Source: Sphaerochaeta pleomorpha str. Grapes | Lineage (GTDB): Bacteria; Spirochaetota; Spirochaetia; Sphaerochaetales; Sphaerochaetaceae | Reading direction: 5' to 3' | Length of the DNA: 64,000 nucleotides | Assembly (NCBI RefSeq): GCF_000236685.1 | Contig: NC_016633.1 | Coordinates: 3,291,815 to 3,355,814 of the forward strand | Part shown: piece after piece, positions 1 through 64,000 of the stretch | Numbering within the stretch: the stretch's first letter is position 1 | Layout: each line of letters opens with the position of its first letter | Made by a program: the position numbers and the translations under genes | Notes under the pieces: generated by a model | Seen by the model: the letters and a program-made list of their open reading frames with translations, nothing else | The model's database searches: none | Told to the model about the DNA's origin: nothing

Positions 1-455
1 ATATTGCCAGGCGTATGGTAACCGAATGGGGTATGAGCGGTCTGGGGTTTGTCAATCTTGCAGATGAGTCAGAACCGTTGTTCCTTGGCAGGGAGATTAC
101 CCAGCACAAGGATTATAGTGATGAAACGGCACGAAGGATTGATGAGGAAGTACAGAAGATATTGGCTGAAGCTATGGCTGAAACCCATTCGATTCTTTCT
201 GTTCACCGAGACCAGTTGGATTTGCTGACCAAGGTCTTGGTCGAGAAAGAGACGTTGGATGACAAGCAGGTTCGAATACTCCTTGGCTTTGAGCTTTTGG
301 ATAGCCAGAAGACTCCCCGTGAAGAAGCGGGAGTGGAAATGACTGATAAGCCCGAAGAAGCTTCCAGCGAAGAAACGGCCCAGGCCCAGACCGATGAGCC
401 CCAAGAGACTCCCCGCGAAGATGTGAAACAGGACCAGAGCGAAACTAACGTATAA
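1..455 (+). CDS. ftsH: ATP-dependent zinc metalloprotease FtsH, C-terminal end (partial)
   Basis: The gene enters from the left edge in frame 3 and only the last ~150 residues are present. The reading begins I-A-R-R-M-V-T-E-W-G-M-S, the conserved FtsH stretch after the zinc site, and continues with the helical segment around DETARRIDEEVQKILAEA that is typical of the family. FtsH is a membrane-anchored AAA+ protease that degrades misassembled membrane proteins and some regulators. The last ~45 residues are a Glu/Thr/Gln-rich, probably disordered tail. lepA follows after 8 bases, so the two are probably co-transcribed. Confidence 0.93.
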   Translation, partial: IARRMVTEWGMSGLGFVNLADESEPLFLGREITQHKDYSDETARRIDEEVQKILAEAMAETHSILSVHRDQLDLLTKVLVEKETLDDKQVRILLGFELLDSQKTPREEAGVEMTDKPEEASSEETAQAQTDEPQETPREDVKQDQSETNV

Positions 456-463
456 GGATTAAT

Positions 464-2281
464 ATGTCGAAGGATTCTTCACTCACAAGAAATTTCTGTA
501 TTATTGCCCATATAGACCACGGTAAATCGACGCTTGCCGATCGTTTTATCGAGAAAGCCAAACTCGGTGTTACCAGGGGACCTGCCCAGTCGCAGATCCT
601 CGATAACATGGATATAGAGAGAGAACGGGGAATCACGATTAAAAGTCAGGCCGTTACGATTCCCTATACTGCAAAAGACGGTAAAACCTACGAGTTGAAT
701 CTTGTCGATACTCCGGGACATGTTGACTTTTCTTACGAGGTCTCCCGGGCGATCAGTTCCTGTGAAGGAGCCTTGTTGCTCGTTGATGCATCCCAGGGGG
801 TAGAAGCCCAAACGATAGCCAACCTCTATATGGCAGTTGAGCATAACCTGACGGTTATCCCTGTCATAAACAAGATTGACTTGGCTTCTGCCGATATTCC
901 TGCATGCCTTCACCAGATTGACCATGACCTTGGGTTGGATACTGATCTGACCGTGCAGGTCAGTGCAAAGACAGGGGTGGGAGTCGATGAGCTTTTTGAG
1001 TCGATTGTCACTAATATTGAACCTCCCCAGGGTAGCGACGCAGCTCCTCTCCAGGCTCTGATCTTTGATTCCCATTATGATGCCTACCGCGGGGTTATCG
1101 TGCATTGCCGTGTTGTCGAAGGGGTAATGAAGGTCGGGGATGAAATAACCTTTATGCACAGTGATGCCAGCTATAAACTTGAAGAAGTCGGAATTTTCCA
1201 GCTTGGGCTGGTAAAGACCGGTGAGCTTCATTATGGCGATGTAGGGTATTGTGTAGCAGGGGTCAAGACCATCAGCGATATCCGTGTCGGCGATACGATT
1301 ACCAGTGTCATAAACCCTGCAAAGAGTCCTTTGCCTGGATTCAAGGATGTCAAACCTGTTGTCTTCAGCTCTATTTATCCGGTTGACACCAATGACTATG
1401 AAGAGTTGAATGATGCCATCGAGCGCTTGAAGCTCAATGATGCATCGCTTATCTATGAAAAAGATTCTTCGGCCGCACTTGGCTTTGGATTCAGGTGTGG
1501 GTTTCTGGGCATGCTTCATCTTGAAGTAGTTCAGGAACGCATCGAACGTGAGTTCAACCTTTCCATTGTGTTCACGAGTCCTTCTGTCTCCTATATCGTG
1601 CATATGAGAAACGGTGATGTGTTACATATCGATAATCCTTTGACTTACCCGGAACCGATGCAGGTAGAGTATGCCGAAGAACCCTATATCCGTGCGAATG
1701 TGATTACCCCGACCCAGTATGTCGGGCCAATCATTACCCTTTGCATGGAGAAACGTGGGGTACAGACCGGGATGAACTATCTGGATGAGAAGCGTGTCGA
1801 ACTTGTCTACGATATGCCCCTTGCGGAAGTCCTGTTTGATTTCTATGACCGTCTCAAGTCCATATCGCGGGGCTATGCTTCGTTTGATTACGAAGTGAAC
1901 GGGTACAAGAAGACAGATTTGGTCAGAATGGATATTCTGGTAAACGGTGAACCTGTCGATGCGCTCAGCCAATTGGTTTTCCGCGGAAACAGCCAGAAAA
2001 GGGGACGGCAGGTCTGTTCAAGGCTGGTCGGGGAAATTCCTCGCCAGCAGTTCAAGATTGCCATCCAGGCTGCTATAGGCGGTACCATAGTCAGCAGGGA
2101 AACCATCAATGCCTATCGCAAGGATGTCACTGCAAAGTGCTACGGCGGTGATATTGGGAGAAAGCGAAAGTTGTTGGATAAGCAGAAAGAAGGTAAGAAA
2201 CGGATGAAGATGGTTGGGAATGTAGAGATACCTCAGGGTGCTTTCCTAGCTGTCTTGAAAAGTGACGAAACCTCCTCATAG
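464..2281 (+). CDS. lepA: Elongation factor 4 (LepA), ribosome-associated GTPase
   Basis: Full-length protein of 605 residues, normal for LepA. GTPase motifs are intact: P-loop AHIDHGKST (about residues 15-23), RERGITI, DTPGHVDF and NKID. They are followed by EF-G-like domains and the LepA-specific C-terminal region rich in Lys/Arg (GRKRKLLDKQKEGKKRMK). LepA binds the ribosome and can back-translocate it, and helps growth under stress. The ATG follows a weak AAGG eight bases after ftsH ends. Confidence 0.97.
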   Translation: MSKDSSLTRNFCIIAHIDHGKSTLADRFIEKAKLGVTRGPAQSQILDNMDIERERGITIKSQAVTIPYTAKDGKTYELNLVDTPGHVDFSYEVSRAISSCEGALLLVDASQGVEAQTIANLYMAVEHNLTVIPVINKIDLASADIPACLHQIDHDLGLDTDLTVQVSAKTGVGVDELFESIVTNIEPPQGSDAAPLQALIFDSHYDAYRGVIVHCRVVEGVMKVGDEITFMHSDASYKLEEVGIFQLGLVKTGELHYGDVGYCVAGVKTISDIRVGDTITSVINPAKSPLPGFKDVKPVVFSSIYPVDTNDYEELNDAIERLKLNDASLIYEKDSSAALGFGFRCGFLGMLHLEVVQERIEREFNLSIVFTSPSVSYIVHMRNGDVLHIDNPLTYPEPMQVEYAEEPYIRANVITPTQYVGPIITLCMEKRGVQTGMNYLDEKRVELVYDMPLAEVLFDFYDRLKSISRGYASFDYEVNGYKKTDLVRMDILVNGEPVDALSQLVFRGNSQKRGRQVCSRLVGEIPRQQFKIAIQAAIGGTIVSRETINAYRKDVTAKCYGGDIGRKRKLLDKQKEGKKRMKMVGNVEIPQGAFLAVLKSDETSS

Positions 2282-2301
2282 GGTATTGGATAAATTTGAG
2301 A

Positions 2302-2331
2302 TTGTTGGTTCTTTGCAATAGGGTGTATACT
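2302..2331 (+). promoter_or_regulatory. Candidate sigma-70 promoter for galM operon
   Basis: A TTGTTG hexamer at 2302-2307 is followed after 18 bases by TATACT at 2326-2331, about 40 bases before the galM start. It lies in the only gap between lepA and galM. The -35 is a poor match, so this is a moderate candidate. Confidence 0.4.
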
Positions 2332-2368
2332 TTCCACTGAATTGAATTCAATAAAAACGGAGTGGTGT

Positions 2369-3400
2369 ATGCTTTCAAAACAATCCTTTGGCTTTACCCC
2401 AGATAAAGAAGAAATACTATTGGTTACCCTGTCCAATGGTCCTTTCAGTGTAGAGATACTCAGCCTCGGCGGTATTATCCGCTCACTGAAGACCCCGGAC
2501 AGGGAAGGCAATATCGGTGATATCGTGCTTGGGTTTGACGACCCCTTGGAAAACTTGAAATCTACAACGTATTTTGGCCAGATTGTGGGGCGTTTTGCAA
2601 ACCGCATTGCCAAGGGCAGGTATTCGATCGATGGGACTGAATATCAGATGGAGACGAATGACGGTCCCAATGCCCTCCATAACGGAAAAAGCAATTTTGG
2701 CTGGAGAAACTGGCATGTAGAGACTTTCGAGTGGTCAGGTTCCCCTGGTGTGGTCTTGAGCCTTTTCAGTCCTGACGGTGATGGGGGTATGCCAGGATCC
2801 CTGAATATTACTGTCACCTATCTGCTTCGCTCAAATGGTGAGCTGATGATTGAGTATGAAGCTACTACTACAAAGAAAACCATTGTAAACATGACGAACC
2901 ACAGCTATTTCAACCTTGCAGGGGCTGCAAACGGTACTATCCTTGACCATGAGGTCAAATTGGAATGTGACCATTACCTTGAAGTTGACAAATCGCTGAT
3001 TCCCACCGGGAAAATCCTGAGTGTCTCAGGGACACCTTTTGATTTTACAAAGGCAAAACCGTTGGGCAGGGATATGCTGAAAGCAGGGGGGTACGACCAT
3101 TGTTTCGTTGTTTCAAAGCATGCAACGAAACTGTTTGAGTTTGCCCAGGTCTATGAACCAGTATCAGGCAGGACAATGAAAATCAGTACGACAATGCCTG
3201 CTGTCCAGATGTATACAGGTAATTTTCTCAATGGAAATGATATCGGGAAAGGGAACGTAAGGTATGCAAAACATGCCGGCGTATGTTTTGAGACACAGTT
3301 TTTCCCTGATAGCCCGAATCATCCGAATTTCCCGTCCTGTGTCCTAGAGCCTTCCTCAGTGTATAAACACACGACGGTGTTCGCTTTTGGAGCAAAATAA
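2369..3400 (+). CDS. galM: Aldose 1-epimerase (mutarotase)
   Basis: This 343-residue galactose mutarotase-family protein interconverts alpha and beta anomers of aldoses such as glucose and galactose. Family features visible are the NGPNALHNG segment, the catalytic-His region MTNHSYFNLAG, and the C-terminal Glu region FETQFFPDSPNHPNFP. I chose the ATG at 2369 because GGAGTG sits just upstream; an in-frame TTG at 2342 lacks a ribosome site and adds nine unlikely residues. The stop overlaps the next start (TAATG), so it is coupled to the isomerase-like gene. Confidence 0.93.
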   Translation: MLSKQSFGFTPDKEEILLVTLSNGPFSVEILSLGGIIRSLKTPDREGNIGDIVLGFDDPLENLKSTTYFGQIVGRFANRIAKGRYSIDGTEYQMETNDGPNALHNGKSNFGWRNWHVETFEWSGSPGVVLSLFSPDGDGGMPGSLNITVTYLLRSNGELMIEYEATTTKKTIVNMTNHSYFNLAGAANGTILDHEVKLECDHYLEVDKSLIPTGKILSVSGTPFDFTKAKPLGRDMLKAGGYDHCFVVSKHATKLFEFAQVYEPVSGRTMKISTTMPAVQMYTGNFLNGNDIGKGNVRYAKHAGVCFETQFFPDSPNHPNFPSCVLEPSSVYKHTTVFAFGAK

Positions 3401-4155
3401 TGCAGTTCAGTGTCTGTATCGATTCTCTCTTCCAGGGTCAGGTTACTACAGAAACGTTTACCCATTTGAAAAGCATGGGGTTTGACTATGTCGAGTGGTG
3501 GTTGAATGAAGGGCGTGACCTTGATGCCCTGGAGGCTTCGATGCAGGCAACAGGTATTTCATGCCATGCTTTTTGCACACCTTTTATCTCCTTGGTGGAT
3601 CCTTCTTTCCAAAATCAATACCTTGAAGAGTTGGAGAAGACCCTGGTTATTTCCCAGAGGTTTGGGAATCCTGTTATTATAAGCCAGATGGGACAGGCTA
3701 CGGAAGAATCCCATGAACAGCAGCTGGAGTATCTTGCCGCGGGCCTTGACCGTTGCGCGCCCCTTATGCAGAAGTACGAGCGGTTGCTGGTTATTGAACC
3801 GCTGAATACGCGCTTGGACCACAAGGGCTATTCGGTAAGCCGTAGCGGCGATGCCGTTGCGGTCCTCAAGCTCGTGGATAGCCCCAGGATCAAGATGCTC
3901 TATGATATCTATCACCAACAGATCAGCGAAGGTGATATTCTTACCAGATTGCAGAAATATCTACCCTGGATAGGGCATATCCATGCGGCTGGGGTTCCCG
4001 GGAGAGGTGAACTGGATACCGGGGAATTGAGTTATAGGCGGATTTTCTCAGCTTTGGAGGGAATGGGGTATACACAGAAGGTCGGTTTGGAGTATTTTCC
4101 CAAAAGGCCTCCATTTGAAGGTTTGCAGATGTTTGTCCAGAGGAGAGAAACGTGA
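3400..4155 (+). CDS. Hydroxypyruvate isomerase-like TIM-barrel enzyme
   Basis: A 251-residue member of the xylose-isomerase-like TIM barrel family. The stretches VIEPLN (metal-binding Glu), YDIYHQQISEGD, IGHIHAAGVPGRGE, TGELSY and GLEYFPKRP follow the pattern I know from hydroxypyruvate isomerases (Hyi), which convert hydroxypyruvate and tartronate semialdehyde. Other sugar-phosphate epimerases in this fold share parts of it, so the substrate is not certain. Start overlaps the galM stop by one base and its stop overlaps the udk start (GTGA), indicating one operon. Confidence 0.8.
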   Translation: MQFSVCIDSLFQGQVTTETFTHLKSMGFDYVEWWLNEGRDLDALEASMQATGISCHAFCTPFISLVDPSFQNQYLEELEKTLVISQRFGNPVIISQMGQATEESHEQQLEYLAAGLDRCAPLMQKYERLLVIEPLNTRLDHKGYSVSRSGDAVAVLKLVDSPRIKMLYDIYHQQISEGDILTRLQKYLPWIGHIHAAGVPGRGELDTGELSYRRIFSALEGMGYTQKVGLEYFPKRPPFEGLQMFVQRRET

Positions 4156-4766
4156 TCAAGGAAGTGAAAATAATTGGGATTACCGGAGGTTCTGGATCAG
4201 GTAAGTCCACAATTGTCAGAAAGATTGCCGAAGTTTGTTCCGATTTTGTCTTTATTGCCCAGGATAATTATTATCGTTCGGCTACTTTTATTTCAAATGC
4301 AAACATTACGGCTTTTAATTTCGATCATCCTGATGCGTTTGACATGGAATTGCTCTTTCAGCATTTGAGTGACCTGAAAAAGGGGAAGCCCATCCAGATG
4401 CCACAATATGATTTTGTGCATCATAGACGAAAAGAAGAGACTGTTTTTGTTGAACCCAAGCCACTTGTTATTATTGAGGGACTCATGGTGCTCTATGAGA
4501 AAAATATACGAGACCTGCTTGATTTGAAGTTATATGTAGATACCCCGGACGATATACGGTTTATACGCAGGCTCAAGAGAGATATTGCGGAACGTGGCCG
4601 TACAGTCGATAGTGTTTGCAGCCAGTATCTGGAAGTGGTGAGGCCGGGGCATTTCAATTTTATTGAGCCTACGAAGGAATATGCCGATATCATCATCCCT
4701 GAAGGCGGATACAACGAAAATGCACTCTCTGTTCTCATTCCTTTTGTAAAAGAACTTTCTCGTTAG
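4152..4766 (+). CDS. udk: Uridine kinase family protein
   Basis: This 204-residue P-loop kinase has Walker A GITGGSGSGKST near the N-terminus, the substrate loop AQDNYYR, FDHPDAFD, and VIIEGLMVLYE. Uridine kinase phosphorylates uridine and cytidine for pyrimidine salvage. Length fits the bacterial Udk family. It begins with GTG inside the stop codon of the preceding gene and ends one base before the convergent yidD stop, leaving no room for a separate terminator. Confidence 0.9.
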   Translation: MIKEVKIIGITGGSGSGKSTIVRKIAEVCSDFVFIAQDNYYRSATFISNANITAFNFDHPDAFDMELLFQHLSDLKKGKPIQMPQYDFVHHRRKEETVFVEPKPLVIIEGLMVLYEKNIRDLLDLKLYVDTPDDIRFIRRLKRDIAERGRTVDSVCSQYLEVVRPGHFNFIEPTKEYADIIIPEGGYNENALSVLIPFVKELSR

Positions 4767-4767
4767 C

Positions 4768-5064
4768 CTAATGGCGGCGGAAGAGGATGTACGCGTCTTT
4801 AATGGCTTTCCAGGACCAGGTTTCAGGGACAAGGTCTTTTCCGCCCATAAACATCCTGCTGCAACGAAATATGCGCGCCAGACCCATTATTCCGCCCTTT
4901 ATGCAGCCATGTTTGAAAACGGCGTCTACCATATAGGATGAGCAACTCGGAGAATAGATGCAGCTTTGTCCGAAGAAAGGGGAAAGCAACCCTTTATAGA
5001 GGTATACAGGAACGAGGAATATATTCTTTAACAACCTATGCAGAACAGTACTAAGTTTTTCCAT
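4768..5064 (-). CDS. yidD: Membrane protein insertion efficiency factor YidD
   Basis: A 98-residue protein with the YidD hallmarks YLYKGLLSPFFGQSCIYSPSCSSYMVDAVFKHG and GLARIFRC. YidD is a small, membrane-associated protein that helps YidC-dependent insertion of membrane proteins. It is normally next to rnpA and yidC, but here it stands alone, convergent to udk. The C-terminus is longer than the shortest members, with no sign of damage. Confidence 0.92.
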   Translation of the reverse strand: MEKLSTVLHRLLKNIFLVPVYLYKGLLSPFFGQSCIYSPSCSSYMVDAVFKHGCIKGGIMGLARIFRCSRMFMGGKDLVPETWSWKAIKDAYILFRRH

Positions 5065-5131
5065 ATACTATAGATAATATGATTTACAAAGGTGTTGTTC
5101 AATAACTTGGGAAAAAAAATTAGTAAGGGAT

Positions 5132-5160
5132 TTGACTTAGGTGAAAAGAATCGGTATAGT
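5132..5160 (+). promoter_or_regulatory. Sigma-70 promoter of the 56-residue protein gene
   Basis: TTGACT at 5132-5137 and TATAGT at 5155-5160 are separated by exactly 17 bases, giving a near-consensus promoter about 36 bases before the start codon at 5196. Confidence 0.75.
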
Positions 5161-5195
5161 TCTTATGACTATGATTTTATTGGAGGGATACTAAT

Positions 5196-5366
5196 ATGGC
5201 AGGAAACATATCCAAGAATGCTCGACGTGAAGGTGCGAAAGTGCTGACCAGTCGTTGGGGCGGTACTATTAAAATGAAAGCAGTTTTCGAAAACGGCAAA
5301 TTGCGCCATGTCGCTTATTGTGAAAAAAGTGGTAATACCGCACGCAAGCCTAAAGACTTGATGTAA
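5196..5366 (+). CDS. Small conserved-looking protein of unknown function (56 aa)
   Basis: This 56-residue reading frame is supported by its signals: a near-consensus promoter at 5132-5160, a strong ribosome site (GGAGGG, about 8 bases before ATG), and a strong terminator at 5396-5431. It is rich in Lys/Arg with the start MAGNISKNARREGAK, a central RWGGTIKMKAVFENGKLRHVAY and a single Cys. No signal peptide or membrane segment. The GTIKMKAVFENGKLRHV part could form beta strands. I do not recognise the family. The self-contained transcription unit suggests a well-expressed small protein. Confidence 0.8.
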   Translation: MAGNISKNARREGAKVLTSRWGGTIKMKAVFENGKLRHVAYCEKSGNTARKPKDLM

Positions 5367-5395
5367 GTTTACATTACAAGAAAATTGTAAGGATG

Positions 5396-5431
5396 AGCCT
5401 GTGATTATTATTATCACAGGCTTACTTTTTT
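5396..5431 (+). terminator. Rho-independent terminator
   Basis: A perfect 10-base stem (5396-5405 with 5413-5422), 7-base loop, then TTACTTTTTT. It ends the 56-residue gene. Confidence 0.88.
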
Positions 5432-5556
5432 GGCTTTTACAGCCGTAAAATAGAAAAAATCCATCATTTTTGATGTATCCACTTTTTCGAGTGTGTGTTA
5501 TAGTGTTGTTGAGTACGTATACAACGACACATGAGAACGTCATGAGGAGGAAACAC

Positions 5557-8385
5557 GTGAAACGTCTTTCAAGAACAATTATGACAGCAATGCTGGTTGC
5601 TTTGTTGGCTTTTACCCTTGTAGGTTGTCAAAGTACCGCAAAGGTTGAGTCAATTCCACCGGCCCCTGTTGTAGAACCTGCTCCCGAGCCCGTAGCTCCC
5701 GTAGCAGAAGTTCCCGCAACCATCGAAAAGGTTGCAGAACCTGTAAAGGTTGCAGCACCTGTAGAGGTTGCAGCACCTGCTAAGGTAGCAGAACCGGTCA
5801 AAGTTGAGCCCGCCAAAGCGGTAGCTCCACAGGAAATGACAGAATACCCTTACGGTGTAAAATTGATTGAAAAGAACAATTCCGGAACGAAGGTGTTTGA
5901 TCTTTTCATTGTCCATACTAACGACATTAACGGCAATATTTATGCCGAGAATGGTGGTATGGGTGTAGCTAAGCTTTCAACTATGCTGAAAGCCGCTCAG
6001 GGTATCACTGACAACTGGTTGCTTTTAAACTCGGGAAGCGTTGGTGAATTGCCAGCTTCTGCTTTTCAAACTGCAGCAGATGTAATTGATGGACTTGGTT
6101 ATGATGCATATACCCCACAGGCTATTCAGCTTGCCACCGGTATTGCAGGAACCAAAAAAGCCATTCCCCTCAGTGCAAATGCGCTTGATTCAAAAGGCTA
6201 TCTGGTTGCTCAGCCCTATCAGGTCTATGATTTCAACGGATTCAAGGTTGCAGTCGTAGGTCTCGTAGCGCCCAAAGCCATCCAGGGTGTTTCCTTTACA
6301 AGTGATTTGATCCTTCAGAATGCACAGGCTGCAATCGACATCGCAAAACAGTATGTTGATTACGTCGTTGTTCTCGGCGACCTTGGAAGCAAGGGCCAGT
6401 TGAACAGTGATTTCGTCTGCCAGAACTTGAATGGGATTGATCTTTTTGTAGACGGAAACGGAAGTGCTGAAGCAAAGACGGTCAATGGTACATTGATTGT
6501 TCGCGCTGACCAGAATCTCCAGAGCCTCGGTGCCGTTCAGCTCCATGTTGAAAATGGTGCTGTTACTGCCACCTATCCTATGATTCTTCCTGCAAAGGAC
6601 GTTCTTGATCCTGCTCACTCCCAGATTGCAAAAGCTTTCAGTGGTGTTGCACAGGCCTATGGATATTCCCTTACCTCAGTTCCTGAGGATCCAGCCATTG
6701 TTTCTTTGATCGGGCCAACCCCGGTGAAGAAAGCCGCGGTAGTAGCTCCTGCAAAAGCAGCAGCTCCTGCTAAAGCAGCTGAACCTGCTCCTGTTGTAGC
6801 TCCTGCTCCTGTTGTTGCCCCTGCTCCAGCTCCGGCACCAGCTCCTGCAAAGGTTGCTGTTGAAGCAAAGAAACCTGAGATTGTCTATCCTTATGGTGTG
6901 AAAGAAATCCAGAAGAACGAAGACGGTGCAAAGGAATTTGACCTGTTTGTTGTTCATACCAACGACGTACATGCTCGTATTACACCGGCAGACGGCGGAA
7001 TGGGTTATTCCAAGCTTGCTACCATGTTGAAGATGGGCAGAGCTTTGACTGACAACATTCTTTTGCTCGATGCTGGCGATGTCACCCATGGCACAAACCT
7101 TGCGAACATGTTCGAAGGCGAGCCCGTTGGTGTACTTCTCGATATGCTCGGGTACGATGCTGTTGCTCCTGGTAACCACGATTTCAACTATGGAAAAGAT
7201 CGTCTTATCGAAGCTGCAAAGTATGCAGAAGCAAATACCAGTCTCAAGGTCTTGAGTGCCAACATCCTCGATAAAGATGGATATTTGGTGTTCCAGCCTT
7301 ACCAGGTATATGATTTCAACGGATTCAAGGTTGCTGTCGTCGGTCTCACCACCCCCGATACTGCTACCAAGACCCATCCTAAAAATGTCCAAGGTCTTTC
7401 TTTCATGGATGATGTAATCATTCAGAATGCACAGGCTGCCATCGATGTTGCCCGTTCAATGGTTGACTATATCATTGTTCTCGGCCATATCGGTCTTGAC
7501 TATGATGGAGCTTCAGGCATTACCAGCGACTTGATCTGCCAGAATGTTAAGGGAATCGACTTGTTTGTAGATGGTCACAGCCACACTACCCTCGAACAGG
7601 GTAAGAAAGTTGGTGACACTCTCATCGTACAGACTGGTTCCTATATGCAGAATGTTGGTGTTGTACAGATTCATGTTAAGAATGGAAAAGTTACTGCAAC
7701 CTATCCGATGTTGATTCCTGCAAAGGACGTTTTGGATCCTAAGAATTCCGCAATGGCCAAGGCCTATGGAATTACTGACATCCCCAACGACCCACAGGTT
7801 GATGAATATGTCGGTTACATGACTGCCAAGTTGGGCGACCAGCTTAACAGGGTTATTGCAACTATTCCTGAGACCCTGCAGGGTGAACGTGCCGATGTAC
7901 GTACCAAGCAGACCAACCTCTCCAAGCTTATTACAAAGGCTATGACCGAAGAAAGCGGCGCTGACTTTGCCATCACCAATGGCGGCGGTATCCGTACTTC
8001 GATTGCAGCTGGAAACGTAACAGTTGGCGATGTAGTCAAGGTGCTTCCTTTCACAAACATCATCACCGTTTGTGAGATCAAGGGTTCTGAAGTCTATGCT
8101 GCTCTCGAGCATGGCTACAGCATGTTGCCTGAGACCAATGGTGCTTTCTCCCAGACTGACCTTCAGGTTGTTTACAACCGGTATGCAGCTCCTGGAAAAC
8201 GTATCCTGCGCGTCTTGCTCAACGGAAAGGTCCTTGATAAGAATGCTACCTATAAAGTAGCTACCAATGACTTCATGGCTGCTGGCGGCGATGGATACAC
8301 CATGTTCGGTAAGGTCCTTACTGAAGGCTCCTTGCTCAGTGATGTGTTCATGGATTACCTTGCAGCTAACTATCCTGTGAAGTAG
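5557..8385 (+). CDS. Lipoprotein 5'-nucleotidase with a degenerate N-terminal copy and an intact C-terminal copy
   Basis: A 942-residue exported protein. The GTG at 5557 is chosen because AGGAGG lies just upstream and it gives a proper lipoprotein signal (LVGC, Cys24). A Pro/Ala/Val-rich linker (about 30-90) leads to a first metallophosphoesterase-like domain (about 95-375), a second Pro/Ala linker (about 390-440), a second metallophosphoesterase domain (about 460-735) and a 5'-nucleotidase C-terminal domain containing NGGGIR. The second copy keeps the metal ligands: HTNDVH, DAGD, GNHDF, LGHIG and DGHSHT. The first copy is clearly homologous but has lost them (HTNDIN, NSGS, no GNHD, LGDLG, DGNGSA). 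The family hydrolyses nucleotides and UDP-sugars outside the cytoplasm for salvage. The first copy is probably structural or ligand binding. Confidence 0.9.
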   Translation: MKRLSRTIMTAMLVALLAFTLVGCQSTAKVESIPPAPVVEPAPEPVAPVAEVPATIEKVAEPVKVAAPVEVAAPAKVAEPVKVEPAKAVAPQEMTEYPYGVKLIEKNNSGTKVFDLFIVHTNDINGNIYAENGGMGVAKLSTMLKAAQGITDNWLLLNSGSVGELPASAFQTAADVIDGLGYDAYTPQAIQLATGIAGTKKAIPLSANALDSKGYLVAQPYQVYDFNGFKVAVVGLVAPKAIQGVSFTSDLILQNAQAAIDIAKQYVDYVVVLGDLGSKGQLNSDFVCQNLNGIDLFVDGNGSAEAKTVNGTLIVRADQNLQSLGAVQLHVENGAVTATYPMILPAKDVLDPAHSQIAKAFSGVAQAYGYSLTSVPEDPAIVSLIGPTPVKKAAVVAPAKAAAPAKAAEPAPVVAPAPVVAPAPAPAPAPAKVAVEAKKPEIVYPYGVKEIQKNEDGAKEFDLFVVHTNDVHARITPADGGMGYSKLATMLKMGRALTDNILLLDAGDVTHGTNLANMFEGEPVGVLLDMLGYDAVAPGNHDFNYGKDRLIEAAKYAEANTSLKVLSANILDKDGYLVFQPYQVYDFNGFKVAVVGLTTPDTATKTHPKNVQGLSFMDDVIIQNAQAAIDVARSMVDYIIVLGHIGLDYDGASGITSDLICQNVKGIDLFVDGHSHTTLEQGKKVGDTLIVQTGSYMQNVGVVQIHVKNGKVTATYPMLIPAKDVLDPKNSAMAKAYGITDIPNDPQVDEYVGYMTAKLGDQLNRVIATIPETLQGERADVRTKQTNLSKLITKAMTEESGADFAITNGGGIRTSIAAGNVTVGDVVKVLPFTNIITVCEIKGSEVYAALEHGYSMLPETNGAFSQTDLQVVYNRYAAPGKRILRVLLNGKVLDKNATYKVATNDFMAAGGDGYTMFGKVLTEGSLLSDVFMDYLAANYPVK

Positions 8386-8404
8386 TTCCGATTTACTGAT
8401 TATT

Positions 8405-8440
8405 CTGGGCGGTTTCCTTCGGGGAGCCGCCCATTTCTTG
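8405..8440 (+). terminator. Rho-independent terminator after the 5'-nucleotidase
   Basis: GGGCGG and CCGCCC arms around a TTCG-containing loop (8407-8432), followed by a short T-rich run. Confidence 0.75.
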
Positions 8441-8760
8441 TTTTAGCCATAGCTATTACTTATTTGCTCCTACATTGAGTTTTCTATGTTTGGATAGGTG
8501 ATTTATACACATTCGGGGTAGGGTCGCTTGGTGTTCCATTTTTAGCTGTTTCCGTACTTGTTTGCTATCATGTGCTAGTACAACTGTGTTTTCATTGGAA
8601 TTGCAAAGGAATGACGCGCTGCAGTAGGTTAGCTTTTACAGAAAAAGGCATCAATATTTTATTTTCTCACTGTTCCTGCGTTATTTGCAAAGTCTTTTCC
8701 GCTTACTTGAGAACAATCGCTTCCCAGTACGAAAAAAGTTTACCCTTTTTTTTAAACAGC
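8441..8760. other. Intergenic stretch with no recognisable gene
   Basis: About 320 bases between the nucleotidase terminator and the tRNA promoter. Short open frames exist on both strands but have no ribosome site and no protein-like composition. I see no repeat or hairpin of note. Confidence 0.6.
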
Positions 8761-8789
8761 TTGACATAAACAGGCCTATACGGTATCTT
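8761..8789 (+). promoter_or_regulatory. Sigma-70 promoter of tRNA-Asn
   Basis: Consensus TTGACA (8761-8766), 17-base spacer, TATCTT (8784-8789). The predicted start is ~16 bases before the mature tRNA. Confidence 0.8.
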
Positions 8790-8811
8790 AGCTATCGTTC
8801 TAGAGAGTTAT

Positions 8812-8884
8812 TCGCCTATAGCTCAGTCGGTAGAGCAGATGGCTGTTAACCATCTTGTCGGGGGTTCAAATCCCTCTGGGCGAG
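8812..8884 (+). tRNA. tRNA-Asn (anticodon GTT)
   Basis: A 73-base cloverleaf without encoded CCA. The acceptor arms TCGCCTA and TGGGCGA pair, with discriminator G. The D arm has GCTC...GAGC, the anticodon loop CTGTTAA carries GTT (Asn), and the T arm GGGGGTTCAAATCCCTC is intact. It has its own promoter and terminator. Confidence 0.96.
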
Positions 8885-8896
8885 CTAACACACTGA

Positions 8897-8932
8897 AAGC
8901 ATTCCTCAAAAGGGAATGCTTCTTTTTTTTCT
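8897..8932 (+). terminator. Rho-independent terminator after tRNA-Asn
   Basis: AAGCATTCC (8897-8905) pairs with GGAATGCTT (8913-8921), followed by CTTTTTTTT. Confidence 0.92.
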
Positions 8933-8963
8933 TGCATCCTGCTATGCATAGCCATTCACCTGA

Positions 8964-9168
8964 CCCTTGTTTTATCATCCAACGAAATATACAGATCAAA
9001 AATAGGTACCAAGTAGTAAGAAACCGAAGCCTGGGTTGCCCTATGCTTTATTTCTCAATCTCCCAATGCATCAGAAACACCCTTGGATTTGTATTTAATC
9101 AACTTTTCGTCAGAGATGAAACCTTGACAGCTCAATATTTTGGATTCTTATAATACAAAACAGGTTGT
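8964..9168 (-). pseudogene. Possible decayed reading frame of unknown origin
   Basis: Read on the minus strand in one frame, about 50 codons from ~9120 to 8964 look protein-like (GFISDEKLIKYKSKGVSDALGD, then EIKHRATQASVSYYLVPIFD). They are interrupted by a single TGA where a Trp codon is one base away. There is no start codon with a ribosome site. It lies just downstream of tRNA-Asn, a kind of locus that often receives insertions, but I cannot assign a family. It may be chance. Confidence 0.25.
9124..9154 (+). promoter_or_regulatory. Candidate promoter of the first sugar transport operon
   Basis: TTGACA (9124-9129) and TATAAT (9149-9154) are both perfect hexamers, with a 19-base spacer that is longer than ideal. 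They lie ~46 bases before the start of the isomerase-like gene. Confidence 0.6.
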
Positions 9169-9199
9169 CGGAAAATCCTAATTGATTGGGAGGTTACGA

Positions 9200-10177
9200 A
9201 TGGCAAAGCATAGTATCATTCTCGGAAATGTCGGAAATTTTACAGACCGATTCATGGGTGTTGGTTACCAGAGGGATTATACCTTGGAGGAAATGTTCGA
9301 TAGGGTAAAATCGGTGAAAGGGGTCACAGGGGTCGAGTTGGTAGGCAATTGGCATATTAACGAAAGAAACTTCAAGCAGGTCAAAAAAAACCTCGAGAGG
9401 ACTGAACTTTCCCTGGTATCGATCATTCCTGATCATTTCGGGATACCTGAGTATGGGAAGGGGGCTTTTACTTCAAAAGACCCGAAGATCCGGGAAAAAG
9501 CAGTATCTGATACGAAAGTGATGATAGACATAGCCGTTGAGCTAGGTGGCGATTTAATCAGCCTATGGCCTGGGCAGGATGGATATGACTATTTCTTCCA
9601 AGGGAATTACATAGACGAGAGGGGTTGGTTTGAGGAAGGCGTCAGGGCCTGCTGTACCTATCGCCCGAGTTGCAAGATCTCAATCGAATATAAACCAAAG
9701 GAACCTAGGAATTTCAGTTATGCTTCAAACGTTACGTCAACGCTACTGATGGTTCAACAGATCAACCTTTCCAACCTAGGGGTTACCATTGACTATGGCC
9801 ATGGCTCGGTAGCCGGTGAGAATCTTGCTGAGAGTGTAGCCATTCTCAAAAAATATGGTAACAAACTGTTTCATGTGCATATGAATGATAATTATGGTTC
9901 TTGGGATGACGATATGATAACCGGTTCCATCCATACCATCCCATTTATAGAGTTTTTTTACTGGTTGAAGAAGACTGGCTATGAAGGCTATATCTCAACA
10001 GACCAATATCCGTACAGGGAAGATGGCAGGGATGCCTGTAACGAGTCTGTACGGTGGTTTGATGTGTTTGAATCAATGGTGGACAGGATAGACGAACAAA
10101 AGATTACAGCACTTTATGAAACAGGAAATGCCTGTGATATAAGCGCATTCCTGCGTGACTTGATGTTTGGGAGGTGA
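9200..10177 (+). CDS. Sugar isomerase/epimerase-like TIM-barrel protein
   Basis: A 325-residue protein of the xylose isomerase-like TIM barrel superfamily. Candidate metal-binding segments are SIEYKPKEP (Glu), TIDYGHGSVAGE (Asp/His), FHVHMNDNYG (His) and YISTDQYPYREDG. The ATG at 9200 is preceded by GGGAGG. It opens an operon with a substrate-binding protein, ATPase and two permeases, so it probably acts on the sugar that system imports. The exact substrate cannot be read from the sequence. Confidence 0.78.
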   Translation: MAKHSIILGNVGNFTDRFMGVGYQRDYTLEEMFDRVKSVKGVTGVELVGNWHINERNFKQVKKNLERTELSLVSIIPDHFGIPEYGKGAFTSKDPKIREKAVSDTKVMIDIAVELGGDLISLWPGQDGYDYFFQGNYIDERGWFEEGVRACCTYRPSCKISIEYKPKEPRNFSYASNVTSTLLMVQQINLSNLGVTIDYGHGSVAGENLAESVAILKKYGNKLFHVHMNDNYGSWDDDMITGSIHTIPFIEFFYWLKKTGYEGYISTDQYPYREDGRDACNESVRWFDVFESMVDRIDEQKITALYETGNACDISAFLRDLMFGR

Positions 10178-10236
10178 AGACAATCCGAGGTTACATTTCT
10201 TCAATGGGAAGAAATTAAAAAAATGGAGGATACTGT

Positions 10237-11241
10237 ATGAAGAAGATTGCTGTTTTGGCCCTTTCTCTTTTTGTGGTTGGTACTCTGCTTTTTGGTGCTG
10301 CCCAGGCAGAAAAGAAGACCGATTGGGAAATTGTCGTTGTTCCGAAGGATGCCTCGAATCCTTGGTTTGTCAGGATGGATGTAGGTGTCAAGGAATATGC
10401 TAAGCAAACAGGGTTGAATGTGTATCAGAAGGGGACAGCCCAAATCGACGCAACCCTTCAGGCTCAGTTGATCCAAGACCTTATCGCCCAGGGTGTTGAT
10501 GCCATTTGTGTGGTTCCTGTAGATATCGAATCAGTGGAACCGGTTCTTGCCCAAGCCAGAAAGGCTGGAATAGTCGTTATCGCGCATGAAGGGTCCGCAC
10601 TGGAAAATGTTGATTATGATATTGAAGCCTTCTCCAATGCCGGATACGGTGCTTTCATAATGGATAACCTGGCAGAGGCAATGCATGGGGAAGGGGTCTA
10701 CACCACCATGGTAGCTTCCCTTACCAATGGATCCCATAACGAATGGGCAGATGCAGGTGTTGCCCACCAGATAGCAACCTATCCGAAGATGAAACTGCTT
10801 GAGGAAAGGAAAAGGGTAGAGTCGAATGACAATGGGGATGTCGCCTATAACGCTGCAAAGGAACTCTTCAAGAAATATCCCAACCTCAAAGGTATCATGG
10901 GGACCTCTTCCTATGATGCTCCGGGCGTTGCCAGGGCCATTGAGGAACTCGGGCTTATCGACAAAGCTTTTACCTCTGGAACCGGAATGCCCTTGGATAA
11001 TGCGGAGTTGCTGAAAAGCGGGATTGTCAAATCCTTGACCCTTTGGGATCCTGCCCTTGCAGGCAAAGCAATGGTTGCCCTGGCTGTCAAAGTACTCAAA
11101 GGCGAACAGATTACCGATCCCGTTGACCTTGGGGTTGATGGCTATACGGCAATGAAATTCAAGAAAGGAAGTAAAACGGTACTTGAAGGCGAAGGCTGGA
11201 TTGTAATCAATAAAGACAACGTATATGACTTTGGCTTCTAG
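10237..11241 (+). CDS. Sugar ABC transporter substrate-binding protein
   Basis: This 334-residue protein has a Sec signal peptide ending GAAQA-EKK and the periplasmic-binding fold of the RbsB/LsrB/RhaS group (QIQDLIAQGVDAICVVPVD, GVYTTMVASLTNGSH, LKGIMGTSSYDAPGVARA). It captures a sugar outside the membrane for the downstream transporter. The motif order recalls RhaS/LsrB-like proteins more than RbsB. It is preceded by GGAGG and separated from the ATPase gene by a strong stem-loop. Confidence 0.88.
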   Translation: MKKIAVLALSLFVVGTLLFGAAQAEKKTDWEIVVVPKDASNPWFVRMDVGVKEYAKQTGLNVYQKGTAQIDATLQAQLIQDLIAQGVDAICVVPVDIESVEPVLAQARKAGIVVIAHEGSALENVDYDIEAFSNAGYGAFIMDNLAEAMHGEGVYTTMVASLTNGSHNEWADAGVAHQIATYPKMKLLEERKRVESNDNGDVAYNAAKELFKKYPNLKGIMGTSSYDAPGVARAIEELGLIDKAFTSGTGMPLDNAELLKSGIVKSLTLWDPALAGKAMVALAVKVLKGEQITDPVDLGVDGYTAMKFKKGSKTVLEGEGWIVINKDNVYDFGF

Positions 11242-11242
11242 C

Positions 11243-11297
11243 ATGGGATACTGAGCGTTTGCCCTGTCACCTGAAAAGAGTGGCAGGGCATTCCCAT
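11243..11297 (+). other. Intercistronic stem-loop between binding-protein and ATPase genes
   Basis: An 11-base stem with one wobble pair (11260-11270 with 11280-11290) is enclosed by an outer ATGGGA/TCCCAT pair (11243-11248 with 11292-11297). There is no T-run, so it is more likely an mRNA-stabilising or processing element than a terminator. Such elements commonly allow more binding protein than ATPase to be made. Confidence 0.6.
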
Positions 11298-11318
11298 AGA
11301 CAGTGTGGAGGTTGTCGC

Positions 11319-12803
11319 ATGGCAGAGAGTTTACTCAAGGCTGTTGGTATTTATAAGGCATTTATTGGAGTACAGGCACTCAAAGGCATCGACCTGGAGA
11401 TCAAGAGTGGAGAGATACATTGCCTTGCCGGGGAAAACGGTTGTGGCAAATCGACCCTGATAAAAATCATCTCCGGTGTGTATACTCCTGATTCTGGCTA
11501 TATTGAATTCAATGGAAAAAAATATAGCAAAATTTCCCCAAAAGAGGCAATTTCCAATGGAATCCAGGTTATATACCAGGACCTGTCAATATTTCCGAAC
11601 CTAACGGTTATGGAAAACCTTGCCCTGAACAATGAGCTTGCCGATAAACGCAAACTGGTCAACTGGAAACGAATGAGACGTATTGCCCAGGAAGCTATTG
11701 AGAAGATCAACTTCCATGTTGACCTCGATGTCCAGGTAAGCACGCTTTCGGTTGCCGAAAAACAGATGATTGCCATTAGTCGTGCCCTCATGTTCAATGC
11801 ACGGTTGATAATCATGGATGAGCCCACGACTGCCCTCACAAGGGTTGAAGTCCAGCAATTGTTCAAGATTATCTTGAAGTTGAAAGCACAGGGCATATCG
11901 ATTCTGTTTGTCAGCCATAAACTCAATGAGGTATTCGAAATCTCCGAACGGTTTACCATTTTTAGGAATGGGGAACTTATAGTCACTGGAAATACTGCAG
12001 ATCTCGACTCAAAGAAATTTTCCTACTATATGACAGGTAGAAAATTTGAAGAAAAGCATTTTGTCCCTCAGGACATCTCGGGAGAGCCCTTGTTCGAAGG
12101 AAGGAAAATTGGACTCTCCGGTAGTTTCGAGAGCATTGACTTCCAACTTAAAAAAGGTGAAATTCTCGGGGTTACCGGGTTGCTCGATTCAGGGAGAACA
12201 GAGTTTGCCCTGTCTTTGTTCGGCATTCATCCCCTCGACAGCGGGGAGTTGTTTCTCAATGGAAAAAAGCTGCATATAAAAAACCCACAGGTTGCAGTGG
12301 CCAATAAAATTGGCTATGTCCCTGAAGACCGGTTGAGTGAAGGCCTTTTTCTCCCGCAAAGCATCGCCGATAACATTATCGTCTCCGAATTGGATAGTCT
12401 GTCCAGGAAAGCGGGCATCCTGGATACGGAAAAAAGAAGAAGTGAAATTGAAAAATGGTTGAAACATCTTTCTATCTCCACTCCGAATGCAAATAATGCC
12501 TGTCAGACGCTGTCAGGGGGAAACCAGCAACGGGTAGTCCTGGCAAAATGGCTTGCCTGTAATCTGCAGATCCTGATTCTCAATGGGCCTACCGTCGGCG
12601 TTGATATCGGTTCCAAACATGATATTCATGAAATATTGCAGAAACTTGCCTGGGAGGGATTGGGAATAATCGTTATTTCGGACGATCTTCCGGAAGTGCT
12701 TGCAGTCTGTTCCCGGATCCTTGTCATGAAATCGGGGAGAATAGTGGCAGAAATGCTTGCCCACGATGCCGATGAACAGAAAATATTGTCTTTAATGATG
12801 TAG
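11319..12803 (+). CDS. Sugar ABC transporter ATP-binding protein (two-domain)
   Basis: A 494-residue double ATPase of the RbsA/MglA type. The first half is intact: Walker A GENGCGKST, signature LSVAEKQ, Walker B LIIMDEPT. The second half has the signature LSGGNQQRVVLAKWL but a degenerate P-loop (TGLLDSGRTE), normal in this family. Its Walker B also reads ILILNGPTVGVD where family members normally have LDEPT, so the acidic catalytic residues are replaced. The ATG at 11319 follows GGAGG. It energises import of the sugar bound by the upstream protein. Confidence 0.9.
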   Translation: MAESLLKAVGIYKAFIGVQALKGIDLEIKSGEIHCLAGENGCGKSTLIKIISGVYTPDSGYIEFNGKKYSKISPKEAISNGIQVIYQDLSIFPNLTVMENLALNNELADKRKLVNWKRMRRIAQEAIEKINFHVDLDVQVSTLSVAEKQMIAISRALMFNARLIIMDEPTTALTRVEVQQLFKIILKLKAQGISILFVSHKLNEVFEISERFTIFRNGELIVTGNTADLDSKKFSYYMTGRKFEEKHFVPQDISGEPLFEGRKIGLSGSFESIDFQLKKGEILGVTGLLDSGRTEFALSLFGIHPLDSGELFLNGKKLHIKNPQVAVANKIGYVPEDRLSEGLFLPQSIADNIIVSELDSLSRKAGILDTEKRRSEIEKWLKHLSISTPNANNACQTLSGGNQQRVVLAKWLACNLQILILNGPTVGVDIGSKHDIHEILQKLAWEGLGIIVISDDLPEVLAVCSRILVMKSGRIVAEMLAHDADEQKILSLMM

Positions 12804-12818
12804 GGAAGGGGGTCGACT

Positions 12819-13874
12819 GTGCCGAAATCGTTTGAATTTACCATAAGGAAACTGTCACGCAGGAATGAGCCGTACATTTTTCTCGTCCTTTTGGCATTAT
12901 GCCTACTCATTGAATTCCGCTCTGGTCAATTTTTTTCATCAAATAATATCGTCGATATTGCCTCAGCAATGATTGTTCCGGGGTTGTTTGCGATCTGCGC
13001 CTTCATGGTGCTCGTTTCAGGGGGGATAGATGTTTCCTTCCCTGCCTTGGCTTCTTTGAGCACGTATGCAACGACAAAGCTGCTCTTGGACGTCAACTAT
13101 GAGGGTGGGGTTTGGTTACCCATTCTGATGGCCGTGGTAATCGGGGCTTTGCTAGGAGCTTTCAACGGATTGTTCATTGGATATTTTCAACTTCCTGCCC
13201 TTATCGTAACCTTGGGTTCTTCAAGTGTCTTCAAAGGAATAATGCAGGGGGCGCTGAATGCAAAGCAACTCACCATAATCCCTGTCGGTATGAGAGAATT
13301 CGGAACCTCTGCCTTGTTCGTCGCAAAGAATGCCGCCTCTGGGCTGACTTCGAAAATGTCAGTTTCTTTCATCGCCTTTGCTGTGGTCCTGTTCCTCGCT
13401 TTCCTAATGCTGAAATATTCGATGTTTGGACGGAGTATCTATGCCATTGGGGGAAATGAGACCAGCGCCTTGCGAGCCGGCATAAGTGTGAAGAAGACAA
13501 AATTCCTTATGTATATCCTTGTAGGTATGATTGCCAGCCTGGGGGGAGTGATAAGGACTTGTATGATGCAGCAATGCCATCCTACCAATATGCTCGGGAT
13601 GGAAATGAATATCATTGCGGGCGTGGTGCTGGGGGGCACTTCGATTACAGGGGGGCTTGGTTCGCTTAGCGGTTGTATGCTGGGCACTTTGCTTATCGTG
13701 ATTGTCGAGAATTCATTGATTCTCATTGGGGTACCCACCTCCTGGCGCAGCGTGTTTGTGGGGGCCCTGATTATCATAGGGACGGCTGTGAGTGCCTATC
13801 AGGTAAGCAGAATGACCAAGGGCACCAAGAAGTCTAGGGTTAAGGCCCGCAGGGAAAAGGAGGCCTTACGATGA
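12819..13874 (+). CDS. Sugar ABC transporter permease 1
   Basis: A 351-residue polytopic membrane protein of the RbsC/MglC permease family, with about 8-10 hydrophobic segments and the conserved stretches GGIDVSFPALASLS, LIVTLGSSSVFKG, AIGGNETSALRAGI and GVVLGGTSITGGLGSLSG. It starts with GTG after GAAGGGGG. The C-terminus is basic (KGTKKSRVKARREKE). Its stop overlaps the second permease start by 4 bases (ATGA), so the two likely form a heterodimer. Confidence 0.9.
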   Translation: MPKSFEFTIRKLSRRNEPYIFLVLLALCLLIEFRSGQFFSSNNIVDIASAMIVPGLFAICAFMVLVSGGIDVSFPALASLSTYATTKLLLDVNYEGGVWLPILMAVVIGALLGAFNGLFIGYFQLPALIVTLGSSSVFKGIMQGALNAKQLTIIPVGMREFGTSALFVAKNAASGLTSKMSVSFIAFAVVLFLAFLMLKYSMFGRSIYAIGGNETSALRAGISVKKTKFLMYILVGMIASLGGVIRTCMMQQCHPTNMLGMEMNIIAGVVLGGTSITGGLGSLSGCMLGTLLIVIVENSLILIGVPTSWRSVFVGALIIIGTAVSAYQVSRMTKGTKKSRVKARREKEALR

Positions 13875-14899
13875 GAACGGGTAACTCTGTACGCTCAACG
13901 ATGAGAAGGACCTATGAAAGCGACCGGCATTTCTGGCGTTTGGTAGTGCTTATTCTCTGTTGGATGATCTTCATGGCAATTACCAAATTCAACAAATTCT
14001 ATTCATTGTTGAATTTCCAGACCATGGCCTCGCAGTTTCCTGAATTCGGGTTGATGGCCCTTGGGGTTATGGTTTGCATGATAACCGGTGGAATAGACCT
14101 CTCTACTGTAGGGGTTGCCAATGTAACTTCGATTCTTATGGCCTTTTTTCTCTTGCGTTTTACCTCAGAAACAGGATCGCTTCCACCCTTTGCCATACCG
14201 CTGGTCTTTTTGCTTGCCATTCTTATCGGTGCTATTTGCGGGATTTTTAATGGTTTTTTGATAGCAAAGCTCCACATTCCTCCAATTCTGGCTACCTTGG
14301 GTTCCGGAGAATTGTTTACAGGGATCTGCATGGTAATGACTAATGGCAATGCCATAAGTAAGTTTTCAAGAACCTATGCCCAGACAATTAACAATAAAAT
14401 CGGCGGATTGGTTCCAGTACAATTGCTTGTGTTTTTGGTAATGGCTGGCTTCATATGGTTCCTGCTAGCCAAAACGGTATTCGGGACTAAGATTTATCTT
14501 CTCGGCACGAGCTATTCAGCTGCCCGTTTCAGCGGGTTGAATACAAGTCTCCTTCTTTTGAAAACCTATTTGCTTTCAGGAATCTGTGCTGCCCTCGGTG
14601 GTATCATCATGCTGGCAAATTATAATTCGGCCAGGGCTGACTATGGAACAGTCTATACGTTGCAATGCATCCTTATCGTCGTATTGGGTGGCGTAAACCC
14701 AAACGGGGGAAAGGGGAAGATAAGTGGCGTACTATTTGCCATCATACTACTGCGGATGCTTGAAACCGGCATAAATAGATTCCCGAAGGTCAGTAGCTAT
14801 TATATTTCCCTAATTTGGGGAGGTGTTCTCATCCTGGTAATGGTTTTGAATTACTTTACCGAGAAAAGCACTCGTACTATTAAAAAAGCGCATGCGTAA
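13871..14899 (+). CDS. Sugar ABC transporter permease 2
   Basis: This 342-residue membrane protein belongs to the same permease family: MVCMITGGIDLSTVGVAN, HIPPILATLGSGELFTGI, LGTSYSAARFSGLN, and LQCILIVVLGGVNPNGGKGKISG. It is translationally coupled to permease 1. Together with the ATPase and binding protein it makes a complete importer. A hairpin at 14909-14937 ends the operon. Confidence 0.9.
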   Translation: MRTGNSVRSTMRRTYESDRHFWRLVVLILCWMIFMAITKFNKFYSLLNFQTMASQFPEFGLMALGVMVCMITGGIDLSTVGVANVTSILMAFFLLRFTSETGSLPPFAIPLVFLLAILIGAICGIFNGFLIAKLHIPPILATLGSGELFTGICMVMTNGNAISKFSRTYAQTINNKIGGLVPVQLLVFLVMAGFIWFLLAKTVFGTKIYLLGTSYSAARFSGLNTSLLLLKTYLLSGICAALGGIIMLANYNSARADYGTVYTLQCILIVVLGGVNPNGGKGKISGVLFAIILLRMLETGINRFPKVSSYYISLIWGGVLILVMVLNYFTEKSTRTIKKAHA

Positions 14900-14908
14900 G
14901 CAGACAAA

Positions 14909-14937
14909 GAAAAGGAGGCAGAAAATGCCTCCTTTTC
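14909..14937. terminator. Bidirectional terminator between permease 2 and galE
   Basis: A perfect 12-base stem (14909-14920 with 14926-14937), with A-rich and T-rich flanks, lies between convergent genes. Confidence 0.8.
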
Positions 14938-14954
14938 TCGATTGATCGCTTTTG

Positions 14955-15944
14955 TCAGTATGCCTTTGTCTTCGGGGCGTTTGCGAGATAGACTTTCCAG
15001 GTCGAGTCAATGATGGACTCAAGGGAAGAATGCTTTGCCGTCCATCCCAGTTCTTTATGGGCCTTCTCGGAAGAGGCAACAAGTTTGGCAGGGTCGCCTG
15101 GGCGACGGGCAACATATTGCGCAGGAATTTCTTTCCCGGTAATTTCTCGTGCCGTATCGAGAATCTGCTGGACAGACAATCCAGACTCAGATCCAAGGTT
15201 TACAATAAGACTCGTATTGTTGGCCATCAGGTAATCTGCAGCCAGTACATGCCCGTTTGCAAGGTCGGTGACATGGACATAATCTCTCACCCCGGTTCCG
15301 TCGGGAGTATTGTAGTCATTGCCAAAAACCAAGAGGTTCGGTCTGATCCCGGAAGCGACTTCCATGACAATAGGGATCAGGTTTGCCGGATTGCTTTCGA
15401 GTCCGAGCATTCTTCCCTCCGTGTCATATCCTGCTGCATTGAAATACCTGAGTGAGACATAGTTGAGCCCTTTCAATTGGGAGTACCATTTCAGGTTTTC
15501 TTCGATGCAGAGTTTCGTATATCCGTAATAATTTGTCGGGTCTTTGGGATGCTCTTCGTCGACAGGAAGATAAGAGGGCTCCCCATACACTGCGGCAGAA
15601 GAGGAAAGGATAAAATTCTTTACATTATGTTTGACACACTCGGTGATGAGGTTCAAGGAACCGGTGATGTTGTTCTCGGAATATTTCTCCGGTTTCAACA
15701 TTGACTCGCCGGCTGCTTTGAATGCAGCTAGGTGAATGACAGCGTCCCAACCTTCACTCAGGACTTCTCCGACATGCTTGGCATCTAGGATATCGCCTTC
15801 GAAGAACTTTGCTTTCTTGTTGATATTGCTTTTAAGGCCTGACGAAAGATTGTCATAGATTCCGATTGTATCGCCACGGTCGAGAAAGGCGAGGGCTACA
15901 TGGGTTCCGATATACCCAGCGCCTCCGAATAGAAGTACTTTCAT
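14955..15944 (-). CDS. galE: UDP-glucose 4-epimerase
   Basis: A 329-residue short-chain dehydrogenase-fold epimerase: N-terminal NAD motif GGAGYIG, catalytic SSSAAVYG and YGYTK, and RYFNAAG. It interconverts UDP-glucose and UDP-galactose for galactose use (Leloir pathway) and surface glycan synthesis. It is downstream of the phosphomutase gene by 37 bases and probably in the same operon. Confidence 0.95.
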   Translation of the reverse strand: MKVLLFGGAGYIGTHVALAFLDRGDTIGIYDNLSSGLKSNINKKAKFFEGDILDAKHVGEVLSEGWDAVIHLAAFKAAGESMLKPEKYSENNITGSLNLITECVKHNVKNFILSSSAAVYGEPSYLPVDEEHPKDPTNYYGYTKLCIEENLKWYSQLKGLNYVSLRYFNAAGYDTEGRMLGLESNPANLIPIVMEVASGIRPNLLVFGNDYNTPDGTGVRDYVHVTDLANGHVLAADYLMANNTSLIVNLGSESGLSVQQILDTAREITGKEIPAQYVARRPGDPAKLVASSEKAHKELGWTAKHSSLESIIDSTWKVYLANAPKTKAY

Positions 15945-15981
15945 ATGTATTGTTTCTCCTTAAGAACCAAAATATGGCCGT

Positions 15982-17319
15982 TTAGTTGAATTGTTTGATA
16001 ATCGAGGACAATTCAGTAAATTTTTCCTTGAGTTCTGCATCTGTCTTGGCTTCTGCGACAAGGCGTAGGTAAGGTTCCGTGTTTGATTTCCTGACATTGA
16101 ACCACCAGGTGGGGAATTCAATCCTGTAGCCATCAAAGTCGAGGACTTTCGAAGGATTGTCATGGGTGACAAATCTGTCGAACAGGGCAGAAACCGCAGC
16201 ATCCTTATATTCAAGCTTGAAATTTACTTCCCCGCTATTTGCATATGCAATAATGGAATCGATCAAGGAACTGAAGGTTTTGCATTCTTTCTTGAGCTGG
16301 GCAACAACTTCGAGGACAATGAGGGAAGCCAAAAAGCCGCTGTCGCAATTGTAGAAGTCACGGAAATAGTAATGTCCTGCCAGCTCTCCACCGAAAATGG
16401 CATTGAGGTCACGGAGCTTTGTCTTTGCATAGGCATGCCCGACTTTCCAGGTGTAAACAGATGCTCCGAGGTTGGTCAGATATTCTGACGTTGAGCGGCT
16501 TGTCCTGATATCGACCAAAACATTGCCCTTTTCGGACTTAAGGTAGTAGGCACCTATTACCGCGGTAATATAGTCCGGCTGGATAAATCTACCTTTCTCG
16601 TCAATGAACATGACACGGTCTGCATCTCCATCGTAAATTACCCCGATATCACTGTGGTTGGCGAGAACGGCTTTCTCAAGGTCTTTGCAGTTCTTTTCTT
16701 CAAGTGGGTTTGGCTCGTGGGCAGGGAAGGTCCCATCAAAATGATCATACAGGTAATGGGGCTTGTTCCCGAGCAAATCTTTTACCAAGAGGTTTGCCAT
16801 TCCATGGGAACAGTCGACGGAAATATCGAGAGCGGAAGTATCGGGGACAAACTTTTTCAAGAATGCCAGATAAGGGGTCCTTGCATCTTTTTCAATGACT
16901 TTTCCCTTTGTCTCTGCAACCACGATGGAATCATTGGTTACCATATGTTCCAGTTCTTTCAAACCGCTGTCGACACCGACTGGAATCGCTTTGGTCCGGC
17001 TTATTTTCAATCCGTTGTATTTTGCAGGGTTATGGCTTGCTGTAATCTGTACAGAGGCATCTGCCTCGAAATGGACGGTGGAAAAATATACCATGGGAGT
17101 CGTTGCAAGCCCAATGTTCCAGACGTCGGATCCAGAATCTGTAATACCCTTACAAAGGGATTCGAAGATTTCGTCACTTGTGGTACGGACATCCCTTCCA
17201 ACCACAACAAATTTGCTTTTCAGCAGTTTGGGGAGGAAATAGCCAATTTTGTAGACTGTTTCCTTGTTAAAATCCTTATTATAGATTCCTCTGATATCAT
17301 ATGCCTTGAAAGCACCCAT
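15982..17319 (-). CDS. manB: Phosphomannomutase/phosphoglucomutase
   Basis: A 445-residue alpha-D-phosphohexomutase. The four active-site elements are present: phosphoserine loop TASHNPAKYNGLK, metal loop DGDADRVMF, sugar loop GGELAGHYYFRD, and phosphate-binding RKSNTEPYLRL. It interconverts 6-phospho and 1-phospho sugars. The best resemblance is to the bifunctional AlgC/ManB type, with mannose versus glucose preference not decidable here. It supplies sugar-1-phosphates next to galE. Confidence 0.9.
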   Translation of the reverse strand: MGAFKAYDIRGIYNKDFNKETVYKIGYFLPKLLKSKFVVVGRDVRTTSDEIFESLCKGITDSGSDVWNIGLATTPMVYFSTVHFEADASVQITASHNPAKYNGLKISRTKAIPVGVDSGLKELEHMVTNDSIVVAETKGKVIEKDARTPYLAFLKKFVPDTSALDISVDCSHGMANLLVKDLLGNKPHYLYDHFDGTFPAHEPNPLEEKNCKDLEKAVLANHSDIGVIYDGDADRVMFIDEKGRFIQPDYITAVIGAYYLKSEKGNVLVDIRTSRSTSEYLTNLGASVYTWKVGHAYAKTKLRDLNAIFGGELAGHYYFRDFYNCDSGFLASLIVLEVVAQLKKECKTFSSLIDSIIAYANSGEVNFKLEYKDAAVSALFDRFVTHDNPSKVLDFDGYRIEFPTWWFNVRKSNTEPYLRLVAEAKTDAELKEKFTELSSIIKQFN

Positions 17320-17327
17320 AGCTCCTC

Positions 17328-17786
17328 CTAATTATGTAATTCTCCCACAAACGTTTTGCGGTCGATAAGTTCAAAAAAATGCACGGACCCGTCTTTAAGG
17401 GTAACCATTTCTACCAGTTGCCGGAAAATCTTGTCAAAGGAATTCGCCGTGTTGACCTTTTTGCTATCCATATACCCTTGGGCCACTTTGATAGCCTGTT
17501 GCTTGGTTATGGGTTTTGAATCGGCAACATCTGATACTGCAAAGGAACCTTCATACTTCATAAAGGGTTCTTTCTTTTTGTTTGTCTTTATGGAAAGACC
17601 AAACATACTGGGGGTTCGTTCGAAATCCTCGTAATAGAATGAATCCCTGCAGCGGTAAAGAAATACGCCGAATTCCCTAAGAATGTTTTTATCATTTCCG
17701 TACCAAGTGGCATAGGTACGCCAAGTAATTGGCCCTTGGTGTCGCTTTTCCAGTTCCTCGATAAAGGCCTGGGCATCGTCTTCCAT
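17328..17786 (-). CDS. Unknown protein, first gene of the galE operon (152 aa)
   Basis: A 152-residue soluble protein with no signal peptide or membrane segment, starting MEDDAQAFIEELEKRHQGPITWRTY in the reading used. It is rich in aromatic residues in its first half (WYGND, FLYRCRDSFYYEDFERTPSMFG) and mixed helix/strand in its second. It ends 8 bases before the phosphomutase start, so it is co-transcribed. I do not recognise a family. Confidence 0.75.
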   Translation of the reverse strand: MEDDAQAFIEELEKRHQGPITWRTYATWYGNDKNILREFGVFLYRCRDSFYYEDFERTPSMFGLSIKTNKKKEPFMKYEGSFAVSDVADSKPITKQQAIKVAQGYMDSKKVNTANSFDKIFRQLVEMVTLKDGSVHFFELIDRKTFVGELHN

Positions 17787-17862
17787 GTTTTTTCCTCGCT
17801 TCTCTAGCTTTTTTCTATATTAGCATATACACTGCTTTGCAGAAAGAGTAATCAGGAAAGAC

Positions 17863-20547
17863 ATGGACTACGCTGAAAAAGATTTTGGAAAGATTTTGAA
17901 AACCAATGCATTGAAAATGCGTCGGCTGTTGTTAGGAAATGACACGAATTGTATGCGTGTCTACGATAGGAACCTTGAACGTTTTCCGGTAACGGTGGAC
18001 ATGTATGGTCCGTATGCGAGAATTACTGATTACAGTGAAGAGGGCTTGGACGAGGAAACAGAAAGGGTATGCTGCGACATAGTATCCCGGATGTTATATG
18101 TCCAGGCGGTACATGTTGTATTCCACCATCGGATCAAGAGGATAGGAAAGGAACAACATGAAACACAGAGCGAGGAATCGCTCATGGCTCAGGTATCGGA
18201 AAATGGATTGTTATTTACCGTTGACCTGACAAAACGCATCGATACCGGCTTATTTCTCGATCATATGCTGACAAGGCAAATGGTGATGGGAATGAGCGAG
18301 GGTATGACGGTTCTGAATTTATTCTCCTATACAGGTTCGTTTTCCGTATACGCCGCAAAAGGTGGGGCGAAACGAGTTGAATCGGTAGATTTGTCTGGAA
18401 CCTATACGGCTTGGGCTCAGAAAAACCTTTCGGATAATGGGTTTCCGGAAGAACTGTTCCCTTGTATTGCCTCGGATGCCTGGCGATACGTGGTTGAAGC
18501 CGTCCAAGAGGGGCGTCGATACGACTTGATAGTATTTGATCCCCCATGTTTCTCAAACAGCAGGAAGATGGACCATGATTTTGATGTCCAGAGAGACTAC
18601 CTGCGATGGATTAAGGTGCTTAATGCCCTTTTGACAAAAAATGGAATATTGTTGTTCTCTACAAACCTGAGTAATTTCAGAATGGACAAGGGCGCGATTC
18701 GCGGTTACGAGGTTGAAGATATCAGTTCGAGTGTCGCAGCACCGGGCTTTACCAACCGTTTGGGAATCGCAAGAAGTTGGTTGCTATATAAGCAACAGGA
18801 TGTACGGCTCTATGCAGGTGACCTGCAGACCGTTGACAAGAAAGCTGTAAAGAAACAGCGCGATACAGAAGAATTGGAAGATACAAAAATGACTAAGAAA
18901 AAAGAAGTGAAGAGCGAAGAAATGATTGAAGAACGTATTGAAGACGTCAAGGTTGAAGAAAACCTTGCAGAAGAAGCCGTACAGAATGAAGCACTTGTTG
19001 AAGAAACTGTAGAGAATGATGCAATTGAAACTGAAGAGAACGATGATTTCGTTGAAGATATTGCTGAAGAAACCGAAGAAGATGACGAAGTCTATGCAGA
19101 AGATGATGAAGAGTTGGATTCTGACGACGAGGAAGAAGCTGATGAAGATTTTGATGAAGAATCTGATGAAGCTCCCGTCGAAGATGCAAACACCATCGAA
19201 GATGACGTTTTGTCCTTGCAGTGGGATGATGACGATGTAGAACCGATTGCCTCTGTCGAGAAATCGGATGAAAACACTGAACGCAAACCACCCCGTGAGT
19301 TTGGACAGGACAGGGATCGTGAAGGCCGTGGCCGTGATGACCGTCGTCCTTCCTATGGAGAGCGCGACTCCAGGCCCAGTGCCGGTGGAGACCGTGAACG
19401 CCGCCCTTATGGTGACCGCGATTCAAGGCCTAGCTTCGGTGGAGACCGCGATCGTCGTCCTTCCTATGGCGACCGTGAACGCCGCCCCTATGGAGAGCGT
19501 GATTCCAGGCCCAGCTTCGGTGGGGACCGTGACCGTCGTCCTTCCTATGGCGACCGTGATTCCAGGCCCAGTGCAGGTGGAGACCGTGAACGCCGTCCCT
19601 ATGGAGAGCGTGATTCCAGACCCAGCTTCGGCGGAGACCGTGAACGTCGTCCATATGGCGACCGTGATTCCAGGCCCAGCTTCGGCGGAGACCGTGACCG
19701 TCGTCCTTCCTATGGAGAGCGCGATTCCAAGCCCAGCTTCGGCGGAGACCGTGAACGTCGTCCATATGGCGACCGTGATTCCAGGCCCAGCTTCGGTGGA
19801 GACCGTCGTCCTTCCTATGGAGAGCGCGATTCCAAGCCCAGCTTCGGTGGAGACCGCGACCGTCGTCCTTCCTATGGAGACCGTGATTCCAAGCCCAGCT
19901 TCGGTGGAGACCGTGACCGTCGTCCTTCCTATGGAGACCGTGATTCCAAGCCCAGCTTCGGTGGAGACCGTGACCGTCGTCCTTCCTATGGCGACCGTGA
20001 TTCCAAGCCCAGCTTCGGTGGAGACCGCGACCGTCGTCCTTCCTATGGAGACCGTGATTCCAAGCCCAGCTTCGGTGGAGACCGCGACCGTCGTCCTTCC
20101 TATGGAGACCGCGATTCCAAGCCCAGCTTCGGCGGAGACCGTGAACGTCGTCCATATGGCGACCGTGATTCCAGGCCCAGCTTCGGTGGAGACCGTGACC
20201 GTCGTCCTTCCTATGGCGATCGTGATTCCAAGCCCAGCTTCGGCGGAGATCGTGACCGTCGTCCTTCCTATGGCGACCGTGATTCCAAGCCCAGCTTCGG
20301 TGGAGACCGTGAACGCCGTCCTTCTTATGGCGACCGTGGTGCAAGACCTGGTTTCGGTGGAGACCGCGACCGTCGTCCTTCCTTTGGTGACCGTGACAGG
20401 ACTCCTGTTGCTGGTGGCGAAAGGCGCGATAGGAACTCTGCCCCCAAGCCTTATGGTTATGACAAGTTCAAGACCACCCGTACCCGTGGACAGGAAGAGA
20501 ATACAGATTCTTTCTTCTGGCTCGAGGATCACAAAGACGACAAATAG
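17863..20547 (+). CDS. RlmK-like rRNA methyltransferase fused to acidic and Arg/Asp-repeat tails
   Basis: A protein of 894 residues in three parts. Residues 1-320 match the C-terminal (RlmK) half of E. coli RlmKL, which makes m7G2069 in 23S rRNA: CMRVYDRNLE, DTGLFLDH, SAM motif LNLFSYTGSFSVYAA (151-165), FDPPCFSNSRKM (225-236), FDVQRDYL, and NFRMD. Residues ~335-460 are very acidic (long Glu/Asp runs). Residues ~490-850 are about 18 near-identical ~19-residue repeats of the form DRDSKPSFGGDRDRRPSYG. A short unique end (TDSFFWLEDHKDDK) follows. No frameshift separates the parts. The tail resembles RGG/RDR low-complexity RNA-binding tails of RNA helicases. Standalone RlmK with such a tail is unusual. 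The fusion is seen directly; the RNA-binding role is inferred. Confidence 0.88.
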   Translation: MDYAEKDFGKILKTNALKMRRLLLGNDTNCMRVYDRNLERFPVTVDMYGPYARITDYSEEGLDEETERVCCDIVSRMLYVQAVHVVFHHRIKRIGKEQHETQSEESLMAQVSENGLLFTVDLTKRIDTGLFLDHMLTRQMVMGMSEGMTVLNLFSYTGSFSVYAAKGGAKRVESVDLSGTYTAWAQKNLSDNGFPEELFPCIASDAWRYVVEAVQEGRRYDLIVFDPPCFSNSRKMDHDFDVQRDYLRWIKVLNALLTKNGILLFSTNLSNFRMDKGAIRGYEVEDISSSVAAPGFTNRLGIARSWLLYKQQDVRLYAGDLQTVDKKAVKKQRDTEELEDTKMTKKKEVKSEEMIEERIEDVKVEENLAEEAVQNEALVEETVENDAIETEENDDFVEDIAEETEEDDEVYAEDDEELDSDDEEEADEDFDEESDEAPVEDANTIEDDVLSLQWDDDDVEPIASVEKSDENTERKPPREFGQDRDREGRGRDDRRPSYGERDSRPSAGGDRERRPYGDRDSRPSFGGDRDRRPSYGDRERRPYGERDSRPSFGGDRDRRPSYGDRDSRPSAGGDRERRPYGERDSRPSFGGDRERRPYGDRDSRPSFGGDRDRRPSYGERDSKPSFGGDRERRPYGDRDSRPSFGGDRRPSYGERDSKPSFGGDRDRRPSYGDRDSKPSFGGDRDRRPSYGDRDSKPSFGGDRDRRPSYGDRDSKPSFGGDRDRRPSYGDRDSKPSFGGDRDRRPSYGDRDSKPSFGGDRERRPYGDRDSRPSFGGDRDRRPSYGDRDSKPSFGGDRDRRPSYGDRDSKPSFGGDRERRPSYGDRGARPGFGGDRDRRPSFGDRDRTPVAGGERRDRNSAPKPYGYDKFKTTRTRGQEENTDSFFWLEDHKDDK
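19333..20412 (+). repeat. In-frame tandem repeat array, ~57-base unit
   Basis: Around 18 tandem units, mostly 57 bases (19 codons) with some shortened units, encode the Arg/Asp/Ser/Gly tail of the methyltransferase. The central units (about 19,840-20,120) are almost identical at the DNA level, differing mainly at GAC-CGT/CGC and GGA/GGC wobble positions. This is a sign of recent expansion or homogenisation. Confidence 0.95.
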
Positions 20548-20585
20548 GTTTAAAACCTGTTATTGTTGATAACTGATAGTTTAAA

Positions 20586-20622
20586 AAACCCCCAGAAGTT
20601 GGCGACAACCCCTGGGGGTTTC
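20586..20622 (+). terminator. Rho-independent terminator
   Basis: AACCCCCAG (20587 on) pairs with CTGGGGGTT (ending 20620), then TCTCTCCTGTTTC. It ends the methyltransferase gene. Confidence 0.8.
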
Positions 20623-20656
20623 TCTCCTGTTTCTTTCTTGCCCCTTTTTTTTAGGT

Positions 20657-20866
20657 TCATGAGATTTTCTTGTAGGTTTTCTCCCAATTCTCTTTTGTCT
20701 TCATTTGTTTCTCAATGGCAGCCCTCAAGAGGTCCGTTCGAGATAGGGAAGCGTAAGCGCGAAACAATACCCTCCAATGGGTGCGGAGCATCGTGTTGGA
20801 TGCAGGGACCTGGACAACATAGCTCTCGGAGAGCTCCCGCCCTTGTCGGTACCATTTTTCGGTGTT
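20657..20866 (-). pseudogene. Coding-like fragment with no proper start
   Basis: An open frame of 69 codons on the minus strand reads like a real protein C-terminus: WYRQGRELSESYVVQVPASN, then LRTHWRVLFRAY and AIEKQMKTKENWEKTYKKIS. It follows two in-frame stops and has no start before an internal ATG that would leave 46 residues. A nearby ATG at 20870 in another frame would join it if one A of an A-run at ~20853-20858 were skipped, giving a ~70-residue protein. It may be a decayed gene, a sequencing indel or a frameshifted small gene. No family recognised. Confidence 0.45.
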
Positions 20867-20990
20867 TCATTATAGACAGCCCGCTTTCCCTGATTGATTT
20901 TCCTCGCTTAGCACAACATTGGTATAGGGGTAATGGTCTGTGAGTATGTAAATCCAAGGCTTCTGACCGGGTATAACGGGATTTCTATTG

Positions 20991-21019
20991 TTGACAATGA
21001 AGTTTCAAAGATTTATAAT
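20991..21019 (+). promoter_or_regulatory. Consensus sigma-70 promoter of the perR-rubrerythrin operon
   Basis: A perfect TTGACA (20991-20996), 17-base spacer and perfect TATAAT (21014-21019). Confidence 0.9.
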
Positions 21020-21020
21020 C

Positions 21021-21045
21021 CTAATTGATATTGATTATCAATTAG
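21021..21045 (+). promoter_or_regulatory. Fur/PerR-type operator
   Basis: A perfect inverted repeat CTAATTGATA-(5)-TATCAATTAG sits just downstream of the -10, covering the predicted start point and touching the ribosome site of the regulator gene. Its A/T-rich dyad resembles Fur-family boxes. Binding by the protein it precedes would block its own transcription, so autoregulation is inferred. Confidence 0.8.
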
Positions 21046-21052
21046 GTACCCA

Positions 21053-21457
21053 ATGAAAGCTATCCGTCAGACAATTCAGAAAGACCTGGTCAAGGAAACT
21101 GTGTTTGCTTCCTGTGATCATCCGACAGCAGAACAGATTTACAACACCATTGTTCTCACCCATCCCTCTATCAGTAAGGCAACTGTATATAGGAACCTGA
21201 ATCTGTTGGTAGATGATGGGCTTGTGAAACGGGTACAGGTGCTTGGTGGGCCTGACCACTTTGATAAGACAGTCCTGGATCATTATCACATTCAATGTAC
21301 CTGCTGTAAGCGGGTAGAGGATGTTGAGGGTATTCCGAATCTAGGGATATTGGCCGGGATTACGAATGCAAAAGGGTATCGTATAGATTCCTATGAAATT
21401 GTTTTCAGCGGGGTTTGCCCCGATTGTCTAGAAAAAAATGCTGCCATGAAGCAGTGA
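21053..21457 (+). CDS. perR: Fur-family regulator, PerR-like
   Basis: A 134-residue metal-dependent repressor. It has the winged-helix part (ATVYRNLNLLVDDGLVKRV), the metal-site segment DHFDKTVLDHYHIQCTCC and a C-terminal CPDC, which together with CTCC forms the structural zinc site. Fur, PerR and Zur share this layout. The PerR assignment rests on the rubrerythrin gene 12 bases downstream, part of the peroxide response in anaerobes. Confidence 0.85.
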   Translation: MKAIRQTIQKDLVKETVFASCDHPTAEQIYNTIVLTHPSISKATVYRNLNLLVDDGLVKRVQVLGGPDHFDKTVLDHYHIQCTCCKRVEDVEGIPNLGILAGITNAKGYRIDSYEIVFSGVCPDCLEKNAAMKQ

Positions 21458-21469
21458 AGGAGCACGAGT

Positions 21470-22009
21470 ATGGAATTGAAAGGATCAAAGACCGAAGCTA
21501 ATCTGGCTGCAGCTTTTGCAGGGGAATCACAGGCAAGGAATAAGTATACCTATTATGCCTCAAAAGCACGCAAAGAAGGGTATGAGCAGATTGCAAACCT
21601 GTTTGAAGAAACTGCAGGGAACGAAAAAGAACATGCAAAAATCTGGTTCAAGTTGCTCCATGGCGGTGAAGTTGCAGATACTGCTACCAATCTCAAGGAT
21701 GCTGCTGCCGGGGAATATTATGAATGGACCGATATGTATGTAAACTTTGCAAAGGATGCACGTGCAGAAGGGTTTACAAAGATTGCCACTCTGTTTGAAT
21801 TGGTTGCAGCAATCGAGAAAACCCATGAGAAGCGTTACCTTGACCTTTTGAAGAATGTAGAGGAAGGCCTTGTATTTAGCAGAGATGGCGAGCAAATCTG
21901 GAGATGTTCCAATTGTGGCCATATCGTAGTCGGGAAAAAGGCTCCTGGCATTTGTGCTGTCTGCAATCATCCGCAGGCATACTTTGAACTTGTCAGCCAG
22001 AACTACTAG
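21470..22009 (+). CDS. rbr: Rubrerythrin
   Basis: This 179-residue protein has the N-terminal diiron four-helix domain ([52 protein letters not shown]) and a C-terminal rubredoxin-like iron site (CSNCGHI...CAVCNHP). It reduces hydrogen peroxide to water in anaerobes using electrons from rubredoxin. It is preceded by GGAG and co-transcribed with the PerR-like regulator. Confidence 0.96.
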
Positions 22010-22028
22010 ATTGTAGTCTGTAGCTTTC

Positions 22029-22072
22029 AAAAGGTCTGTTGCAAACAGTATGTATGGCAACAGACCTTTTTG
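22029..22072 (+). terminator. Rho-independent terminator after rubrerythrin
   Basis: A perfect 14-base stem (22029-22042 with 22057-22070), then TTTGTTTT. Confidence 0.9.
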
Positions 22073-22139
22073 TTTTGCCTTCCTTCGTTGAAGCCCGGTA
22101 GCACAGTGAATTATGGGATGCTGCCTATGGTTGCTTCCC

Positions 22140-23378
22140 TTACTGGGGCAGTCCCATAAACTTCATCGGGTTTGTCTGTACAAATAAATCAATTTCAGCA
22201 TCGCTGAAAGGTGATTGTTCGAAAAGCCGATAATAACTGGTATAGGACTCGACCTTGAACAGGTTGACGCAGAAATCGGTACCGAATATCGTCCTTTTGA
22301 GAATGGTATCGGCCTTCTCACGGCTTTGTGATTTGATGTAATTGTACAGTTGTACATAGAAGTCTGGATTTGTACCGCTGAAGGATACATCCGCATAGAC
22401 GTTGGGGAACAGGTGCATGAGCTCGACCAGTTCATAGAACCAAGGGGAGTCGGGAATCCTGTTCGCTGCCGCAGATATTCTGTTGATCGGGTTTTTCTGC
22501 AGCTGGTTGTATTGCCAGCCATAATGTGCAAAGTCGAGCCTCAAGGTAGGGTAATGGTCCAGAACAGGTTTGAAAGAAGCAGGGGAGGTAAACATCCAGG
22601 CTTCCTTCGGGCTTATTCCCCTGAAACCCTGGTCATCGCAGTGAGTGATAACCGGCAAGTCATATTTTGTACAGAAATCATAGATCATACAAACCTTTTC
22701 GCGTTCCTCGTCATCGCTCGGCCAAGGGTTGTACCCGAGCGGCGGATAAAATTTTATACCGAAGAATTGTTTCTTTCCTTTTCTCTTCTTGGTTTTCGCT
22801 ACATATCTTTCCAGCAGGTCATGGATAAATTCGGCAGAGTGCACCGGAGGATTGATTCCTATGAACGGAAAGAACTCAAAGAGCCCTTCGTTGTGATTCT
22901 GGTGATACCATTCAATCCCCTCGAGGGTATCGTCTGCATATTTGAGAATCTTTTCCAATTTATGCGAAGGGTAATACAAGTCTTCAATCTGGGATGAACC
23001 CTGGGAAAAATCCATCAAAAGCGGGCACATTGCCATTTTGTCATAGGAGGCGGAACGCATATGCATTTTTCCGTCTCTGATGTAGGGCAAAGGGGGGTAG
23101 TCCTCTAGCTTTCCATGAGTCTGGAATTTCCCGAGCAGGTCATCTTCCATCATGGCAAAGGTCATCCCTATCGGTTGTTCAAAGGAGGTGAGTGTATTCA
23201 TTACCTTGGTAAGCATCTGGGATGGCTTGAGATTTTTATTATTAAGGATATACGAAGGAGAAAGAGCCCCACTGGTTAACATGTCAGGAATCCCATCTTT
23301 GATCGCAGACATGAAACTCAGCAGATTGGGATGTTCCAGTGTCATGACATGAAAGTGTTGGTCAAAAAAATAGTTCAT
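22140..23378 (-). CDS. Amidohydrolase-family (TIM-barrel metal-dependent) hydrolase
   Basis: A 412-residue protein. The ATG at 23378 has GGAG about 5 bases upstream and starts MNYFFDQHFHV, giving the N-terminal HxH metal site of the amidohydrolase superfamily. Further candidate ligands are VITHCDD (His), FAHYG (His) and FGTDF (Asp). The layout is nearest to the amidohydrolase 2 group (decarboxylases and lactonases). Substrate unknown. It is followed by the rubrerythrin terminator on the other strand and preceded by glnS 78 bases away, same strand. Confidence 0.75.
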   Translation of the reverse strand: MNYFFDQHFHVMTLEHPNLLSFMSAIKDGIPDMLTSGALSPSYILNNKNLKPSQMLTKVMNTLTSFEQPIGMTFAMMEDDLLGKFQTHGKLEDYPPLPYIRDGKMHMRSASYDKMAMCPLLMDFSQGSSQIEDLYYPSHKLEKILKYADDTLEGIEWYHQNHNEGLFEFFPFIGINPPVHSAEFIHDLLERYVAKTKKRKGKKQFFGIKFYPPLGYNPWPSDDEEREKVCMIYDFCTKYDLPVITHCDDQGFRGISPKEAWMFTSPASFKPVLDHYPTLRLDFAHYGWQYNQLQKNPINRISAAANRIPDSPWFYELVELMHLFPNVYADVSFSGTNPDFYVQLYNYIKSQSREKADTILKRTIFGTDFCVNLFKVESYTSYYRLFEQSPFSDAEIDLFVQTNPMKFMGLPQ

Positions 23379-23456
23379 TTTTTTCTCCCTGTTTCTGTTG
23401 GGTTCGGAAAGGAAAAGGAAGAAAAGGGACGCCACTGGCGCCCCTTCCACTTATCT

Positions 23457-25166
23457 TCAGATACCCATTTTCTTCTTCATCTTGGCCCAGGAGTCCTTGA
23501 GAGTTACTGTCCGGTTGAAAACCGGGTGCTCACTCGTACTGTCCTTGCTGTCAACGCAGAAATATCCGTTTCGGATAAACTGGAGGTAATCGCCTACTTT
23601 TGCTTTCAAAATCTCAGGCTCCGCGATTGCGTTGGTAATTACCTTCAGTGAATCGGGATTAAGGTCATCGAGGTAGTTGCCAGTTTCCCCGCCAGGGTAT
23701 TCGGTATTGAAAAGCTTGTCATAGAGTCTGGCCTCGATGGTTACCCCTTCTGTGGCACTTACCCAGTGGCTGGTTCCCTTTACCTTCCTGAGGTCAGGGG
23801 TTGTCCCTCCCCTTGACTCCTTGTCATAGGTGCAGTGGACTTCTGTGATGTTGCCTTCAGCATCTTTTACCACTGAGTTGGCAGTGATGTAGTAGGCATA
23901 CTTCAACCTGATTTCATTTCCAGGATAGAGTCTATGGTAGCCTTTGGCAGGAACTTCCATGAAATCCTCTCGCTCGATGTACAGTTCTCGGCCAAAAGGA
24001 ATTTTATGGGTCCCGCTGTTTTCCTGTTCGGGGTTGTTTTCGCCTTCGAAATACTCGATGGTCCCTTCACTGTAGTTGTCGATGATAATCTTGAGTGGAT
24101 CGAGGACAACCATGAGGCGTTCTGCACGCTTGTTGAGGTCTTCGCGTACACAGAATTCCATGAGCGAATAGTCAACCACACTTTCGACTTTTGCCACCCC
24201 GACCCTGCTTACGAAATCTTTCATGGATTCAGGTGAATATCCCCTTCTCCTGATTCCGCTGACTGTAGGCATCCTGGGGTCGTCCCACCCGGTTACGATT
24301 TTCAAATTGACCAAGTTCAAAAGTCTCCGCTTGCTCATCAAAAGGTAATTGATGTTGAGTCGGGCAAATTCATACTGGTGGGGGGCATGGTCAATGCCAT
24401 CGATTTCCGTGGCCCAGTCATAGGCGGGGCGGTGATCTTCGAATTCAAGTGTACACAGCGAGTGTGTAATACCTTCGATAGCATCACTTATGGGGTGCGT
24501 GAAGTCATACATCGGGTAGATGCACCACTTGTCCCCGGTGCGGGGGTGTGTTGCATATTTGATCCGGTAGAGGGCAGGGTCGCGCATGTTGATGTTCGGG
24601 CTCGCCATATCGATCTTGGCCCTGAGGATGTATTTCCCCTCACTGTGCTTGCCAAGGCGCATCTCTTCAAAGAGACGGAGGTTTTCTTCGATGGAACGGT
24701 CCCTGTCAGGGCTGTTTTTTCCGGGTTCGGTCAAAGTCCCGCGGTATTCTTTCAGTTCCTCGGCTGTCAGGCTGTCAACGTAGGCTTTTCCTTCCTTGAT
24801 GAGTCTGAGAGCGATTTCATACAGTTGCTGGTAGTAGTCGGAAGCATAATATTCATACTGCCCCCAGTCGAAACCAAGCCAATGGATATCTTCCTTAATG
24901 GAATCGATATATTCCATATCTTCTTTGGCTGGGTTGGTATCGTCCAGTCTCAGATGGCAACGTCCGCCATATTTCTGGGCAAGGCCGAAATTGATACAGA
25001 TCGATTTGATATGACCGATATGGAGATACCCATTGGGTTCAGGCGGAAAACGAGTGACAATGGTATTGTCAGGTACTCTTCCGTTGGCCAGATCATCCTC
25101 GATGATTCTTTCGATGAAGTTGAGGGAAACCTTTTCCTTCAGCTCTTCCGTTTGCAACTCTTCCAT
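23457..25166 (-). CDS. glnS: Glutaminyl-tRNA synthetase
   Basis: A 569-residue class I synthetase with the HIGH-type PPEPNGYLHIGH, the second motif LLMSKRRL, and GlnRS-type anticodon-binding beta-barrel domains in the C-terminal half. The start of the catalytic core (TRFPPEPNGYLHIGHIKSI) is characteristic of GlnRS/GluRS of the eukaryotic-like branch. It charges tRNA-Gln directly, so the cell need not rely on the amidotransferase route for Gln-tRNA. Confidence 0.95.
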   Translation of the reverse strand: MEELQTEELKEKVSLNFIERIIEDDLANGRVPDNTIVTRFPPEPNGYLHIGHIKSICINFGLAQKYGGRCHLRLDDTNPAKEDMEYIDSIKEDIHWLGFDWGQYEYYASDYYQQLYEIALRLIKEGKAYVDSLTAEELKEYRGTLTEPGKNSPDRDRSIEENLRLFEEMRLGKHSEGKYILRAKIDMASPNINMRDPALYRIKYATHPRTGDKWCIYPMYDFTHPISDAIEGITHSLCTLEFEDHRPAYDWATEIDGIDHAPHQYEFARLNINYLLMSKRRLLNLVNLKIVTGWDDPRMPTVSGIRRRGYSPESMKDFVSRVGVAKVESVVDYSLMEFCVREDLNKRAERLMVVLDPLKIIIDNYSEGTIEYFEGENNPEQENSGTHKIPFGRELYIEREDFMEVPAKGYHRLYPGNEIRLKYAYYITANSVVKDAEGNITEVHCTYDKESRGGTTPDLRKVKGTSHWVSATEGVTIEARLYDKLFNTEYPGGETGNYLDDLNPDSLKVITNAIAEPEILKAKVGDYLQFIRNGYFCVDSKDSTSEHPVFNRTVTLKDSWAKMKKKMGI

Positions 25167-25257
25167 GAATTGTCCTTCCTTGATACCCTTTCAAAGGGGC
25201 TTGGTATGAAGATGCGCAATAGTACCATATCGGCATTGCTTATTACAGGGGGAAATG

Positions 25258-25791
25258 CTATTGCCCTTCCTTTTTTGCATACCGAACCGACCGTAGGCCG
25301 GAATCGAAAGGCTTCGATTCCCTGTTGGAAAAATAAGGGCCGAAACTTATGGCCCGCTGCATTCCAGGCAAGGACGATTGCATCACTTCGATGAACTGGG
25401 GATTTTCCAATTCTGTGGCATAAAAGATCTTTACCGACTCCCCGCTCCTGTCCAGTTTCCAGAGGACTTGTTTTGTATGCAACTCCAAAGGTGAATGGCT
25501 TTCGGTTTTATAGCCCCGAACCGAGGTGTGGACTGATAACGTGTCAAATGATAGTCCCGCGGCACAGAAGGAGAGATCACTATGATAGATGCATAGACCG
25601 CTTTCTCCTCCTGCAGGGGCTACGTCAATAAGCAACTGGCAGGTAAAATCCTCATCACTGACAGCCAATAACAAAGGGCAGGAGGGCAATTCTGTCTTGC
25701 CTTCTACGACAAGCGTAGTCTCCCTATAATCTTTTTTCCATATCTCCGGTTTGCCAAGCCACCGGAAGTCGCGCATCATTACTTTCTTCAT
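25258..25791 (-). CDS. Possible concanavalin-like jelly-roll (DUF1349-like) protein
   Basis: About 177 residues from the ATG at 25791; an upstream in-frame GTG at 25827 would add 12 residues, and neither has a strong ribosome site. The pattern FRWLGKPEIWKKDYRETTLVVEG, SDEDFTCQLLIDVAPAGGESGLCIYHSD, VLWKLDRSGESVKIFYA recalls small DUF1349/xylosidase-C-terminal-like beta sandwiches found with sugar enzymes. No signal peptide. It is a tentative fold call from composition and motifs; role unknown. It sits between glnS and a divergent HD gene. Confidence 0.55.
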   Translation of the reverse strand: MKKVMMRDFRWLGKPEIWKKDYRETTLVVEGKTELPSCPLLLAVSDEDFTCQLLIDVAPAGGESGLCIYHSDLSFCAAGLSFDTLSVHTSVRGYKTESHSPLELHTKQVLWKLDRSGESVKIFYATELENPQFIEVMQSSLPGMQRAISFGPYFSNRESKPFDSGLRSVRYAKKEGQ

Positions 25792-25869
25792 GGATGCAGT
25801 ATACGCCTCTTGTGTGTTTTTTTCCACAGGAGGCTTTCCCGACGTGTAAAGTTGTTGTAATCTTACGCT

Positions 25870-26676
25870 ATGAAGTCACCAAAAGAACACATTCTCGACC
25901 GCCACCTGCTTGGACTGCTAGACCAGAGTAACCCGAGTTTCAAGCTGGCAAAGTTGCTGGTTACCGATCCTGAAATCGAGGCAATTCAGGATTTTGCCAA
26001 TTCGGTATCGATAAAGCGTCTCAACTACAACGACCATGGGCCGGTGCATATGCGTCAGGTTGCCTATAACAGCATCCAGATGCTTTCCTTGTTGAAGGAT
26101 GCCGGTATTAAAAGTTCCTTGGAAACCGAAGATGCCGGGACCTATGACGACAGCGTCTGTGCCGTGATGTTATCGTCTTTTTTGCATGACCTGGGAATGA
26201 GTGTTTCCCGTACCGACCATGAACTGACTGGGATTATCATTGCCCGACCTATCATGCATCGTCTTTTGAAGGAAATCTTTCCCAATGACCTTGGCAGACA
26301 GATAGCCATTCTCTCGGTTGCTACCGAAGGAATCCTCGGCCATATGGCAAACCGTAGGGTAAACAGCGTTGAGGCTGGCCTTCTTCTGGTAGCCGATGGT
26401 TGCGATATGGAGAAAGGAAGGGCAAGGATTCCCATGAGTATTACCACGGCACCGAAGACCGGGGATATCCATAAATATTCGGCCAATTCGATCGAGAAGG
26501 TAAACATCGGGAAAGGACAGAAAAAACCGATCAAAGTCGATGTCGATATGTCCAGTGACGTGGGCTTTTTCCAAATCGAGGAAGTATTGCTTCCCAAGAT
26601 AGCGATGAGTCCGGCCAAGCAGTATGTAGAGGTTTTTGCCGGGGTAGTCGGACAAAGCAAAAAACAATATTTATAG
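25870..26676 (+). CDS. HD-superfamily phosphohydrolase
   Basis: A 268-residue cytoplasmic protein with an HD metal-dependent phosphohydrolase core: the leading His in NDHGPVHMRQV, the HD pair in SSFLHDLGMSVSRTDHE, and a later Asp in VADGCDMEKGRARI. It hydrolyses phosphoesters, possibly nucleotides, but the substrate is unclear. The C-terminal third (VEVFAGVVGQSKKQYL) is outside the HD core. The PfkB kinase follows after 10 bases, so one operon is likely. Confidence 0.7.
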   Translation: MKSPKEHILDRHLLGLLDQSNPSFKLAKLLVTDPEIEAIQDFANSVSIKRLNYNDHGPVHMRQVAYNSIQMLSLLKDAGIKSSLETEDAGTYDDSVCAVMLSSFLHDLGMSVSRTDHELTGIIIARPIMHRLLKEIFPNDLGRQIAILSVATEGILGHMANRRVNSVEAGLLLVADGCDMEKGRARIPMSITTAPKTGDIHKYSANSIEKVNIGKGQKKPIKVDVDMSSDVGFFQIEEVLLPKIAMSPAKQYVEVFAGVVGQSKKQYL

Positions 26677-26686
26677 GGAGATTGCT

Positions 26687-27658
26687 ATGATTGGAGTGAT
26701 TGGTGAAGCGTTGATTGATTTTATCGGGACCAATGTGGAAGGTTCTTCCCATAATTTTGCCTCGTATATCGGAGGTTGTGGTCTCAATGCCGCAACGGCA
26801 GCCACCAGGGCCGGTTCCCCTGTGGGTTTTTTTGGCAAGCTCTCCAGCGATATGTTTGGTTTGAGAATACTTGACCACTTGGTTGACAATAAAGTCCTGT
26901 TTGATCCGGCACTCTGCAATTCACCCCTTCCTTCCATGATTGGTTTTGCCCAACTTGATGAACAGGGGAAAGCCAGCTATGCATTCTATAGTAAAAATAC
27001 CGCTCCCGTCTGCCTGAATTCCGAGGAACTGCTGGATTGCCTGTCAAATCACACAGACCTTAAAGTTTTGCATATCGGTTCCGTATCACTTGCCGTCAAG
27101 CCTGGCTGTGATGCCATTATCGATACTGTCGATTTTCTAAAGCCCCGTCCTGTGGTTTTTCTCGACCCCAATGTACGGCCTTCGGTTATCGAGGATTTTG
27201 AATCATACAAAACCCGCCTTTTTACTGCTTGTCGACTTGCTGACATTATTAAGCTAAGCGATGAGGACTTGTTGTTGCTGTACCCTGGTCTCGATGTAGA
27301 GACAGCTGCAAAAACCCTTTGTGCAGAGGTTTCTTCCCATGTAATCCTTACAAGGGGGAAACAGGGCAGCACATGGTTCAGTCCTGATAAGTTTACTGTC
27401 GATTCCCCTATCATCGATCTTCCTGTAGTCGATACGGTCGGTGCAGGCGATACGTTCAGTGGTTCGTTGCTTTCTTATCTCCATGAGCTCAATTGTTTTG
27501 GAGAGGACGGGAAAGAGCCGTCCTTGCAAAAGCTTGACAAGGCTATGATTACAGAGGCTATGCGGTTCGCCAATGCCGCTGCTTCGATAAACTGTTCCCG
27601 CAAGGGATGCAATCCTCCTTCAAGAAAGGAAGTGGAATCGTTACTGGCGTCTTTATAG
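26687..27658 (+). CDS. PfkB-family carbohydrate kinase (fructokinase-like)
   Basis: A 323-residue ribokinase/fructokinase-family protein: start IGVIGEALIDFIGTN, the glycine-rich GGCGLNAATAATRAGSPVGFFGKLS, and the C-terminal catalytic motif DTVGAGDTFSGSLLSYL. It phosphorylates a sugar at C6 with ATP; fructose is the best guess. Preceded by GGGAG. Confidence 0.85.
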   Translation: MIGVIGEALIDFIGTNVEGSSHNFASYIGGCGLNAATAATRAGSPVGFFGKLSSDMFGLRILDHLVDNKVLFDPALCNSPLPSMIGFAQLDEQGKASYAFYSKNTAPVCLNSEELLDCLSNHTDLKVLHIGSVSLAVKPGCDAIIDTVDFLKPRPVVFLDPNVRPSVIEDFESYKTRLFTACRLADIIKLSDEDLLLLYPGLDVETAAKTLCAEVSSHVILTRGKQGSTWFSPDKFTVDSPIIDLPVVDTVGAGDTFSGSLLSYLHELNCFGEDGKEPSLQKLDKAMITEAMRFANAAASINCSRKGCNPPSRKEVESLLASL

Positions 27659-27694
27659 TTGTCATCATCTGCTGTTTGGCTGTAGACTTGGTCT

Positions 27695-28987
27695 ATGCTC
27701 AAGGATTCAAGAAAACGGTTCATACAGGTTTTGGTAGTACTGACTGCCTTCGTTCTGGTTTGCATTGCATCTCTGTTGCTTTGGCGATGGACGAACGCAA
27801 TCCAAGTGAGTGCCAACCGCAAGGAATTGGAGAAAGTCCTTCACACCATCGTCAAAGACGAAGGTGAAGTAGGACTTCTCTCTATGGCCGGGGTTAGCGT
27901 AGATTCAATTTTCTATGGGGATGAGGGCATTACGCTCTTTGAGGGACAGCCAACCTCCTGGAGGTATACTGCCGATGAAAGACAAAGTATCAATGTCTAT
28001 GAGTCCACTAATAAAAGCGTAGTCCATATTACCTCAACAGTCGATGTACAGGTTACCTCCTTTATGGATGTGCTTCCTGCCCAGGGGACTGGCAGCGGCA
28101 TTATCTTGTCTTCCGAGGGCTATATACTTACCAATGCGCATGTGGTCGAAAAAGCGGCCAGTTTGAAGGTTAGCCTGTATGACCAGAGTTCCTATACTGC
28201 AAAGCTCATAGGTGTTGACAGCGAGGATGACCTTGCTGTGATCAAGATTTCCGTAGATAAGGATACTGATCTCATACCCATCACCCTGGGTACCAGCGAA
28301 GATTTGAGAATCGGACAGAAGGTCATTGCAATCGGAAATCCCTTCGGGTATGACCGTACCATGACCGTTGGGGTAGTCAGTGGGCTGAATCGTCCGGTAA
28401 AGACTGCGGAGGGGAAGGTAATCATGGATGCCATCCAGACCGACGCCTCGATTAACCCGGGAAATTCCGGGGGGCCTCTACTGAACAGCAGGGGTGAGGT
28501 TATCGGGATTAACTCATCGATTTATTCCATGAATGGAAGTTCCCAGGGTATTAACTTTGCCATTCCGATCGACACTGCGATTTCCATAATACCAGACCTT
28601 ATCAAACTCGGGAGAGTGAGCAGGGGGTGGCTCGATATTGTCCCTGTGCAGTTGACCCCGCAACTTTCATCCTATGCAAAACTTTCAGTCGATACAGGCA
28701 TCCTGGTGAGTCAGGTAGTGAGTGGGGGGTTGGCGGAAAAAGCAGGCCTGAAAGGCGGTAGCCAGATGGTTCAATATGGCTCGAGTGTGATTTATCTCGG
28801 AGGGGATGTCATTCGCGCAATCGACGGGAAACAGGTCAACGATCTCAATGACCTGTATCTTGCACTGCTTGATACGCATAGCGGGGATACAGTCAAGGTT
28901 CTGGTTAATCGTAAAGGTGAACAGAAGACCCTTGTCGTGCAATTAGTCGAACGAAGTGCCCAGAATGTAAGTGCACTTGTACGGTAG
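27695..28987 (+). CDS. HtrA/DegP-type serine protease with one PDZ domain
   Basis: A 430-residue envelope protease. An N-terminal signal anchor (VLVVLTAFVLVCIASLLLW) precedes the trypsin-fold domain with the catalytic triad His in TNAHVVEKA, Asp in EDDLAVIKI and Ser in NPGNSGGPLLN. One C-terminal PDZ domain is seen (DVIRAIDGKQVNDLNDLYLALLD). It degrades misfolded envelope proteins. uvrB follows by three bases. Confidence 0.92.
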   Translation: MLKDSRKRFIQVLVVLTAFVLVCIASLLLWRWTNAIQVSANRKELEKVLHTIVKDEGEVGLLSMAGVSVDSIFYGDEGITLFEGQPTSWRYTADERQSINVYESTNKSVVHITSTVDVQVTSFMDVLPAQGTGSGIILSSEGYILTNAHVVEKAASLKVSLYDQSSYTAKLIGVDSEDDLAVIKISVDKDTDLIPITLGTSEDLRIGQKVIAIGNPFGYDRTMTVGVVSGLNRPVKTAEGKVIMDAIQTDASINPGNSGGPLLNSRGEVIGINSSIYSMNGSSQGINFAIPIDTAISIIPDLIKLGRVSRGWLDIVPVQLTPQLSSYAKLSVDTGILVSQVVSGGLAEKAGLKGGSQMVQYGSSVIYLGGDVIRAIDGKQVNDLNDLYLALLDTHSGDTVKVLVNRKGEQKTLVVQLVERSAQNVSALVR

Positions 28988-28990
28988 GAT

Positions 28991-31063
28991 ATGATGAAAG
29001 AGAGTAAAGTTGACGGTACTTGGGGTGGCGAGACGATTGAAAACATCCATGGTGTTGTTTCCAATGAACAGAAACGGTTTGCCGTTGTAGCTCCGTATGA
29101 ACCTTCGGGTGACCAGGCGCAGGCAATCGAAAAACTCGCCGAGGGACTGCAGCAAGGCGACCGTTGCCAGACCCTTAAGGGGGTGACCGGAAGTGGCAAG
29201 ACCTATACGATGGCCAAAATCATTGAGAAGATTCAGCGCCCTACGTTGGTGTTGTCCCACAATAAAACGCTTGCTGCCCAGCTCTACCGGGAATTCAAAT
29301 CATTTTTCCCCGACAATGCAGTTGAATATTTTGTCTCGACCTATGACTACTACCAACCTGAAGCCTATGTCCCGGGAAGGGACCTGTATATTGAGAAAGC
29401 TACGGATATCAACCAGGAAATAGACAGGCTGAGATTATCTGCTTCTTTTTCACTCATGGAAAGGCGTGATGTCATCGTTGTTGCAACTGTCTCCTGTATT
29501 TTCGGACTAGCCAATCCAGTGTCAGTAAGGGATATGGTCCATACCTTTCGTGCAGGGGAAGCCTTCCATCATCATGATGTGCTCGACCAATTGGTCCGTA
29601 TGCAATATGAACGCAACGATATGATTCTCAAACGCGGAGCTTTCCGTGTCAAAGGTGATTTTCTTGAGATTTGTCCCTCCTACGTAGAGAACGCGGTACG
29701 TATCTCCATTGACTGGGATGAGATAGCCTCGATTCAATGGTTCGACCCAGTCTCAGGGGAGAAACAGGAAAAGGTAGAGAGTTTTACTTTGTACCCAGCC
29801 AAGCAGTTTGTCATGCCACAGGAAGAGATCAAGGCTGCAATCCAACGCATACGAAGCGAAATGGATGATCAGGTTGAATATTTCAATAGCCTGGGGAAAC
29901 CCCTTGAGGCAGAAAGGATCAAGACCAGGGTAGAATATGACTTGGAGATGCTCCAGGAAATTGGCTATTGTTCAGGTATCGAGAACTATTCCAGGCCCTT
30001 GAGTGATAGGAAGGCAGGAGAAAGGCCTGCTGTGTTGCTTGACTATTTCCCGCCTGATTTTGTTACGTTCATCGATGAATCCCATGTAACCCTGTCCCAG
30101 GTGGGGGCGATGTATGAAGGCGATCGGTCGAGAAAACTCAACCTAGTGAATTATGGGTTCCGTCTACCCTCTGCCCTCGACAACAGGCCTTTGAAAGCAG
30201 CGGAATTCAACGAGGTTGTCGGGCAACGGATTTTTGTTTCAGCCACTCCCGGCGCAGTTGAACTTGCTCAGAGTACCCAGATGGTGGAACAGGTTATCCG
30301 CCCCACCGGGTTGCTCGACCCTGAAATCGATGTACGTCCGACCGAAGGCCAGATGGAGAATCTGTATGGGGAAATACGCAAGACGATTGCAAAGAACCAG
30401 CGTGTTCTCATTACTACGCTGACGAAGCGTATGAGTGAGGACCTTACCGACTATTTTGCAGGTCTTGGCCTGAAGGTAAGGTACTTGCACTCGGAAATCG
30501 AAACCATTGAGCGGGTTGAGCTGCTCCGCGATCTTCGGCTCGGGGTGTTTGATGTACTGGTGGGTATCAACTTGTTGCGCGAAGGCTTGGACCTTCCTGA
30601 GGTTTCCCTCATCGCAATCCTTGATGCAGACAAAATAGGATTCCTTCGCTCGGCTACCTCCTTGATTCAGATAGTAGGACGTGCGGCACGTAACTCTGAT
30701 GGCCATGTCATTATGTATGCAGACAAAATGAGCAGTGCCATGGAACAGGCCATTATGGAAACAAATAGAAGACGTTCCATCCAGATGGCTTACAATACAG
30801 AGCATGGAATTACCCCTACTACCATCATCAAGGCTATCCACGACCTTATCCAACGGGAACAGGAAGATACCAGGCAGAACGAGAAGCAGGACCTTTCCAT
30901 TCTCAAGGGTGGGTTCAATATGCTCAATGCCAATGAACGTAAGAAATATATCAAGGCTCTGGAGAAGGAGATGTTGCAGGCAGCCAAGAATTTGGAATTT
31001 GAGCGTGCTGCGGTTATCCGTGATGAGATCGAGGTAGTCCGTAACGGTCAGTTCAATACCTAA
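28991..31063 (+). CDS. uvrB: Excinuclease ABC subunit B
   Basis: A 690-residue damage-recognition helicase of nucleotide excision repair. Walker A GVTGSGKTYT, beta-hairpin segment TYDYYQPEAYVP, DEAD-like FIDESHV, helicase motif DLPEVSLIAILDADKIGFLRS, GRAARN, and the C-terminal UvrC-binding UVR motif (KEMLQAAKNLEFERAAVIRDEI) are present. It starts ATG-ATG and lies downstream of the HtrA gene in the same direction. Its last 11 bases overlap the end of the convergent caspase-like gene. Confidence 0.96.
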   Translation: MMKESKVDGTWGGETIENIHGVVSNEQKRFAVVAPYEPSGDQAQAIEKLAEGLQQGDRCQTLKGVTGSGKTYTMAKIIEKIQRPTLVLSHNKTLAAQLYREFKSFFPDNAVEYFVSTYDYYQPEAYVPGRDLYIEKATDINQEIDRLRLSASFSLMERRDVIVVATVSCIFGLANPVSVRDMVHTFRAGEAFHHHDVLDQLVRMQYERNDMILKRGAFRVKGDFLEICPSYVENAVRISIDWDEIASIQWFDPVSGEKQEKVESFTLYPAKQFVMPQEEIKAAIQRIRSEMDDQVEYFNSLGKPLEAERIKTRVEYDLEMLQEIGYCSGIENYSRPLSDRKAGERPAVLLDYFPPDFVTFIDESHVTLSQVGAMYEGDRSRKLNLVNYGFRLPSALDNRPLKAAEFNEVVGQRIFVSATPGAVELAQSTQMVEQVIRPTGLLDPEIDVRPTEGQMENLYGEIRKTIAKNQRVLITTLTKRMSEDLTDYFAGLGLKVRYLHSEIETIERVELLRDLRLGVFDVLVGINLLREGLDLPEVSLIAILDADKIGFLRSATSLIQIVGRAARNSDGHVIMYADKMSSAMEQAIMETNRRRSIQMAYNTEHGITPTTIIKAIHDLIQREQEDTRQNEKQDLSILKGGFNMLNANERKKYIKALEKEMLQAAKNLEFERAAVIRDEIEVVRNGQFNT

Positions 31064-32036
31064 ACAGTACCAAGTCCCTGCTTCCGCCAGTGAGTACAGG
31101 GTGTTGGTACTGGTAATGGAACGACCCTTTGGTAGGTATTTGTTGGTGACTATGGATATAGCTGTAGAGATTGTCTGCCGAAACCTTTCCTTTTTGCCCT
31201 GCTGGGGGGACCATGTCGCCCATGTTCCCTGTCTGCTCATTCCAACCTAGGCCTTGCAACAGGGCTTCTGTGAAATAGCCATGTGGATGCATGCTGTCTT
31301 TCGGTTCCTTGCTGGTATTGTCCTTTGTCGTTGCGGCTAGGACAAATACTGAAGCAGGGTTCTTGCCTGGTGCAAAGAATTTCCTAAAAGCGTCATCAAG
31401 GTATTCGTCTTTTTCTATCAATGAAATCGAGGTTTCGCTTTCCTGTACGAAACATCCACAGTAACAACTATCGAGTATCAACAGTTTTGCCCCTGCAAGT
31501 GTTTGTAGCGAAGAGAGCAACGTGTTGACAGTGAGCAGGCATTCGCTGTCAACTGTTCCGTCTTCCTTGAAGATTGAGCCTAGGGGATTTGTCGGGGCTA
31601 CTACCAGAGACCCGTCATCATACCCATGTCCGCTATAGTAACATATGGTAAGGTCCTCAGGTTTCAGAATACCGGAAAGAGAAGCAAGCTTGTTCAGTAT
31701 ATGTTCTTTTGTAGGCAACGAAGGATCTTCAACGGGGTCGTACGCATAGAGAGGCCTGTATGATTCTTCTGGAAGCAATGGTCCTCCCTCCTGGACAAGC
31801 GAGTATCCAAGGAAAGATTTACCTGAAAGATTGCAGGCTGCTTCAAAGGCTTGTCGTATCTCGCGCTCGTCATTTAGGGTCCCGTTCAGGTAATTTACAT
31901 TGGTTCCGCGGTAATTGAGACCAATGCTGACAAGGTGCATTGTTCCTTTTGGGGGTGCTTCCCTGGCAAGCTCGCAACTGCAGGATAGGACAGAAACCAT
32001 AAGGAACACAGCAAAGAAGTATCTGTTTCTGCCCAT
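31053..32036 (-). CDS. Caspase-like (peptidase C14) lipoprotein, copy 1
   Basis: A 327-residue exported protein with lipoprotein-like start (VLSCSC, Cys19 or Cys21). A caspase-fold domain (from ~33) has the catalytic dyad His137 in YYSGHGYDDG and Cys191 in LILDSCYCGCF. The substrate-side region begins SIGLNYRGTNVNYLNGTLNDEREI, as in metacaspase-like C14 proteins. Copy 2 upstream shares the same design, so they arose by tandem duplication. The predicted site of action is the cell surface or periplasm, unlike most bacterial metacaspases that are cytoplasmic. Targets are unknown. Confidence 0.88.
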   Translation of the reverse strand: MGRNRYFFAVFLMVSVLSCSCELAREAPPKGTMHLVSIGLNYRGTNVNYLNGTLNDEREIRQAFEAACNLSGKSFLGYSLVQEGGPLLPEESYRPLYAYDPVEDPSLPTKEHILNKLASLSGILKPEDLTICYYSGHGYDDGSLVVAPTNPLGSIFKEDGTVDSECLLTVNTLLSSLQTLAGAKLLILDSCYCGCFVQESETSISLIEKDEYLDDAFRKFFAPGKNPASVFVLAATTKDNTSKEPKDSMHPHGYFTEALLQGLGWNEQTGNMGDMVPPAGQKGKVSADNLYSYIHSHQQIPTKGSFHYQYQHPVLTGGSRDLVLFRY

Positions 32037-32086
32037 CCAAGCCCTCCTGGAAGAGAAAGGCAGGGAAGGGGAGTAATCACTTCAGA

Positions 32087-33079
32087 TCAGAAATTGAACA
32101 GGACCATATCCATTGCACCGCCGTTAGTCATGGGGTGCTGGTGGGAGAGGTAAAGTTTATTTGATGAAATCAATTGATGTTTCAAAACGTATGCATACAG
32201 GCTGTCGACAGTAACAACTGAATTTCTTGCAGCAGGAGGTATGCCGTCGATAATAACCGAGGATAGGTCAGTATTGTGTGACCTGGGCCAGCCCAATGCA
32301 TCCAAGAGTGCATAGGTGAAATACCCATGGTTATGGTCGGCCTCATCAAAATAGTCTTCATACGATTTTGTGTTATTTGCACTTGCACTCAAGACATACA
32401 GATTCGACAAATCATAGGATTCATCAGAGAAGAATTTTGCATAAAAATTATAATCTGAATAAACGGTACTGAGAGAAGTGGAACTTTCCGCTACATGTTG
32501 ACCACTGTAGCAACTATCTATAAGCAAGAGTTTCTTACCTGGAATCTTCTCCATTGCATCAAGCAATTCTTTCACAGTGAAACGGCAATCATCATAAATA
32601 TTCGATGAACCATCGAATATGGAACCATCAGCCCTCGGAGGGGCAACGATTAGGGCCCCCTCATCATCCCCATGACCGCTATAGGTGAAAATGGTAAGAT
32701 CATTATCATTTACGTCTTTCAATTCTGAAAGTATTTCGATGATTTTTGATTTTGTCGGTAAATCAACATCACTTATAGAGTCATAGTCGTATTGTGCTCT
32801 TTTATAATAAGTTTCCTCAGAAATAAGGACTCCCCCATCTTGGATCAATAAGCTAAAAGTACCATTCCTCTCTATATTGGAACTGACTTTTTTTAGCACT
32901 TCTTGGAGTTCGCGTGCATCATTAAGGGTTCCCTGAAGATAGTTGGCATTAGTTCCATGATAATTTAATCCAACTGAGACAACATGAACATTCCCCTTAC
33001 TTGGTTCGTCAGTGAAGAACTCACAGCTTGTGAATAAAAGCAGGGGAAGCAACAGCAAGAGGATGTATCGTTTTTTCAT
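32087..33079 (-). CDS. Caspase-like (peptidase C14) lipoprotein, copy 2
   Basis: A 330-residue homologue of copy 1 with a clean lipoprotein signal (LLLFTSC, Cys19) and intact dyad His136 in YSGHGDDEG and Cys190 in LLIDSCYSGQH. The C-terminus HPMTNGGAMDMVLF parallels HPVLTGGSRDLVLF in copy 1. It is translationally coupled to the barrel gene upstream (ATGA overlap 33076-33079) and lies ~50 bases from copy 1. Confidence 0.9.
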   Translation of the reverse strand: MKKRYILLLLLPLLLFTSCEFFTDEPSKGNVHVVSVGLNYHGTNANYLQGTLNDARELQEVLKKVSSNIERNGTFSLLIQDGGVLISEETYYKRAQYDYDSISDVDLPTKSKIIEILSELKDVNDNDLTIFTYSGHGDDEGALIVAPPRADGSIFDGSSNIYDDCRFTVKELLDAMEKIPGKKLLLIDSCYSGQHVAESSTSLSTVYSDYNFYAKFFSDESYDLSNLYVLSASANNTKSYEDYFDEADHNHGYFTYALLDALGWPRSHNTDLSSVIIDGIPPAARNSVVTVDSLYAYVLKHQLISSNKLYLSHQHPMTNGGAMDMVLFNF

Positions 33080-33648
33080 AGTACTTCCTCCTTGTCCTTG
33101 GATCCGAGTGGGAAATAGCTATAGCGTAACCCAATTCCTACCGTAGGGGCTGTAATTTCTTTTCGTAGATGTACAGTAACGGGAAGGGTCAAGTCCAGAT
33201 GGTAGCGTGGATTCTCTACAAGGGTAAACTGAGGGCCCACCCCAATTGTAAAGGAGGCGAAGGCTTCCTCAATCTTGTCATAGTAATTTATTTCAGTTCC
33301 ACCGTCTAAAAATATGCCGAATTTTGGGTTCAATTGATAGGAAAGGCGTAATGCCATACCTAATTCCCAAAAACCGCGGGCAATATAATTCCCAAACACT
33401 ATTGAGTCGCCGACATGTAGGATTTTGACATCAAGACTTGCATTTCCCTCACCGAATGAGAACCCAATGGGACTTACGGAAATGCCATAGGCATAGCTTG
33501 ACCGGAAAGGCAGCTCATCTTCAAAATGCGGGACAGACATATAGTAGGAATTGGTAACTCCGAGTGCATACGTATATCCCACTTTCGCAAAGAGTGGAGA
33601 AACCATCAAAGTAACCAGTAGTAAGGCGAAAACTCTTTTACTCTTCAT
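33076..33648 (-). CDS. Small outer-membrane beta-barrel-like protein
   Basis: About 190 residues from the ATG at 33648, which gives a signal peptide (VFALLLVTLMVSPLFA) and has GGGAAA upstream. The mature part has alternating hydrophobic/aromatic strands (YAYGISVSPIGFSFGEGNASLDVKIL, FWELGMALRLSYQLNPKFGIFLDGGTEIN) ending YSYFPLGSK, typical of an 8-strand barrel. It overlaps copy 2 of the caspase-like pair by four bases, so the products may act together. Function unknown. Confidence 0.7.
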   Translation of the reverse strand: MKSKRVFALLLVTLMVSPLFAKVGYTYALGVTNSYYMSVPHFEDELPFRSSYAYGISVSPIGFSFGEGNASLDVKILHVGDSIVFGNYIARGFWELGMALRLSYQLNPKFGIFLDGGTEINYYDKIEEAFASFTIGVGPQFTLVENPRYHLDLTLPVTVHLRKEITAPTVGIGLRYSYFPLGSKDKEEVL

Positions 33649-33679
33649 TTTCCCAGTATACCGTTTTACCAGAAAAATT

Positions 33680-34768
33680 CTATTCCCCAACCTTGGTACT
33701 TAGGTTTCCTACGTTCTTTCCCTGCATAAATACTTTGATATCAGCATTTATTATCCCAAGCCGTACATGGGTACCCCTTGGTTTCCTTTGGGTATTCACT
33801 TTGATAGTGTGCCCTTCCCAAAGGCAGGAAAGTCGGTAATGGGTGCCGGAAAACTCGCAGTTCCCCACTATTGCATCGCTAAACGCAAGGTGGGGGAGGA
33901 ATGCAGGCAAAGGCAAAGACTCGTCATCTTGGACCAGTACATTCTCAGGCCGGAAGAAAAGCAATTGGCTGCTTTCATCTTGGTCGGTAGTCTCTTCCCC
34001 CGATACTTTGTATTCTGGCATGCATTTTGCGAGCACACCATAGGGCAAAAGATTGCCTTCCCCCATAAAGGTTGCAACAAACAAAGAGGAAGGATTTCGA
34101 TAAATCTCCTCTCCGCTTCCCATCTGTTCGATTTTTCCTTCGCTCATCACGATTATCCTGTCTGCAATCGCCATGGCCTCTTCCTGGTCATGGGTTACAT
34201 AGAGGGTTGTCACCCCCGTCTCATCATGGATTCTCCTGATCTCATCGCGGAGGTGCTTCCGCAATTTTGCATCGAGTGCGGAAAGCGGTTCGTCGAGTAA
34301 TAAAAGCTTTGGCTGGGAAGCCAAGGCCCTTGCAAGGGCAACCCTCTGCCGTTCCCCTCCAGAAAGTTCCTGGGGTTTTCTTTTCTGGTACGCAGAGAGG
34401 GCAACCAGATTGAGCAAGGCAGCAGTCTTTTCCCTTCTTTCCATTTTCTTGATTTTTCTCAGTTTCATCGGGTAGGAAATATTCTGCTCAACGCTCATAT
34501 GTGGGAACAATGCATAGTCTTGGAAAACCATCGCAATTTCCCGTTGGTTTACCGCTGCCTGGGTAATGTCAGTCCCATTGAGAAGCACCGACCCCTCATC
34601 GATTTGTATGAGACCGGTAATCAACTGGAGCGTTGTACTCTTCCCGCAACCTGAGGGGCCGATGATGCACACCAATTCCCCTTCCTCGATTGAGAAAGAA
34701 ACATCAAGCTTGAAATCCGGATATGATGCCTTCAAAGAGCAGAAAAGACCACTACCGTCCATTGCCAT
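33680..34768 (-). CDS. thiQ: Thiamine ABC transporter ATP-binding protein (ThiQ-like, with TOBE domain)
   Basis: A 362-residue single ATPase: Walker A GPSGCGKST, Q-loop FQDYALF, signature LSGGERQRVALARAL, Walker B LLLLDEPLSALD, H-loop YVTHDQEEAMA. Residues ~240-360 form a TOBE-like substrate-regulatory extension, as in PotA and FbpC. Thiamine is assigned from the upstream riboswitch and TbpA-like binding protein. It overlaps the permease stop by ~17 bases. Confidence 0.85.
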   Translation of the reverse strand: MAMDGSGLFCSLKASYPDFKLDVSFSIEEGELVCIIGPSGCGKSTTLQLITGLIQIDEGSVLLNGTDITQAAVNQREIAMVFQDYALFPHMSVEQNISYPMKLRKIKKMERREKTAALLNLVALSAYQKRKPQELSGGERQRVALARALASQPKLLLLDEPLSALDAKLRKHLRDEIRRIHDETGVTTLYVTHDQEEAMAIADRIIVMSEGKIEQMGSGEEIYRNPSSLFVATFMGEGNLLPYGVLAKCMPEYKVSGEETTDQDESSQLLFFRPENVLVQDDESLPLPAFLPHLAFSDAIVGNCEFSGTHYRLSCLWEGHTIKVNTQRKPRGTHVRLGIINADIKVFMQGKNVGNLSTKVGE

Positions 34769-36446
34769 CCCCTTTTGCCAGTTCGCTGATGGAAAACACT
34801 ATAGCACAAACAAGGATAAGCACAGAACCCAAAGCGCAAGCTCCCTGGTAATTGTAGGAACCTATCAAGCGGTACATCACAATAGGTAACGTGACAATTG
34901 AGCTGTTTGCCAAGGTTAGCGTGGCATTTATTTCTCCCATGCTCAAGGCAAAGGCAAAAATTCCCCCGGTAAGCATCGCCCCCTTGAGAAGGGGTACCTC
35001 AATGCTGAAAAATGTCTTCATCGGACTTGCCCCCAAAGTAAGTGCGCTTTGCATATAGGAGTTGGGGATTTTCCTATATTCAGGAAGAATAGTACGTAAA
35101 GCGAAGGGGATGGCAATGACCATATGGGCAAGTACGACCAGTGTATAACCGATTCCATTACCGCCCTTGATATGGCTAGAGATAATATAATAGCCAAGCC
35201 CGATAATTACGGAACTGACCGTCATGGGAAGCATGCCGAACAATTCCAAAGTCGATGAGAGTTTGCTCTTCCTCCTGATAGCAGTAGAGAGAGTCAGTGC
35301 AACAGGGACGGTAACCAAAGCAACGACAGTTGCGATGCCAAGGCTGTTTTGAAGTGCCTCGAGTGCAGATCCCATATGACCGGTTCCCCGTTCGATTGCA
35401 AACAGCTGACGGTACCATTTCAAGGAAAAACTTTCGGCCCCGGACCGTGTTGCGGAGGACATGAATGATCGGACCAGAATGGAAACGATAGGACCCAAAA
35501 CAAAGACCAGGCTGAAAAGGGAATAGAGAACAGCCAAAACTTTTCCGAGCAGGGTGGCAGGTTTCTTTTCCAAAATTCGGTGCGTCGTAGTATAGGATTC
35601 TGCCTTAGCCAGGGATTTCTGGGTGGCATTGTACCAGATGAGGATAACCGAGGTGACCACAATCGAGAAAAGCGCCATCGCCGCGGCAGCTCCAGTGTCC
35701 ATCGACATACGGGCCAGCCGATAGATTTCTACTTCCATGGTAGTGAATTGGGGCCCTCCGCCCAAGACCATGATGATGGCGAAGCTATTGAAACAGAAAA
35801 GGAAAACCAAACTGGCCGAGGATAGGATTGCAGGCAAGAGCCTGGGCAATGTAATAGTCCTAAATGTTTTTGCCTTGCCTGCCCCCAAAGTCCAGGCAGC
35901 CATCTCGCAGTGCATGTCCATGTGTTCCCAGTAGGATGAAACCAGATTCATGATGATGGGGAAGTTGAAAAACGTATGGGCAAGTATAATTGCAGAGAAG
36001 GAATAGAGAATTTTCAAGGGAGGTTCCTTCAGGTTGAACACTGCCATGAGGGCACGGTTGAGAAACCCGTTATTACCGAAGAAAATGACAAACCCGAGAA
36101 CAACTAGAATCGAGGGGATGACAAACGGTACGGTACTGATAGCCTTTACCATCCGCTTTCCCCTAAACGAGTAGTTTGCCAGCAGATATGCACCGGGAAG
36201 CCCGAACAGTAGGGAGGCAAGCGTGCTTATTGTTGCCTGAAACAAGGTGAAGAGCATAATACGAATCGTATAGGCACTGGTAAAGGTCTTAACGATACGG
36301 GAAAAGGTGAAGGCACCTTCCTTGAGGAAGGCGCCTGAAAGAGTAAAACAGAGTGGAATTAGAAACAACAAGAGCAGTATGGCAGAGCCAGGAATTGGCA
36401 TTGCCCTATATAGCCCTTGGAATTCTTTTTTGCCCTGTTTTGTCAT
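34752..36446 (-). CDS. thiP: Thiamine ABC transporter permease (fused double domain)
   Basis: A 564-residue permease carrying two tandem six-helix domains. Each has a binding-protein-dependent permease EAA-like loop (EMAAWTLGAGKAKTFRTITLPRL and SALTLGASPMKTFFSIEVPLL). The layout is that of ThiP/FbpB fused permeases. The ATG at 36446 overlaps the binding-protein stop as ATGA; an earlier in-frame start at 36467 would overlap by 25 bases. Confidence 0.88.
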   Translation of the reverse strand: MTKQGKKEFQGLYRAMPIPGSAILLLLFLIPLCFTLSGAFLKEGAFTFSRIVKTFTSAYTIRIMLFTLFQATISTLASLLFGLPGAYLLANYSFRGKRMVKAISTVPFVIPSILVVLGFVIFFGNNGFLNRALMAVFNLKEPPLKILYSFSAIILAHTFFNFPIIMNLVSSYWEHMDMHCEMAAWTLGAGKAKTFRTITLPRLLPAILSSASLVFLFCFNSFAIIMVLGGGPQFTTMEVEIYRLARMSMDTGAAAAMALFSIVVTSVILIWYNATQKSLAKAESYTTTHRILEKKPATLLGKVLAVLYSLFSLVFVLGPIVSILVRSFMSSATRSGAESFSLKWYRQLFAIERGTGHMGSALEALQNSLGIATVVALVTVPVALTLSTAIRRKSKLSSTLELFGMLPMTVSSVIIGLGYYIISSHIKGGNGIGYTLVVLAHMVIAIPFALRTILPEYRKIPNSYMQSALTLGASPMKTFFSIEVPLLKGAMLTGGIFAFALSMGEINATLTLANSSIVTLPIVMYRLIGSYNYQGACALGSVLILVCAIVFSISELAKGDGNGR

Positions 36447-37486
36447 TTGCTCATTACCTGCGTCCATTCAGTAAGCCATCTATCAAGGTTTTTTTCAATA
36501 GCCTGTGAGCCGATGGAGAGGTTCTTCTCCGGTTTTGGGGCCCAATCGAAAGCTTTTGGGAGTACAATCGAGCTATTGACCGGGTACATGGAATTGGCAT
36601 TAGCTATTTCCAGTTGTGCGTCCGATAGCAAGAAGTCAATGAAGAGCTTGGCATCGGCTTTGTTTTTGGAAGACGCCACCAGGCCGACACCTTCGATTGT
36701 GGTGCTGTGACCTTCGGAGAACAGGACTGTCTGGTAACGGGTGGTATTCTCGTAGGTTACATGATAGACAGGGCTGGTGGTATAGCTGAGTACAAGCGGG
36801 GCTTCGCCTTCGGTGAAAAGCCCATAGGCACTGGACCAACCTTCAGCGATAGTCAATGCATTGTCTTTCATTGCTTTCCACCAGGAAAGATATCCGTCTT
36901 CCCCATAGACCTCGATGGTCCATAGCAGCAGCCCGAGACCTGCCGAGGAAGTGCGGGGGTCGATGAGCAAAACCTTGTCTTTGTATTTTGGGTCGGTAAG
37001 CTGGCTCAAACTGGTAGGTATATCCTCTTTTGCCATTTTCTCGGTGTCTACGATAAAGGAGAAGTTACCGTAGTCGAAGGGTAGCAACCTTTTTGAAGCA
37101 TCGAATTGCAAGAAAGAGGGAATTGTAGCAAGGACTGGGCTGTCATAGCTTTCAAACAGGTTCGACGCAAAGGCCTTTGAAGCCATGTCATTGCTGATAC
37201 CAACGATGACATCAGCGACAGGGTTGCCCATTTCGCTCTTTGCCTTGGTAAGCATTTCGATAGCATCCCCGGCGCTTACAAGGTTGACCTTGATACCGGT
37301 TTTTGCTTCGAACTCGGGGACGATGGTGGGACCAGGGCCCCAGTCGCCACAGAATGCGTCATAGGCGTATACGGTGATTTCCCTTTCCGCTTGAAAAGAG
37401 GGAGTTTCCTTGGCACCCTGTGCAAAAAGAAACACAGGAAGCAGGGAAATGGCTAGAACGGCACAAACGAAATGATGCTTATTCAT
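36443..37486 (-). CDS. thiB: Thiamine-binding periplasmic protein (TbpA-like)
   Basis: A 347-residue solute-binding protein. The ATG at 37486 has GGAGG upstream and a signal peptide (LLPVFLFA-QGAKE). The N-terminal VYAYDAFCGDWGPGPTIVPEFEAKTG matches the thiamine/iron-binding TbpA family, with the WGPGP motif I recall from E. coli TbpA. It delivers thiamine to ThiP/ThiQ. A TPP riboswitch precedes it. Confidence 0.9.
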   Translation of the reverse strand: MNKHHFVCAVLAISLLPVFLFAQGAKETPSFQAEREITVYAYDAFCGDWGPGPTIVPEFEAKTGIKVNLVSAGDAIEMLTKAKSEMGNPVADVIVGISNDMASKAFASNLFESYDSPVLATIPSFLQFDASKRLLPFDYGNFSFIVDTEKMAKEDIPTSLSQLTDPKYKDKVLLIDPRTSSAGLGLLLWTIEVYGEDGYLSWWKAMKDNALTIAEGWSSAYGLFTEGEAPLVLSYTTSPVYHVTYENTTRYQTVLFSEGHSTTIEGVGLVASSKNKADAKLFIDFLLSDAQLEIANANSMYPVNSSIVLPKAFDWAPKPEKNLSIGSQAIEKNLDRWLTEWTQVMSK

Positions 37487-37544
37487 AAAAGCACCTCCAT
37501 ATTGGTATTCTGCCATGGGGAATTATTAGAATTGAGAATTGGCG

Positions 37545-37622
37545 TGTCTCCCTCCGCTGGTATTATCCAGATCAGGTTAACGGGTGTAATCTCAGGCTTT
37601 ATGGGCCACCCCAGGACTTCTT
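37545..37622 (-). promoter_or_regulatory. TPP (thiamine pyrophosphate) riboswitch
   Basis: On the minus strand the THI-box core is clear: GGGGUG near the 5' end, CUGAGA, ACACCC, then ACCUGAUCUGGAUAAUACC and GCGGAGGGA. The GCGGAGGGA is one base from the usual GCGUAGGGA. It lies ~60 bases upstream of the thiamine-binding protein start. Ligand binding should reduce expression; whether by termination or ribosome-site masking is not clear. Confidence 0.95.
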
Positions 37623-37623
37623 C

Positions 37624-37652
37624 AGACTAAACAGAATCATAAAATCTGTCAA
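37624..37652 (-). promoter_or_regulatory. Candidate promoter of the thiamine operon
   Basis: Minus-strand TTGACA (37647-37652) and TAGTCT (37624-37629), 17-base spacer, just upstream of the riboswitch. The -10 matches only three of six consensus positions. Confidence 0.55.
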
Positions 37653-37698
37653 GCTGTGTTCTGTTGACCCCTTAGGCAACCTGCTGTACAGTATTGGC

Positions 37699-39204
37699 AT
37701 GGATCAGCTTGTATCATCCGCAGCAATGGCAACTATCGACAGCGATGCCCAGTTACAGTACAAAATACCGGGCCTTTCTCTCATGGAAACCGCTGGTTTC
37801 AAGATTTGGGCTTCTCTTGCAGCTGAGATTCACAAAGAGCAGCATCTCGTGTTTCTCTGTGGCGGCGGCAATAACGGAGGGGATGCCCTTGTCGTTGCAC
37901 GCCTAGCCTTCGATCAAGGGTATGTAAACCAGGTCTGCATCCTTATCGGTAACCATATTTCTCCCTCCTGTGCAGTGCAGCGCGAAATTATACAGGCGTA
38001 TGGACTTCCTTCCATAATGCTTGGCGATGAGATTTCCCCCCAAGTCACCAGAGCTCTTCTGGATGCAGGGGTCGTATTCGATGGAATAGCCGGGACGGGG
38101 TTGAAAGGCCCTTTGCAAGGAATCTCCAAAACGTTGGTAGCCTTGGCGAACAAAAGCAAGGCGCTGCGGGTGGCAATTGATATCCCTTCAGGGCTCGGTG
38201 ATATGATTTCACCTGATGAAATCCATTTCCTTGCAGACCGTACCTGTACACTCGGACTTTCCAAAGCAGCATTTTACCATCCCTTGTCAAGAAACGACTG
38301 TGGGCAAATTGAAATTCTCAATCCTTCTTTTCCTGCCAGGCTATTGGAGAATGTCCAAGCTGAAGGCAAACTGATAGATCCAAAAGAAGTAAAGATGCAT
38401 GCTCTTTCCTCCGCTGCGTTCAAGAATAGCCGTGGCCATGTGGCTATCATCGGAGGAAGCAAATCCTATACCGGGGCAGTACGGCTTTCTGCCCGGGCAG
38501 CTTTTTCCTCCCGTGCAGGGTTGGTTACCCTGTTCTGCGACCAAGAGGTTTTTCAACTGGCTGCTACTGAAAGTCCCTCTGTAATGGTTAAAACACTGTC
38601 AGAAAATGATGATTTCTCCCCATTCAATGCTCTTTTGGTAGGACCTGGTTGGGGAAAAGGGAGGGAATCCCTGCTTGAGAAGCTTTTCTTGACCAAGAAA
38701 CCGATGGTTCTTGATGCCGATGGGATCAAGGCCTATGCCAATCTACTGAAAGATAAAAAAAGACCACCCCATGGGCCACTTCTCCTCACTCCACACCTTG
38801 GAGAGTTACGGGAATTGGCTTTTTCCGTGTTTGGAGACCAAGCCCTTTCTTTGGGGAAACAGGATACTCCTGAAGCCTTTTTTTCCATGACCAGAAAATT
38901 GTCAAGGGAGCTTGATGCGATTCTTATTATGAAAAGTTCCTTGGTCCATATCGCAGGGGCGGCTGACCAGCTTATTGTGATGGAAGGGTTGAATCCTTCC
39001 TTGGGGGTAGCCGGAAGCGGTGATATTCTCTCTGGCATAATTGCAGCTTTACTCGGCAACGGTATCGAATTGGCGCAAACAGCAGTCATTGGCTCTGCGA
39101 TTCATCAGAATGCTGGCCGTTTGGCCCATGAAGAGCTTGGCTATTATGACAGTGAGACGCTTTTGGGATTTATAGGCAAAGCCGTCGGGGAGATGGAGCA
39201 GTGA
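37699..39204 (+). CDS. nnr: Bifunctional NAD(P)H-hydrate repair enzyme (epimerase/dehydratase)
   Basis: A 501-residue fusion of the YjeF_N epimerase domain (about 1-215; GGGNNGGDALVVARLA) and the ADP/ATP-dependent dehydratase domain (about 230-501; GSKSYTGAVRLSARAA, LLTPHLGELREL, LGVAGSGDILSGIIAAL). It repairs hydrated NADH/NADPH. It diverges from the riboswitch side and its stop overlaps the next start (GTGA). Confidence 0.93.
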   Translation: MDQLVSSAAMATIDSDAQLQYKIPGLSLMETAGFKIWASLAAEIHKEQHLVFLCGGGNNGGDALVVARLAFDQGYVNQVCILIGNHISPSCAVQREIIQAYGLPSIMLGDEISPQVTRALLDAGVVFDGIAGTGLKGPLQGISKTLVALANKSKALRVAIDIPSGLGDMISPDEIHFLADRTCTLGLSKAAFYHPLSRNDCGQIEILNPSFPARLLENVQAEGKLIDPKEVKMHALSSAAFKNSRGHVAIIGGSKSYTGAVRLSARAAFSSRAGLVTLFCDQEVFQLAATESPSVMVKTLSENDDFSPFNALLVGPGWGKGRESLLEKLFLTKKPMVLDADGIKAYANLLKDKKRPPHGPLLLTPHLGELRELAFSVFGDQALSLGKQDTPEAFFSMTRKLSRELDAILIMKSSLVHIAGAADQLIVMEGLNPSLGVAGSGDILSGIIAALLGNGIELAQTAVIGSAIHQNAGRLAHEELGYYDSETLLGFIGKAVGEMEQ

Positions 39205-39626
39205 TTCAGGTTTATTCCCTCTGTATAATCTATCTCCTCCTTGGTTCGGGATTTCTTTTGAGTGATTCCTATGGGGTGCAATTTCCTTTGCTTCTTTCCC
39301 TCCGGTATTATTTTAGGAATTCTAAAAGGTTCAGACGGTTCCTTGTGCTATCGGGAATCCTGCTTGCAGTTGCACTTTGTTTTTTCCCTGTAGATCCTGG
39401 CCCTGTCTTTCTTGGGGACCTTATCCCGATGGTGAATGTCCTGGGCCTTACCCTCTGGTATGTTTCCCAGGCTTTCAAAGTAGTGAATTCTACCTCAGGT
39501 GAGGACGAGAATTCTGTATTGGAGGCAACGGGCCAGTATTTTGAGAGAAATAAAAGAGTATTCGGGTATCTGACGGTTTGTGTCGCATGTTTGCATTTTT
39601 TAGTACCGGTTTCGGTGTTGCTATAA
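39201..39626 (+). CDS. Small membrane protein of unknown function (141 aa)
   Basis: A 141-residue protein with about four hydrophobic segments (LCIIYLLLGSGFLL, FLVLSGILLAVALCFFP, FLGDLIPMVNVLGLTLWYV, FGYLTVCVACLHFLVPVSVLL) separated by a basic loop (RYYFRNSKRFRRF). It begins with GTG overlapping the nnr stop, so it is coupled to nnr. Family not recognised. Confidence 0.7.
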   Translation: MIQVYSLCIIYLLLGSGFLLSDSYGVQFPLLLSLRYYFRNSKRFRRFLVLSGILLAVALCFFPVDPGPVFLGDLIPMVNVLGLTLWYVSQAFKVVNSTSGEDENSVLEATGQYFERNKRVFGYLTVCVACLHFLVPVSVLL

Positions 39627-39638
39627 GGGTAAAGGTAT

Positions 39639-40037
39639 ATGGAAGAATATTCAGCAGAAAGAATTACTACTGCCGGGGTGTTGGTGAAGGATCAGAAGTA
39701 CTTTGTGGCAAAACGTGACAAAGGCGGCTCTATCGGAGGGTTATGGGAATTTCCTGGGGGTAAGAACAGGTGGGGCGAAACCGAAGAAGAAACCCTCAAC
39801 AGGGAATACCAGGAAGAACTGGGACTTGAGGTAAAGGTCGGGGCGTTGATCCATTCCCATGACTTCGTAAATAAAGGGACCCTCTATCATCTTAAAGCCT
39901 ACCTTATCACCGCCAACGACTTTGAGGACCTTCCCCTTTTGGTACATACGACGTTTAAATGGGTCGATAAGGACGAATTGGGAACCTTGGACTTTGCTCC
40001 CAGCGACAGGAAAATCGTTGAGACTATATTGGGGTAA
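39639..40037 (+). CDS. Nudix hydrolase (MutT-like)
   Basis: A 132-residue Nudix protein with a good box: GGKNRWGETEEETLNREYQEELGLE (G-x5-E-x7-R-E-x2-E-E-x-G) and FPGG before it. MutT-type enzymes remove oxidised or non-canonical nucleotides such as 8-oxo-dGTP; the precise substrate is not evident. Same operon direction as nnr, 12 bases after the membrane protein. Confidence 0.88.
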   Translation: MEEYSAERITTAGVLVKDQKYFVAKRDKGGSIGGLWEFPGGKNRWGETEEETLNREYQEELGLEVKVGALIHSHDFVNKGTLYHLKAYLITANDFEDLPLLVHTTFKWVDKDELGTLDFAPSDRKIVETILG

Positions 40038-40215
40038 TGGCAGGCTATGATTCTTTTGCCTTGATTTGGACTTGAAAGAATCAAATTCACATATCAGTCG
40101 CTTTCCCCACTATTGATGGCAGTGCAGATAAGGGTGATTTTGTCAGATGGTAACTCAGTTCTGGCTGAAGGTTTCCCGACGCCTGAAAGGGTAAACTCAA
40201 CAATGCCTTTTCCTA

Positions 40216-40488
40216 GGTAATGGCATCTATTCCAGTGATGCAAACAATATCGGGTTGAATATGGAGCTGGACGCCATCTTAGCCGTCGCACTTGGAGGGC
40301 ATAGCCTCGGGGGAGGGACAGTTATCGGTACTTTTTTTGGTGTGTTGATCAAGGCTTCTCTAGAAACCTATATCCGCTGCAACGGTACGGTATCTTCCTG
40401 GTGGAATAAAATCGTATTGTCTGCCTTGCCGTGTTTCTTTAACGTATTGCAGAGGGTGTTTGCGACAATCAAAGAGAAACGGAAATAA
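40216..40488 (+). pseudogene. Remnant of a galactofuranose-type (YjfF-like) ABC permease
   Basis: About 90 codons after an in-frame stop show the C-terminal part of a sugar permease: MELDAILAVALGGHSLGGG, GTFFGVLIKASLETYI, GTVSSWWNKIVLSALP and LQRVFATIKEKRK. These correspond in order to the end of YjfF (GGTLLSGG, TYINFDGTLSSWWTKI). There is no start codon context, and the rest of the protein is absent. No intact partner genes lie nearby. Confidence 0.7.
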
Positions 40489-40678
40489 ATACCGAATCCA
40501 ACAGGTTTTCCGCAGAACCTTTCAGTTGCAGACGATACCCGATCACACTTTTTATAGGTTCTTTTCTATACGGTAGAGAGTCAGGATCTAGGCTCCTTCG
40601 ACTTTATCGGTAGGTGCAGAGAATGGAAACAGGTTTTTGCAATGCGTTGGATTCTGAATTGCAAAGGATCAGCGAATC

Positions 40679-41422
40679 CTATAGCTCACGTAAAAATTCT
40701 GTGATTTCATTTGCGGTAAATTCCCATTGTTCTTCTGGTTCTATCAAGGCTGTCCCGTCACCTTTCTGTTTTCCGTAATTACCGAATTGGGCATGGTTTC
40801 CTCCCACGATAGTAACATATCTGGTATCTGCGGGAAGAAGGCTTTGAGCCTTTTCAATCTTTTCATCTGTTGCCAACAAGTCGAACTGGGCAGAGAGAGA
40901 CAGTACAGGGAGTCTGGATAAAGAGAGGTCATTGCTTTTGGCAGGGTAGGCAGCAAGAAGGATAAGGCCGGAGAAAACCTGCTGGTGTTTTTCCACGAGC
41001 GTAGCTGCCATGGCACCCCCGAGGGAATGGCCCGCTGCAAACCAGGTTGTTACGTTGGGAAATGCCTCAGGTACCTTGGCTCCTCTTTGGGGGGCTAGGA
41101 CTGCAAGATCGAAGGGCATTGGTACAATGACAACAAGTACCTGTGCTTCGTAGGCTATCTCTTGGGCAAGGGGCATATATGCTTCAGGTTCTACCAAAGC
41201 ACCCGGGTAAAATACTATTCCGTGTTTCTTCTGCATCCCCTCGTACGCCAACGGTTTGACAGTGATCCAATCCCCTGTTTTTTCGGTTAGGGTAAAAAGT
41301 GTCTTTTGGTAAAAGGGTTCTTCCAAGGGTTTGTAAAAAGCACATGAAGTGAATGTCCCGGTAGTAAGGGCAATGAGGAAAAGTAGGGTACTGACACAGG
41401 TAAAAAAGGATTTTTTCTTCAT
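40679..41422 (-). CDS. Lipoprotein alpha/beta hydrolase (esterase-like)
   Basis: A 247-residue exported protein from the ATG at 41422, with a lipobox-like TFTSC. The alpha/beta hydrolase core has the nucleophile elbow AAGHSLGGAMAATL, an acid-bearing strand SLSAQFDLLAT and His in VGGNHAQFG. The pattern GIVFYPGALVEPEAYMPLAQEI recalls a small esterase/thioesterase group. It sits behind the LacI regulator on the same strand and may act on a surface substrate. Confidence 0.75.
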   Translation of the reverse strand: MKKKSFFTCVSTLLFLIALTTGTFTSCAFYKPLEEPFYQKTLFTLTEKTGDWITVKPLAYEGMQKKHGIVFYPGALVEPEAYMPLAQEIAYEAQVLVVIVPMPFDLAVLAPQRGAKVPEAFPNVTTWFAAGHSLGGAMAATLVEKHQQVFSGLILLAAYPAKSNDLSLSRLPVLSLSAQFDLLATDEKIEKAQSLLPADTRYVTIVGGNHAQFGNYGKQKGDGTALIEPEEQWEFTANEITEFLREL

Positions 41423-41507
41423 TGGGGGAACCTCGTTCAGTGAATTAAGACTCTGAATAAAAACTATCCTTTTGGAATATACCTGTTTGCATCCCTTTCT
41501 GCAATTC

Positions 41508-42560
41508 TCACTTGTCGCAGGAGCCATGCGTGAACAAGAAGTTCGATTGTTCGTCCTGCAGATTCTCAGGTAATATGATATCGATTGGTAGGTCGATTAC
41601 AACCTCTGAGGTCTGGTTTAACATATTTTTGCGATACAGTTGATAAATTGCCGTATATCCTTGGAAATCGGGGCGCTGGGATAACAGGCAGTCGACCTTG
41701 CCTTCAAGCATAGCTTTCCGGTTCTGTTCGATCAGGTCGTATCCTATCAGTACGGTTTGGCTCTTTCTCCCGATGAGGGAAATGAAATTTGCCACCCGAT
41801 GCACCGCATCATTGACCACAAAGATTCCCCGTATATCAGAATACTGTCTATAGGCGTTTTCAATGAGGTCTTCGCCTCCTTCGGTCAGATTCATTACCAG
41901 TTCAACAACTTTATAGCCTTCTTTTACTTGGAAGAAGCAACGGAACCCTCGAGAACGTTCTGCGGAGTTGTAGGCTGATTTATGGGTCTGGATTGTCAGG
42001 TAAGTCCCTTTCTGTGGGTTGAGCAGATGCATCATCCTTGCAGCCAGATAGCCGCCACGGAACGGATTCTGCACAACCGATGCCACCGGGCTTGTATCAG
42101 GCAGGGGGGAATCGATAAAGGCATAATCGACATCTTTGTGGTTGTTGATAAATATCCTTGAGACTTCAGGTAGTACAGGAGGGAACAGCACTGCATCCGG
42201 GTTTTTCAAGAACAGTATTTCTCCCGACTTGAGAAAGGTTTCCGGCTTTGCCCGGTCGAATTCTACCAGGTCTATCGATACCGAAAGGGGCGAAAGTTCC
42301 TTTGCTGCTTTGAGTACCCCCTCATAGATCAGGTTCCAGTACCCAAACTCGGAGTGGAGCTTGGGAAGGAGAACCCCAATATGAAAGGTTTTGCTTAGCT
42401 TGAGATTACGTGCATACGTATTGGGTTGATACCCGTAATCGTGTACGATAGCCAGAATTTTTTCTATGGTCTCTGGAGCTACTCGACCTCTTTTATGTAA
42501 TACACGGTCAACAGTCCCAATGGAAACATTAGCAAGTTTTGCAATTTCGGAAATGGTCAT
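41508..42560 (-). CDS. LacI-family transcriptional regulator
   Basis: A 350-residue regulator with the N-terminal helix-turn-helix MTISEIAKLANVSIGTVDRVLHKRG and hinge region, then a periplasmic-binding-like ligand domain (FHIGVLLPKLHSEFGYWNLIYEGV; CFFQVKEGYKVVEL). It is divergent from the ChvE-type operon, whose promoter region contains a LacI-type palindrome, so it probably controls that operon in response to its sugar. Confidence 0.88.
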   Translation of the reverse strand: MTISEIAKLANVSIGTVDRVLHKRGRVAPETIEKILAIVHDYGYQPNTYARNLKLSKTFHIGVLLPKLHSEFGYWNLIYEGVLKAAKELSPLSVSIDLVEFDRAKPETFLKSGEILFLKNPDAVLFPPVLPEVSRIFINNHKDVDYAFIDSPLPDTSPVASVVQNPFRGGYLAARMMHLLNPQKGTYLTIQTHKSAYNSAERSRGFRCFFQVKEGYKVVELVMNLTEGGEDLIENAYRQYSDIRGIFVVNDAVHRVANFISLIGRKSQTVLIGYDLIEQNRKAMLEGKVDCLLSQRPDFQGYTAIYQLYRKNMLNQTSEVVIDLPIDIILPENLQDEQSNFLFTHGSCDK

Positions 42561-42726
42561 GGTTGTGGGGATATCCTTCTGTGAAAGATTTGTTTAAGTG
42601 TCGATAACGCAAGTATAGCATATACAATTATTCTGTCTAGAGTCAATTGGAAATAACAAAAGCAAAAATTAAATATAAGTAGCATAGAGAAATGGGCTAT
42701 TGTAATAGAATTATAAAAAATAAATA

Positions 42727-42755
42727 TTGACAGATATTATAAAAGGATTAACAAT
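42727..42755 (+). promoter_or_regulatory. Sigma-70 promoter of the ChvE-type operon
   Basis: TTGACA (42727-42732), 17-base spacer, AACAAT (42750-42755), followed directly by a LacI-type operator. The surrounding 42561-42760 is A/T-rich and also must hold the promoter of the divergent LacI-type gene. Confidence 0.7.
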
Positions 42756-42765
42756 ATAGCAGTCG

Positions 42766-42785
42766 ATGCGTTAACGTAAACGCAT
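42766..42785 (+). promoter_or_regulatory. LacI-type operator
   Basis: A 20-base near-palindrome, ATGCGTTAAC with GTAAACGCAT, has a central CG step and one mismatched pair. It is placed about +4 of the predicted start of the ChvE operon, a position that would block the polymerase. Confidence 0.75.
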
Positions 42786-42817
42786 ATGATATCAATTTCA
42801 CGAATGGAGGTTTTTGA

Positions 42818-43903
42818 ATGAAGAAAATTGGAATGCTCTTGCTTGTCCTCGCACTTGTAATGACGGGTGTATGGGCAAATGGTTCGAAAGAAAGTGCTGC
42901 AAGCGGTAAAATGACTGTTGGTGTATGTATGCCTACCCAGTCCTCTGAAAGATGGATTAATGATGCTGCAAACATGAAAAAGCAATTGGAAGCACTTGGT
43001 TATACCGTTGACGTACAGTTTGCGGAAGACGATGTACAGGCACAGGTTTCCCAGATTGAGAATCTCGTGGCAAAACAAGTAAACTGCTTGGTTGTTGCCG
43101 CCGTTGACTCTTCTGCCTTGGTAAATGCTTTGGCTCAGGCCAAGGAAGCCGGTATTCCGGTAATTGCCTACGACAGACTTCTCATGGATACCGATGCTGT
43201 TTCTTATTATGCGACATTTGATAATAAAGGTGTCGGGACAAAGATTGCCCAATATATTGAAGAAACAAAGAAACTGAAAACAGCAAAAGCTGAAGGCCGT
43301 TCCTATACCTTTGAACTCTTCATGGGTTCCCCTGACGACAACAATGCCCTGTTCTTGTATAACGGCGTTATGGAAGTATTGCAGCCTTATCTTGACAACG
43401 GTGTTTTGGTCTGTAAAAGCGGAAGAACTTCTTTCAAAGAAACTTGCATACTTCGCTGGTCTCAGGAAACTGCACAGCAGTGGGCCGAAAACTATCTTTC
43501 TGCCTTCTATGCCAACGAGAAACTCGACATTGCCTGTACTGCCTTTGACGGTTTCGCTTACGGCCTCCGTTCAGCTCTCGAAGGTGCCGGTTATACCCTC
43601 GGTCAGGACTGGCCTTTGGTCACAGGACAAGATGCTGAGTTGATGGCTACCAAGAACATCATCACTGGCTACCAGACCATGAGTATCTATAAAGATACCC
43701 GTTTGTTGGCTCAGAAGTGTACTTCTATGGTCGAGGCCGTGCTCAAGGGAGCAAAGCCTGAGATCAATGATACAACCCAGTACAATAACAACAAGCTTGT
43801 TGTACCTTCCTATCTCTGCCAGCCGGTTGCCGTCGATAAGAGCAACTACAAGGCAATTATTGTTGATGGTGGGTATTATACCGAAGACCAGCTCAAGATC
43901 TGA
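42818..43903 (+). CDS. chvE: Multiple-sugar-binding periplasmic protein (ChvE-like)
   Basis: A 361-residue binding protein with a Sec signal peptide (LVMTGVWA-NGSKE). The ChvE/XylF-type ligand fold includes QIENLVAKQVNCLVVAAVD, PVIAYDRLL, and GQDAELMATKNIITGYQTMSIYKD. ChvE-class proteins bind arabinose, galactose and glucose and work with GguA/GguB. Preceded by GGAGG and regulated by the adjacent LacI-type protein. Confidence 0.88.
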   Translation: MKKIGMLLLVLALVMTGVWANGSKESAASGKMTVGVCMPTQSSERWINDAANMKKQLEALGYTVDVQFAEDDVQAQVSQIENLVAKQVNCLVVAAVDSSALVNALAQAKEAGIPVIAYDRLLMDTDAVSYYATFDNKGVGTKIAQYIEETKKLKTAKAEGRSYTFELFMGSPDDNNALFLYNGVMEVLQPYLDNGVLVCKSGRTSFKETCILRWSQETAQQWAENYLSAFYANEKLDIACTAFDGFAYGLRSALEGAGYTLGQDWPLVTGQDAELMATKNIITGYQTMSIYKDTRLLAQKCTSMVEAVLKGAKPEINDTTQYNNNKLVVPSYLCQPVAVDKSNYKAIIVDGGYYTEDQLKI

Positions 43904-43926
43904 TTGGAAAAAAACGTGATCTGAAA

Positions 43927-43959
43927 TACTGTGCGGTTTGCAGTGCAATCCGCACAGTA
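43927..43959 (+). other. Intercistronic stem-loop after the binding-protein gene
   Basis: A perfect 10-base stem (43927-43936 with 43950-43959), no T-run, between the binding-protein and ATPase genes. It is likely mRNA stabilisation or processing, matching the stem-loop seen at 11243-11297 in the first sugar operon. Confidence 0.6.
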
Positions 43960-44041
43960 CTGTAGTCATGGCTTTCCCTCCATTATCAATGTATGGGAAC
44001 CCAGGCTTAACCATGAGAATGAGATCAGGAGCAAGGTATTT

Positions 44042-45598
44042 ATGACTGATACGATCTTGGAAATGAAGGACATCACAAAGAAATTTACCGGTGTCCAAGC
44101 CCTTACCGAAGTTAACCTACAGGTAAAGCGTGGTGAAATCCATGCGCTTTGTGGGGAAAATGGGGCAGGCAAATCTACGCTGATGAATGTCCTGTCAGGG
44201 GTATACCCCTACAAGTCATACACTGGGCAGATAATCTATAATGGCAAAGAATGCCAATTTCACCAGATTCGCGATAGTGAGGAACAAGGTATCGTAATCA
44301 TTCACCAGGAACTGGCTTTGATCCCGTATCTCTCTATTGCCGAGAATGTGTTTCTAGGAAATGAACAGGCAGACAACCATGGCGTCATTGACTGGTGGAA
44401 AACCAGAAAAAGGGCACAGACAGTGCTTGAGGAAGTAGGACTTCCCCATGAAGATGTCTCCAAGCCTATCAATAGCTTAGGCGTAGGGAAGCAACAACTT
44501 GTCGAGATTGCAAAAGCACTTGCCAAGAAAGTAAGCCTCCTGATTTTGGATGAACCCACAGCATCCCTTAATGATGAGGAGAGCGACCACCTGCTTTCCA
44601 TCCTTCTGGACCTTAAGAAGAAGGGTATTACCAGCATCATCATATCCCATAAACTCTCTGAACTGACAAAGGTGGCCGACACCATTACCGTTATCCGCGA
44701 TGGAGAAGTAATAAAGAACCTTGAGAGGGGAAGAGATGCCTTTGAAGAAGATGTAATCGTAAGGGCAATGGTAGGACGGGAACTTACCCAGCGATACCCT
44801 GCAAGGGAAAATTGCAAAATAGGCGAGCCGGTTTTTGCTGTGAAGCATTGGACTACCTACCATCCGGATGATGCAAACCGGATAGTACTGGAAGATGTCA
44901 ATTTCACTGTCAATGCAGGTGAGGTAGTAGGGTTTGCAGGCCTCATGGGAGCTGGAAGGACCGAACTAGCTATGAGTCTGTTTGGCAAATCCTACGGGCA
45001 AAAGACCTCCGGGGAGATTTGGCTTCATGGCAAACAAGTGTCCATTGAAAATGTAGGGGATGCAATCCGCAATAAAATTGCCTATTGCAGTGAGGACCGA
45101 AAGCAATATGGGCTCGTCCTTACCGATGACATGAAACATAATATGACAATGGCTGCCTTGCCATATTTCTTTTCCAACCATGGTATTGTCAATTCGAACG
45201 ACGTTATCCTGGAATCGGAAAAATATAAGAAATCCATTAATGTCAAAGCGTATTCAATTAACCAGAAAGTCGAAACACTCTCAGGTGGAAACCAACAAAA
45301 AGTCGTGTTGGCTAAATGGATTATGACCGCACCGGATGTTTTGATCCTGGATGAACCTACAAGGGGTATTGATGTCGGGGCTAAACACGAGATCTATCTT
45401 TTGATCAACGAATTGGCCAAGAGTGGGAAGGCCGTAATTGTCATTTCCTCAGAGATGCCTGAAGTAATCGGGATATCGGATAGGATCTATATCCTCAACG
45501 AGGGCCGCATTATCAAGGAAATGCAGAAAAACGAAATATCCCAGGAAGCCATCATGACTCATATTATCAGAGATGCAAACAGTCGAAGGAGAAAGTAA
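44042..45598 (+). CDS. gguA: Multiple-sugar ABC transporter ATP-binding protein (GguA/MmsA-like)
   Basis: A 518-residue double ATPase. First half: Walker A GENGAGKST, signature LGVGKQQ, Walker B LLILDEPT. Second half: degenerate P-loop (GLMGAGRTE), signature LSGGNQQKVVLAKWI, and intact Walker B LILDEPT. The ATG at 44042 has AGGAG upstream; an earlier in-frame start at 43931 would cover the stem-loop. It pairs with the GguB-type permease. Confidence 0.9.
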   Translation: MTDTILEMKDITKKFTGVQALTEVNLQVKRGEIHALCGENGAGKSTLMNVLSGVYPYKSYTGQIIYNGKECQFHQIRDSEEQGIVIIHQELALIPYLSIAENVFLGNEQADNHGVIDWWKTRKRAQTVLEEVGLPHEDVSKPINSLGVGKQQLVEIAKALAKKVSLLILDEPTASLNDEESDHLLSILLDLKKKGITSIIISHKLSELTKVADTITVIRDGEVIKNLERGRDAFEEDVIVRAMVGRELTQRYPARENCKIGEPVFAVKHWTTYHPDDANRIVLEDVNFTVNAGEVVGFAGLMGAGRTELAMSLFGKSYGQKTSGEIWLHGKQVSIENVGDAIRNKIAYCSEDRKQYGLVLTDDMKHNMTMAALPYFFSNHGIVNSNDVILESEKYKKSINVKAYSINQKVETLSGGNQQKVVLAKWIMTAPDVLILDEPTRGIDVGAKHEIYLLINELAKSGKAVIVISSEMPEVIGISDRIYILNEGRIIKEMQKNEISQEAIMTHIIRDANSRRRK

Positions 45599-45600
45599 GC

Positions 45601-46782
45601 ATGGAAACCCTTGCAGTTAAAAAATCAAAGGGACGTATCGACGTCAAACAATATGGAATGGTGTTGGCTTTGATAGCTATCTACCTTTTGTTCTTCTTTC
45701 TCACCGGGGGGACAAATGCCTCACCAACCAATATCAATAATCTCATTATGCAGAACGGATACATCATCATTCTCTCAGTTGGTATGTTACTCTGTGTTTT
45801 GACGGGAAACATCGACCTCGGTGTCGGTTCTGTAGTCGCCGTTTGTGGTGCTTCCGCTGCAATTGCAGTGGTTGACTTTCATCTTCCGGTTTTTGTCGGT
45901 TTCCTTTTTGCCTTGGGAATCGGGGGGCTATTCGGTGTGTTTACCGGATTTTTTGTTTCGGTGCTCAGTATTCCTCCGTTTATCGTAACGCTTGCTACCA
46001 TGTTGATAGGGCGTGGTTTTACCTACACCATCTTACAGGCACAGACAAAAGGACCGCTACCTCCGTCCTATACCAAGATAGGTGCAGGATTCTTGCCTTC
46101 TGCCAAGGTTTCAATTTTCGGGAACCAACTTGACCTTCTCTGCCTGATAATAGCTCTTACCGCATCAGTCTTGATAATACTTTCTACGGTGCATTCAAAT
46201 AATACAAAGCGGAAATATGGTTTCCCCATAATTCCAGAATGGCAGGAACTGATTAAAATTGGCCTTATTCTGTTTTTAGTCTGGTTCCTGCTTATAAAGC
46301 TTGCTTTATATAAAGGCATTCCGTATGTGTTGCTTTTAATGGGCGTGCTGGTAGCTTTTTATCATTTCCTTACAGAAAAAACAGTTGCAGGAAGACAGAT
46401 TTATGCTTTGGGTGGTAATGCAAAGGCTGCAAGGCTTTCAGGTATTAACACTCGGAAAGTCTATTTCTGGGTCTATGCAAACATGGGACTTCTTTGTGGA
46501 GTGGCAGGTATAGTGCTTTCTGCCCGAAATGCTTCTGCAACCCCCAAGGCCGGAGACGGTTTTGAGATGGATGCAATATCTGCGTGTTATATCGGCGGTG
46601 CTGCGATTGCCGGTGGGTCTGGAACTATCATCGGGGCGGTGGTTGGCGCCTTGATCATGGGTATTCTCAATAACGGGATGTCTTTGGTTGGACTTTCAAC
46701 CGATATTCAGAAAATCGTGAAAGGAATGGTGCTTCTCGGCGCAGTTACGGTTGATCTGGTTTCAAAACAAAAGAAAGCCTGA
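45601..46782 (+). CDS. gguB: Multiple-sugar ABC transporter permease (GguB/MmsB-like)
   Basis: A 393-residue polytopic permease, longer than the usual RbsC (~320 residues), as GguB/XylH members are. Shared segments are GNIDLGVGSVVAVCG, IPPFIVTLATMLIGRG, ALGGNAKAARLSGIN and ACYIGGAAIAGGSGTIIGA. It starts 2 bases after the ATPase stop. It completes the importer for arabinose, galactose or related sugars. Confidence 0.9.
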   Translation: METLAVKKSKGRIDVKQYGMVLALIAIYLLFFFLTGGTNASPTNINNLIMQNGYIIILSVGMLLCVLTGNIDLGVGSVVAVCGASAAIAVVDFHLPVFVGFLFALGIGGLFGVFTGFFVSVLSIPPFIVTLATMLIGRGFTYTILQAQTKGPLPPSYTKIGAGFLPSAKVSIFGNQLDLLCLIIALTASVLIILSTVHSNNTKRKYGFPIIPEWQELIKIGLILFLVWFLLIKLALYKGIPYVLLLMGVLVAFYHFLTEKTVAGRQIYALGGNAKAARLSGINTRKVYFWVYANMGLLCGVAGIVLSARNASATPKAGDGFEMDAISACYIGGAAIAGGSGTIIGAVVGALIMGILNNGMSLVGLSTDIQKIVKGMVLLGAVTVDLVSKQKKA

Positions 46783-46969
46783 GTTTTTCTTTGGGGTATG
46801 TCAAAGAATTAAGAAGCTTTTTAATGGAAGAAACCTTCACCTGCTTTTCTTGTAAAGACAAAAACAATGCTTTATGAATGTTGTTTTCAAGTTTGCAAGA
46901 GAGCAGGGGAATCTTATGTAAAAAAGACTTTAGGCAGCGAATAGGTTGCCTTGTAGTAAGGAAAAAAGA

Positions 46970-48454
46970 ATGGAAAGAAAACCTCTCAAGGAATATGAGT
47001 TCTGGCTACTAGTCGGTTCCCAGTTCCTCTATGGAATCGAAACCTTGGAAAAGGTTGCCCAACATGCGGTCATTATTGCTGAAGGATTGAATACTGCGAA
47101 GCAGATTCCCTGTAACGTCGTGTATAAGGCTACGATGAAAACCCCTGAGGAAATCGAAAAATGGATAAAGGAAGCAAACTATGACGATTCCTGCGCAGGA
47201 ATCATCACCTGGATGCATACCTTCTCCCCATCCAAAATGTGGATCAATGGCCTTAACCTATTGCAGAAGCCCTATTGCCATCTGCACACGCAGTTCAATA
47301 GGAATATACCTGACCAAGGCATAGACATGGATTTTATGAACCTGAACCAGTCAGCTCATGGGGACCGTGAACATGGCTTTATTGCAGCAAGGATGCGTCT
47401 GGGGCGTAAGATAGTCGTTGGTTACTGGGAAGACGAAGATGTACAGTCTGAACTTGGGAAATGGATGCGTTCAGCTATAGGTGCAATCGAGAGCAAGAAC
47501 CTAAAGGTTGTTCGTTTCGGTGACAATATGCGTAATGTCGCTGTTACAGAAGGGGATAAGGTCGGGGTGCAAATGCAACTCGGCTGGCAAGTGAATACCT
47601 GGGGTGTCGGCGATTTGATCAAGGAAATAGACAACGTGACAGAAAGCGATGTCGATGAGCAAGTTGCATCGTATCGAAAGCTCTATGATTTTGCTACCGA
47701 CAACCTTGACTCAATCCGCTATCAGGCGAAGGAAGAGATAGCAATGCGCCGGTTCCTCGATCGTGAAGGGGCAATGGCCTTTACCAACACCTTTGAAGAC
47801 CTGCAGGAATTGAAACAACTTCCTGGACTTGCCTCCCAGAACATGATGGCTTTGGGTTATGGCTATGGTGGGGAAGGGGATTGGAAAGTCTCGGCAATGA
47901 CTGCCTTGATAAAGCGTATGACCGAGGGGATGGGCGGTGGTACCGCATTCATGGAAGACTATACCTATGACCTCGAGAAAGGTAAGGAATTGTCTTTAGG
48001 TGCCCATATGCTTGAAGTTTGTCCCTCCCTTAGCGCTGATCGTGCCAGAATTGAAGTGCATAAACTGGGTATAGGAGGCAAAGAACCTCCAGCCCGGTTG
48101 GTATTCGAAGGTCATAGCGGGAACGCCGTGGTGGCCTCCCTTGTCGATATGGGAGGTCGTCTGAGACTCATTGTCCAGGATATTGAAGCGGTGAAACCCA
48201 AATATAAAATGCCCAACCTTCCCGTTGCCCGTATTATGTGGAGACCTGAACCGGATTTGATAAGCGGAGCCCACATGTGGATCCTGGCCGGAGGTGCTCA
48301 CCATACTGTCCTGAGTTTTGATGCGGATGCAACGATGCTTGAAGATTGGTGTGAGATTATGGGGATTGAATTTGTGCATATTGGTAAGGAATCAACAGTA
48401 GCGGGAATGAAACAGCAGTTATTTCTTTCCGACCTTGCCTGGAAATTGAGATAG
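46970..48454 (+). CDS. araA: L-arabinose isomerase
   Basis: A 494-residue protein with the family start EFWLLVGSQFLYG, HTFSPSKMWING, HLHTQFNR, and the catalytic-region GEGDWKVSAMTALIKRM and ISGAHMWILAGGAHH. It converts L-arabinose to L-ribulose. The ATG at 46970 follows AAGGA. It lies 187 bases after the permease gene with no obvious terminator between, so read-through from the transporter operon is likely. araB and araD homologues are not in this operon. Confidence 0.95.
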   Translation: MERKPLKEYEFWLLVGSQFLYGIETLEKVAQHAVIIAEGLNTAKQIPCNVVYKATMKTPEEIEKWIKEANYDDSCAGIITWMHTFSPSKMWINGLNLLQKPYCHLHTQFNRNIPDQGIDMDFMNLNQSAHGDREHGFIAARMRLGRKIVVGYWEDEDVQSELGKWMRSAIGAIESKNLKVVRFGDNMRNVAVTEGDKVGVQMQLGWQVNTWGVGDLIKEIDNVTESDVDEQVASYRKLYDFATDNLDSIRYQAKEEIAMRRFLDREGAMAFTNTFEDLQELKQLPGLASQNMMALGYGYGGEGDWKVSAMTALIKRMTEGMGGGTAFMEDYTYDLEKGKELSLGAHMLEVCPSLSADRARIEVHKLGIGGKEPPARLVFEGHSGNAVVASLVDMGGRLRLIVQDIEAVKPKYKMPNLPVARIMWRPEPDLISGAHMWILAGGAHHTVLSFDADATMLEDWCEIMGIEFVHIGKESTVAGMKQQLFLSDLAWKLR

Positions 48455-48466
48455 AGGTCTTATAAT

Positions 48467-48511
48467 AAGTAGGCTTGCCGTGATGGTCTCATCGCTGCAA
48501 GCTTACTTTTC
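48467..48511 (+). terminator. Rho-independent terminator after araA
   Basis: AAGTAGGCTTGC (48467-48478) pairs with GCAAGCTTACTT, followed by TT. Arms differ by one mismatch. Confidence 0.75.
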
Positions 48512-48586
48512 AGAATCTATGGGTATGTTCAATCTGCAATACCGAGCTGTTATCACCTCGAAGTAACAGAATTTTGCCTTGCTTGG

Positions 48587-50122
48587 TTACGTTGCTGATT
48601 GGTTATTGCCGAATATCATTTTTCTTAATTTATCAACGAGACCAACCTTTTTTATGTTTACTAACGATTTGGTTTTTATTTTAGGATAGGTCACTAGGTT
48701 TGCATACAATGTGAGGTTTTCCGTATCGCTTTTCTTTGGCACAAGAAATGTGAAAGTCACAGATTCCTGGATATCAAGCGGTTTTGTATCAGTAAAAAGA
48801 ATATTGCCATCGGCGTTGCAGATTGATAACTCAACAGGAATAAATGAGAGGCTTCTTCCACTTTGGACAGCATGTACACTGACTGTCAGGTATTGGCCTT
48901 CTTCGATTTCCTTCTCTGTTTGGATTTCCAATCCAGTTACATTTAAATATGATGTAATTTTTTCTCTGATCAATTGCAGGTAACTCTGTTCCTCCGGCTG
49001 TTCGTGTTCTCGGATTGATGGACCCATAAAATATTGGCTAAGAACGTCCTGAATTCTATAGAATGATTGCATTGTTTCATTGAAATTCTGCTGTTCTGTT
49101 ATAGAAGAAAGTTCGAGCTCGACCTGTTTCTTCAGTGTCTCCTTCTCTTCTGTTTGGATCTGCTTCCAGACTTTTTTATCAAGTGTCACAAATTGTTGAT
49201 AATTTCCCTGTTGAGATTCTTTTCCTTCAAAAACGGAAATCTGATCAGTTAGCAGGAGTAAATGAAAACTGACATATTCATCGATCTGGTCAAGGAATTT
49301 TCCCAAGTCTATCAATTCTTCAGCTTGGACCCATGAAGTTCTGCTTTCTTTGATCAGTTCTGTTTTTAAACCCTCTTCAAGATTGGTCCTGGCAATCTGT
49401 TTTGCATCGAGCAAGGATATTTTTGAGATGCCCTCGCTGACATAAGCATAGGGAGAGTGGACCAATTGGGTAATCAAGCTATCTCTCCTTGTTTCTATGG
49501 CCGTGAGATACTGTCTATACTTCCCATCGATCATTCCCTCAACGCAGGGACCCCATATTGTTGACTGCAGACTTTCCCTTGCGTTCTTTAGAATTGTTAC
49601 TTCCTCTGCCTTTTGCATGTCTGGATATCGTGAAGAGAGAATTTCATCAGCCTTTTGTTTCGCGGCGAGGGTTTTTCTTGCCTTTTGGCCTTCCCAGGCA
49701 TCTTTATTGAGAATGGCATACGTTGTTTGTCCGGTAGCTTGGCTATAAAGCTCCTCAATGTACTGGATTTCCTCAAATTCTTGGGTAAGTTCCTCGGATA
49801 TACAACTTTCCATTGAATTTGAAGAATGATTATCATCGTGCAATGATATGGCGGTAGTATATGAGGTTATCTTTGTTTGAATCTGTGAGGCCAGAGCAAG
49901 GAGTGCTTGTTTTTTTGCACTCTCCTTATCGATGCCTATGTTGTCACCATGCACAGTTGCCGAGCCTACAAAGTATTTTTCATTAGGATAATTGATGGAT
50001 TGGAACAAAGGAGGGGGAAGTTCTTGAACAGAGGTGCATGAACTGAGTATCAGTACAATCGCAAAAACGATGCAAGCAATAGGAAGAACTTGTCTGTATT
50101 TTTTTAAATTGTTCTTATCCAT
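48587..50122 (-). CDS. LPP20-like lipoprotein
   Basis: A 511-residue exported lipoprotein (LILSSC lipobox) from the ATG at 50122. The first ~120 residues (FVGSATVHGDNIGIDKESAKKQALLALASQIQTKI) match the pattern of LPP20-type proteins, with a surface-exposed coiled, Gln/Glu-rich remainder. The ATG has no strong ribosome site. Function unknown. It is transcribed away from the FGGY kinase and ends near the araA terminator. Confidence 0.7.
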   Translation of the reverse strand: MDKNNLKKYRQVLPIACIVFAIVLILSSCTSVQELPPPLFQSINYPNEKYFVGSATVHGDNIGIDKESAKKQALLALASQIQTKITSYTTAISLHDDNHSSNSMESCISEELTQEFEEIQYIEELYSQATGQTTYAILNKDAWEGQKARKTLAAKQKADEILSSRYPDMQKAEEVTILKNARESLQSTIWGPCVEGMIDGKYRQYLTAIETRRDSLITQLVHSPYAYVSEGISKISLLDAKQIARTNLEEGLKTELIKESRTSWVQAEELIDLGKFLDQIDEYVSFHLLLLTDQISVFEGKESQQGNYQQFVTLDKKVWKQIQTEEKETLKKQVELELSSITEQQNFNETMQSFYRIQDVLSQYFMGPSIREHEQPEEQSYLQLIREKITSYLNVTGLEIQTEKEIEEGQYLTVSVHAVQSGRSLSFIPVELSICNADGNILFTDTKPLDIQESVTFTFLVPKKSDTENLTLYANLVTYPKIKTKSLVNIKKVGLVDKLRKMIFGNNQSAT

Positions 50123-50250
50123 GGAAATAGGATAGCACCAATATTTGATGGAGTAAAGATTAGTCGCGGTTGGAAAAGATAAAGCAACCAAAGGATTATT
50201 CTTCCAGCGGTAGTAGGCATGAGTTTCGCAGATTACCTGCAAGTGAGGTA

Positions 50251-50296
50251 CAATAAGAAAACACACAGATCCTGGCTATAACCGTCTCTGTGTGTT
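50251..50296 (-). terminator. Rho-independent terminator after the FGGY kinase
   Basis: AACACACAGA and TCTGTGTGTT (50260-50269 with 50287-50296) form a stem, with TTTTCTTATTG on the minus-strand 3' side. Confidence 0.8.
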
Positions 50297-50338
50297 CCCT
50301 TCAGTGAAATATTATACGTACCAAGGTAAGCAAAACTG

Positions 50339-51940
50339 TCAGTCCAAGTTCTCTACAGCAGCTTTCTCTACCGCAAGGCCTTTCTTGTAATTGGCAAAGA
50401 ATGCATTGAAACCATCGATATCTTCCTTGGTGGGAGCTATGGTGATAGCCTCGCTTGAAGCAAAAACATCCTTTGTAAGGAATTCCTGTAGTGTTTGCCC
50501 TTTCCCCTGTACCAAGTAGGAAGCAAGAAGGGCTATGCCCCAGGCACCACCTTCCCCTGCTGTTTTTAAAACTGAGATGGGAGTATGCATGGCTGCTGCC
50601 ATCATTGTTTGTCCAACCTCTGCGGTTTTGAAGAATCCCCCATGGCCGTTGATCGAATCGACTTCAACATGCTCTTTCTCAAACAGGATATCCATACCAG
50701 TTCTCAATGCTCCCAGGGCAGTGAAGAGCTGGGCCCGCATGAAATTGGCAAGGGTGAAATTGTTTTTTGTCTGGCGAACAAACAAAGGACGACCTTCGTA
50801 GATGCCAGTCATGGTTTCCCCGGAGATGTAGTTGTAGGGAAGCAATCCGCCACAATCCTTATCACCTTCCAGAGCCTTTTGCAGGAGTGTATCGTACAGC
50901 TTGCCTTTTTTGATTGGGTTTCCGGTAGCCTCAAGGACTTCATTGAACAGATTCATCCAATGGTCATATTCCCCGGTACAGTTGTTGGCATGGGCCATAG
51001 CCACCAAGGAACCGTCAGGAGTAGTGACCAAATCGATATATTTGTTATAGCTTTTGGAGAGTTCTTTCTCCAGGACAATCATTGCAAATACTGAAGTTCC
51101 AGCCGAAACATTTCCTGTTCTCTGGGCGACACTGTCAGTGGCAACCATTCCTGTCCCTGCATCACCTTCTGGAGGGCAGAGAGGTATTCCCGGGGACAAC
51201 GCTCCTGTTGGATCAAGCAGCAGAACTCCCTCAGCAGTAAGGTTTCCCGCATTCTCTCCGGCAACCAATACTTTGGGGAGAACAGAAGCAATCTTCCAAG
51301 GGAAAGCATAGCCGTTGACCAATGAGTCAAACTGGCTGAGCATGGTTTTGTCATAGTCTTTGGTGTTCACATCGATGGGGAACATCCCTGACGCATCGCC
51401 AATACCAAGCACTTTTTTCCCTGTCAGTTTCCAATGCACATAGCCAGCGAGGGTACATACATATGCCAAATCAGTAACATGTGCTTCTTTGTTGAGGATA
51501 GCCTGATACAGATGTGAGATTGTCCAACGTTCGGGAACAGGGTAGCCAAAGAGATCTGAGAGCTGGTCTGCAGCGTTCTCTGTAATGGTGTTTCTCCAGG
51601 TCCTGAAAGGGACAAGCAGATTGTCATTTTTATCGAAGGCAAGGTAGCCATGCATCATGGCGCTTATCCCAAGGGCTTGTATCTTGGTCAGTGCTACCCC
51701 GTATTTTTCCTGCACATCATATTTGAGGTTTTGGAAACTTGTGGCAATGCCTTTCCAGACATCATCTAGGGCATACGTCCAGATTCCATCTACCAAGGAG
51801 TTTTCCCAATCGAAACCACCTTGGGCAATAGGCTCGTTTTTAGCATTGACTAATACTGCCTTGATCCTGGTAGAACCCAGTTCGATGCCCAAGATTGCAT
51901 TTCCTTCAACGATTTCCTTTGCTGTCTCATTCTCTTGCAT
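50339..51940 (-). CDS. FGGY-family carbohydrate kinase (ribulokinase-like)
   Basis: A 533-residue FGGY kinase: N-terminal ATPase motif [46 protein letters not shown], and [21 protein letters not shown] with [17 protein letters not shown] near the C-terminus. Chosen ATG 51940 follows GAGGA. Proximity to araA makes L-ribulose the best substrate guess, but the N-terminus is not classical AraB and other sugar alcohol kinases remain possible. Confidence 0.8.
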
Positions 51941-52267
51941 TGTTTTCGTCCTCATGGTTTTGGTTCGTGTAATGGTTACCTGCACGCTTGGAATTTTTCC
52001 TTTGGCGTTGCAGGGAAGAAATACTCAATTCAGGCATATGGGTTGCCAATACCCTATAGTTTATACTTGGCCTCTATACTTTTCGTTGATAGGTTCCATA
52101 AAACTTTTTTACCAAGAGTAATGGCAATTGCCTCGTATCGACAGCGATAATTGTAATATAGATATCATTTTCAAACAACTATATACAGCGTAATTCTGTG
52201 TCCAAAGCAGGTTTACAGGAGTATTTTGCATACAGAAAGAAACCATGAAAGGCGGCAAGCCAAAGTG
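51941..52267. other. Intergenic stretch upstream of the FGGY kinase
   Basis: A 327-base gap between the kinase start and the end of the GGDEF gene, both on minus. It must hold the kinase promoter, but I see no convincing -35/-10 pair. There is a short inverted repeat TATCG-(4)-CGATA at about 52135-52148 of unknown meaning. No gene seen. Confidence 0.5.
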
Positions 52268-54286
52268 TCAGCAGCACAATTTGCTTTCTTGGTTATTGAT
52301 GCTCATTTGCTCAATAAAGAGAAGTGCCAAAGCTCTGTCAAATTGGGTTCCCGCATGTTTCTCTATTTCCAGAAGTGCTTCTTTGGAAGTCATGCTCTGT
52401 TTATATGTTCTCTCTCCTGTCATTGCATCATAGGAATCTGCGATAGCTACTATTTTCGATTGAAGCGGGATTTCAGAGTCCTTGAGCCCTCTTGGATATC
52501 CTTTGCCATCCAACCGTTCGTGATGGGCCAATACAAATCCGGCGAGATCATTCATTTCGGGTACGCTGGATAAAATCCTGAACCCGATTTCCGGATGGCG
52601 TTTGATTTCCTGCCATTCTTTATCAGTCAGCTTCTCTGGTTTATTCAGGATATTTTCCTCGATTCCGATTTTCCCAATATCGTGGAGCAACCCCAAGGTC
52701 TTCAATTCATTGATTGCACTTTCGCCTAGACCCAAGGCTTTCCCGATCAGCTCACAGTGTTCACTCACCCTTCTGGAATGAAATTCCTCACGTTTATTTT
52801 TCTCATGTAACGTGTTGATAATAGTGTAGATAACATTGTTCCTGATACTGAGGGTCTGGAAAAGTTTTGCACGGTTCAATTGGACTTCTGCCCTTTTGAG
52901 CATTTGCTGAAGTGTGTCTGTGGAATCTTGAAGAGTCTCCAGTCCGAAGGATATCGTGCGTTTAAGATAGTTGACACTGGAACAGGAGAACTGTTTCTGA
53001 ATAGCGTCCTCGATTTCAAGGACCTTGTCAGACGTTGTGTCAGGGAAAAGCATAATGAATTCATCCCCGCCGATCCTTGCACAATAATCACAAATGCGAA
53101 GGTTGTTCGATAAGATTTTAGCCAGTTCCTTGATCAGGCAATCTCCTGCATCGTGGCTAATGGTATTGTTTACCAGATACAGGCCATTGATATCTCCAAT
53201 GGCAATCGTGAAAGGTGCTTTGATTGCATTCCCGATTTGGTTGACATAGGTACTGAAATGGGTGCGGTTATACAGACCGGTAAGGGAATCGGTAGAGTTT
53301 GCATGGGAAACCCGTTCTTCGACTGCTTTCCGTTCCGAAATATCTGTTACCATACATAAAGTCATTGGCTGCTTACCATTTTCCTGACGAAGGGAAGAGA
53401 TCAGGACAGTAGTCCACACATAGGTCCCATCTCCTCTGAGGAATCGCTTGTCATGGGAGTAGGAAGCAATTTTGCCCGCCTTGAAATCCTTTATCTTGGC
53501 TAGGTCCAATGGATAGTCTTCAGGATGGGTGATGCTCATCCAATCGTTTTTCAGCAGGTCTTCTTCGGTTCTTCCCAGGATTCTCAAGTACTCGGAATTC
53601 ATGGCCAGCCTTTTGCCCGTCTCAGGGTCGGTAACGGTGATGCCCACGGGTGCCTGGTTAAATATTGTCTTGAACCGATATTCGCTGCTTTCCAATCGGG
53701 CCTGCATGGAATTTCGCTTATAAATGGTAAGAAATAGGTTGCCAAGGACGGCAGTTGCCAAAGGATAAAGAACCAAAACCGAAAGGGCATTCGTTCGGAA
53801 AATGGGGGAAGCCAGGTCCTTGGGGATGAAAAGCAAGCTGGCAATCATGAAAGAATGGAGGACAATTCCAATATATAGGAATTCCAAGCGATTTTCAGTA
53901 CCCTTGGTACAGTAGCTTTTAGCTTTGAATTTCCGCCATAACATTCCGATAGCAGAGGCGGAGAACAGCATGAAAAGCACAGCCGCTTTTCCCGTTCCGC
54001 CTTGTAAGAATGCATAGATGCTCATTGAGACAAGGGCAAAGAGGGTGGGGACCCAACCAAAGAATATTGCAGTAAATGCTAGAAACAAGGAACGTGAGTC
54101 GAGTGCAAGGACAGGGAATGTATCATATGAACATTTCATGAGAATAAGTCCAAATGAGCTGATAATGAGACCTAGCACTAGTTCAATGTAGGTAATCTTT
54201 TGTTCGGTTTTCTGTGAATACAGAAAATAGAGAACTGAAAGTGACAAAAGCAACGAGATATTATAGAAAATAACATTAAACATCAA
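52268..54286 (-). CDS. Membrane sensor with PAS, GGDEF and HD-GYP domains (c-di-GMP turnover)
   Basis: A 672-residue protein. An N-terminal ~190-residue membrane region of 5-6 helices resembles the 5TMR-LYT sensor (DSRSLFLAFTAIFFGWVPTLFAL). It is followed by PAS (200-320), GGDEF (330-470, with GGDEF at 406-410 and an RxxD inhibitory site at 397-400) and HD-GYP (480-650; LHDIGKIGI, HHERLDGKGYP). GGDEF domains make and HD-GYP domains degrade cyclic di-GMP, so opposing activities may be combined and set by the membrane sensor. Confidence 0.9.
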   Translation of the reverse strand: MMFNVIFYNISLLLSLSVLYFLYSQKTEQKITYIELVLGLIISSFGLILMKCSYDTFPVLALDSRSLFLAFTAIFFGWVPTLFALVSMSIYAFLQGGTGKAAVLFMLFSASAIGMLWRKFKAKSYCTKGTENRLEFLYIGIVLHSFMIASLLFIPKDLASPIFRTNALSVLVLYPLATAVLGNLFLTIYKRNSMQARLESSEYRFKTIFNQAPVGITVTDPETGKRLAMNSEYLRILGRTEEDLLKNDWMSITHPEDYPLDLAKIKDFKAGKIASYSHDKRFLRGDGTYVWTTVLISSLRQENGKQPMTLCMVTDISERKAVEERVSHANSTDSLTGLYNRTHFSTYVNQIGNAIKAPFTIAIGDINGLYLVNNTISHDAGDCLIKELAKILSNNLRICDYCARIGGDEFIMLFPDTTSDKVLEIEDAIQKQFSCSSVNYLKRTISFGLETLQDSTDTLQQMLKRAEVQLNRAKLFQTLSIRNNVIYTIINTLHEKNKREEFHSRRVSEHCELIGKALGLGESAINELKTLGLLHDIGKIGIEENILNKPEKLTDKEWQEIKRHPEIGFRILSSVPEMNDLAGFVLAHHERLDGKGYPRGLKDSEIPLQSKIVAIADSYDAMTGERTYKQSMTSKEALLEIEKHAGTQFDRALALLFIEQMSINNQESKLCC

Positions 54287-54473
54287 ATAAAAATCCCCTG
54301 GGAAAATTCTGCGTGGTGATAGATATATAGAGAAATTGGAAAAAATGCTAGAGATTGTACATGGCTGGGAGAATTTGATAGGTATGTGAAAAACCTATAA
54401 CGTTATTACATCTGGTGATTTTTCACGACATAGTTCAAAACCGTTACTGCTATTTAACTCGGTGGTGCACCTG

Positions 54474-54517
54474 TAAAAAAGGACCGTTTCAAAAAGTACT
54501 TTCTGAAACAGCCCTTT
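54474..54517 (-). terminator. Rho-independent terminator after glgC
   Basis: AAAGGGCTGTTTCA pairs (imperfectly) with TTGAAACGGTCCTTT on the minus strand, then TTTTTACAGG. Confidence 0.75.
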
Positions 54518-54540
54518 CTTTGCATTGGAAATACAGTGTA

Positions 54541-55836
54541 TTACATCACTGTCCCGTTTTTGATAACGGCATTCTTGTTGATGACGATAATACCGTCATG
54601 GATAGAATACATGGCAAAATCACCTTCCTGGCGGGGGATATCATCGATACCGATGCGGCATCCATCACCGATGCGGGCATTCTGGTCTATGATAGCCTTT
54701 CTGATAATCGTTCCCTTGCCGATGCCGATGTTTGGAATCCCTTTCTTGGTGTTTTCAAGTTTTTGCTCATCGGTCTCATAGAAAGAAGCTCCCATACAGT
54801 AGACACCGTCAAGGCTTGCCCCGGATTCAATCAACGTACGGACACCGATAATCGAGTTGACGATATAGGCATTGGTAATAATCGAACCTTCGGAAGCCAG
54901 TGAACAGCTGATATTGCAGAAGTTCACTTTCGTTGCCGGCAGGTGGCGGCGGTGGGTATAAATGGGCATTGTCTCATCATAGAAGTTGAACTGTGGGTTT
55001 ATCGAGGCAAGATCGAGGTTGGTCTCATAGAAAGCCTTGATCGTTCCGATATCTTCCCAGAAACCATTGAAGAGGAATGTGGCCACTTTGCGGGTCTTGA
55101 TCACATCAGGGATTATTTCCTTGCCAAAGTCAGTCTTATCATTGTTGAGCACTTCTTCCAACGTCTTGGCATTGAAAATATAGATACCCATGCTTGCAAG
55201 GTACTCGTTAGACGATCCTACCTTGAGATTCAAAGCCTCTTTCATATATGTCTCAGGAATCTTGTAGTCACTGATATCGAGGTCATTGGCTGGTTTTTCA
55301 TAGAATTTCTGGATATAGCCCTTCTCATCGGCACCGATAATCCCAAGGCCCGTGGCTTCCTTCCTGCTAATTGGTTTCGCGGCGATTGTAAGTTCTGCAC
55401 CACTGGCTATATGGCGGTCAAGCATTTCCTGGATATCCATGCGGTAGAGCTGGTCACCACTGAGAATGATATAGTAGTCGGCATTCTGGTCATGGAAATG
55501 CTTGAGGTTTTTCCTTACTGCATCGGCAGTCCCCTGGTACCAGCTTTCGCTGTGATAGGTCTGTTCGGCTGCAAGGATTTCTACGAATCCATTGGAGAAA
55601 GTGTCAAAAATATACGTATTGGAGATATGGTTGTGCAAGGAAGCGGAATTGAACTGGGTCAGGATATAGATCTGCCTGATCCCACTATTGATACAGTTTG
55701 AGATTGGGATGTCCACCAGACGATATTTCCCTGCGAAGGGAACTGCTGGCTTTGATCTGTCCATGGTCAAGGGATAGAGTCTCGTCCCCTTTCCACCACC
55801 GAGAACGATTGCGATTGCCTTTTCCTTTTTTACCAT
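54541..55836 (-). CDS. glgC: Glucose-1-phosphate adenylyltransferase
   Basis: A 431-residue ADP-glucose pyrophosphorylase. The nucleotidyltransferase start IVLGGGKGTRLYPLTMDRSKPAVPFAGKYRLVD is full length, with later WYQGTADAVRKN and ILSGDQLYRMD and a C-terminal beta-helix region (IRKAIIDQNARIGDGCRIG). It makes ADP-glucose for glycogen synthesis and starts 7 bases inside the 3' end of glgA. Confidence 0.96.
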   Translation of the reverse strand: MVKKEKAIAIVLGGGKGTRLYPLTMDRSKPAVPFAGKYRLVDIPISNCINSGIRQIYILTQFNSASLHNHISNTYIFDTFSNGFVEILAAEQTYHSESWYQGTADAVRKNLKHFHDQNADYYIILSGDQLYRMDIQEMLDRHIASGAELTIAAKPISRKEATGLGIIGADEKGYIQKFYEKPANDLDISDYKIPETYMKEALNLKVGSSNEYLASMGIYIFNAKTLEEVLNNDKTDFGKEIIPDVIKTRKVATFLFNGFWEDIGTIKAFYETNLDLASINPQFNFYDETMPIYTHRRHLPATKVNFCNISCSLASEGSIITNAYIVNSIIGVRTLIESGASLDGVYCMGASFYETDEQKLENTKKGIPNIGIGKGTIIRKAIIDQNARIGDGCRIGIDDIPRQEGDFAMYSIHDGIIVINKNAVIKNGTVM

Positions 55837-57293
55837 GTTTTTTTCTCCCTTATGCTGGTTTCGTATATATTCAGATAAGATCGAGCTGATCTTTCCCAGG
55901 TTGCGTCAGAATCCATACACCTGATTCGAATAAGGTCCATTTCCTTTGATCCTTTTTCCCACCAGTATAATGCTCGTTTAACGCCCTCAATTATAGCATC
56001 TCCGCTTATTGTTTTAAAGAGAATTCCGGTGCCCTCCTGAGGGCTTTCATCCAGATCTATGATGCTGTCGGCTAATCCTCCTGTCTTTCGGGCAATAGGG
56101 AGCGTCCCATAGCGAAGGGAATACAGCTGGTTCAACCCACAGGGTTCATAGCGGCTTGGCATCAAGAAGAAGTCTGAGGCAGCCTCGATACGATGTGCCC
56201 CGCGGTTGGAGAACATAATGTTCACCGAGAGGTTCTCATACCTATTTGCCAGTTCCAGCATTTGCTTTTCCATGCGTTCGTCACCGGTACCCACAATGAG
56301 CATCTGCAAAGGGTAATCGCGTACCAGCTTTTCAAGGGCACAGGGAGAGCCTTCAAGTAATTCGACGAACCCTTTTTGGTCTGCTATGCGGCTGATCATG
56401 CTGATAAGTGGAATATTGGGGTCAACGGGAAGCTTGAATTCTTTCTGGACCAAAGCCTTGGTCTTTGCTTTTCCCTGCAGATCCTCACGAGAAAAATGGT
56501 CATCAAAGAAGGTGTCGGTCTGGGGATTCCATTCCTCATAATCAATGCCGTTGATAATCCCGCAAAGATTGTTGCTTCTTTCCCTCATAAGGTGATCTAA
56601 TTTGCAACCATATTCGGCAGTCTGGATTTCCTTGGCATAGGTAGGGCTTACCGTAGTGATGGCATCGGCAAATTCCAGACCGGTCTTGAGCATGTTGACC
56701 CGTTTTTCAGGTGTGTCGCCACTGAACATCCGCTTGTCGCTCTGAAGGTTTCCACCCAATAGCTGCAAACGGGAGAAGTCTCCCTGGTAAGCCAGGTTGT
56801 GTATGGTCATAATGCTTGCAGTCCCACTAAAGAATGCATCCCGTTCAAGGTCCATCAGGTAGGGGATGAAACCGCAGGTCCAATCGTGGCAATGTATGAT
56901 TTCAGGTTTCCAGTGCAAAGCCTTGCACAGAGGCAATGCTGCTTTGTTAAGGAGCATGTATCGTTCAAGGTTGTCACTGTAGGGGGTATAAGAACTATCG
57001 CCGTAGATGCCTTTCCTGTTTTGAAACCAGGGGTGGCAGAGAAAATAGAAATGGACGTTGTCGAGTTCTGTCTCAATAAAAGTGACTCGTTCGGTTTTCC
57101 CGAGAAGCGGTATATCGATACCGATTGTCATATCGGAAAAACCAGAAATGTCCATATTGCCATAACATGGAACTAACACCCGAACATCAGAACCGAGGGA
57201 GGATAATGCGGAGGAGAGAGCCCCTACCACATCAGCCAAACCCCCGGATTTTGAAAACGGCACAGATTCACTGGAAACCATGAAAATATTCAT
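55830..57293 (-). CDS. glgA: Glycogen synthase (ADP-glucose)
   Basis: A 487-residue GT5 glycogen synthase: start FMVSSESVPFSKSGGLADVVGAL (KxGGL ADP-glucose loop), IHCHDWTCGFIPYLM, MTIHNLAYQGDFS, and C-terminal SRYEPCGLNQLYSLRYGTLPIARKTGGLADS. It elongates glycogen from ADP-glucose. It is upstream of glgC and overlaps it. Confidence 0.96.
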   Translation of the reverse strand: MNIFMVSSESVPFSKSGGLADVVGALSSALSSLGSDVRVLVPCYGNMDISGFSDMTIGIDIPLLGKTERVTFIETELDNVHFYFLCHPWFQNRKGIYGDSSYTPYSDNLERYMLLNKAALPLCKALHWKPEIIHCHDWTCGFIPYLMDLERDAFFSGTASIMTIHNLAYQGDFSRLQLLGGNLQSDKRMFSGDTPEKRVNMLKTGLEFADAITTVSPTYAKEIQTAEYGCKLDHLMRERSNNLCGIINGIDYEEWNPQTDTFFDDHFSREDLQGKAKTKALVQKEFKLPVDPNIPLISMISRIADQKGFVELLEGSPCALEKLVRDYPLQMLIVGTGDERMEKQMLELANRYENLSVNIMFSNRGAHRIEAASDFFLMPSRYEPCGLNQLYSLRYGTLPIARKTGGLADSIIDLDESPQEGTGILFKTISGDAIIEGVKRALYWWEKGSKEMDLIRIRCMDSDATWERSARSYLNIYETSIREKKTW

Positions 57294-57356
57294 AAACCAA
57301 TTAGAACACTAACCGTAGGGTATCGTCAAGGATAAAAAGCCAAATCAGAGTGCTAT

Positions 57357-58292
57357 CTAGCGGTATTCCCGGCCTTCAATCTCATCAATGTATTCACTTG
57401 CGCAATGTGCGGCAATGGCTCCATCGCTTGCTGCGGTGATCAACTGTCGGAAAACAGTATCGCGGACATCACCCGCTGCATACAGGCCCTTCTCTTTGGT
57501 TTCCATTTTTTCGTTCGTGATAACATAGCCGCTCTTATCAAGCAGTTTGGCATCGAGCAGTGCTGTCTGGGGAAGCATCCCGACAAAAATAAACACGGCA
57601 TCGAAATCCCTGTGGTATTCTTCCCCTGTGACGAGGTTCTTCAGGATAACACCGGTTACGCGATTTCCATCCCCCTCGATCTTGGTAAGGGTTTGTTGCA
57701 TCACCGTTTCAATATGTCCGTTCCTGTTCACTTGGTCGACTAGGTTGTCCTGGGCTCTGAAGCGGTCCTTGCGGTGTACGATTACCACGTCGTCAGAAAG
57801 TTTGGAAAGGTAGAGGGCATCGGTCAAAGCGGTATCACCACCACCTACGACAAGGATTTTCTTTTTCTTGAAGAAAGGACCGTCACAGGTACCACAATAG
57901 GAAACCCCTTTGCCCTGGTAGGTTTCTTCACCCTCGACCCCAAGGTGACGGTGTTTTGCCCCGGTTGCAATGATTACTGCCTTGGCCTGGTAAGTTTCCC
58001 CGCTTGTAGTAGCAATAAACACATCCTTCTCTTTTTTTAAGGAAGTGACAGAACCATAGACAATTTTGGCCCCGAATTGTTCTGCCTGGGACTGGAATTT
58101 TATGCCAAGGTCATATCCACTTACCGGTTTGTCAAATCCTGGATAGTTCTCTACCATGTCGATATACATTGTTTGTCCGCCGGGGGCCATTTCTTCAATG
58201 AGAGTAACGCTTCTCCCTGCGCGGGCTCCATATTGGGCAGCGGCCATTCCTGCTACACCTGAACCTATGATAAGTATATCCTGTTCAACCAT
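57357..58292 (-). CDS. trxB: Thioredoxin reductase
   Basis: A 311-residue flavoprotein: FAD motif IIGSGVAGMAAA, redox CGTC, NADPH motif VVGGGDTALTDALYLS and a C-terminal GLYAAGDVRD. The ATG at 58292 has GGAGG upstream and overlaps the tsaB stop by 8 bases. It reduces thioredoxin with NADPH. Confidence 0.95.
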   Translation of the reverse strand: MVEQDILIIGSGVAGMAAAQYGARAGRSVTLIEEMAPGGQTMYIDMVENYPGFDKPVSGYDLGIKFQSQAEQFGAKIVYGSVTSLKKEKDVFIATTSGETYQAKAVIIATGAKHRHLGVEGEETYQGKGVSYCGTCDGPFFKKKKILVVGGGDTALTDALYLSKLSDDVVIVHRKDRFRAQDNLVDQVNRNGHIETVMQQTLTKIEGDGNRVTGVILKNLVTGEEYHRDFDAVFIFVGMLPQTALLDAKLLDKSGYVITNEKMETKEKGLYAAGDVRDTVFRQLITAASDGAIAAHCASEYIDEIEGREYR

Positions 58293-58998
58293 TGATTTCC
58301 TCCAGTTTGCGAATTTTTTCAAGTAATGCCAATTCCGCATCGCTTTTTCTGACATAGGCAGGCCCCGTTCCGATATCATCAGGACCATTATCCCTGAATT
58401 TCTTGAATCCAAGCCTGATTAAGGTCAATGCTAGGTTTGCAGATGGATTGCCATCGACAAAAAGTGCCCCGTCATAGTTTTTCAGCTGATGGGAAAAAGC
58501 GACTGCATCGGGACCGGTTACCAACGTACTAGTATGGCCTTCAAGCAGTTTTGCAATTTCATCACCATCGCAATCGAGGTCAGGGGTCTGCCGTTTTCCA
58601 TCAGCGTAAATTGCCGTGTAAAAACGTTTTTTCCTGGCGTCAATCGCAGGAACGACCGCACCATTGAAGAAGCTTACGCACTCATACAGGGCATCAAGCG
58701 TAGATATCGAAACCAAAGGAATCGATGCAGCCAGTGCAACGCCCTTGCAGGCACTCATGCCTATTCTCAGTCCGGTAAAAGACCCGGGACCGTTGGTACA
58801 GACCAATAAATCCAAGTCTTTCAGGATAAGGCCATTGTGCTTACACAGCTCAAGCATCTGGGGGACCAGCGATTCGGAATGTTGAGCTCCGTTTGCGATA
58901 GTCCTGGTCTCAAACCGTTCAAACAGGTTGTCTTCTGTTCCCCTGGCGAGACAAAGGGCCATGGCTTCAGTCGATGTGTCGACACTTAGGATGTTCAT
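58285..58998 (-). CDS. tsaB: tRNA threonylcarbamoyladenosine biosynthesis protein TsaB
   Basis: A 237-residue ASKHA-fold partner of TsaD: ILSVDTSTEAMALCLARG, QHSESLVPQMLEL, CTNGPGSFTGLRIGMSACKGVALA, and VPAIDARKKRFYTAIY. It helps make t6A37 on ANN-decoding tRNAs. It is translationally coupled to tsaE (ATGA) and to trxB. Confidence 0.94.
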   Translation of the reverse strand: MNILSVDTSTEAMALCLARGTEDNLFERFETRTIANGAQHSESLVPQMLELCKHNGLILKDLDLLVCTNGPGSFTGLRIGMSACKGVALAASIPLVSISTLDALYECVSFFNGAVVPAIDARKKRFYTAIYADGKRQTPDLDCDGDEIAKLLEGHTSTLVTGPDAVAFSHQLKNYDGALFVDGNPSANLALTLIRLGFKKFRDNGPDDIGTGPAYVRKSDAELALLEKIRKLEEING

Positions 58999-59414
58999 AG
59001 TTCGATTCCCTCAATGGTAATGACGCGTTCTTGGTTAGGCATAATGGAAATATCGACATAAATAGTCGAATCGGGAAGCATTTCCTGAATTTTTTCACTC
59101 CATTCGATCAAGGTTATACCTTTTCCGTACAACATTTCCTCACCGCCGATCATTTCGAATTCATCAGTCCCGCTGAGGCGATAGAGGTCCATATGGAAGA
59201 GTTTGTATTTCCCTTCATATTCCTGGATCAAGGTAAAGGTGGGGCTGACGATGGCTTCGTTGATTTCCAGTGCCTGGGCAATCCCTTTGGCAAGCACCGT
59301 TTTACCTGCTCCCAGACTTCCGCGTAAAGAAATCACTGAGCCGCCCTTACAAACAGAGCCAAGGCGGCGTCCGAGCTCAATGGTTTCCTGGGCGCTTTTG
59401 CTAATTATTTGCAT
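58995..59414 (-). CDS. tsaE: tRNA threonylcarbamoyladenosine biosynthesis ATPase TsaE
   Basis: A 139-residue P-loop protein: Walker A LRGSLGAGKTVLAKG, SPTFTLIQEYEGKYKLFHMDLYRL, and the acidic FEMIGGEEMLYGKGITLIEWSEKI. It is the ATPase of the TsaBDE complex for t6A. The TPR protein gene lies 6 bases upstream. Confidence 0.95.
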   Translation of the reverse strand: MQIISKSAQETIELGRRLGSVCKGGSVISLRGSLGAGKTVLAKGIAQALEINEAIVSPTFTLIQEYEGKYKLFHMDLYRLSGTDEFEMIGGEEMLYGKGITLIEWSEKIQEMLPDSTIYVDISIMPNQERVITIEGIEL

Positions 59415-59420
59415 GGTATG

Positions 59421-60758
59421 CTATTCCTCTTCATGGTCATGGTTGCAGGAACACCCTTCTTCCCCATGCTGATGGCCACACGAGCAGGCATGTCCTTCTT
59501 CCTGGGCCTCGAAAGAAACCTCGAGGTCGTCGGTATCTTCCTTTCCCTGGATATGGAAAGGTTTTTCTTTCCTTGCTCTCTGTAATTCCTGTTCCTTGAG
59601 CATGGCAGTATCTACGAATTCCTGTACTATCGGGGATGCAAGGGCCTCTCCTGTAGCATTCTGATAGTCTTCCATCAGTTTGATGATAACAGGATCGTTT
59701 CCGTCAATATTGCGGGCTAGTTCCAGAAATTCCCTGGCTTCGTCAAATTCTTCATCTTTGAGATGGAGATAGGCGAGATTGGAAAGCAGGGTGAGGTTCT
59801 CTGCATCCAGATCGACCGCTGTGTTGAGATAGTTCTTTGCAAGCTCTGTTTTTCCACTCTCCAAGGAGCAGATGGCAAGTTCGTTATAAATGTCACTGCT
59901 GCTCTCGCCGAGGGCGAGGCATTTGAGGAAAGCTTCTTCGGCTTGGGAAAATTGCTCAAGTCTTCTGAAAGCCCAGCCCTTGAGAAACCAGCCGTTCCAT
60001 ACCTTTGGGTTTTCCGTCAGGTAGGGTTCCAATAACGTAAGGGCTTTTTCCTCGTTATTCATCTGGATCTCGTCGTAGGCCTGCATCAGCGCCTTGTCAT
60101 TGTTCAGTTTGTTGTCGATATCTGAGACGATGCGCTGGACATGGGTCTTTTTGTCACTATCCTGGGCAAGGTCGAGATAGCGGTCGAGATAGTTCTTTGC
60201 AATTTCGATATTACCCTGGTACATATGAAAGAATCCGAGTTCGTTGAGGAGATTCTCATCGTCACCGAGTTTCTCGAGTCCTTCGTTAAGGGTGTTCAAA
60301 GCTTTTTGCTGGTAGAAATCGTATTGGGTCCCTTTCTTCTCATCCAGGGCCGCACGCTTGCTATATAAGGTCGCAAGGTTGATAAACGTTGCACTCTGAG
60401 GATACAGGTGGTTTACCGTCAAAAAGAGTTCCTCTGCAAAATCAAGGTCATTGTTCTTTTCCTTGGCAATCGCTGCAAGGTTGAGTTCGTTCACTGCATC
60501 GCTTTGGGAAGCCAGGACAAAATCCCTGTAATAGGCAAAATGGGGGTGTTCTGGGTTGTAGGCAATGATCTTGAGCATTCCCGCTATGATCATCTCTATG
60601 CTGATTTCTGTAGTTGCATCTATTTCTTTCTTTCCATCGGGAAGTTGCACCGGTATTTCGATGGAACTGTCGACATGGAAGCCGTTGATGTCCCTCTCCA
60701 TAGAGGAGGGTAGGTGAATAAAGAGTAGATCTTTGAATTTCTGGTTCTGTTCTGTCAT
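59421..60758 (-). CDS. TPR-repeat protein with Cys/His-rich C-terminal tail
   Basis: A 445-residue cytoplasmic protein with about seven tetratricopeptide repeats (for example NLATLYSKRAALDEKKG, ELGFFHMYQGNIEIAKNYLDRYL, AFRRLEQFSQAEEAFLKCLALG). It ends with a tail rich in Cys, His and Glu (GHACSCGHQHGEEGCSCNHDH), reminiscent of metal-binding or metallochaperone tails. TPR proteins make protein-protein contacts. The tail might bind zinc, nickel or copper; this is inferred from composition only. It is co-directional with tsaE, six bases away. Confidence 0.85.
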   Translation of the reverse strand: MTEQNQKFKDLLFIHLPSSMERDINGFHVDSSIEIPVQLPDGKKEIDATTEISIEMIIAGMLKIIAYNPEHPHFAYYRDFVLASQSDAVNELNLAAIAKEKNNDLDFAEELFLTVNHLYPQSATFINLATLYSKRAALDEKKGTQYDFYQQKALNTLNEGLEKLGDDENLLNELGFFHMYQGNIEIAKNYLDRYLDLAQDSDKKTHVQRIVSDIDNKLNNDKALMQAYDEIQMNNEEKALTLLEPYLTENPKVWNGWFLKGWAFRRLEQFSQAEEAFLKCLALGESSSDIYNELAICSLESGKTELAKNYLNTAVDLDAENLTLLSNLAYLHLKDEEFDEAREFLELARNIDGNDPVIIKLMEDYQNATGEALASPIVQEFVDTAMLKEQELQRARKEKPFHIQGKEDTDDLEVSFEAQEEGHACSCGHQHGEEGCSCNHDHEEE

Positions 60759-60781
60759 GGATTATTGTTTCCTGTATGCAA

Positions 60782-60968
60782 GAAAAACCTGCGGTGCCGG
60801 TACCGGAGAATGCTCTTGAACCTGTGGTTCAAGGGGGATGCCAGTTGTGCTGAAGATTCTGTTCCATTAAACCCCGAAAGGTTGGATCAATGCAACTCAG
60901 CTATGCCGTATCCCGTAATTGTAATTTGAGCCAAGAGACTATGGCTCCGGGCGAACACCGCAGGAACT
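60782..60968 (-). ncRNA. ssrS: 6S RNA
   Basis: About 187 bases with the 6S architecture. The closing stem is 9 bp: CCUGCGGUG (5') with CACCGCAGG (3'), followed by UUUUUCU as terminator. A second stem CCGGAG/CUCCGG leads to an open central region. On its 3' side is the hairpin CUUGAACCACAGGUUCAAG, which strongly resembles E. coli 6S. A long inner hairpin (about 60845-60905) closes the other end. 6S RNA mimics an open promoter and holds sigma-70 RNA polymerase in stationary phase. A hexamer GATATT just upstream could be its -10. Confidence 0.87.
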
Positions 60969-61042
60969 TGTCAAATATCGAGGGACAGGTTTCCCTGTCA
61001 CGTCTACATCCTACAATAAGAATAGGGTTTGTAGAAGAGGGT

Positions 61043-61078
61043 TGAAAGAAAAGAAAACGGGGCCCGAAGGTCCCGTTT
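61043..61078 (-). terminator. Rho-independent terminator before 6S RNA
   Basis: AAACGGGACC-TTCG-GGCCCCGTTT on the minus strand, UUCG loop, then TTCTTTTC. It ends the infC-rpmI-rplT-coiled-coil operon. Confidence 0.82.
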
Positions 61079-61110
61079 CCCTGGACATAGCCCAGACTAT
61101 AAAAAGTCTC

Positions 61111-61470
61111 TTAGAGTGCTGGAGAATCACCAAGGAGTGAATCCAGATCAATATCCTCTTCCATGGCCAGTGCATCACCAGAGGAAAAGCCTTCGGCGGC
61201 TTCCAACTCAAGTGCGACATCGTCCATCAAAGGAATATCATCCAACCCGTCGATAGTCGAGAGGTTATCCATTGCCTTGGCAATACTTTCCTCGATGAGC
61301 TTGTTGCTCGTCGTGAAACTTTCTGCATATTCTTCGAGTTCGGCGTTATGGGTGTTGACCAAGTCGAACTTTTCTTGGAGTTCTGCTTTCTCCTTGCGGA
61401 GCATTGCAATCAAACCTGCGGCTTTCTTGGTACGCAGTTCCAACAATTGAACGGTATCGACAACTGACAT
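61111..61470 (-). CDS. Coiled-coil protein, ZapB-like position (119 aa)
   Basis: A 119-residue acidic protein. The N-terminal half is a leucine/lysine-rich heptad coil (LLELRTKKAAGLIAMLRKEKAELQEKFDLVNTHNAELEEYAESF); the C-terminal half is very acidic. The ATG at 61470 follows AAGGAG with 5-base spacing. It lies between rplT and 6S RNA, where other bacteria have zapA or similar division genes, so a cell-division role is suggested by position and coil only. Confidence 0.65.
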   Translation of the reverse strand: MSVVDTVQLLELRTKKAAGLIAMLRKEKAELQEKFDLVNTHNAELEEYAESFTTSNKLIEESIAKAMDNLSTIDGLDDIPLMDDVALELEAAEGFSSGDALAMEEDIDLDSLLGDSPAL

Positions 61471-61508
61471 AGCCACTCCTTCCTAAAGTCTGGACAAATA
61501 CCTCCCGG

Positions 61509-61868
61509 TTATTTACCGAGGGTAACCTTTACCTGGGCAACGAGAGCAGAAAAAGCTGTTTTGTCTTCAATAGCCATATTGGAGAGAGCCTTTCTGTTGA
61601 TCTCAATGTTTGCGAGGGTCAAGCCATGCATGAACTGAGAGTAGTTGAGACCCTCAGCCTGTACGGCTGCGCTGATTCTTGCGATCCAGAGCTTGCGGAA
61701 GTCCCGCTTGCGCTCTTTACGACCACGATATGCATATTTACCAGCTTTTGCAACTGCGTCTTTTGCAACACGGTTGTTGGTACTTCTGCGTCCATAGTAA
61801 CCTTTTGCAAGGTCAAGAATCTTCTTTCTTCTGTCCTTGTGTTTTGTTCCGTCTACTGCTCTTGGCAT
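61509..61868 (-). CDS. rplT: 50S ribosomal protein L20
   Basis: A 119-residue L20 with the typical basic start MPRAVDGTKHKDRRKKILDLAKGYYGRR and internal RKRDFRKLWIARISAA. It binds 23S rRNA early in 50S assembly and represses its own operon in many bacteria. GGGGGTGGGA precedes it. Confidence 0.97.
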   Translation of the reverse strand: MPRAVDGTKHKDRRKKILDLAKGYYGRRSTNNRVAKDAVAKAGKYAYRGRKERKRDFRKLWIARISAAVQAEGLNYSQFMHGLTLANIEINRKALSNMAIEDKTAFSALVAQVKVTLGK

Positions 61869-61879
61869 TTTCCCACCCC

Positions 61880-62077
61880 CTACGCGTAAGGAAGCATAGT
61901 TTTGGCTCTTTTTGCTTCCATGTCGGCTAGAATTCCAGTTGCACGAAGGTTACCCTTACGCTTGCTGCTCTTCTTGGTGAGAATATGGCGAAGACCTTGC
62001 TTTTTATAGCGGACCTTGCCAGTCCCGGTAACGTGGTAACGCTTTGCAGCGGACCGTCTTGTTTTCATCTTGGGCAT
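61880..62077 (-). CDS. rpmI: 50S ribosomal protein L35
   Basis: A 65-residue basic protein: [33 protein letters not shown]. The ATG at 62077 has GGAAGG upstream; an upstream in-frame ATG would add three residues. It is followed by rplT 11 bases later. Confidence 0.97.
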
Positions 62078-62166
62078 TTTTTGCACCTTCCATACTTGCG
62101 CTCACAAGGAACAAGAACCCCTTGGAGCAGCATATTCAACATCCCATACAGGATACTGTTTAGAAA

Positions 62167-62715
62167 TTAGTCTTTTTTGGCAGCAGATGGATTGTTTTTC
62201 AGAGGGCTGACAATCATGCTCATCATCTTGCCTTCCATCAATGCATCGCGGTCAAGGTTGAAACCTACACCATTTTCAGTCAGTTGGGCAAGTATCTTAT
62301 ATAATACTACCTTACCAAGTTCAGTGTGAGCGAGCTCACGACCGCGGAAACGGATACTTACCTTGACTTTATTGCCTTCGGCGAGGAAATCACCGATGAA
62401 TTTTGACTTAGTCTCAAGGTCGTGTTTCTCGATCTTGGGCTGCATTCGGATTTCCTTGATCTTTATTACGGTTTGGTTTCTTTTTGCATCCCGAATCCGT
62501 TTTTCCTGTTCATACCGGTACTTTCCGAAGTCCAGTATCTTGCAAACAGGTGGGTTTGCGGTTGGGGACACTTCCACCAAATCAAGCCCAGCGCTTTCGG
62601 CAAGCAATACTGCGTCAAATACGCTCATAATGCCTTTCTGATTTCCATCAGCATCTATGACATATACTTCTTTAGCACGGATCTGTCTATTGATCCTCAA
62701 ATCCTTCGTAGCCAA
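62167..62715 (-). CDS. infC: Translation initiation factor IF-3
   Basis: A 182-residue IF-3 from TTG at 62715, which follows AAGGAG by 5 bases. Residues LRINRQIRAKEVYVIDADG and GVGFNLDRDALMEGKMMSMIV are family-typical. No upstream ATG has ribosome-site support without adding a long unlikely hydrophobic stretch. IF-3 genes commonly use rare starts, which IF-3 itself discriminates against. First gene of the infC-rpmI-rplT operon, preceded by the promoter at 62791-62819. Confidence 0.93.
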   Translation of the reverse strand: MATKDLRINRQIRAKEVYVIDADGNQKGIMSVFDAVLLAESAGLDLVEVSPTANPPVCKILDFGKYRYEQEKRIRDAKRNQTVIKIKEIRMQPKIEKHDLETKSKFIGDFLAEGNKVKVSIRFRGRELAHTELGKVVLYKILAQLTENGVGFNLDRDALMEGKMMSMIVSPLKNNPSAAKKD

Positions 62716-62790
62716 TCGAGCTCCTTGTGTTTTCGCAGAAAACCACTGTAATTTTGTGAGGGTAAGCCAGCCAAATAGCCAGCAAGGAAT

Positions 62791-62819
62791 AATATAACAC
62801 ATGCGCTTGCATATGTCAA
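62791..62819 (-). promoter_or_regulatory. Sigma-70 promoter of the infC operon
   Basis: Minus strand TTGACA (62814-62819), 17-base spacer, TATATT (62791-62796). Predicted leader ~70 bases to the TTG start. Confidence 0.85.
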
Positions 62820-62832
62820 AGTACTGAATACC

Positions 62833-62872
62833 TAGAAAAACCAAAAGCCATCTGGAAATTTACAGATGGCTT
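62833..62872 (-). terminator. Rho-independent terminator after fructose-bisphosphate aldolase
   Basis: A perfect stem AAGCCATCTG (62845-62854) with CAGATGGCTT (62863-62872), then T-rich TTGGTTTTTC. Confidence 0.88.
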
Positions 62873-62891
62873 CTGAAAGTATTACAAAGGC

Positions 62892-63884
62892 TTAGGCCTG
62901 GCCTGCAGAACCGAGTACATCGATGTTCTTGTGCATATACATCTTTTTCAGTTCAGCTCTGGCTGGTCCGAGGTATTTGCGGGGATCGAACTCACCGGGT
63001 TTTTCTGCAAAGACCTTGCGGACCATTGCGGTCATGGCAAGGCGGGCGTCGCTGTCAATGTTGATTTTGCAAACGGCACTCTTTGAAGCAAGGCGAAGCT
63101 GTTCCTCAGGAATACCTACGCTGTCCTTGAGTTTGCCACCATACTCGTTGATCATGTTTACATATTCCATGGGAACAGAGGATGACCCGTGCAGTACGAT
63201 TGGGAAGCCTGGGAGTTTCTTCTCGATTTCCTCGAGGATGTCGAAGCGGAGCGGAGGGGGAATCAAGATGCCTTCGGCGTTGCGGGTGCACTGCTCGGGA
63301 GTGAACTTGTTTGCACCATGGCTGGTTCCAATACTGATAGCAAGGGAATCTACACCGGTTTTGGAAACGAAATCGATGACTTCGCTTGGCTGGGTGTAAT
63401 GGCTGACAGCTGAGGAAACTTCATCCTCGATGCCTGCGAGAACTCCAAGTTCACCTTCGACGGTTACGCCAAACTGGTGAGCATACTCTACAACTTTCTT
63501 GGTCAGGGCAACATTCTCGTCATACGGGAAGTGTGATCCGTCGATCATGACAGAGGAGAATCCATTGTCGATGCATTCTTTGCAAGTCTCGAAGCTGTCA
63601 CCATGGTCAAGGTGGAGGACGATAGGAATTTCACAACCAAGTTCTTTGGCATATTCCGTAGCGCCACGAGCCATGTTTCTCAAAATATTCATGTTTGCGT
63701 AATCGCGTGCACCCTTGGACACCTGGAGGATAACCGGGGACTTTGTCTCGACGCAGGCCATGATGATTGCCTGAAGTTGTTCCATGTTGTTGAAGTTATA
63801 GGCAGGGATGGCGTAACCACCCTTCACTGCTTTTGCGAACATTTCCTTGGTATTTACAAGGCCGAGTTCCTTATAGGACGTCAT
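62892..63884 (-). CDS. fba: Fructose-1,6-bisphosphate aldolase, class II
   Basis: A 330-residue zinc aldolase: metal-binding LHLDHGDSFE, YDENVALTKKVVEYAHQFGVTVEGELG, HGSSSVPMEYVNMINEYGGK and IDSDARLAMTAMVRKVF. It splits fructose 1,6-bisphosphate in glycolysis. Its promoter and terminator make a single-gene unit. Confidence 0.96.
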   Translation of the reverse strand: MTSYKELGLVNTKEMFAKAVKGGYAIPAYNFNNMEQLQAIIMACVETKSPVILQVSKGARDYANMNILRNMARGATEYAKELGCEIPIVLHLDHGDSFETCKECIDNGFSSVMIDGSHFPYDENVALTKKVVEYAHQFGVTVEGELGVLAGIEDEVSSAVSHYTQPSEVIDFVSKTGVDSLAISIGTSHGANKFTPEQCTRNAEGILIPPPLRFDILEEIEKKLPGFPIVLHGSSSVPMEYVNMINEYGGKLKDSVGIPEEQLRLASKSAVCKINIDSDARLAMTAMVRKVFAEKPGEFDPRKYLGPARAELKKMYMHKNIDVLGSAGQA

Positions 63885-63929
63885 GTGTTGCTCCTTTCAA
63901 AAAAATAGATGAAGTGTTGTATCGATACA

Positions 63930-63958
63930 AATTTAATCAATCTACCCAAACTGGTCAA
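63930..63958 (-). promoter_or_regulatory. Sigma-70 promoter of fba
   Basis: Minus strand TTGACC (63953-63958), 17-base spacer, TAAATT (63930-63935), ahead of the aldolase gene. Confidence 0.8.
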
Positions 63959-64000
63959 CCTGTATACAATCAATTGTTGACCTTACTATCCTGCACTGGT

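Follow-up and report, generated by a model that had tools for sequence, protein, structure and literature searches.

The window analysed here, a 64,000-nucleotide stretch of the Sphaerochaeta pleomorpha str. Grapes genome, contains on the + strand a gene whose single frame runs from an ATG at 17863 to a TAG ending at 20547, without internal stops, and encodes a protein of 894 aa. From its N-terminus, this protein is composed of an RlmK-type class I SAM-dependent rRNA methyltransferase domain (aa 1-310; 17863..18792), an acidic low-complexity segment (aa 311-473; 18793..19281) which includes the linker motif EDDVLSLQWDDDD, recognized from aligned relatives (aa 446-458; 19198..19236), a tandem array of 54/57-bp units coding for DRDSKPSFGGDRDRRPSYG-like arginine/aspartate repeats (19354..20396), and a C-terminal motif region with KPYGYDKFKTTRTRGQEENTDSFFWLEDHKDDK, conserved throughout the family (20437..20544). 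A likely intrinsic terminator, AAACCCCCAG ... CTGGGGGTTT followed by a T-rich stretch (20586..20621, + strand), was identified by eye ~40 bp past the stop codon; a terminator scan returned only partial stems at this position, owing to its loop limit. The gene is probably monocistronic. Further downstream, a perfect 12/12 match to a sigma-70-type promoter (20991-21019, + strand) is located just upstream of a gene for a PerR-like regulator (at 21053), which is followed by a rubrerythrin gene (at 21470). Elsewhere in the window, positions 5470-8385 (+ strand) encode a 971-aa protein with two 5'-nucleotidase/metallophosphoesterase-like halves joined by Pro/Ala/Lys repeat linkers. As judged by eye, the metal-binding residues present in its second half (HTNDVHAR, LLDAGDV and GNHD) are missing from the first (HTNDINGN and LLNSGSV).

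The sequence-only reading had described a standalone protein in which the enzyme is followed by an acidic stretch and then by a long, charged tail of low complexity, and this architecture is real. The frameshift or assembly break between enzyme and tail that might have explained it away is absent from the S. pleomorpha genome, and an artefact of this kind was rejected, since the genome is a single contig and close relatives share the identical architecture. Among 16 repeat copies, the fraction of minority letters was 0.008, 0.035 and 0.172 at the first, second and third codon positions of the enzyme's frame, respectively, and the exchanges between copies (D/E, K/R) preserve charge. One antisense frame across the repeats is likewise mostly silent (505 synonymous and 28 nonsynonymous changes); because its wobble positions coincide with those of the enzyme's frame, the comparison of synonymous and nonsynonymous changes alone is not decisive. 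Antisense coding is excluded by continuity with the enzyme and with the conserved terminal motif, the entire region from the enzyme to the C-terminus being open in the enzyme's frame only in 28 out of 28 complete tails (that of the window included). The codon-position pattern and these 28 tails also led us to reject a chance ORF or a wrong frame.

The N-terminal domain is of the RlmK type, as had been proposed. Positions 396-702 of the NCBIfam model NF008748, corresponding to its K half, match aa 6-310 with 275 bits for the domain alone, which is below the curated cut-off of 466 bits for the full L+K protein, so the protein does not qualify as an RlmKL equivalog. The profile match of the RlmK-type domain has an E-value of 1.1e-86, a sequence search recovered PDB 3v97 with E=2.6e-51, and 3v97 was also the best Foldseek match of the predicted model (E 6.9e-24). 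Motif comparison revealed that DTGLFLDH (aa 127-134), LNLFSYTG (aa 151-158) and the catalytic motif IV DPPCFSNS (aa 226-233; 18538..18561, + strand) are intact; the catalytic domain carries both the SAM-binding and the DPPxFSNS motifs of RlmK. Another fold match of the predicted model is chain E4 of PDB 6yxx (E 5.4e-12), which belongs to an assembly intermediate of the trypanosome mitoribosomal large subunit and might offer a parallel for a role in assembly.

The protein had been taken for the RlmK half of Escherichia coli RlmKL in standalone form. The domain assignment held, while orthology did not: S. pleomorpha also encodes a 748-aa RlmKL in which the motifs of both the L and the K half are intact (L077:1043-3289), as do nearly all of the tailed relatives, and the window protein branches apart from it. 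In a tree rooted with remoter superfamily enzymes (2b78, 3vse and 3c0k), from which long-branched rows were left out, E. coli RlmK, the spirochaetal RlmKLs and the standalone RlmKs of other spirochaetes form one clade (96/80), and the window protein belongs to a second (97/80). Within the latter, tail-less proteins from other families branch first and the tailed proteins constitute one group (100/100). A larger tree without an outgroup recovered the same tailed group, with one tail-less protein (G030) nested inside it. It follows that the window protein, a member of the RlmK/RlmI/RlmO superfamily, is paralogous to RlmK, and Spirochaetia thus hold an uncharacterised clade of RlmK paralogues. 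Since the protein belongs to this clade and its host has an RlmKL of its own, methylation of G2069 by the window protein is not established.

It could nevertheless be a redundant second RlmK for m7G2069, with a tail that replaces the RlmL/THUMP half in RNA recruitment and helix opening. Its nearest characterised relative is the RlmK of RlmKL, and RlmKL unwinds helix-74, thereby aiding cooperative modification, according to work cited in PMC11194073. We consider this redundancy unlikely, given the coexistence with an intact RlmKL described above and the occurrence of the paralogue clade, also in tail-less form, in other families possessing RlmKL. Moreover, other m7G targets of 23S rRNA have their own enzymes, an example being m7G2574, which is made by RlmQ/YwbD according to the title of a reference in PMC12805891.

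The repeat tail comprises ~390 aa; it had been correctly recognized as large, at a somewhat underestimated length of ~360 aa. Analysis of positions 19354-20396 with TRF gave a main period of 57 bp (16.3 copies, score 1291), and the translated unit of the window gene is DRDS[KR]PSFGGDR[DE]RRPSYG. The window repeats contain 25% R, 3% K, 21% D/E and about 10% F/Y, and are near-neutral (NCPR about +0.06). In nearly all lineages of the family, the corresponding values are about 25-38% R, 0-6% K and 20-30% D/E, with an NCPR of +0.05 to +0.13. The tail had been likened to RGG tails, a comparison that did not survive inspection: the window translation contains no RGG clusters, and the repeats are instead of the arginine/aspartate mixed-charge kind (R-enriched MCD or DRYG-like), being R-rich and K-poor, with a similar D/E content, low complexity and disorder. 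The expected disorder is indeed predicted, with a pLDDT of about 30-40 for the repeats in two AlphaFold models; these models, built on an alignment of only 9 sequences, gave no confident placement of the linker or terminal motif on the enzyme. No other protein of the S. pleomorpha genome was found to carry the tail or the motif. Pfam matches of the tail to Spt5-CTD, proline-rich and EsV entries were judged to reflect low complexity and not homology. Within the library of papers searched, none dealt with the Sphaerochaeta protein or described an RlmK bearing a tail.

The acidic part, predicted to span ~125 residues, exists but is longer (about 150-160 aa), with 45% D/E against 9% K/R over aa 319-470. 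It is a lineage-specific expansion, reduced to 10-50 aa in G031-G035, G283, G259, G273, G239 and G247, and several genera with little or no acidic segment still retain the repeat tail and the end motif. Acidic charge and repeat charge were correlated over all genomes (rho -0.56), whereas with one genome per lineage they were uncorrelated (rho -0.32, p 0.22), and the notion of a conserved charge balance between the two parts was therefore dropped. For the same reasons, the proposed intramolecular interaction of acidic and basic parts finds no family-wide support: such a clasp may exist in Sphaerochaeta, but it is not a design of the family. The acidic segment could also repel RNA. The linker motif, with the family consensus DDxLxLxW(D/E), is retained in most lineages. 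In genera possessing an acidic segment it lies where that segment ends, and where the segment is missing (L100, L101, G031, G033) it directly follows the enzyme.

These observations bear on the idea that the tail chiefly drives condensation, its arginine-enriched repeats being cohesive within an RNA-rich condensate that the acidic segment tunes or autoinhibits. The composition fits that of arginine-enriched mixed-charge domains, with aromatics at regular intervals, and there is a precedent with basic and acidic motifs in the Rho protein of Bacteroides thetaiotaomicron (BtRho). As the acidic segment is not conserved and the tail is carried by one protein per genome, condensation seems to us an improbable main function.

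The very end of the protein behaves differently from the repeats. A search with a single-sequence query located PYG[FY]D in 64 of 100 family genomes, with exactly one occurrence in each. A profile of the motif, built partly from the same family genomes, detected it in 19/21 genomes of the family and in 0/177 outside it in a class-wide sample. Pooled pN/pS amounted to 0.20 for the terminal motif and 0.21 for the enzyme, indicating equal purifying selection, and to 0.30 for the linker motif, although these figures are descriptive, as the pairs compared are not phylogenetically independent and some are close to saturation at synonymous sites. The repeat words vary among genera, and even among species within a genus, and across the family the repeats span anywhere from about 155 to 460 aa. 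A conserved end beside changing repeats suggests that the tail has its own job.

In Sphaerochaeta, the gene order is galE-PMM-u152 (divergent), the tailed gene, (PerR-rubrerythrin) amidohydrolase-GlnRS. Much of this neighbourhood also surrounds tail-less orthologues in other Spirochaetia (G037, G038, G051, G056 and G059), where the paralogue lies at the PMM-u152/GlnRS locus, in several cases alongside RlmKL. These are the same gene by tree and by position (u152 and mostly PMM upstream, GlnRS downstream), but they end at ~307-331 aa and lack the linker motif, the repeats and the C-terminal motif. Because the tail-less orthologues are syntenic, the tail was added to a pre-existing gene at a pre-existing place. 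It is the mark of one clade, Sphaerochaetaceae, with a single origin; an RlmK paralogue acquired a C-terminal disordered tail once, at the base of this family. The sequence-only reading knew of no RlmK with such an extension; the tail proved to be a family-wide feature, not a one-off. Close relatives with identical flanks were the sequence-only reading's own check, and the tail is present in them; it is missing only from other families and from reduced or decayed copies.

Such copies were observed in several genomes. Among family genomes of 1.2 Mb, G030 has the enzyme without the tail, and G295 and G307 retain RlmKL only. G027 has at the same locus (L088:1423-2245) a tail-less copy in which all three catalytic motifs are destroyed, and in G026 (L057) the motifs are altered to FTGLTLEQ, LNLFANTG and DSPNFSNS while the tail is intact. 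These last cases are single assemblies of little weight by themselves; together, the two copies hint that the function of the tail may outlast catalysis for a while. An AT-rich lineage (G247/G278) has only a K-rich tail of ~70 aa, which, together with the tail-less G030, shows the tail to be dispensable in reduced genomes. In the relative G019 (L038), whose genome is one contig, the repeat tail contains several apparent frame changes, with the conserved end still downstream; these are either sequencing errors or real decay. The G019 indels and the unresolved bases in G006, G007 and G021 most likely represent assembly problems in the repeats.

Fast turnover of the repeats, large length differences among close species, near-neutral charge, and the loss or shortening of the tail in G030 and G247/G278 are all consistent with a polyampholyte that serves solubility or acts as an entropic spacer, grown by replication slippage and of little specific function, in which only the end motif matters. 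This explanation is hard to reconcile with the bias of R over K and the aromatics, both kept in almost every genus although GC content differs among them, with the retention of no fewer than 155 tail residues in most lineages, and with a frame that is intact in all complete tails except in assemblies with apparent indels. We therefore regard an inert spacer as doubtful.

The reading that we favour, with middling confidence, is that the tail serves as a disordered, arginine-enriched mixed-charge tether that would hold the RlmK paralogue on nascent or precursor 23S rRNA. A disordered tether is the most economical explanation because weak multivalent binding or spacing calls for a composition that stays constant while words and length vary, and specific docking calls for a conserved end. 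The tail consists of a short acidic-aromatic motif, fast-changing mixed-charge repeats and, as its conserved terminus, the peptide PYG[FY]D. The enzyme would methylate a base of 23S rRNA, its presumed substrate, during 50S assembly; the repeats would provide a weak, multivalent and roughly length-tolerant tether to RNA or the pre-ribosome, raising the local concentration of enzyme on nascent rRNA, and PYG[FY]D would act as a specific docking peptide. As the repeats are near-neutral overall, their affinity for RNA could be weak. The dispensability of the tail in reduced genomes, a possible repulsion of RNA by the acidic segment and the two models, in which neither motif is placed confidently on the enzyme, likewise speak against this reading. 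A stronger version, which we put forward tentatively and with considerable doubt, would make the hypervariable arginine/aspartate repeats and the docking peptide on a second RlmK-like enzyme a dedicated pre-ribosome tether, and the protein an assembly factor, the bacterial counterpart of the eukaryotic snoRNP tails; the G026 protein might then work without methylation.

In eukaryotic nucleoli, charged disordered tails on the machinery that modifies rRNA have been studied thoroughly; in bacteria they have hardly been studied. The Sphaerochaetaceae offer a single-gene, family-wide case in which natural tail-less orthologues, length variants and a conserved end make the role of the tail directly testable. 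The enzyme fold is a known one, its paralogue clade is uncharacterised, and the disordered tail, specific to one family, is of a kind familiar from eukaryotes.

In eukaryotes, snoRNP proteins bear charged KKE/D tails by which rRNA-modifying enzymes become concentrated close to nascent rRNA (PMC11528048), and the disordered regions of eIF4B, with its DRYG domain, drive RNA-dependent clustering (PMC13232145). These tails, like arginine-enriched mixed-charge domains, are similarly disordered, R(or K)/D(E)-rich extensions of RNA-handling proteins. The Sphaerochaeta tail differs from those of eIF4B and snoRNPs in being bacterial and near-neutral and in having a conserved terminal peptide, so the resemblance is one of analogy without homology. 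BtRho, likewise a bacterial RNA enzyme, has a disordered region that is specific to its lineage and contains short conserved charged motifs; these mediate RNA binding and condensation (PMC13269538). However, its region is lysine/glutamate-rich and not a repeat of the Sphaerochaeta kind, and its phase behaviour has been measured, whereas the Sphaerochaeta tail is known from sequence and models. The enzyme itself is closest to the RlmK half of E. coli RlmKL (PDB 3v97/3v8v); RlmKL contributes to the assembly of 50S subunits, in part without relying on methylation (PMC11194073). In the structural match, the whole domain aligns over aa 6-308 with 32% identity, and the motifs DTGLFLDH, LNLFSYTG and DPPxFSNS are shared. 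Unlike E. coli RlmK, the Sphaerochaeta enzyme is a standalone protein with a C-terminal extension of 580 aa, and is paralogous to the RlmKL residing in the same genome.

Follow-up and report, generated by a model that had tools for sequence, protein, structure and literature searches.

A Cys/His-rich, putatively metal-binding tail on a TPR protein recurs and varies among Sphaerochaeta-family spirochaetes

The C-terminal tail of Escherichia coli SlyD is unstructured, has a high content of His, Cys, Asp and Glu and varies among SlyDs, and Helicobacter pylori SlyD binds Ni or Zn (PMC7055735). The same source covers the His-rich tail of UreE and the His-rich regions of some HypB proteins, low-complexity metal-binding segments that are missing in some orthologues (PMC7055735). 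Metal-binding C-termini on chaperone-like proteins are described for mycobacterial GroEL1 (a His-rich C-terminus, PMC10170517) and PacL1 (a C-terminal metal-binding motif, PMC9374683).

The window, a stretch of 64,000 nucleotides from Sphaerochaeta pleomorpha str. Grapes, encodes a tetratricopeptide-repeat (TPR) protein that ends in such a segment. The features considered are:

57357..58292, minus strand: trxB-like flavoprotein (Pfam Pyr_redox_2, E 2e-50; trxB a putative name)
58285..58998, minus strand: tsaB (Pfam PF00814, E 1.3e-22; tsaB rather than tsaD by length and place)
58995..59414, minus strand: tsaE, the next gene (Pfam PF02367, E 3.8e-39)
59421..60758, minus strand: TPR protein, 445 aa (open reading frame with ATG start, Pfam TPR matches)
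59424..59507, minus strand: Cys/His tail, residues 418-445, AQEEGHACSCGHQHGEEGCSCNHDHEEE (4 Cys, 5 His)
59424..59564, minus strand: disordered C-terminal segment, residues 399-445 (pLDDT <50; beyond the Pfam matches)
59652..60599, minus strand: TPR solenoid, residues 54-369 (AlphaFold2 helices and Pfam TPR)
61111..61476, minus strand: ZapB-like coiled coil, upstream neighbour (Pfam ZapB E 0.0012, below cut-off)

Composition and structural model together give the protein a disordered, Cys/His-rich C-terminal tail of the SlyD type. The two tails share their C-terminal position, their richness in Cys, His, Asp and Glu and their variability among orthologues (SlyD as in PMC7055735), but the TPR protein is a solenoid without an FKBP domain (no FKBP family among its Pfam matches, E up to 1), many of its relatives carry tandem units, and no NiFe-hydrogenase occurs in the family. 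Unlike UreE and HypB, which are nickel-enzyme maturation proteins, it has no Pfam match of that sort, and the G3E GTPase domain of HypB/CobW (PF02492) gave no Pfam match in it. GroEL1 and PacL1, likened to it by description, differ in scaffold and are reported to involve copper and zinc, respectively. By analogy, the TPR tail may work like a SlyD tail, though the protein is not itself a SlyD. Such tails were undescribed in the titles and abstract beginnings among the literature matches listed.

The TPR assignment of the sequence-only reading was borne out. Searched to E 1, where HMMER filters drop most matches above 0.1, the open reading frame had 18 Pfam matches, of which all but a weak one to FRB were to TPR or related helical repeats, and several TPR families scored above their own cut-offs. 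The AlphaFold2 model (28 aligned sequences) placed helices over residues 54-369, with 10-residue blocks at pLDDT 92-98 and one block at 85, while residues 399-445 were disordered (pLDDT <50). TPR superhelices led the PDB fold search, with query-length TM-scores of 0.24-0.46 among the 50 matches listed. These are generic helical-repeat folds; the top match, a consensus TPR solved with zinc, was not taken as evidence. Neither a Pfam family covering the tail nor a metal-binding family was found in the protein at E up to 1. The SEC-C motif (the SecA tail), CxC-x8-C[HC], gives various proteins a short zinc site of Cys and His at the C-terminus; SEC-C had no Pfam match in the TPR protein (E up to 1) and its spacing is absent from the tail, and no curated Pfam metallothionein model matched the protein (E up to 1).

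The last 28 residues hold four Cys (425, 427, 436, 438), five His (423, 429, 431, 440, 442) and eight Asp/Glu, whereas two Cys (280, 297) and nine His are spread over the remainder of the protein. A Cys/His tail with several acidic residues had been noticed from the letters alone and stands, with four Cys and not the five then counted. When the protein was shuffled 20,000 times, nine Cys plus His never arose within any 28-residue window, while four Cys alone were matched in 223 of the shuffles. Among 778 open reading frames from 864 kb (24%) of the same genome (greedily called at >=100 aa from the window plus 40 stretches, some of them probably not genes), the tail ranked first by Cys plus His in the last 30 residues. 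When any 30-residue window was allowed, three entries shared third place, this protein among them, after a ferredoxin-like segment and a short open reading frame.

Other C-termini of this genome were also rich in these residues. The second in the C-terminal ranking belongs to a DUF6930/DUF7309 protein (L379:10958-12067) with a His-rich tail and one Cys (DHGHVHDHNCEHHPSH), and rank 7 among the ranked C-termini listed is an Mrp/NBP35-like ATPase (L371:15261-16460) with a Cys/His run at its end (VCHEHQHHDECGE) and a dinitrogenase-cofactor-type domain. The HxHxHxH pattern had 18 matches in the genome, not far above the 8 in the control; four of the 18 come from one CA repeat, and two fall within His-rich protein segments.

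A TPR orthologue was found in 133 of 139 Sphaerochaeta-family genomes (E<=1e-20), at one place each except in G095, where it is split across two contigs (L149, L150) and the second piece ends with a Cys/His-containing tail. At E<=1e-10 the gene was detected in 52 of 60 relatives, including 19 of 24 genomes from other families of the class, each of these sampled families being represented by one genome. Tails were read in 153 loci, 133 family genomes (G095 as two pieces) and 19 others, and 148 were counted, with L020 and L027 (no tail seen), the two G095 pieces and L035 (outside the family, cut by a contig end) set aside. C-termini past the equivalent of residue 365 were classed as Cys/His (at least two Cys and at least three His), otherwise as His (at least four His), otherwise as tail-less; these cut-offs are our own choice and some rows lie near the boundaries.

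Sought in orthologues, as the sequence-only reading had proposed, the tail was found in part of them: among 130 family members, 62 were of the Cys/His class, 16 of the His class and 52 tail-less, and neither type of tail was present in any of the 18 counted orthologues from outside the family. Within the window's genus (23 rows), the Cys/His tail was confined to the window and the His tail to L002, the sister of the window's protein, which carries a His run and not the Cys version; the other 21 were tail-less. The number and spacing of potential ligands differed widely, the Cys/His class spanning 2 to 14 Cys. The richest C-termini, counted from about residue 350, held 14 Cys and 34 His (L151) and 13 Cys and 33 His (L086) in tandem units. 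Cys/His tails also alternated with His runs, as in L053 with seven His vs L083 with CCHNHEH repeats. Bullifex porci (G060) is among the tailed members.

On the best tree of the tail-free core, the Cys/His state changed 13 times, with at least 10 changes forced by starred branches; the tree is a quick one with tail columns removed, carries a long-branch warning and does not place the outgroup on one side of a branch, and such counts cannot separate gain from loss. In 24 close pairs, tail codons with Cys or His in either member showed 109 synonymous vs 42 amino-acid differences (N/S 0.39), where 3.3 to 8 is expected without selection, and N/S was 0.67 for the other tail codons and 0.26 for the core; these values are indicative only, as the pairs were hand-picked and overlap in membership, and alignment programs tend to put Cys opposite Cys. 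By this measure, the Cys/His codons look constrained in the tails of relatives, to which the comparison applies, the window's tail being without a close relative that bears the Cys version. Tandem tail copies of identical protein differed by 0 to 5 bases, all synonymous (the units were chosen for protein identity), so that some expansions look recent and others older.

A comparable segment occurs in YgfK. The CxCGHxH pattern was present in the window's genome once in the TPR tail and twice in YgfK (L157:2383-5676, that is C1:3428282-3431575; TIGR03315 1407 bits, cut-off 835), and nowhere else. This YgfK, whose neighbours are ssnA, ygeY and a xanthine-dehydrogenase-like gene, carries an acidic, Cys/His-rich insert between its FAD and ferredoxin parts. 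Family-wide, the pattern was present in 95 of 139 genomes, and its reverse, by our count, in 21. In 30 loci with matches (L158-L187), 14 lay in YgfK, a set biased by its finding through the motif, five in TPR tails, one in a ZnuA-family protein, seven in open frames where they were taken for chance and three outside any long frame. The ZnuA-family binding protein (L160:1111-2283, g11 genome) has a long Cys/His repeat loop with ECCGHDH units.

YgfK was found in 131 of 139 family genomes (E<=1e-150). In the best 30 family loci (L188-L217), taken independently of the motif, its linker had at least three Cys in 22 and none or one in eight, and three further family loci had 5, 2 and 7. Outside the family, 23 of 27 linkers were 14-21 residues long and contained no more than one Cys and one His; the other four, from families f3 and f4, exceeded that length and had 0-3 Cys and 3-6 His, and the TPR orthologues read from f3 (L033) and f4 (L032) had no tail. 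Richness of tail and linker was weakly correlated for Cys plus His (rho 0.35, p 0.02) and for Cys alone (rho 0.28, p 0.08) in 42 of the 44 genomes with a linker read, relatedness being uncorrected, and no correlation was seen within the window's genus (rho 0.05, n=18).

At the level of sequence, the TPR tail and the YgfK insert are demonstrably alike in composition and motif, with CxCGHxH units in an acidic context in both; the insert differs in being internal, at the FAD/ferredoxin junction, and more constant across the family. Used as a query, the insert recovered only YgfK in its own genome at E<=10, the TPR tail not being found, and over eight genomes it matched the TPR tail in G162 only (E 0.001 and 1.6). 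Recent copying of the tail from YgfK seems improbable, as the matched DNA stretches, judged by eye, looked unlike recent copies.

From the recurrence of the tail, the interchange of Cys/His with His-only versions, the codon constraint in relatives and the resemblance to SlyD tails, we infer, with good support, that the tail binds metal. More specifically, we give roughly even chances to its being a disordered appendage that holds metal, probably as a zinc buffer, comparable to a SlyD tail but carried by a new scaffold. Within the family, where recurrence is observed, a disordered C-terminus would have repeatedly turned Cys/His-rich, and several transition-metal ions, most likely zinc, would be loosely held through CxC/CC, HxH and acidic residues. 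The tail would buffer cytosolic metal rather than supply one enzyme. The TPR core would retain its own older partner function, with the tail an optional extra that could be lengthened by unit duplication, exchanged for a His run, or lost.

The window's tail contains two similar units, CSCGHQH and CSCNHDH, with four potential ligands each, as would suit a small structural element, either a knuckle or a dimer contact, formed by the tail wrapping around zinc. We consider this unlikely, given the wide variation of ligand number and spacing among relatives in the Cys/His class and the disorder predicted without metal.

A nickel store or chaperone, as in SlyD, HypB or UreE, is likewise improbable. 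The resemblance to SlyD tails favours it, as does the presence, within the window's genus, of a HypB-sized G3E protein only in G000 and G006, its two Cys/His- or His-tailed genomes, G000 carrying both hypA and hypB. These two genomes are, however, mutually nearest in identity, which probably makes them one event. Across the family, where G3E proteins occur in 44 of 139 genomes, the HypB-sized class (selected among the G3E matches from the length of the frame and the point where the profile match begins) was not associated with tails (10/17 with vs 68/113 without, Fisher p 1.0; median p 0.6 over seven independent pairs, a very small number). NiFe-hydrogenase was found in none of the 139 genomes, and urease alpha in just three; the urease matches passed the cut-off with low scores (26.6-29 bits), covered about 50 of the 121 positions in the profile and in two cases lay in a frame that crosses a stop. 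A nickel role, the sequence-only reading having likened the tail to those of Ni or Zn carriers, is therefore unlikely as a general one. In the window's genome, hypB, a large Fe-S flavoprotein and hypA lie in a row (L371:5605-9321), with no NiFe-hydrogenase or urease match there.

Zinc is our guess for the likeliest cargo of the putative metal-binding tail, favoured by elimination and also by the presence of zinc-type transport genes, which do not themselves discriminate. The window's genome has a ZnuA-family protein as well as a ZntA-like heavy-metal P-type ATPase (L353:1279-3021, cut by the locus end), the latter having a His-rich linker that follows the HMA domain; ZnuA was discarded as a zinc indicator, being present in 109 of 139 genomes.

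A role of the Cys pairs in thiol chemistry, whether redox reactions or the carriage of persulfide or selenium, in partnership with trxB and YgfK, seems distinctly improbable. The operon does include a thioredoxin-reductase-like gene, in the same position in most family loci with room for it, and YgfK, by name a putative selenate reductase subunit, has the SsnA and YgeY genes beside it. Against this, the His tails of 16 family members contain fewer than two Cys, which leaves no Cys pair possible there, and metal chemistry fits the alternation of Cys/His tails with His runs better than thiol chemistry does.

We give equally little credence to neutral growth of low-complexity sequence at a C-terminus that tolerates it. 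Tandem units, frequent changes of tail state and the DNA identity of some tandem copies would agree with it, but synonymous change dominates at the Cys/His codons, other copies (in units chosen for identical protein) are up to 5 synonymous bases apart, and YgfK and other proteins are similar in composition.

The gene order at the locus is ZapB-like, TPR, tsaE, tsaB, trxB-like, and the TPR stop codon lies 6 bases before the tsaE start; the adjacency to tsaE/tsaB noted earlier is upheld. The ZapB-like gene (61111-61476) lies between rplT and the TPR gene, as it does in many family loci. Within the family, tsaE was next to the TPR gene in 61 of 62 members with a Cys/His tail, 16 of 16 with a His tail and 50 of 52 without; the exceptions were L034 (40 bases left in the stretch), L121 (265 left) and L153 (no match, 2,413 left). 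Outside the family it was next in three of 18 counted loci (L032, L033, L036), all tail-less, and in L049 it lay 1.1 kb away. Because tsaE is adjacent with or without a tail, the operon is uninformative about the tail, and within the family the tail is independent of the tsa genes. Delivery of metal to TsaD for t6A synthesis, as proposed by the sequence-only reading, draws on the near-constant tsaE downstream in the family (gaps -29 to +59 bases), but with 52 of 130 members tail-less, nearly all of these beside tsaE (the very case that reading had set against itself), and the same arrangement in three tail-less loci of other families, it is not supported and we regard it as very improbable indeed.

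Disordered metal-binding tails are usually treated protein by protein; here, one orthologous gene at a near-fixed place bears varied tails. With at least 10 changes of tail state, 0 to 14 Cys and a sibling segment in YgfK, the family offers a natural series on tail function and on the metal that drives tail growth. Bullifex porci is a named tailed strain, so that study need not depend on uncultured species. Alongside the metal-holding appendage proposed for the TPR protein, the YgfK segment suggests a lineage-wide habit of placing putative metal-binding low-complexity segments on unrelated cytosolic proteins. Tentatively, and as a possibility we lean against, metal buffering in Sphaerochaeta-type spirochaetes may be spread over unrelated proteins with Cys/His segments (the TPR protein, YgfK, the DUF6930/DUF7309 protein and the Mrp/NBP35-like ATPase), and the number of units, expandable in the TPR protein and YgfK, would tune metal capacity to habitat.
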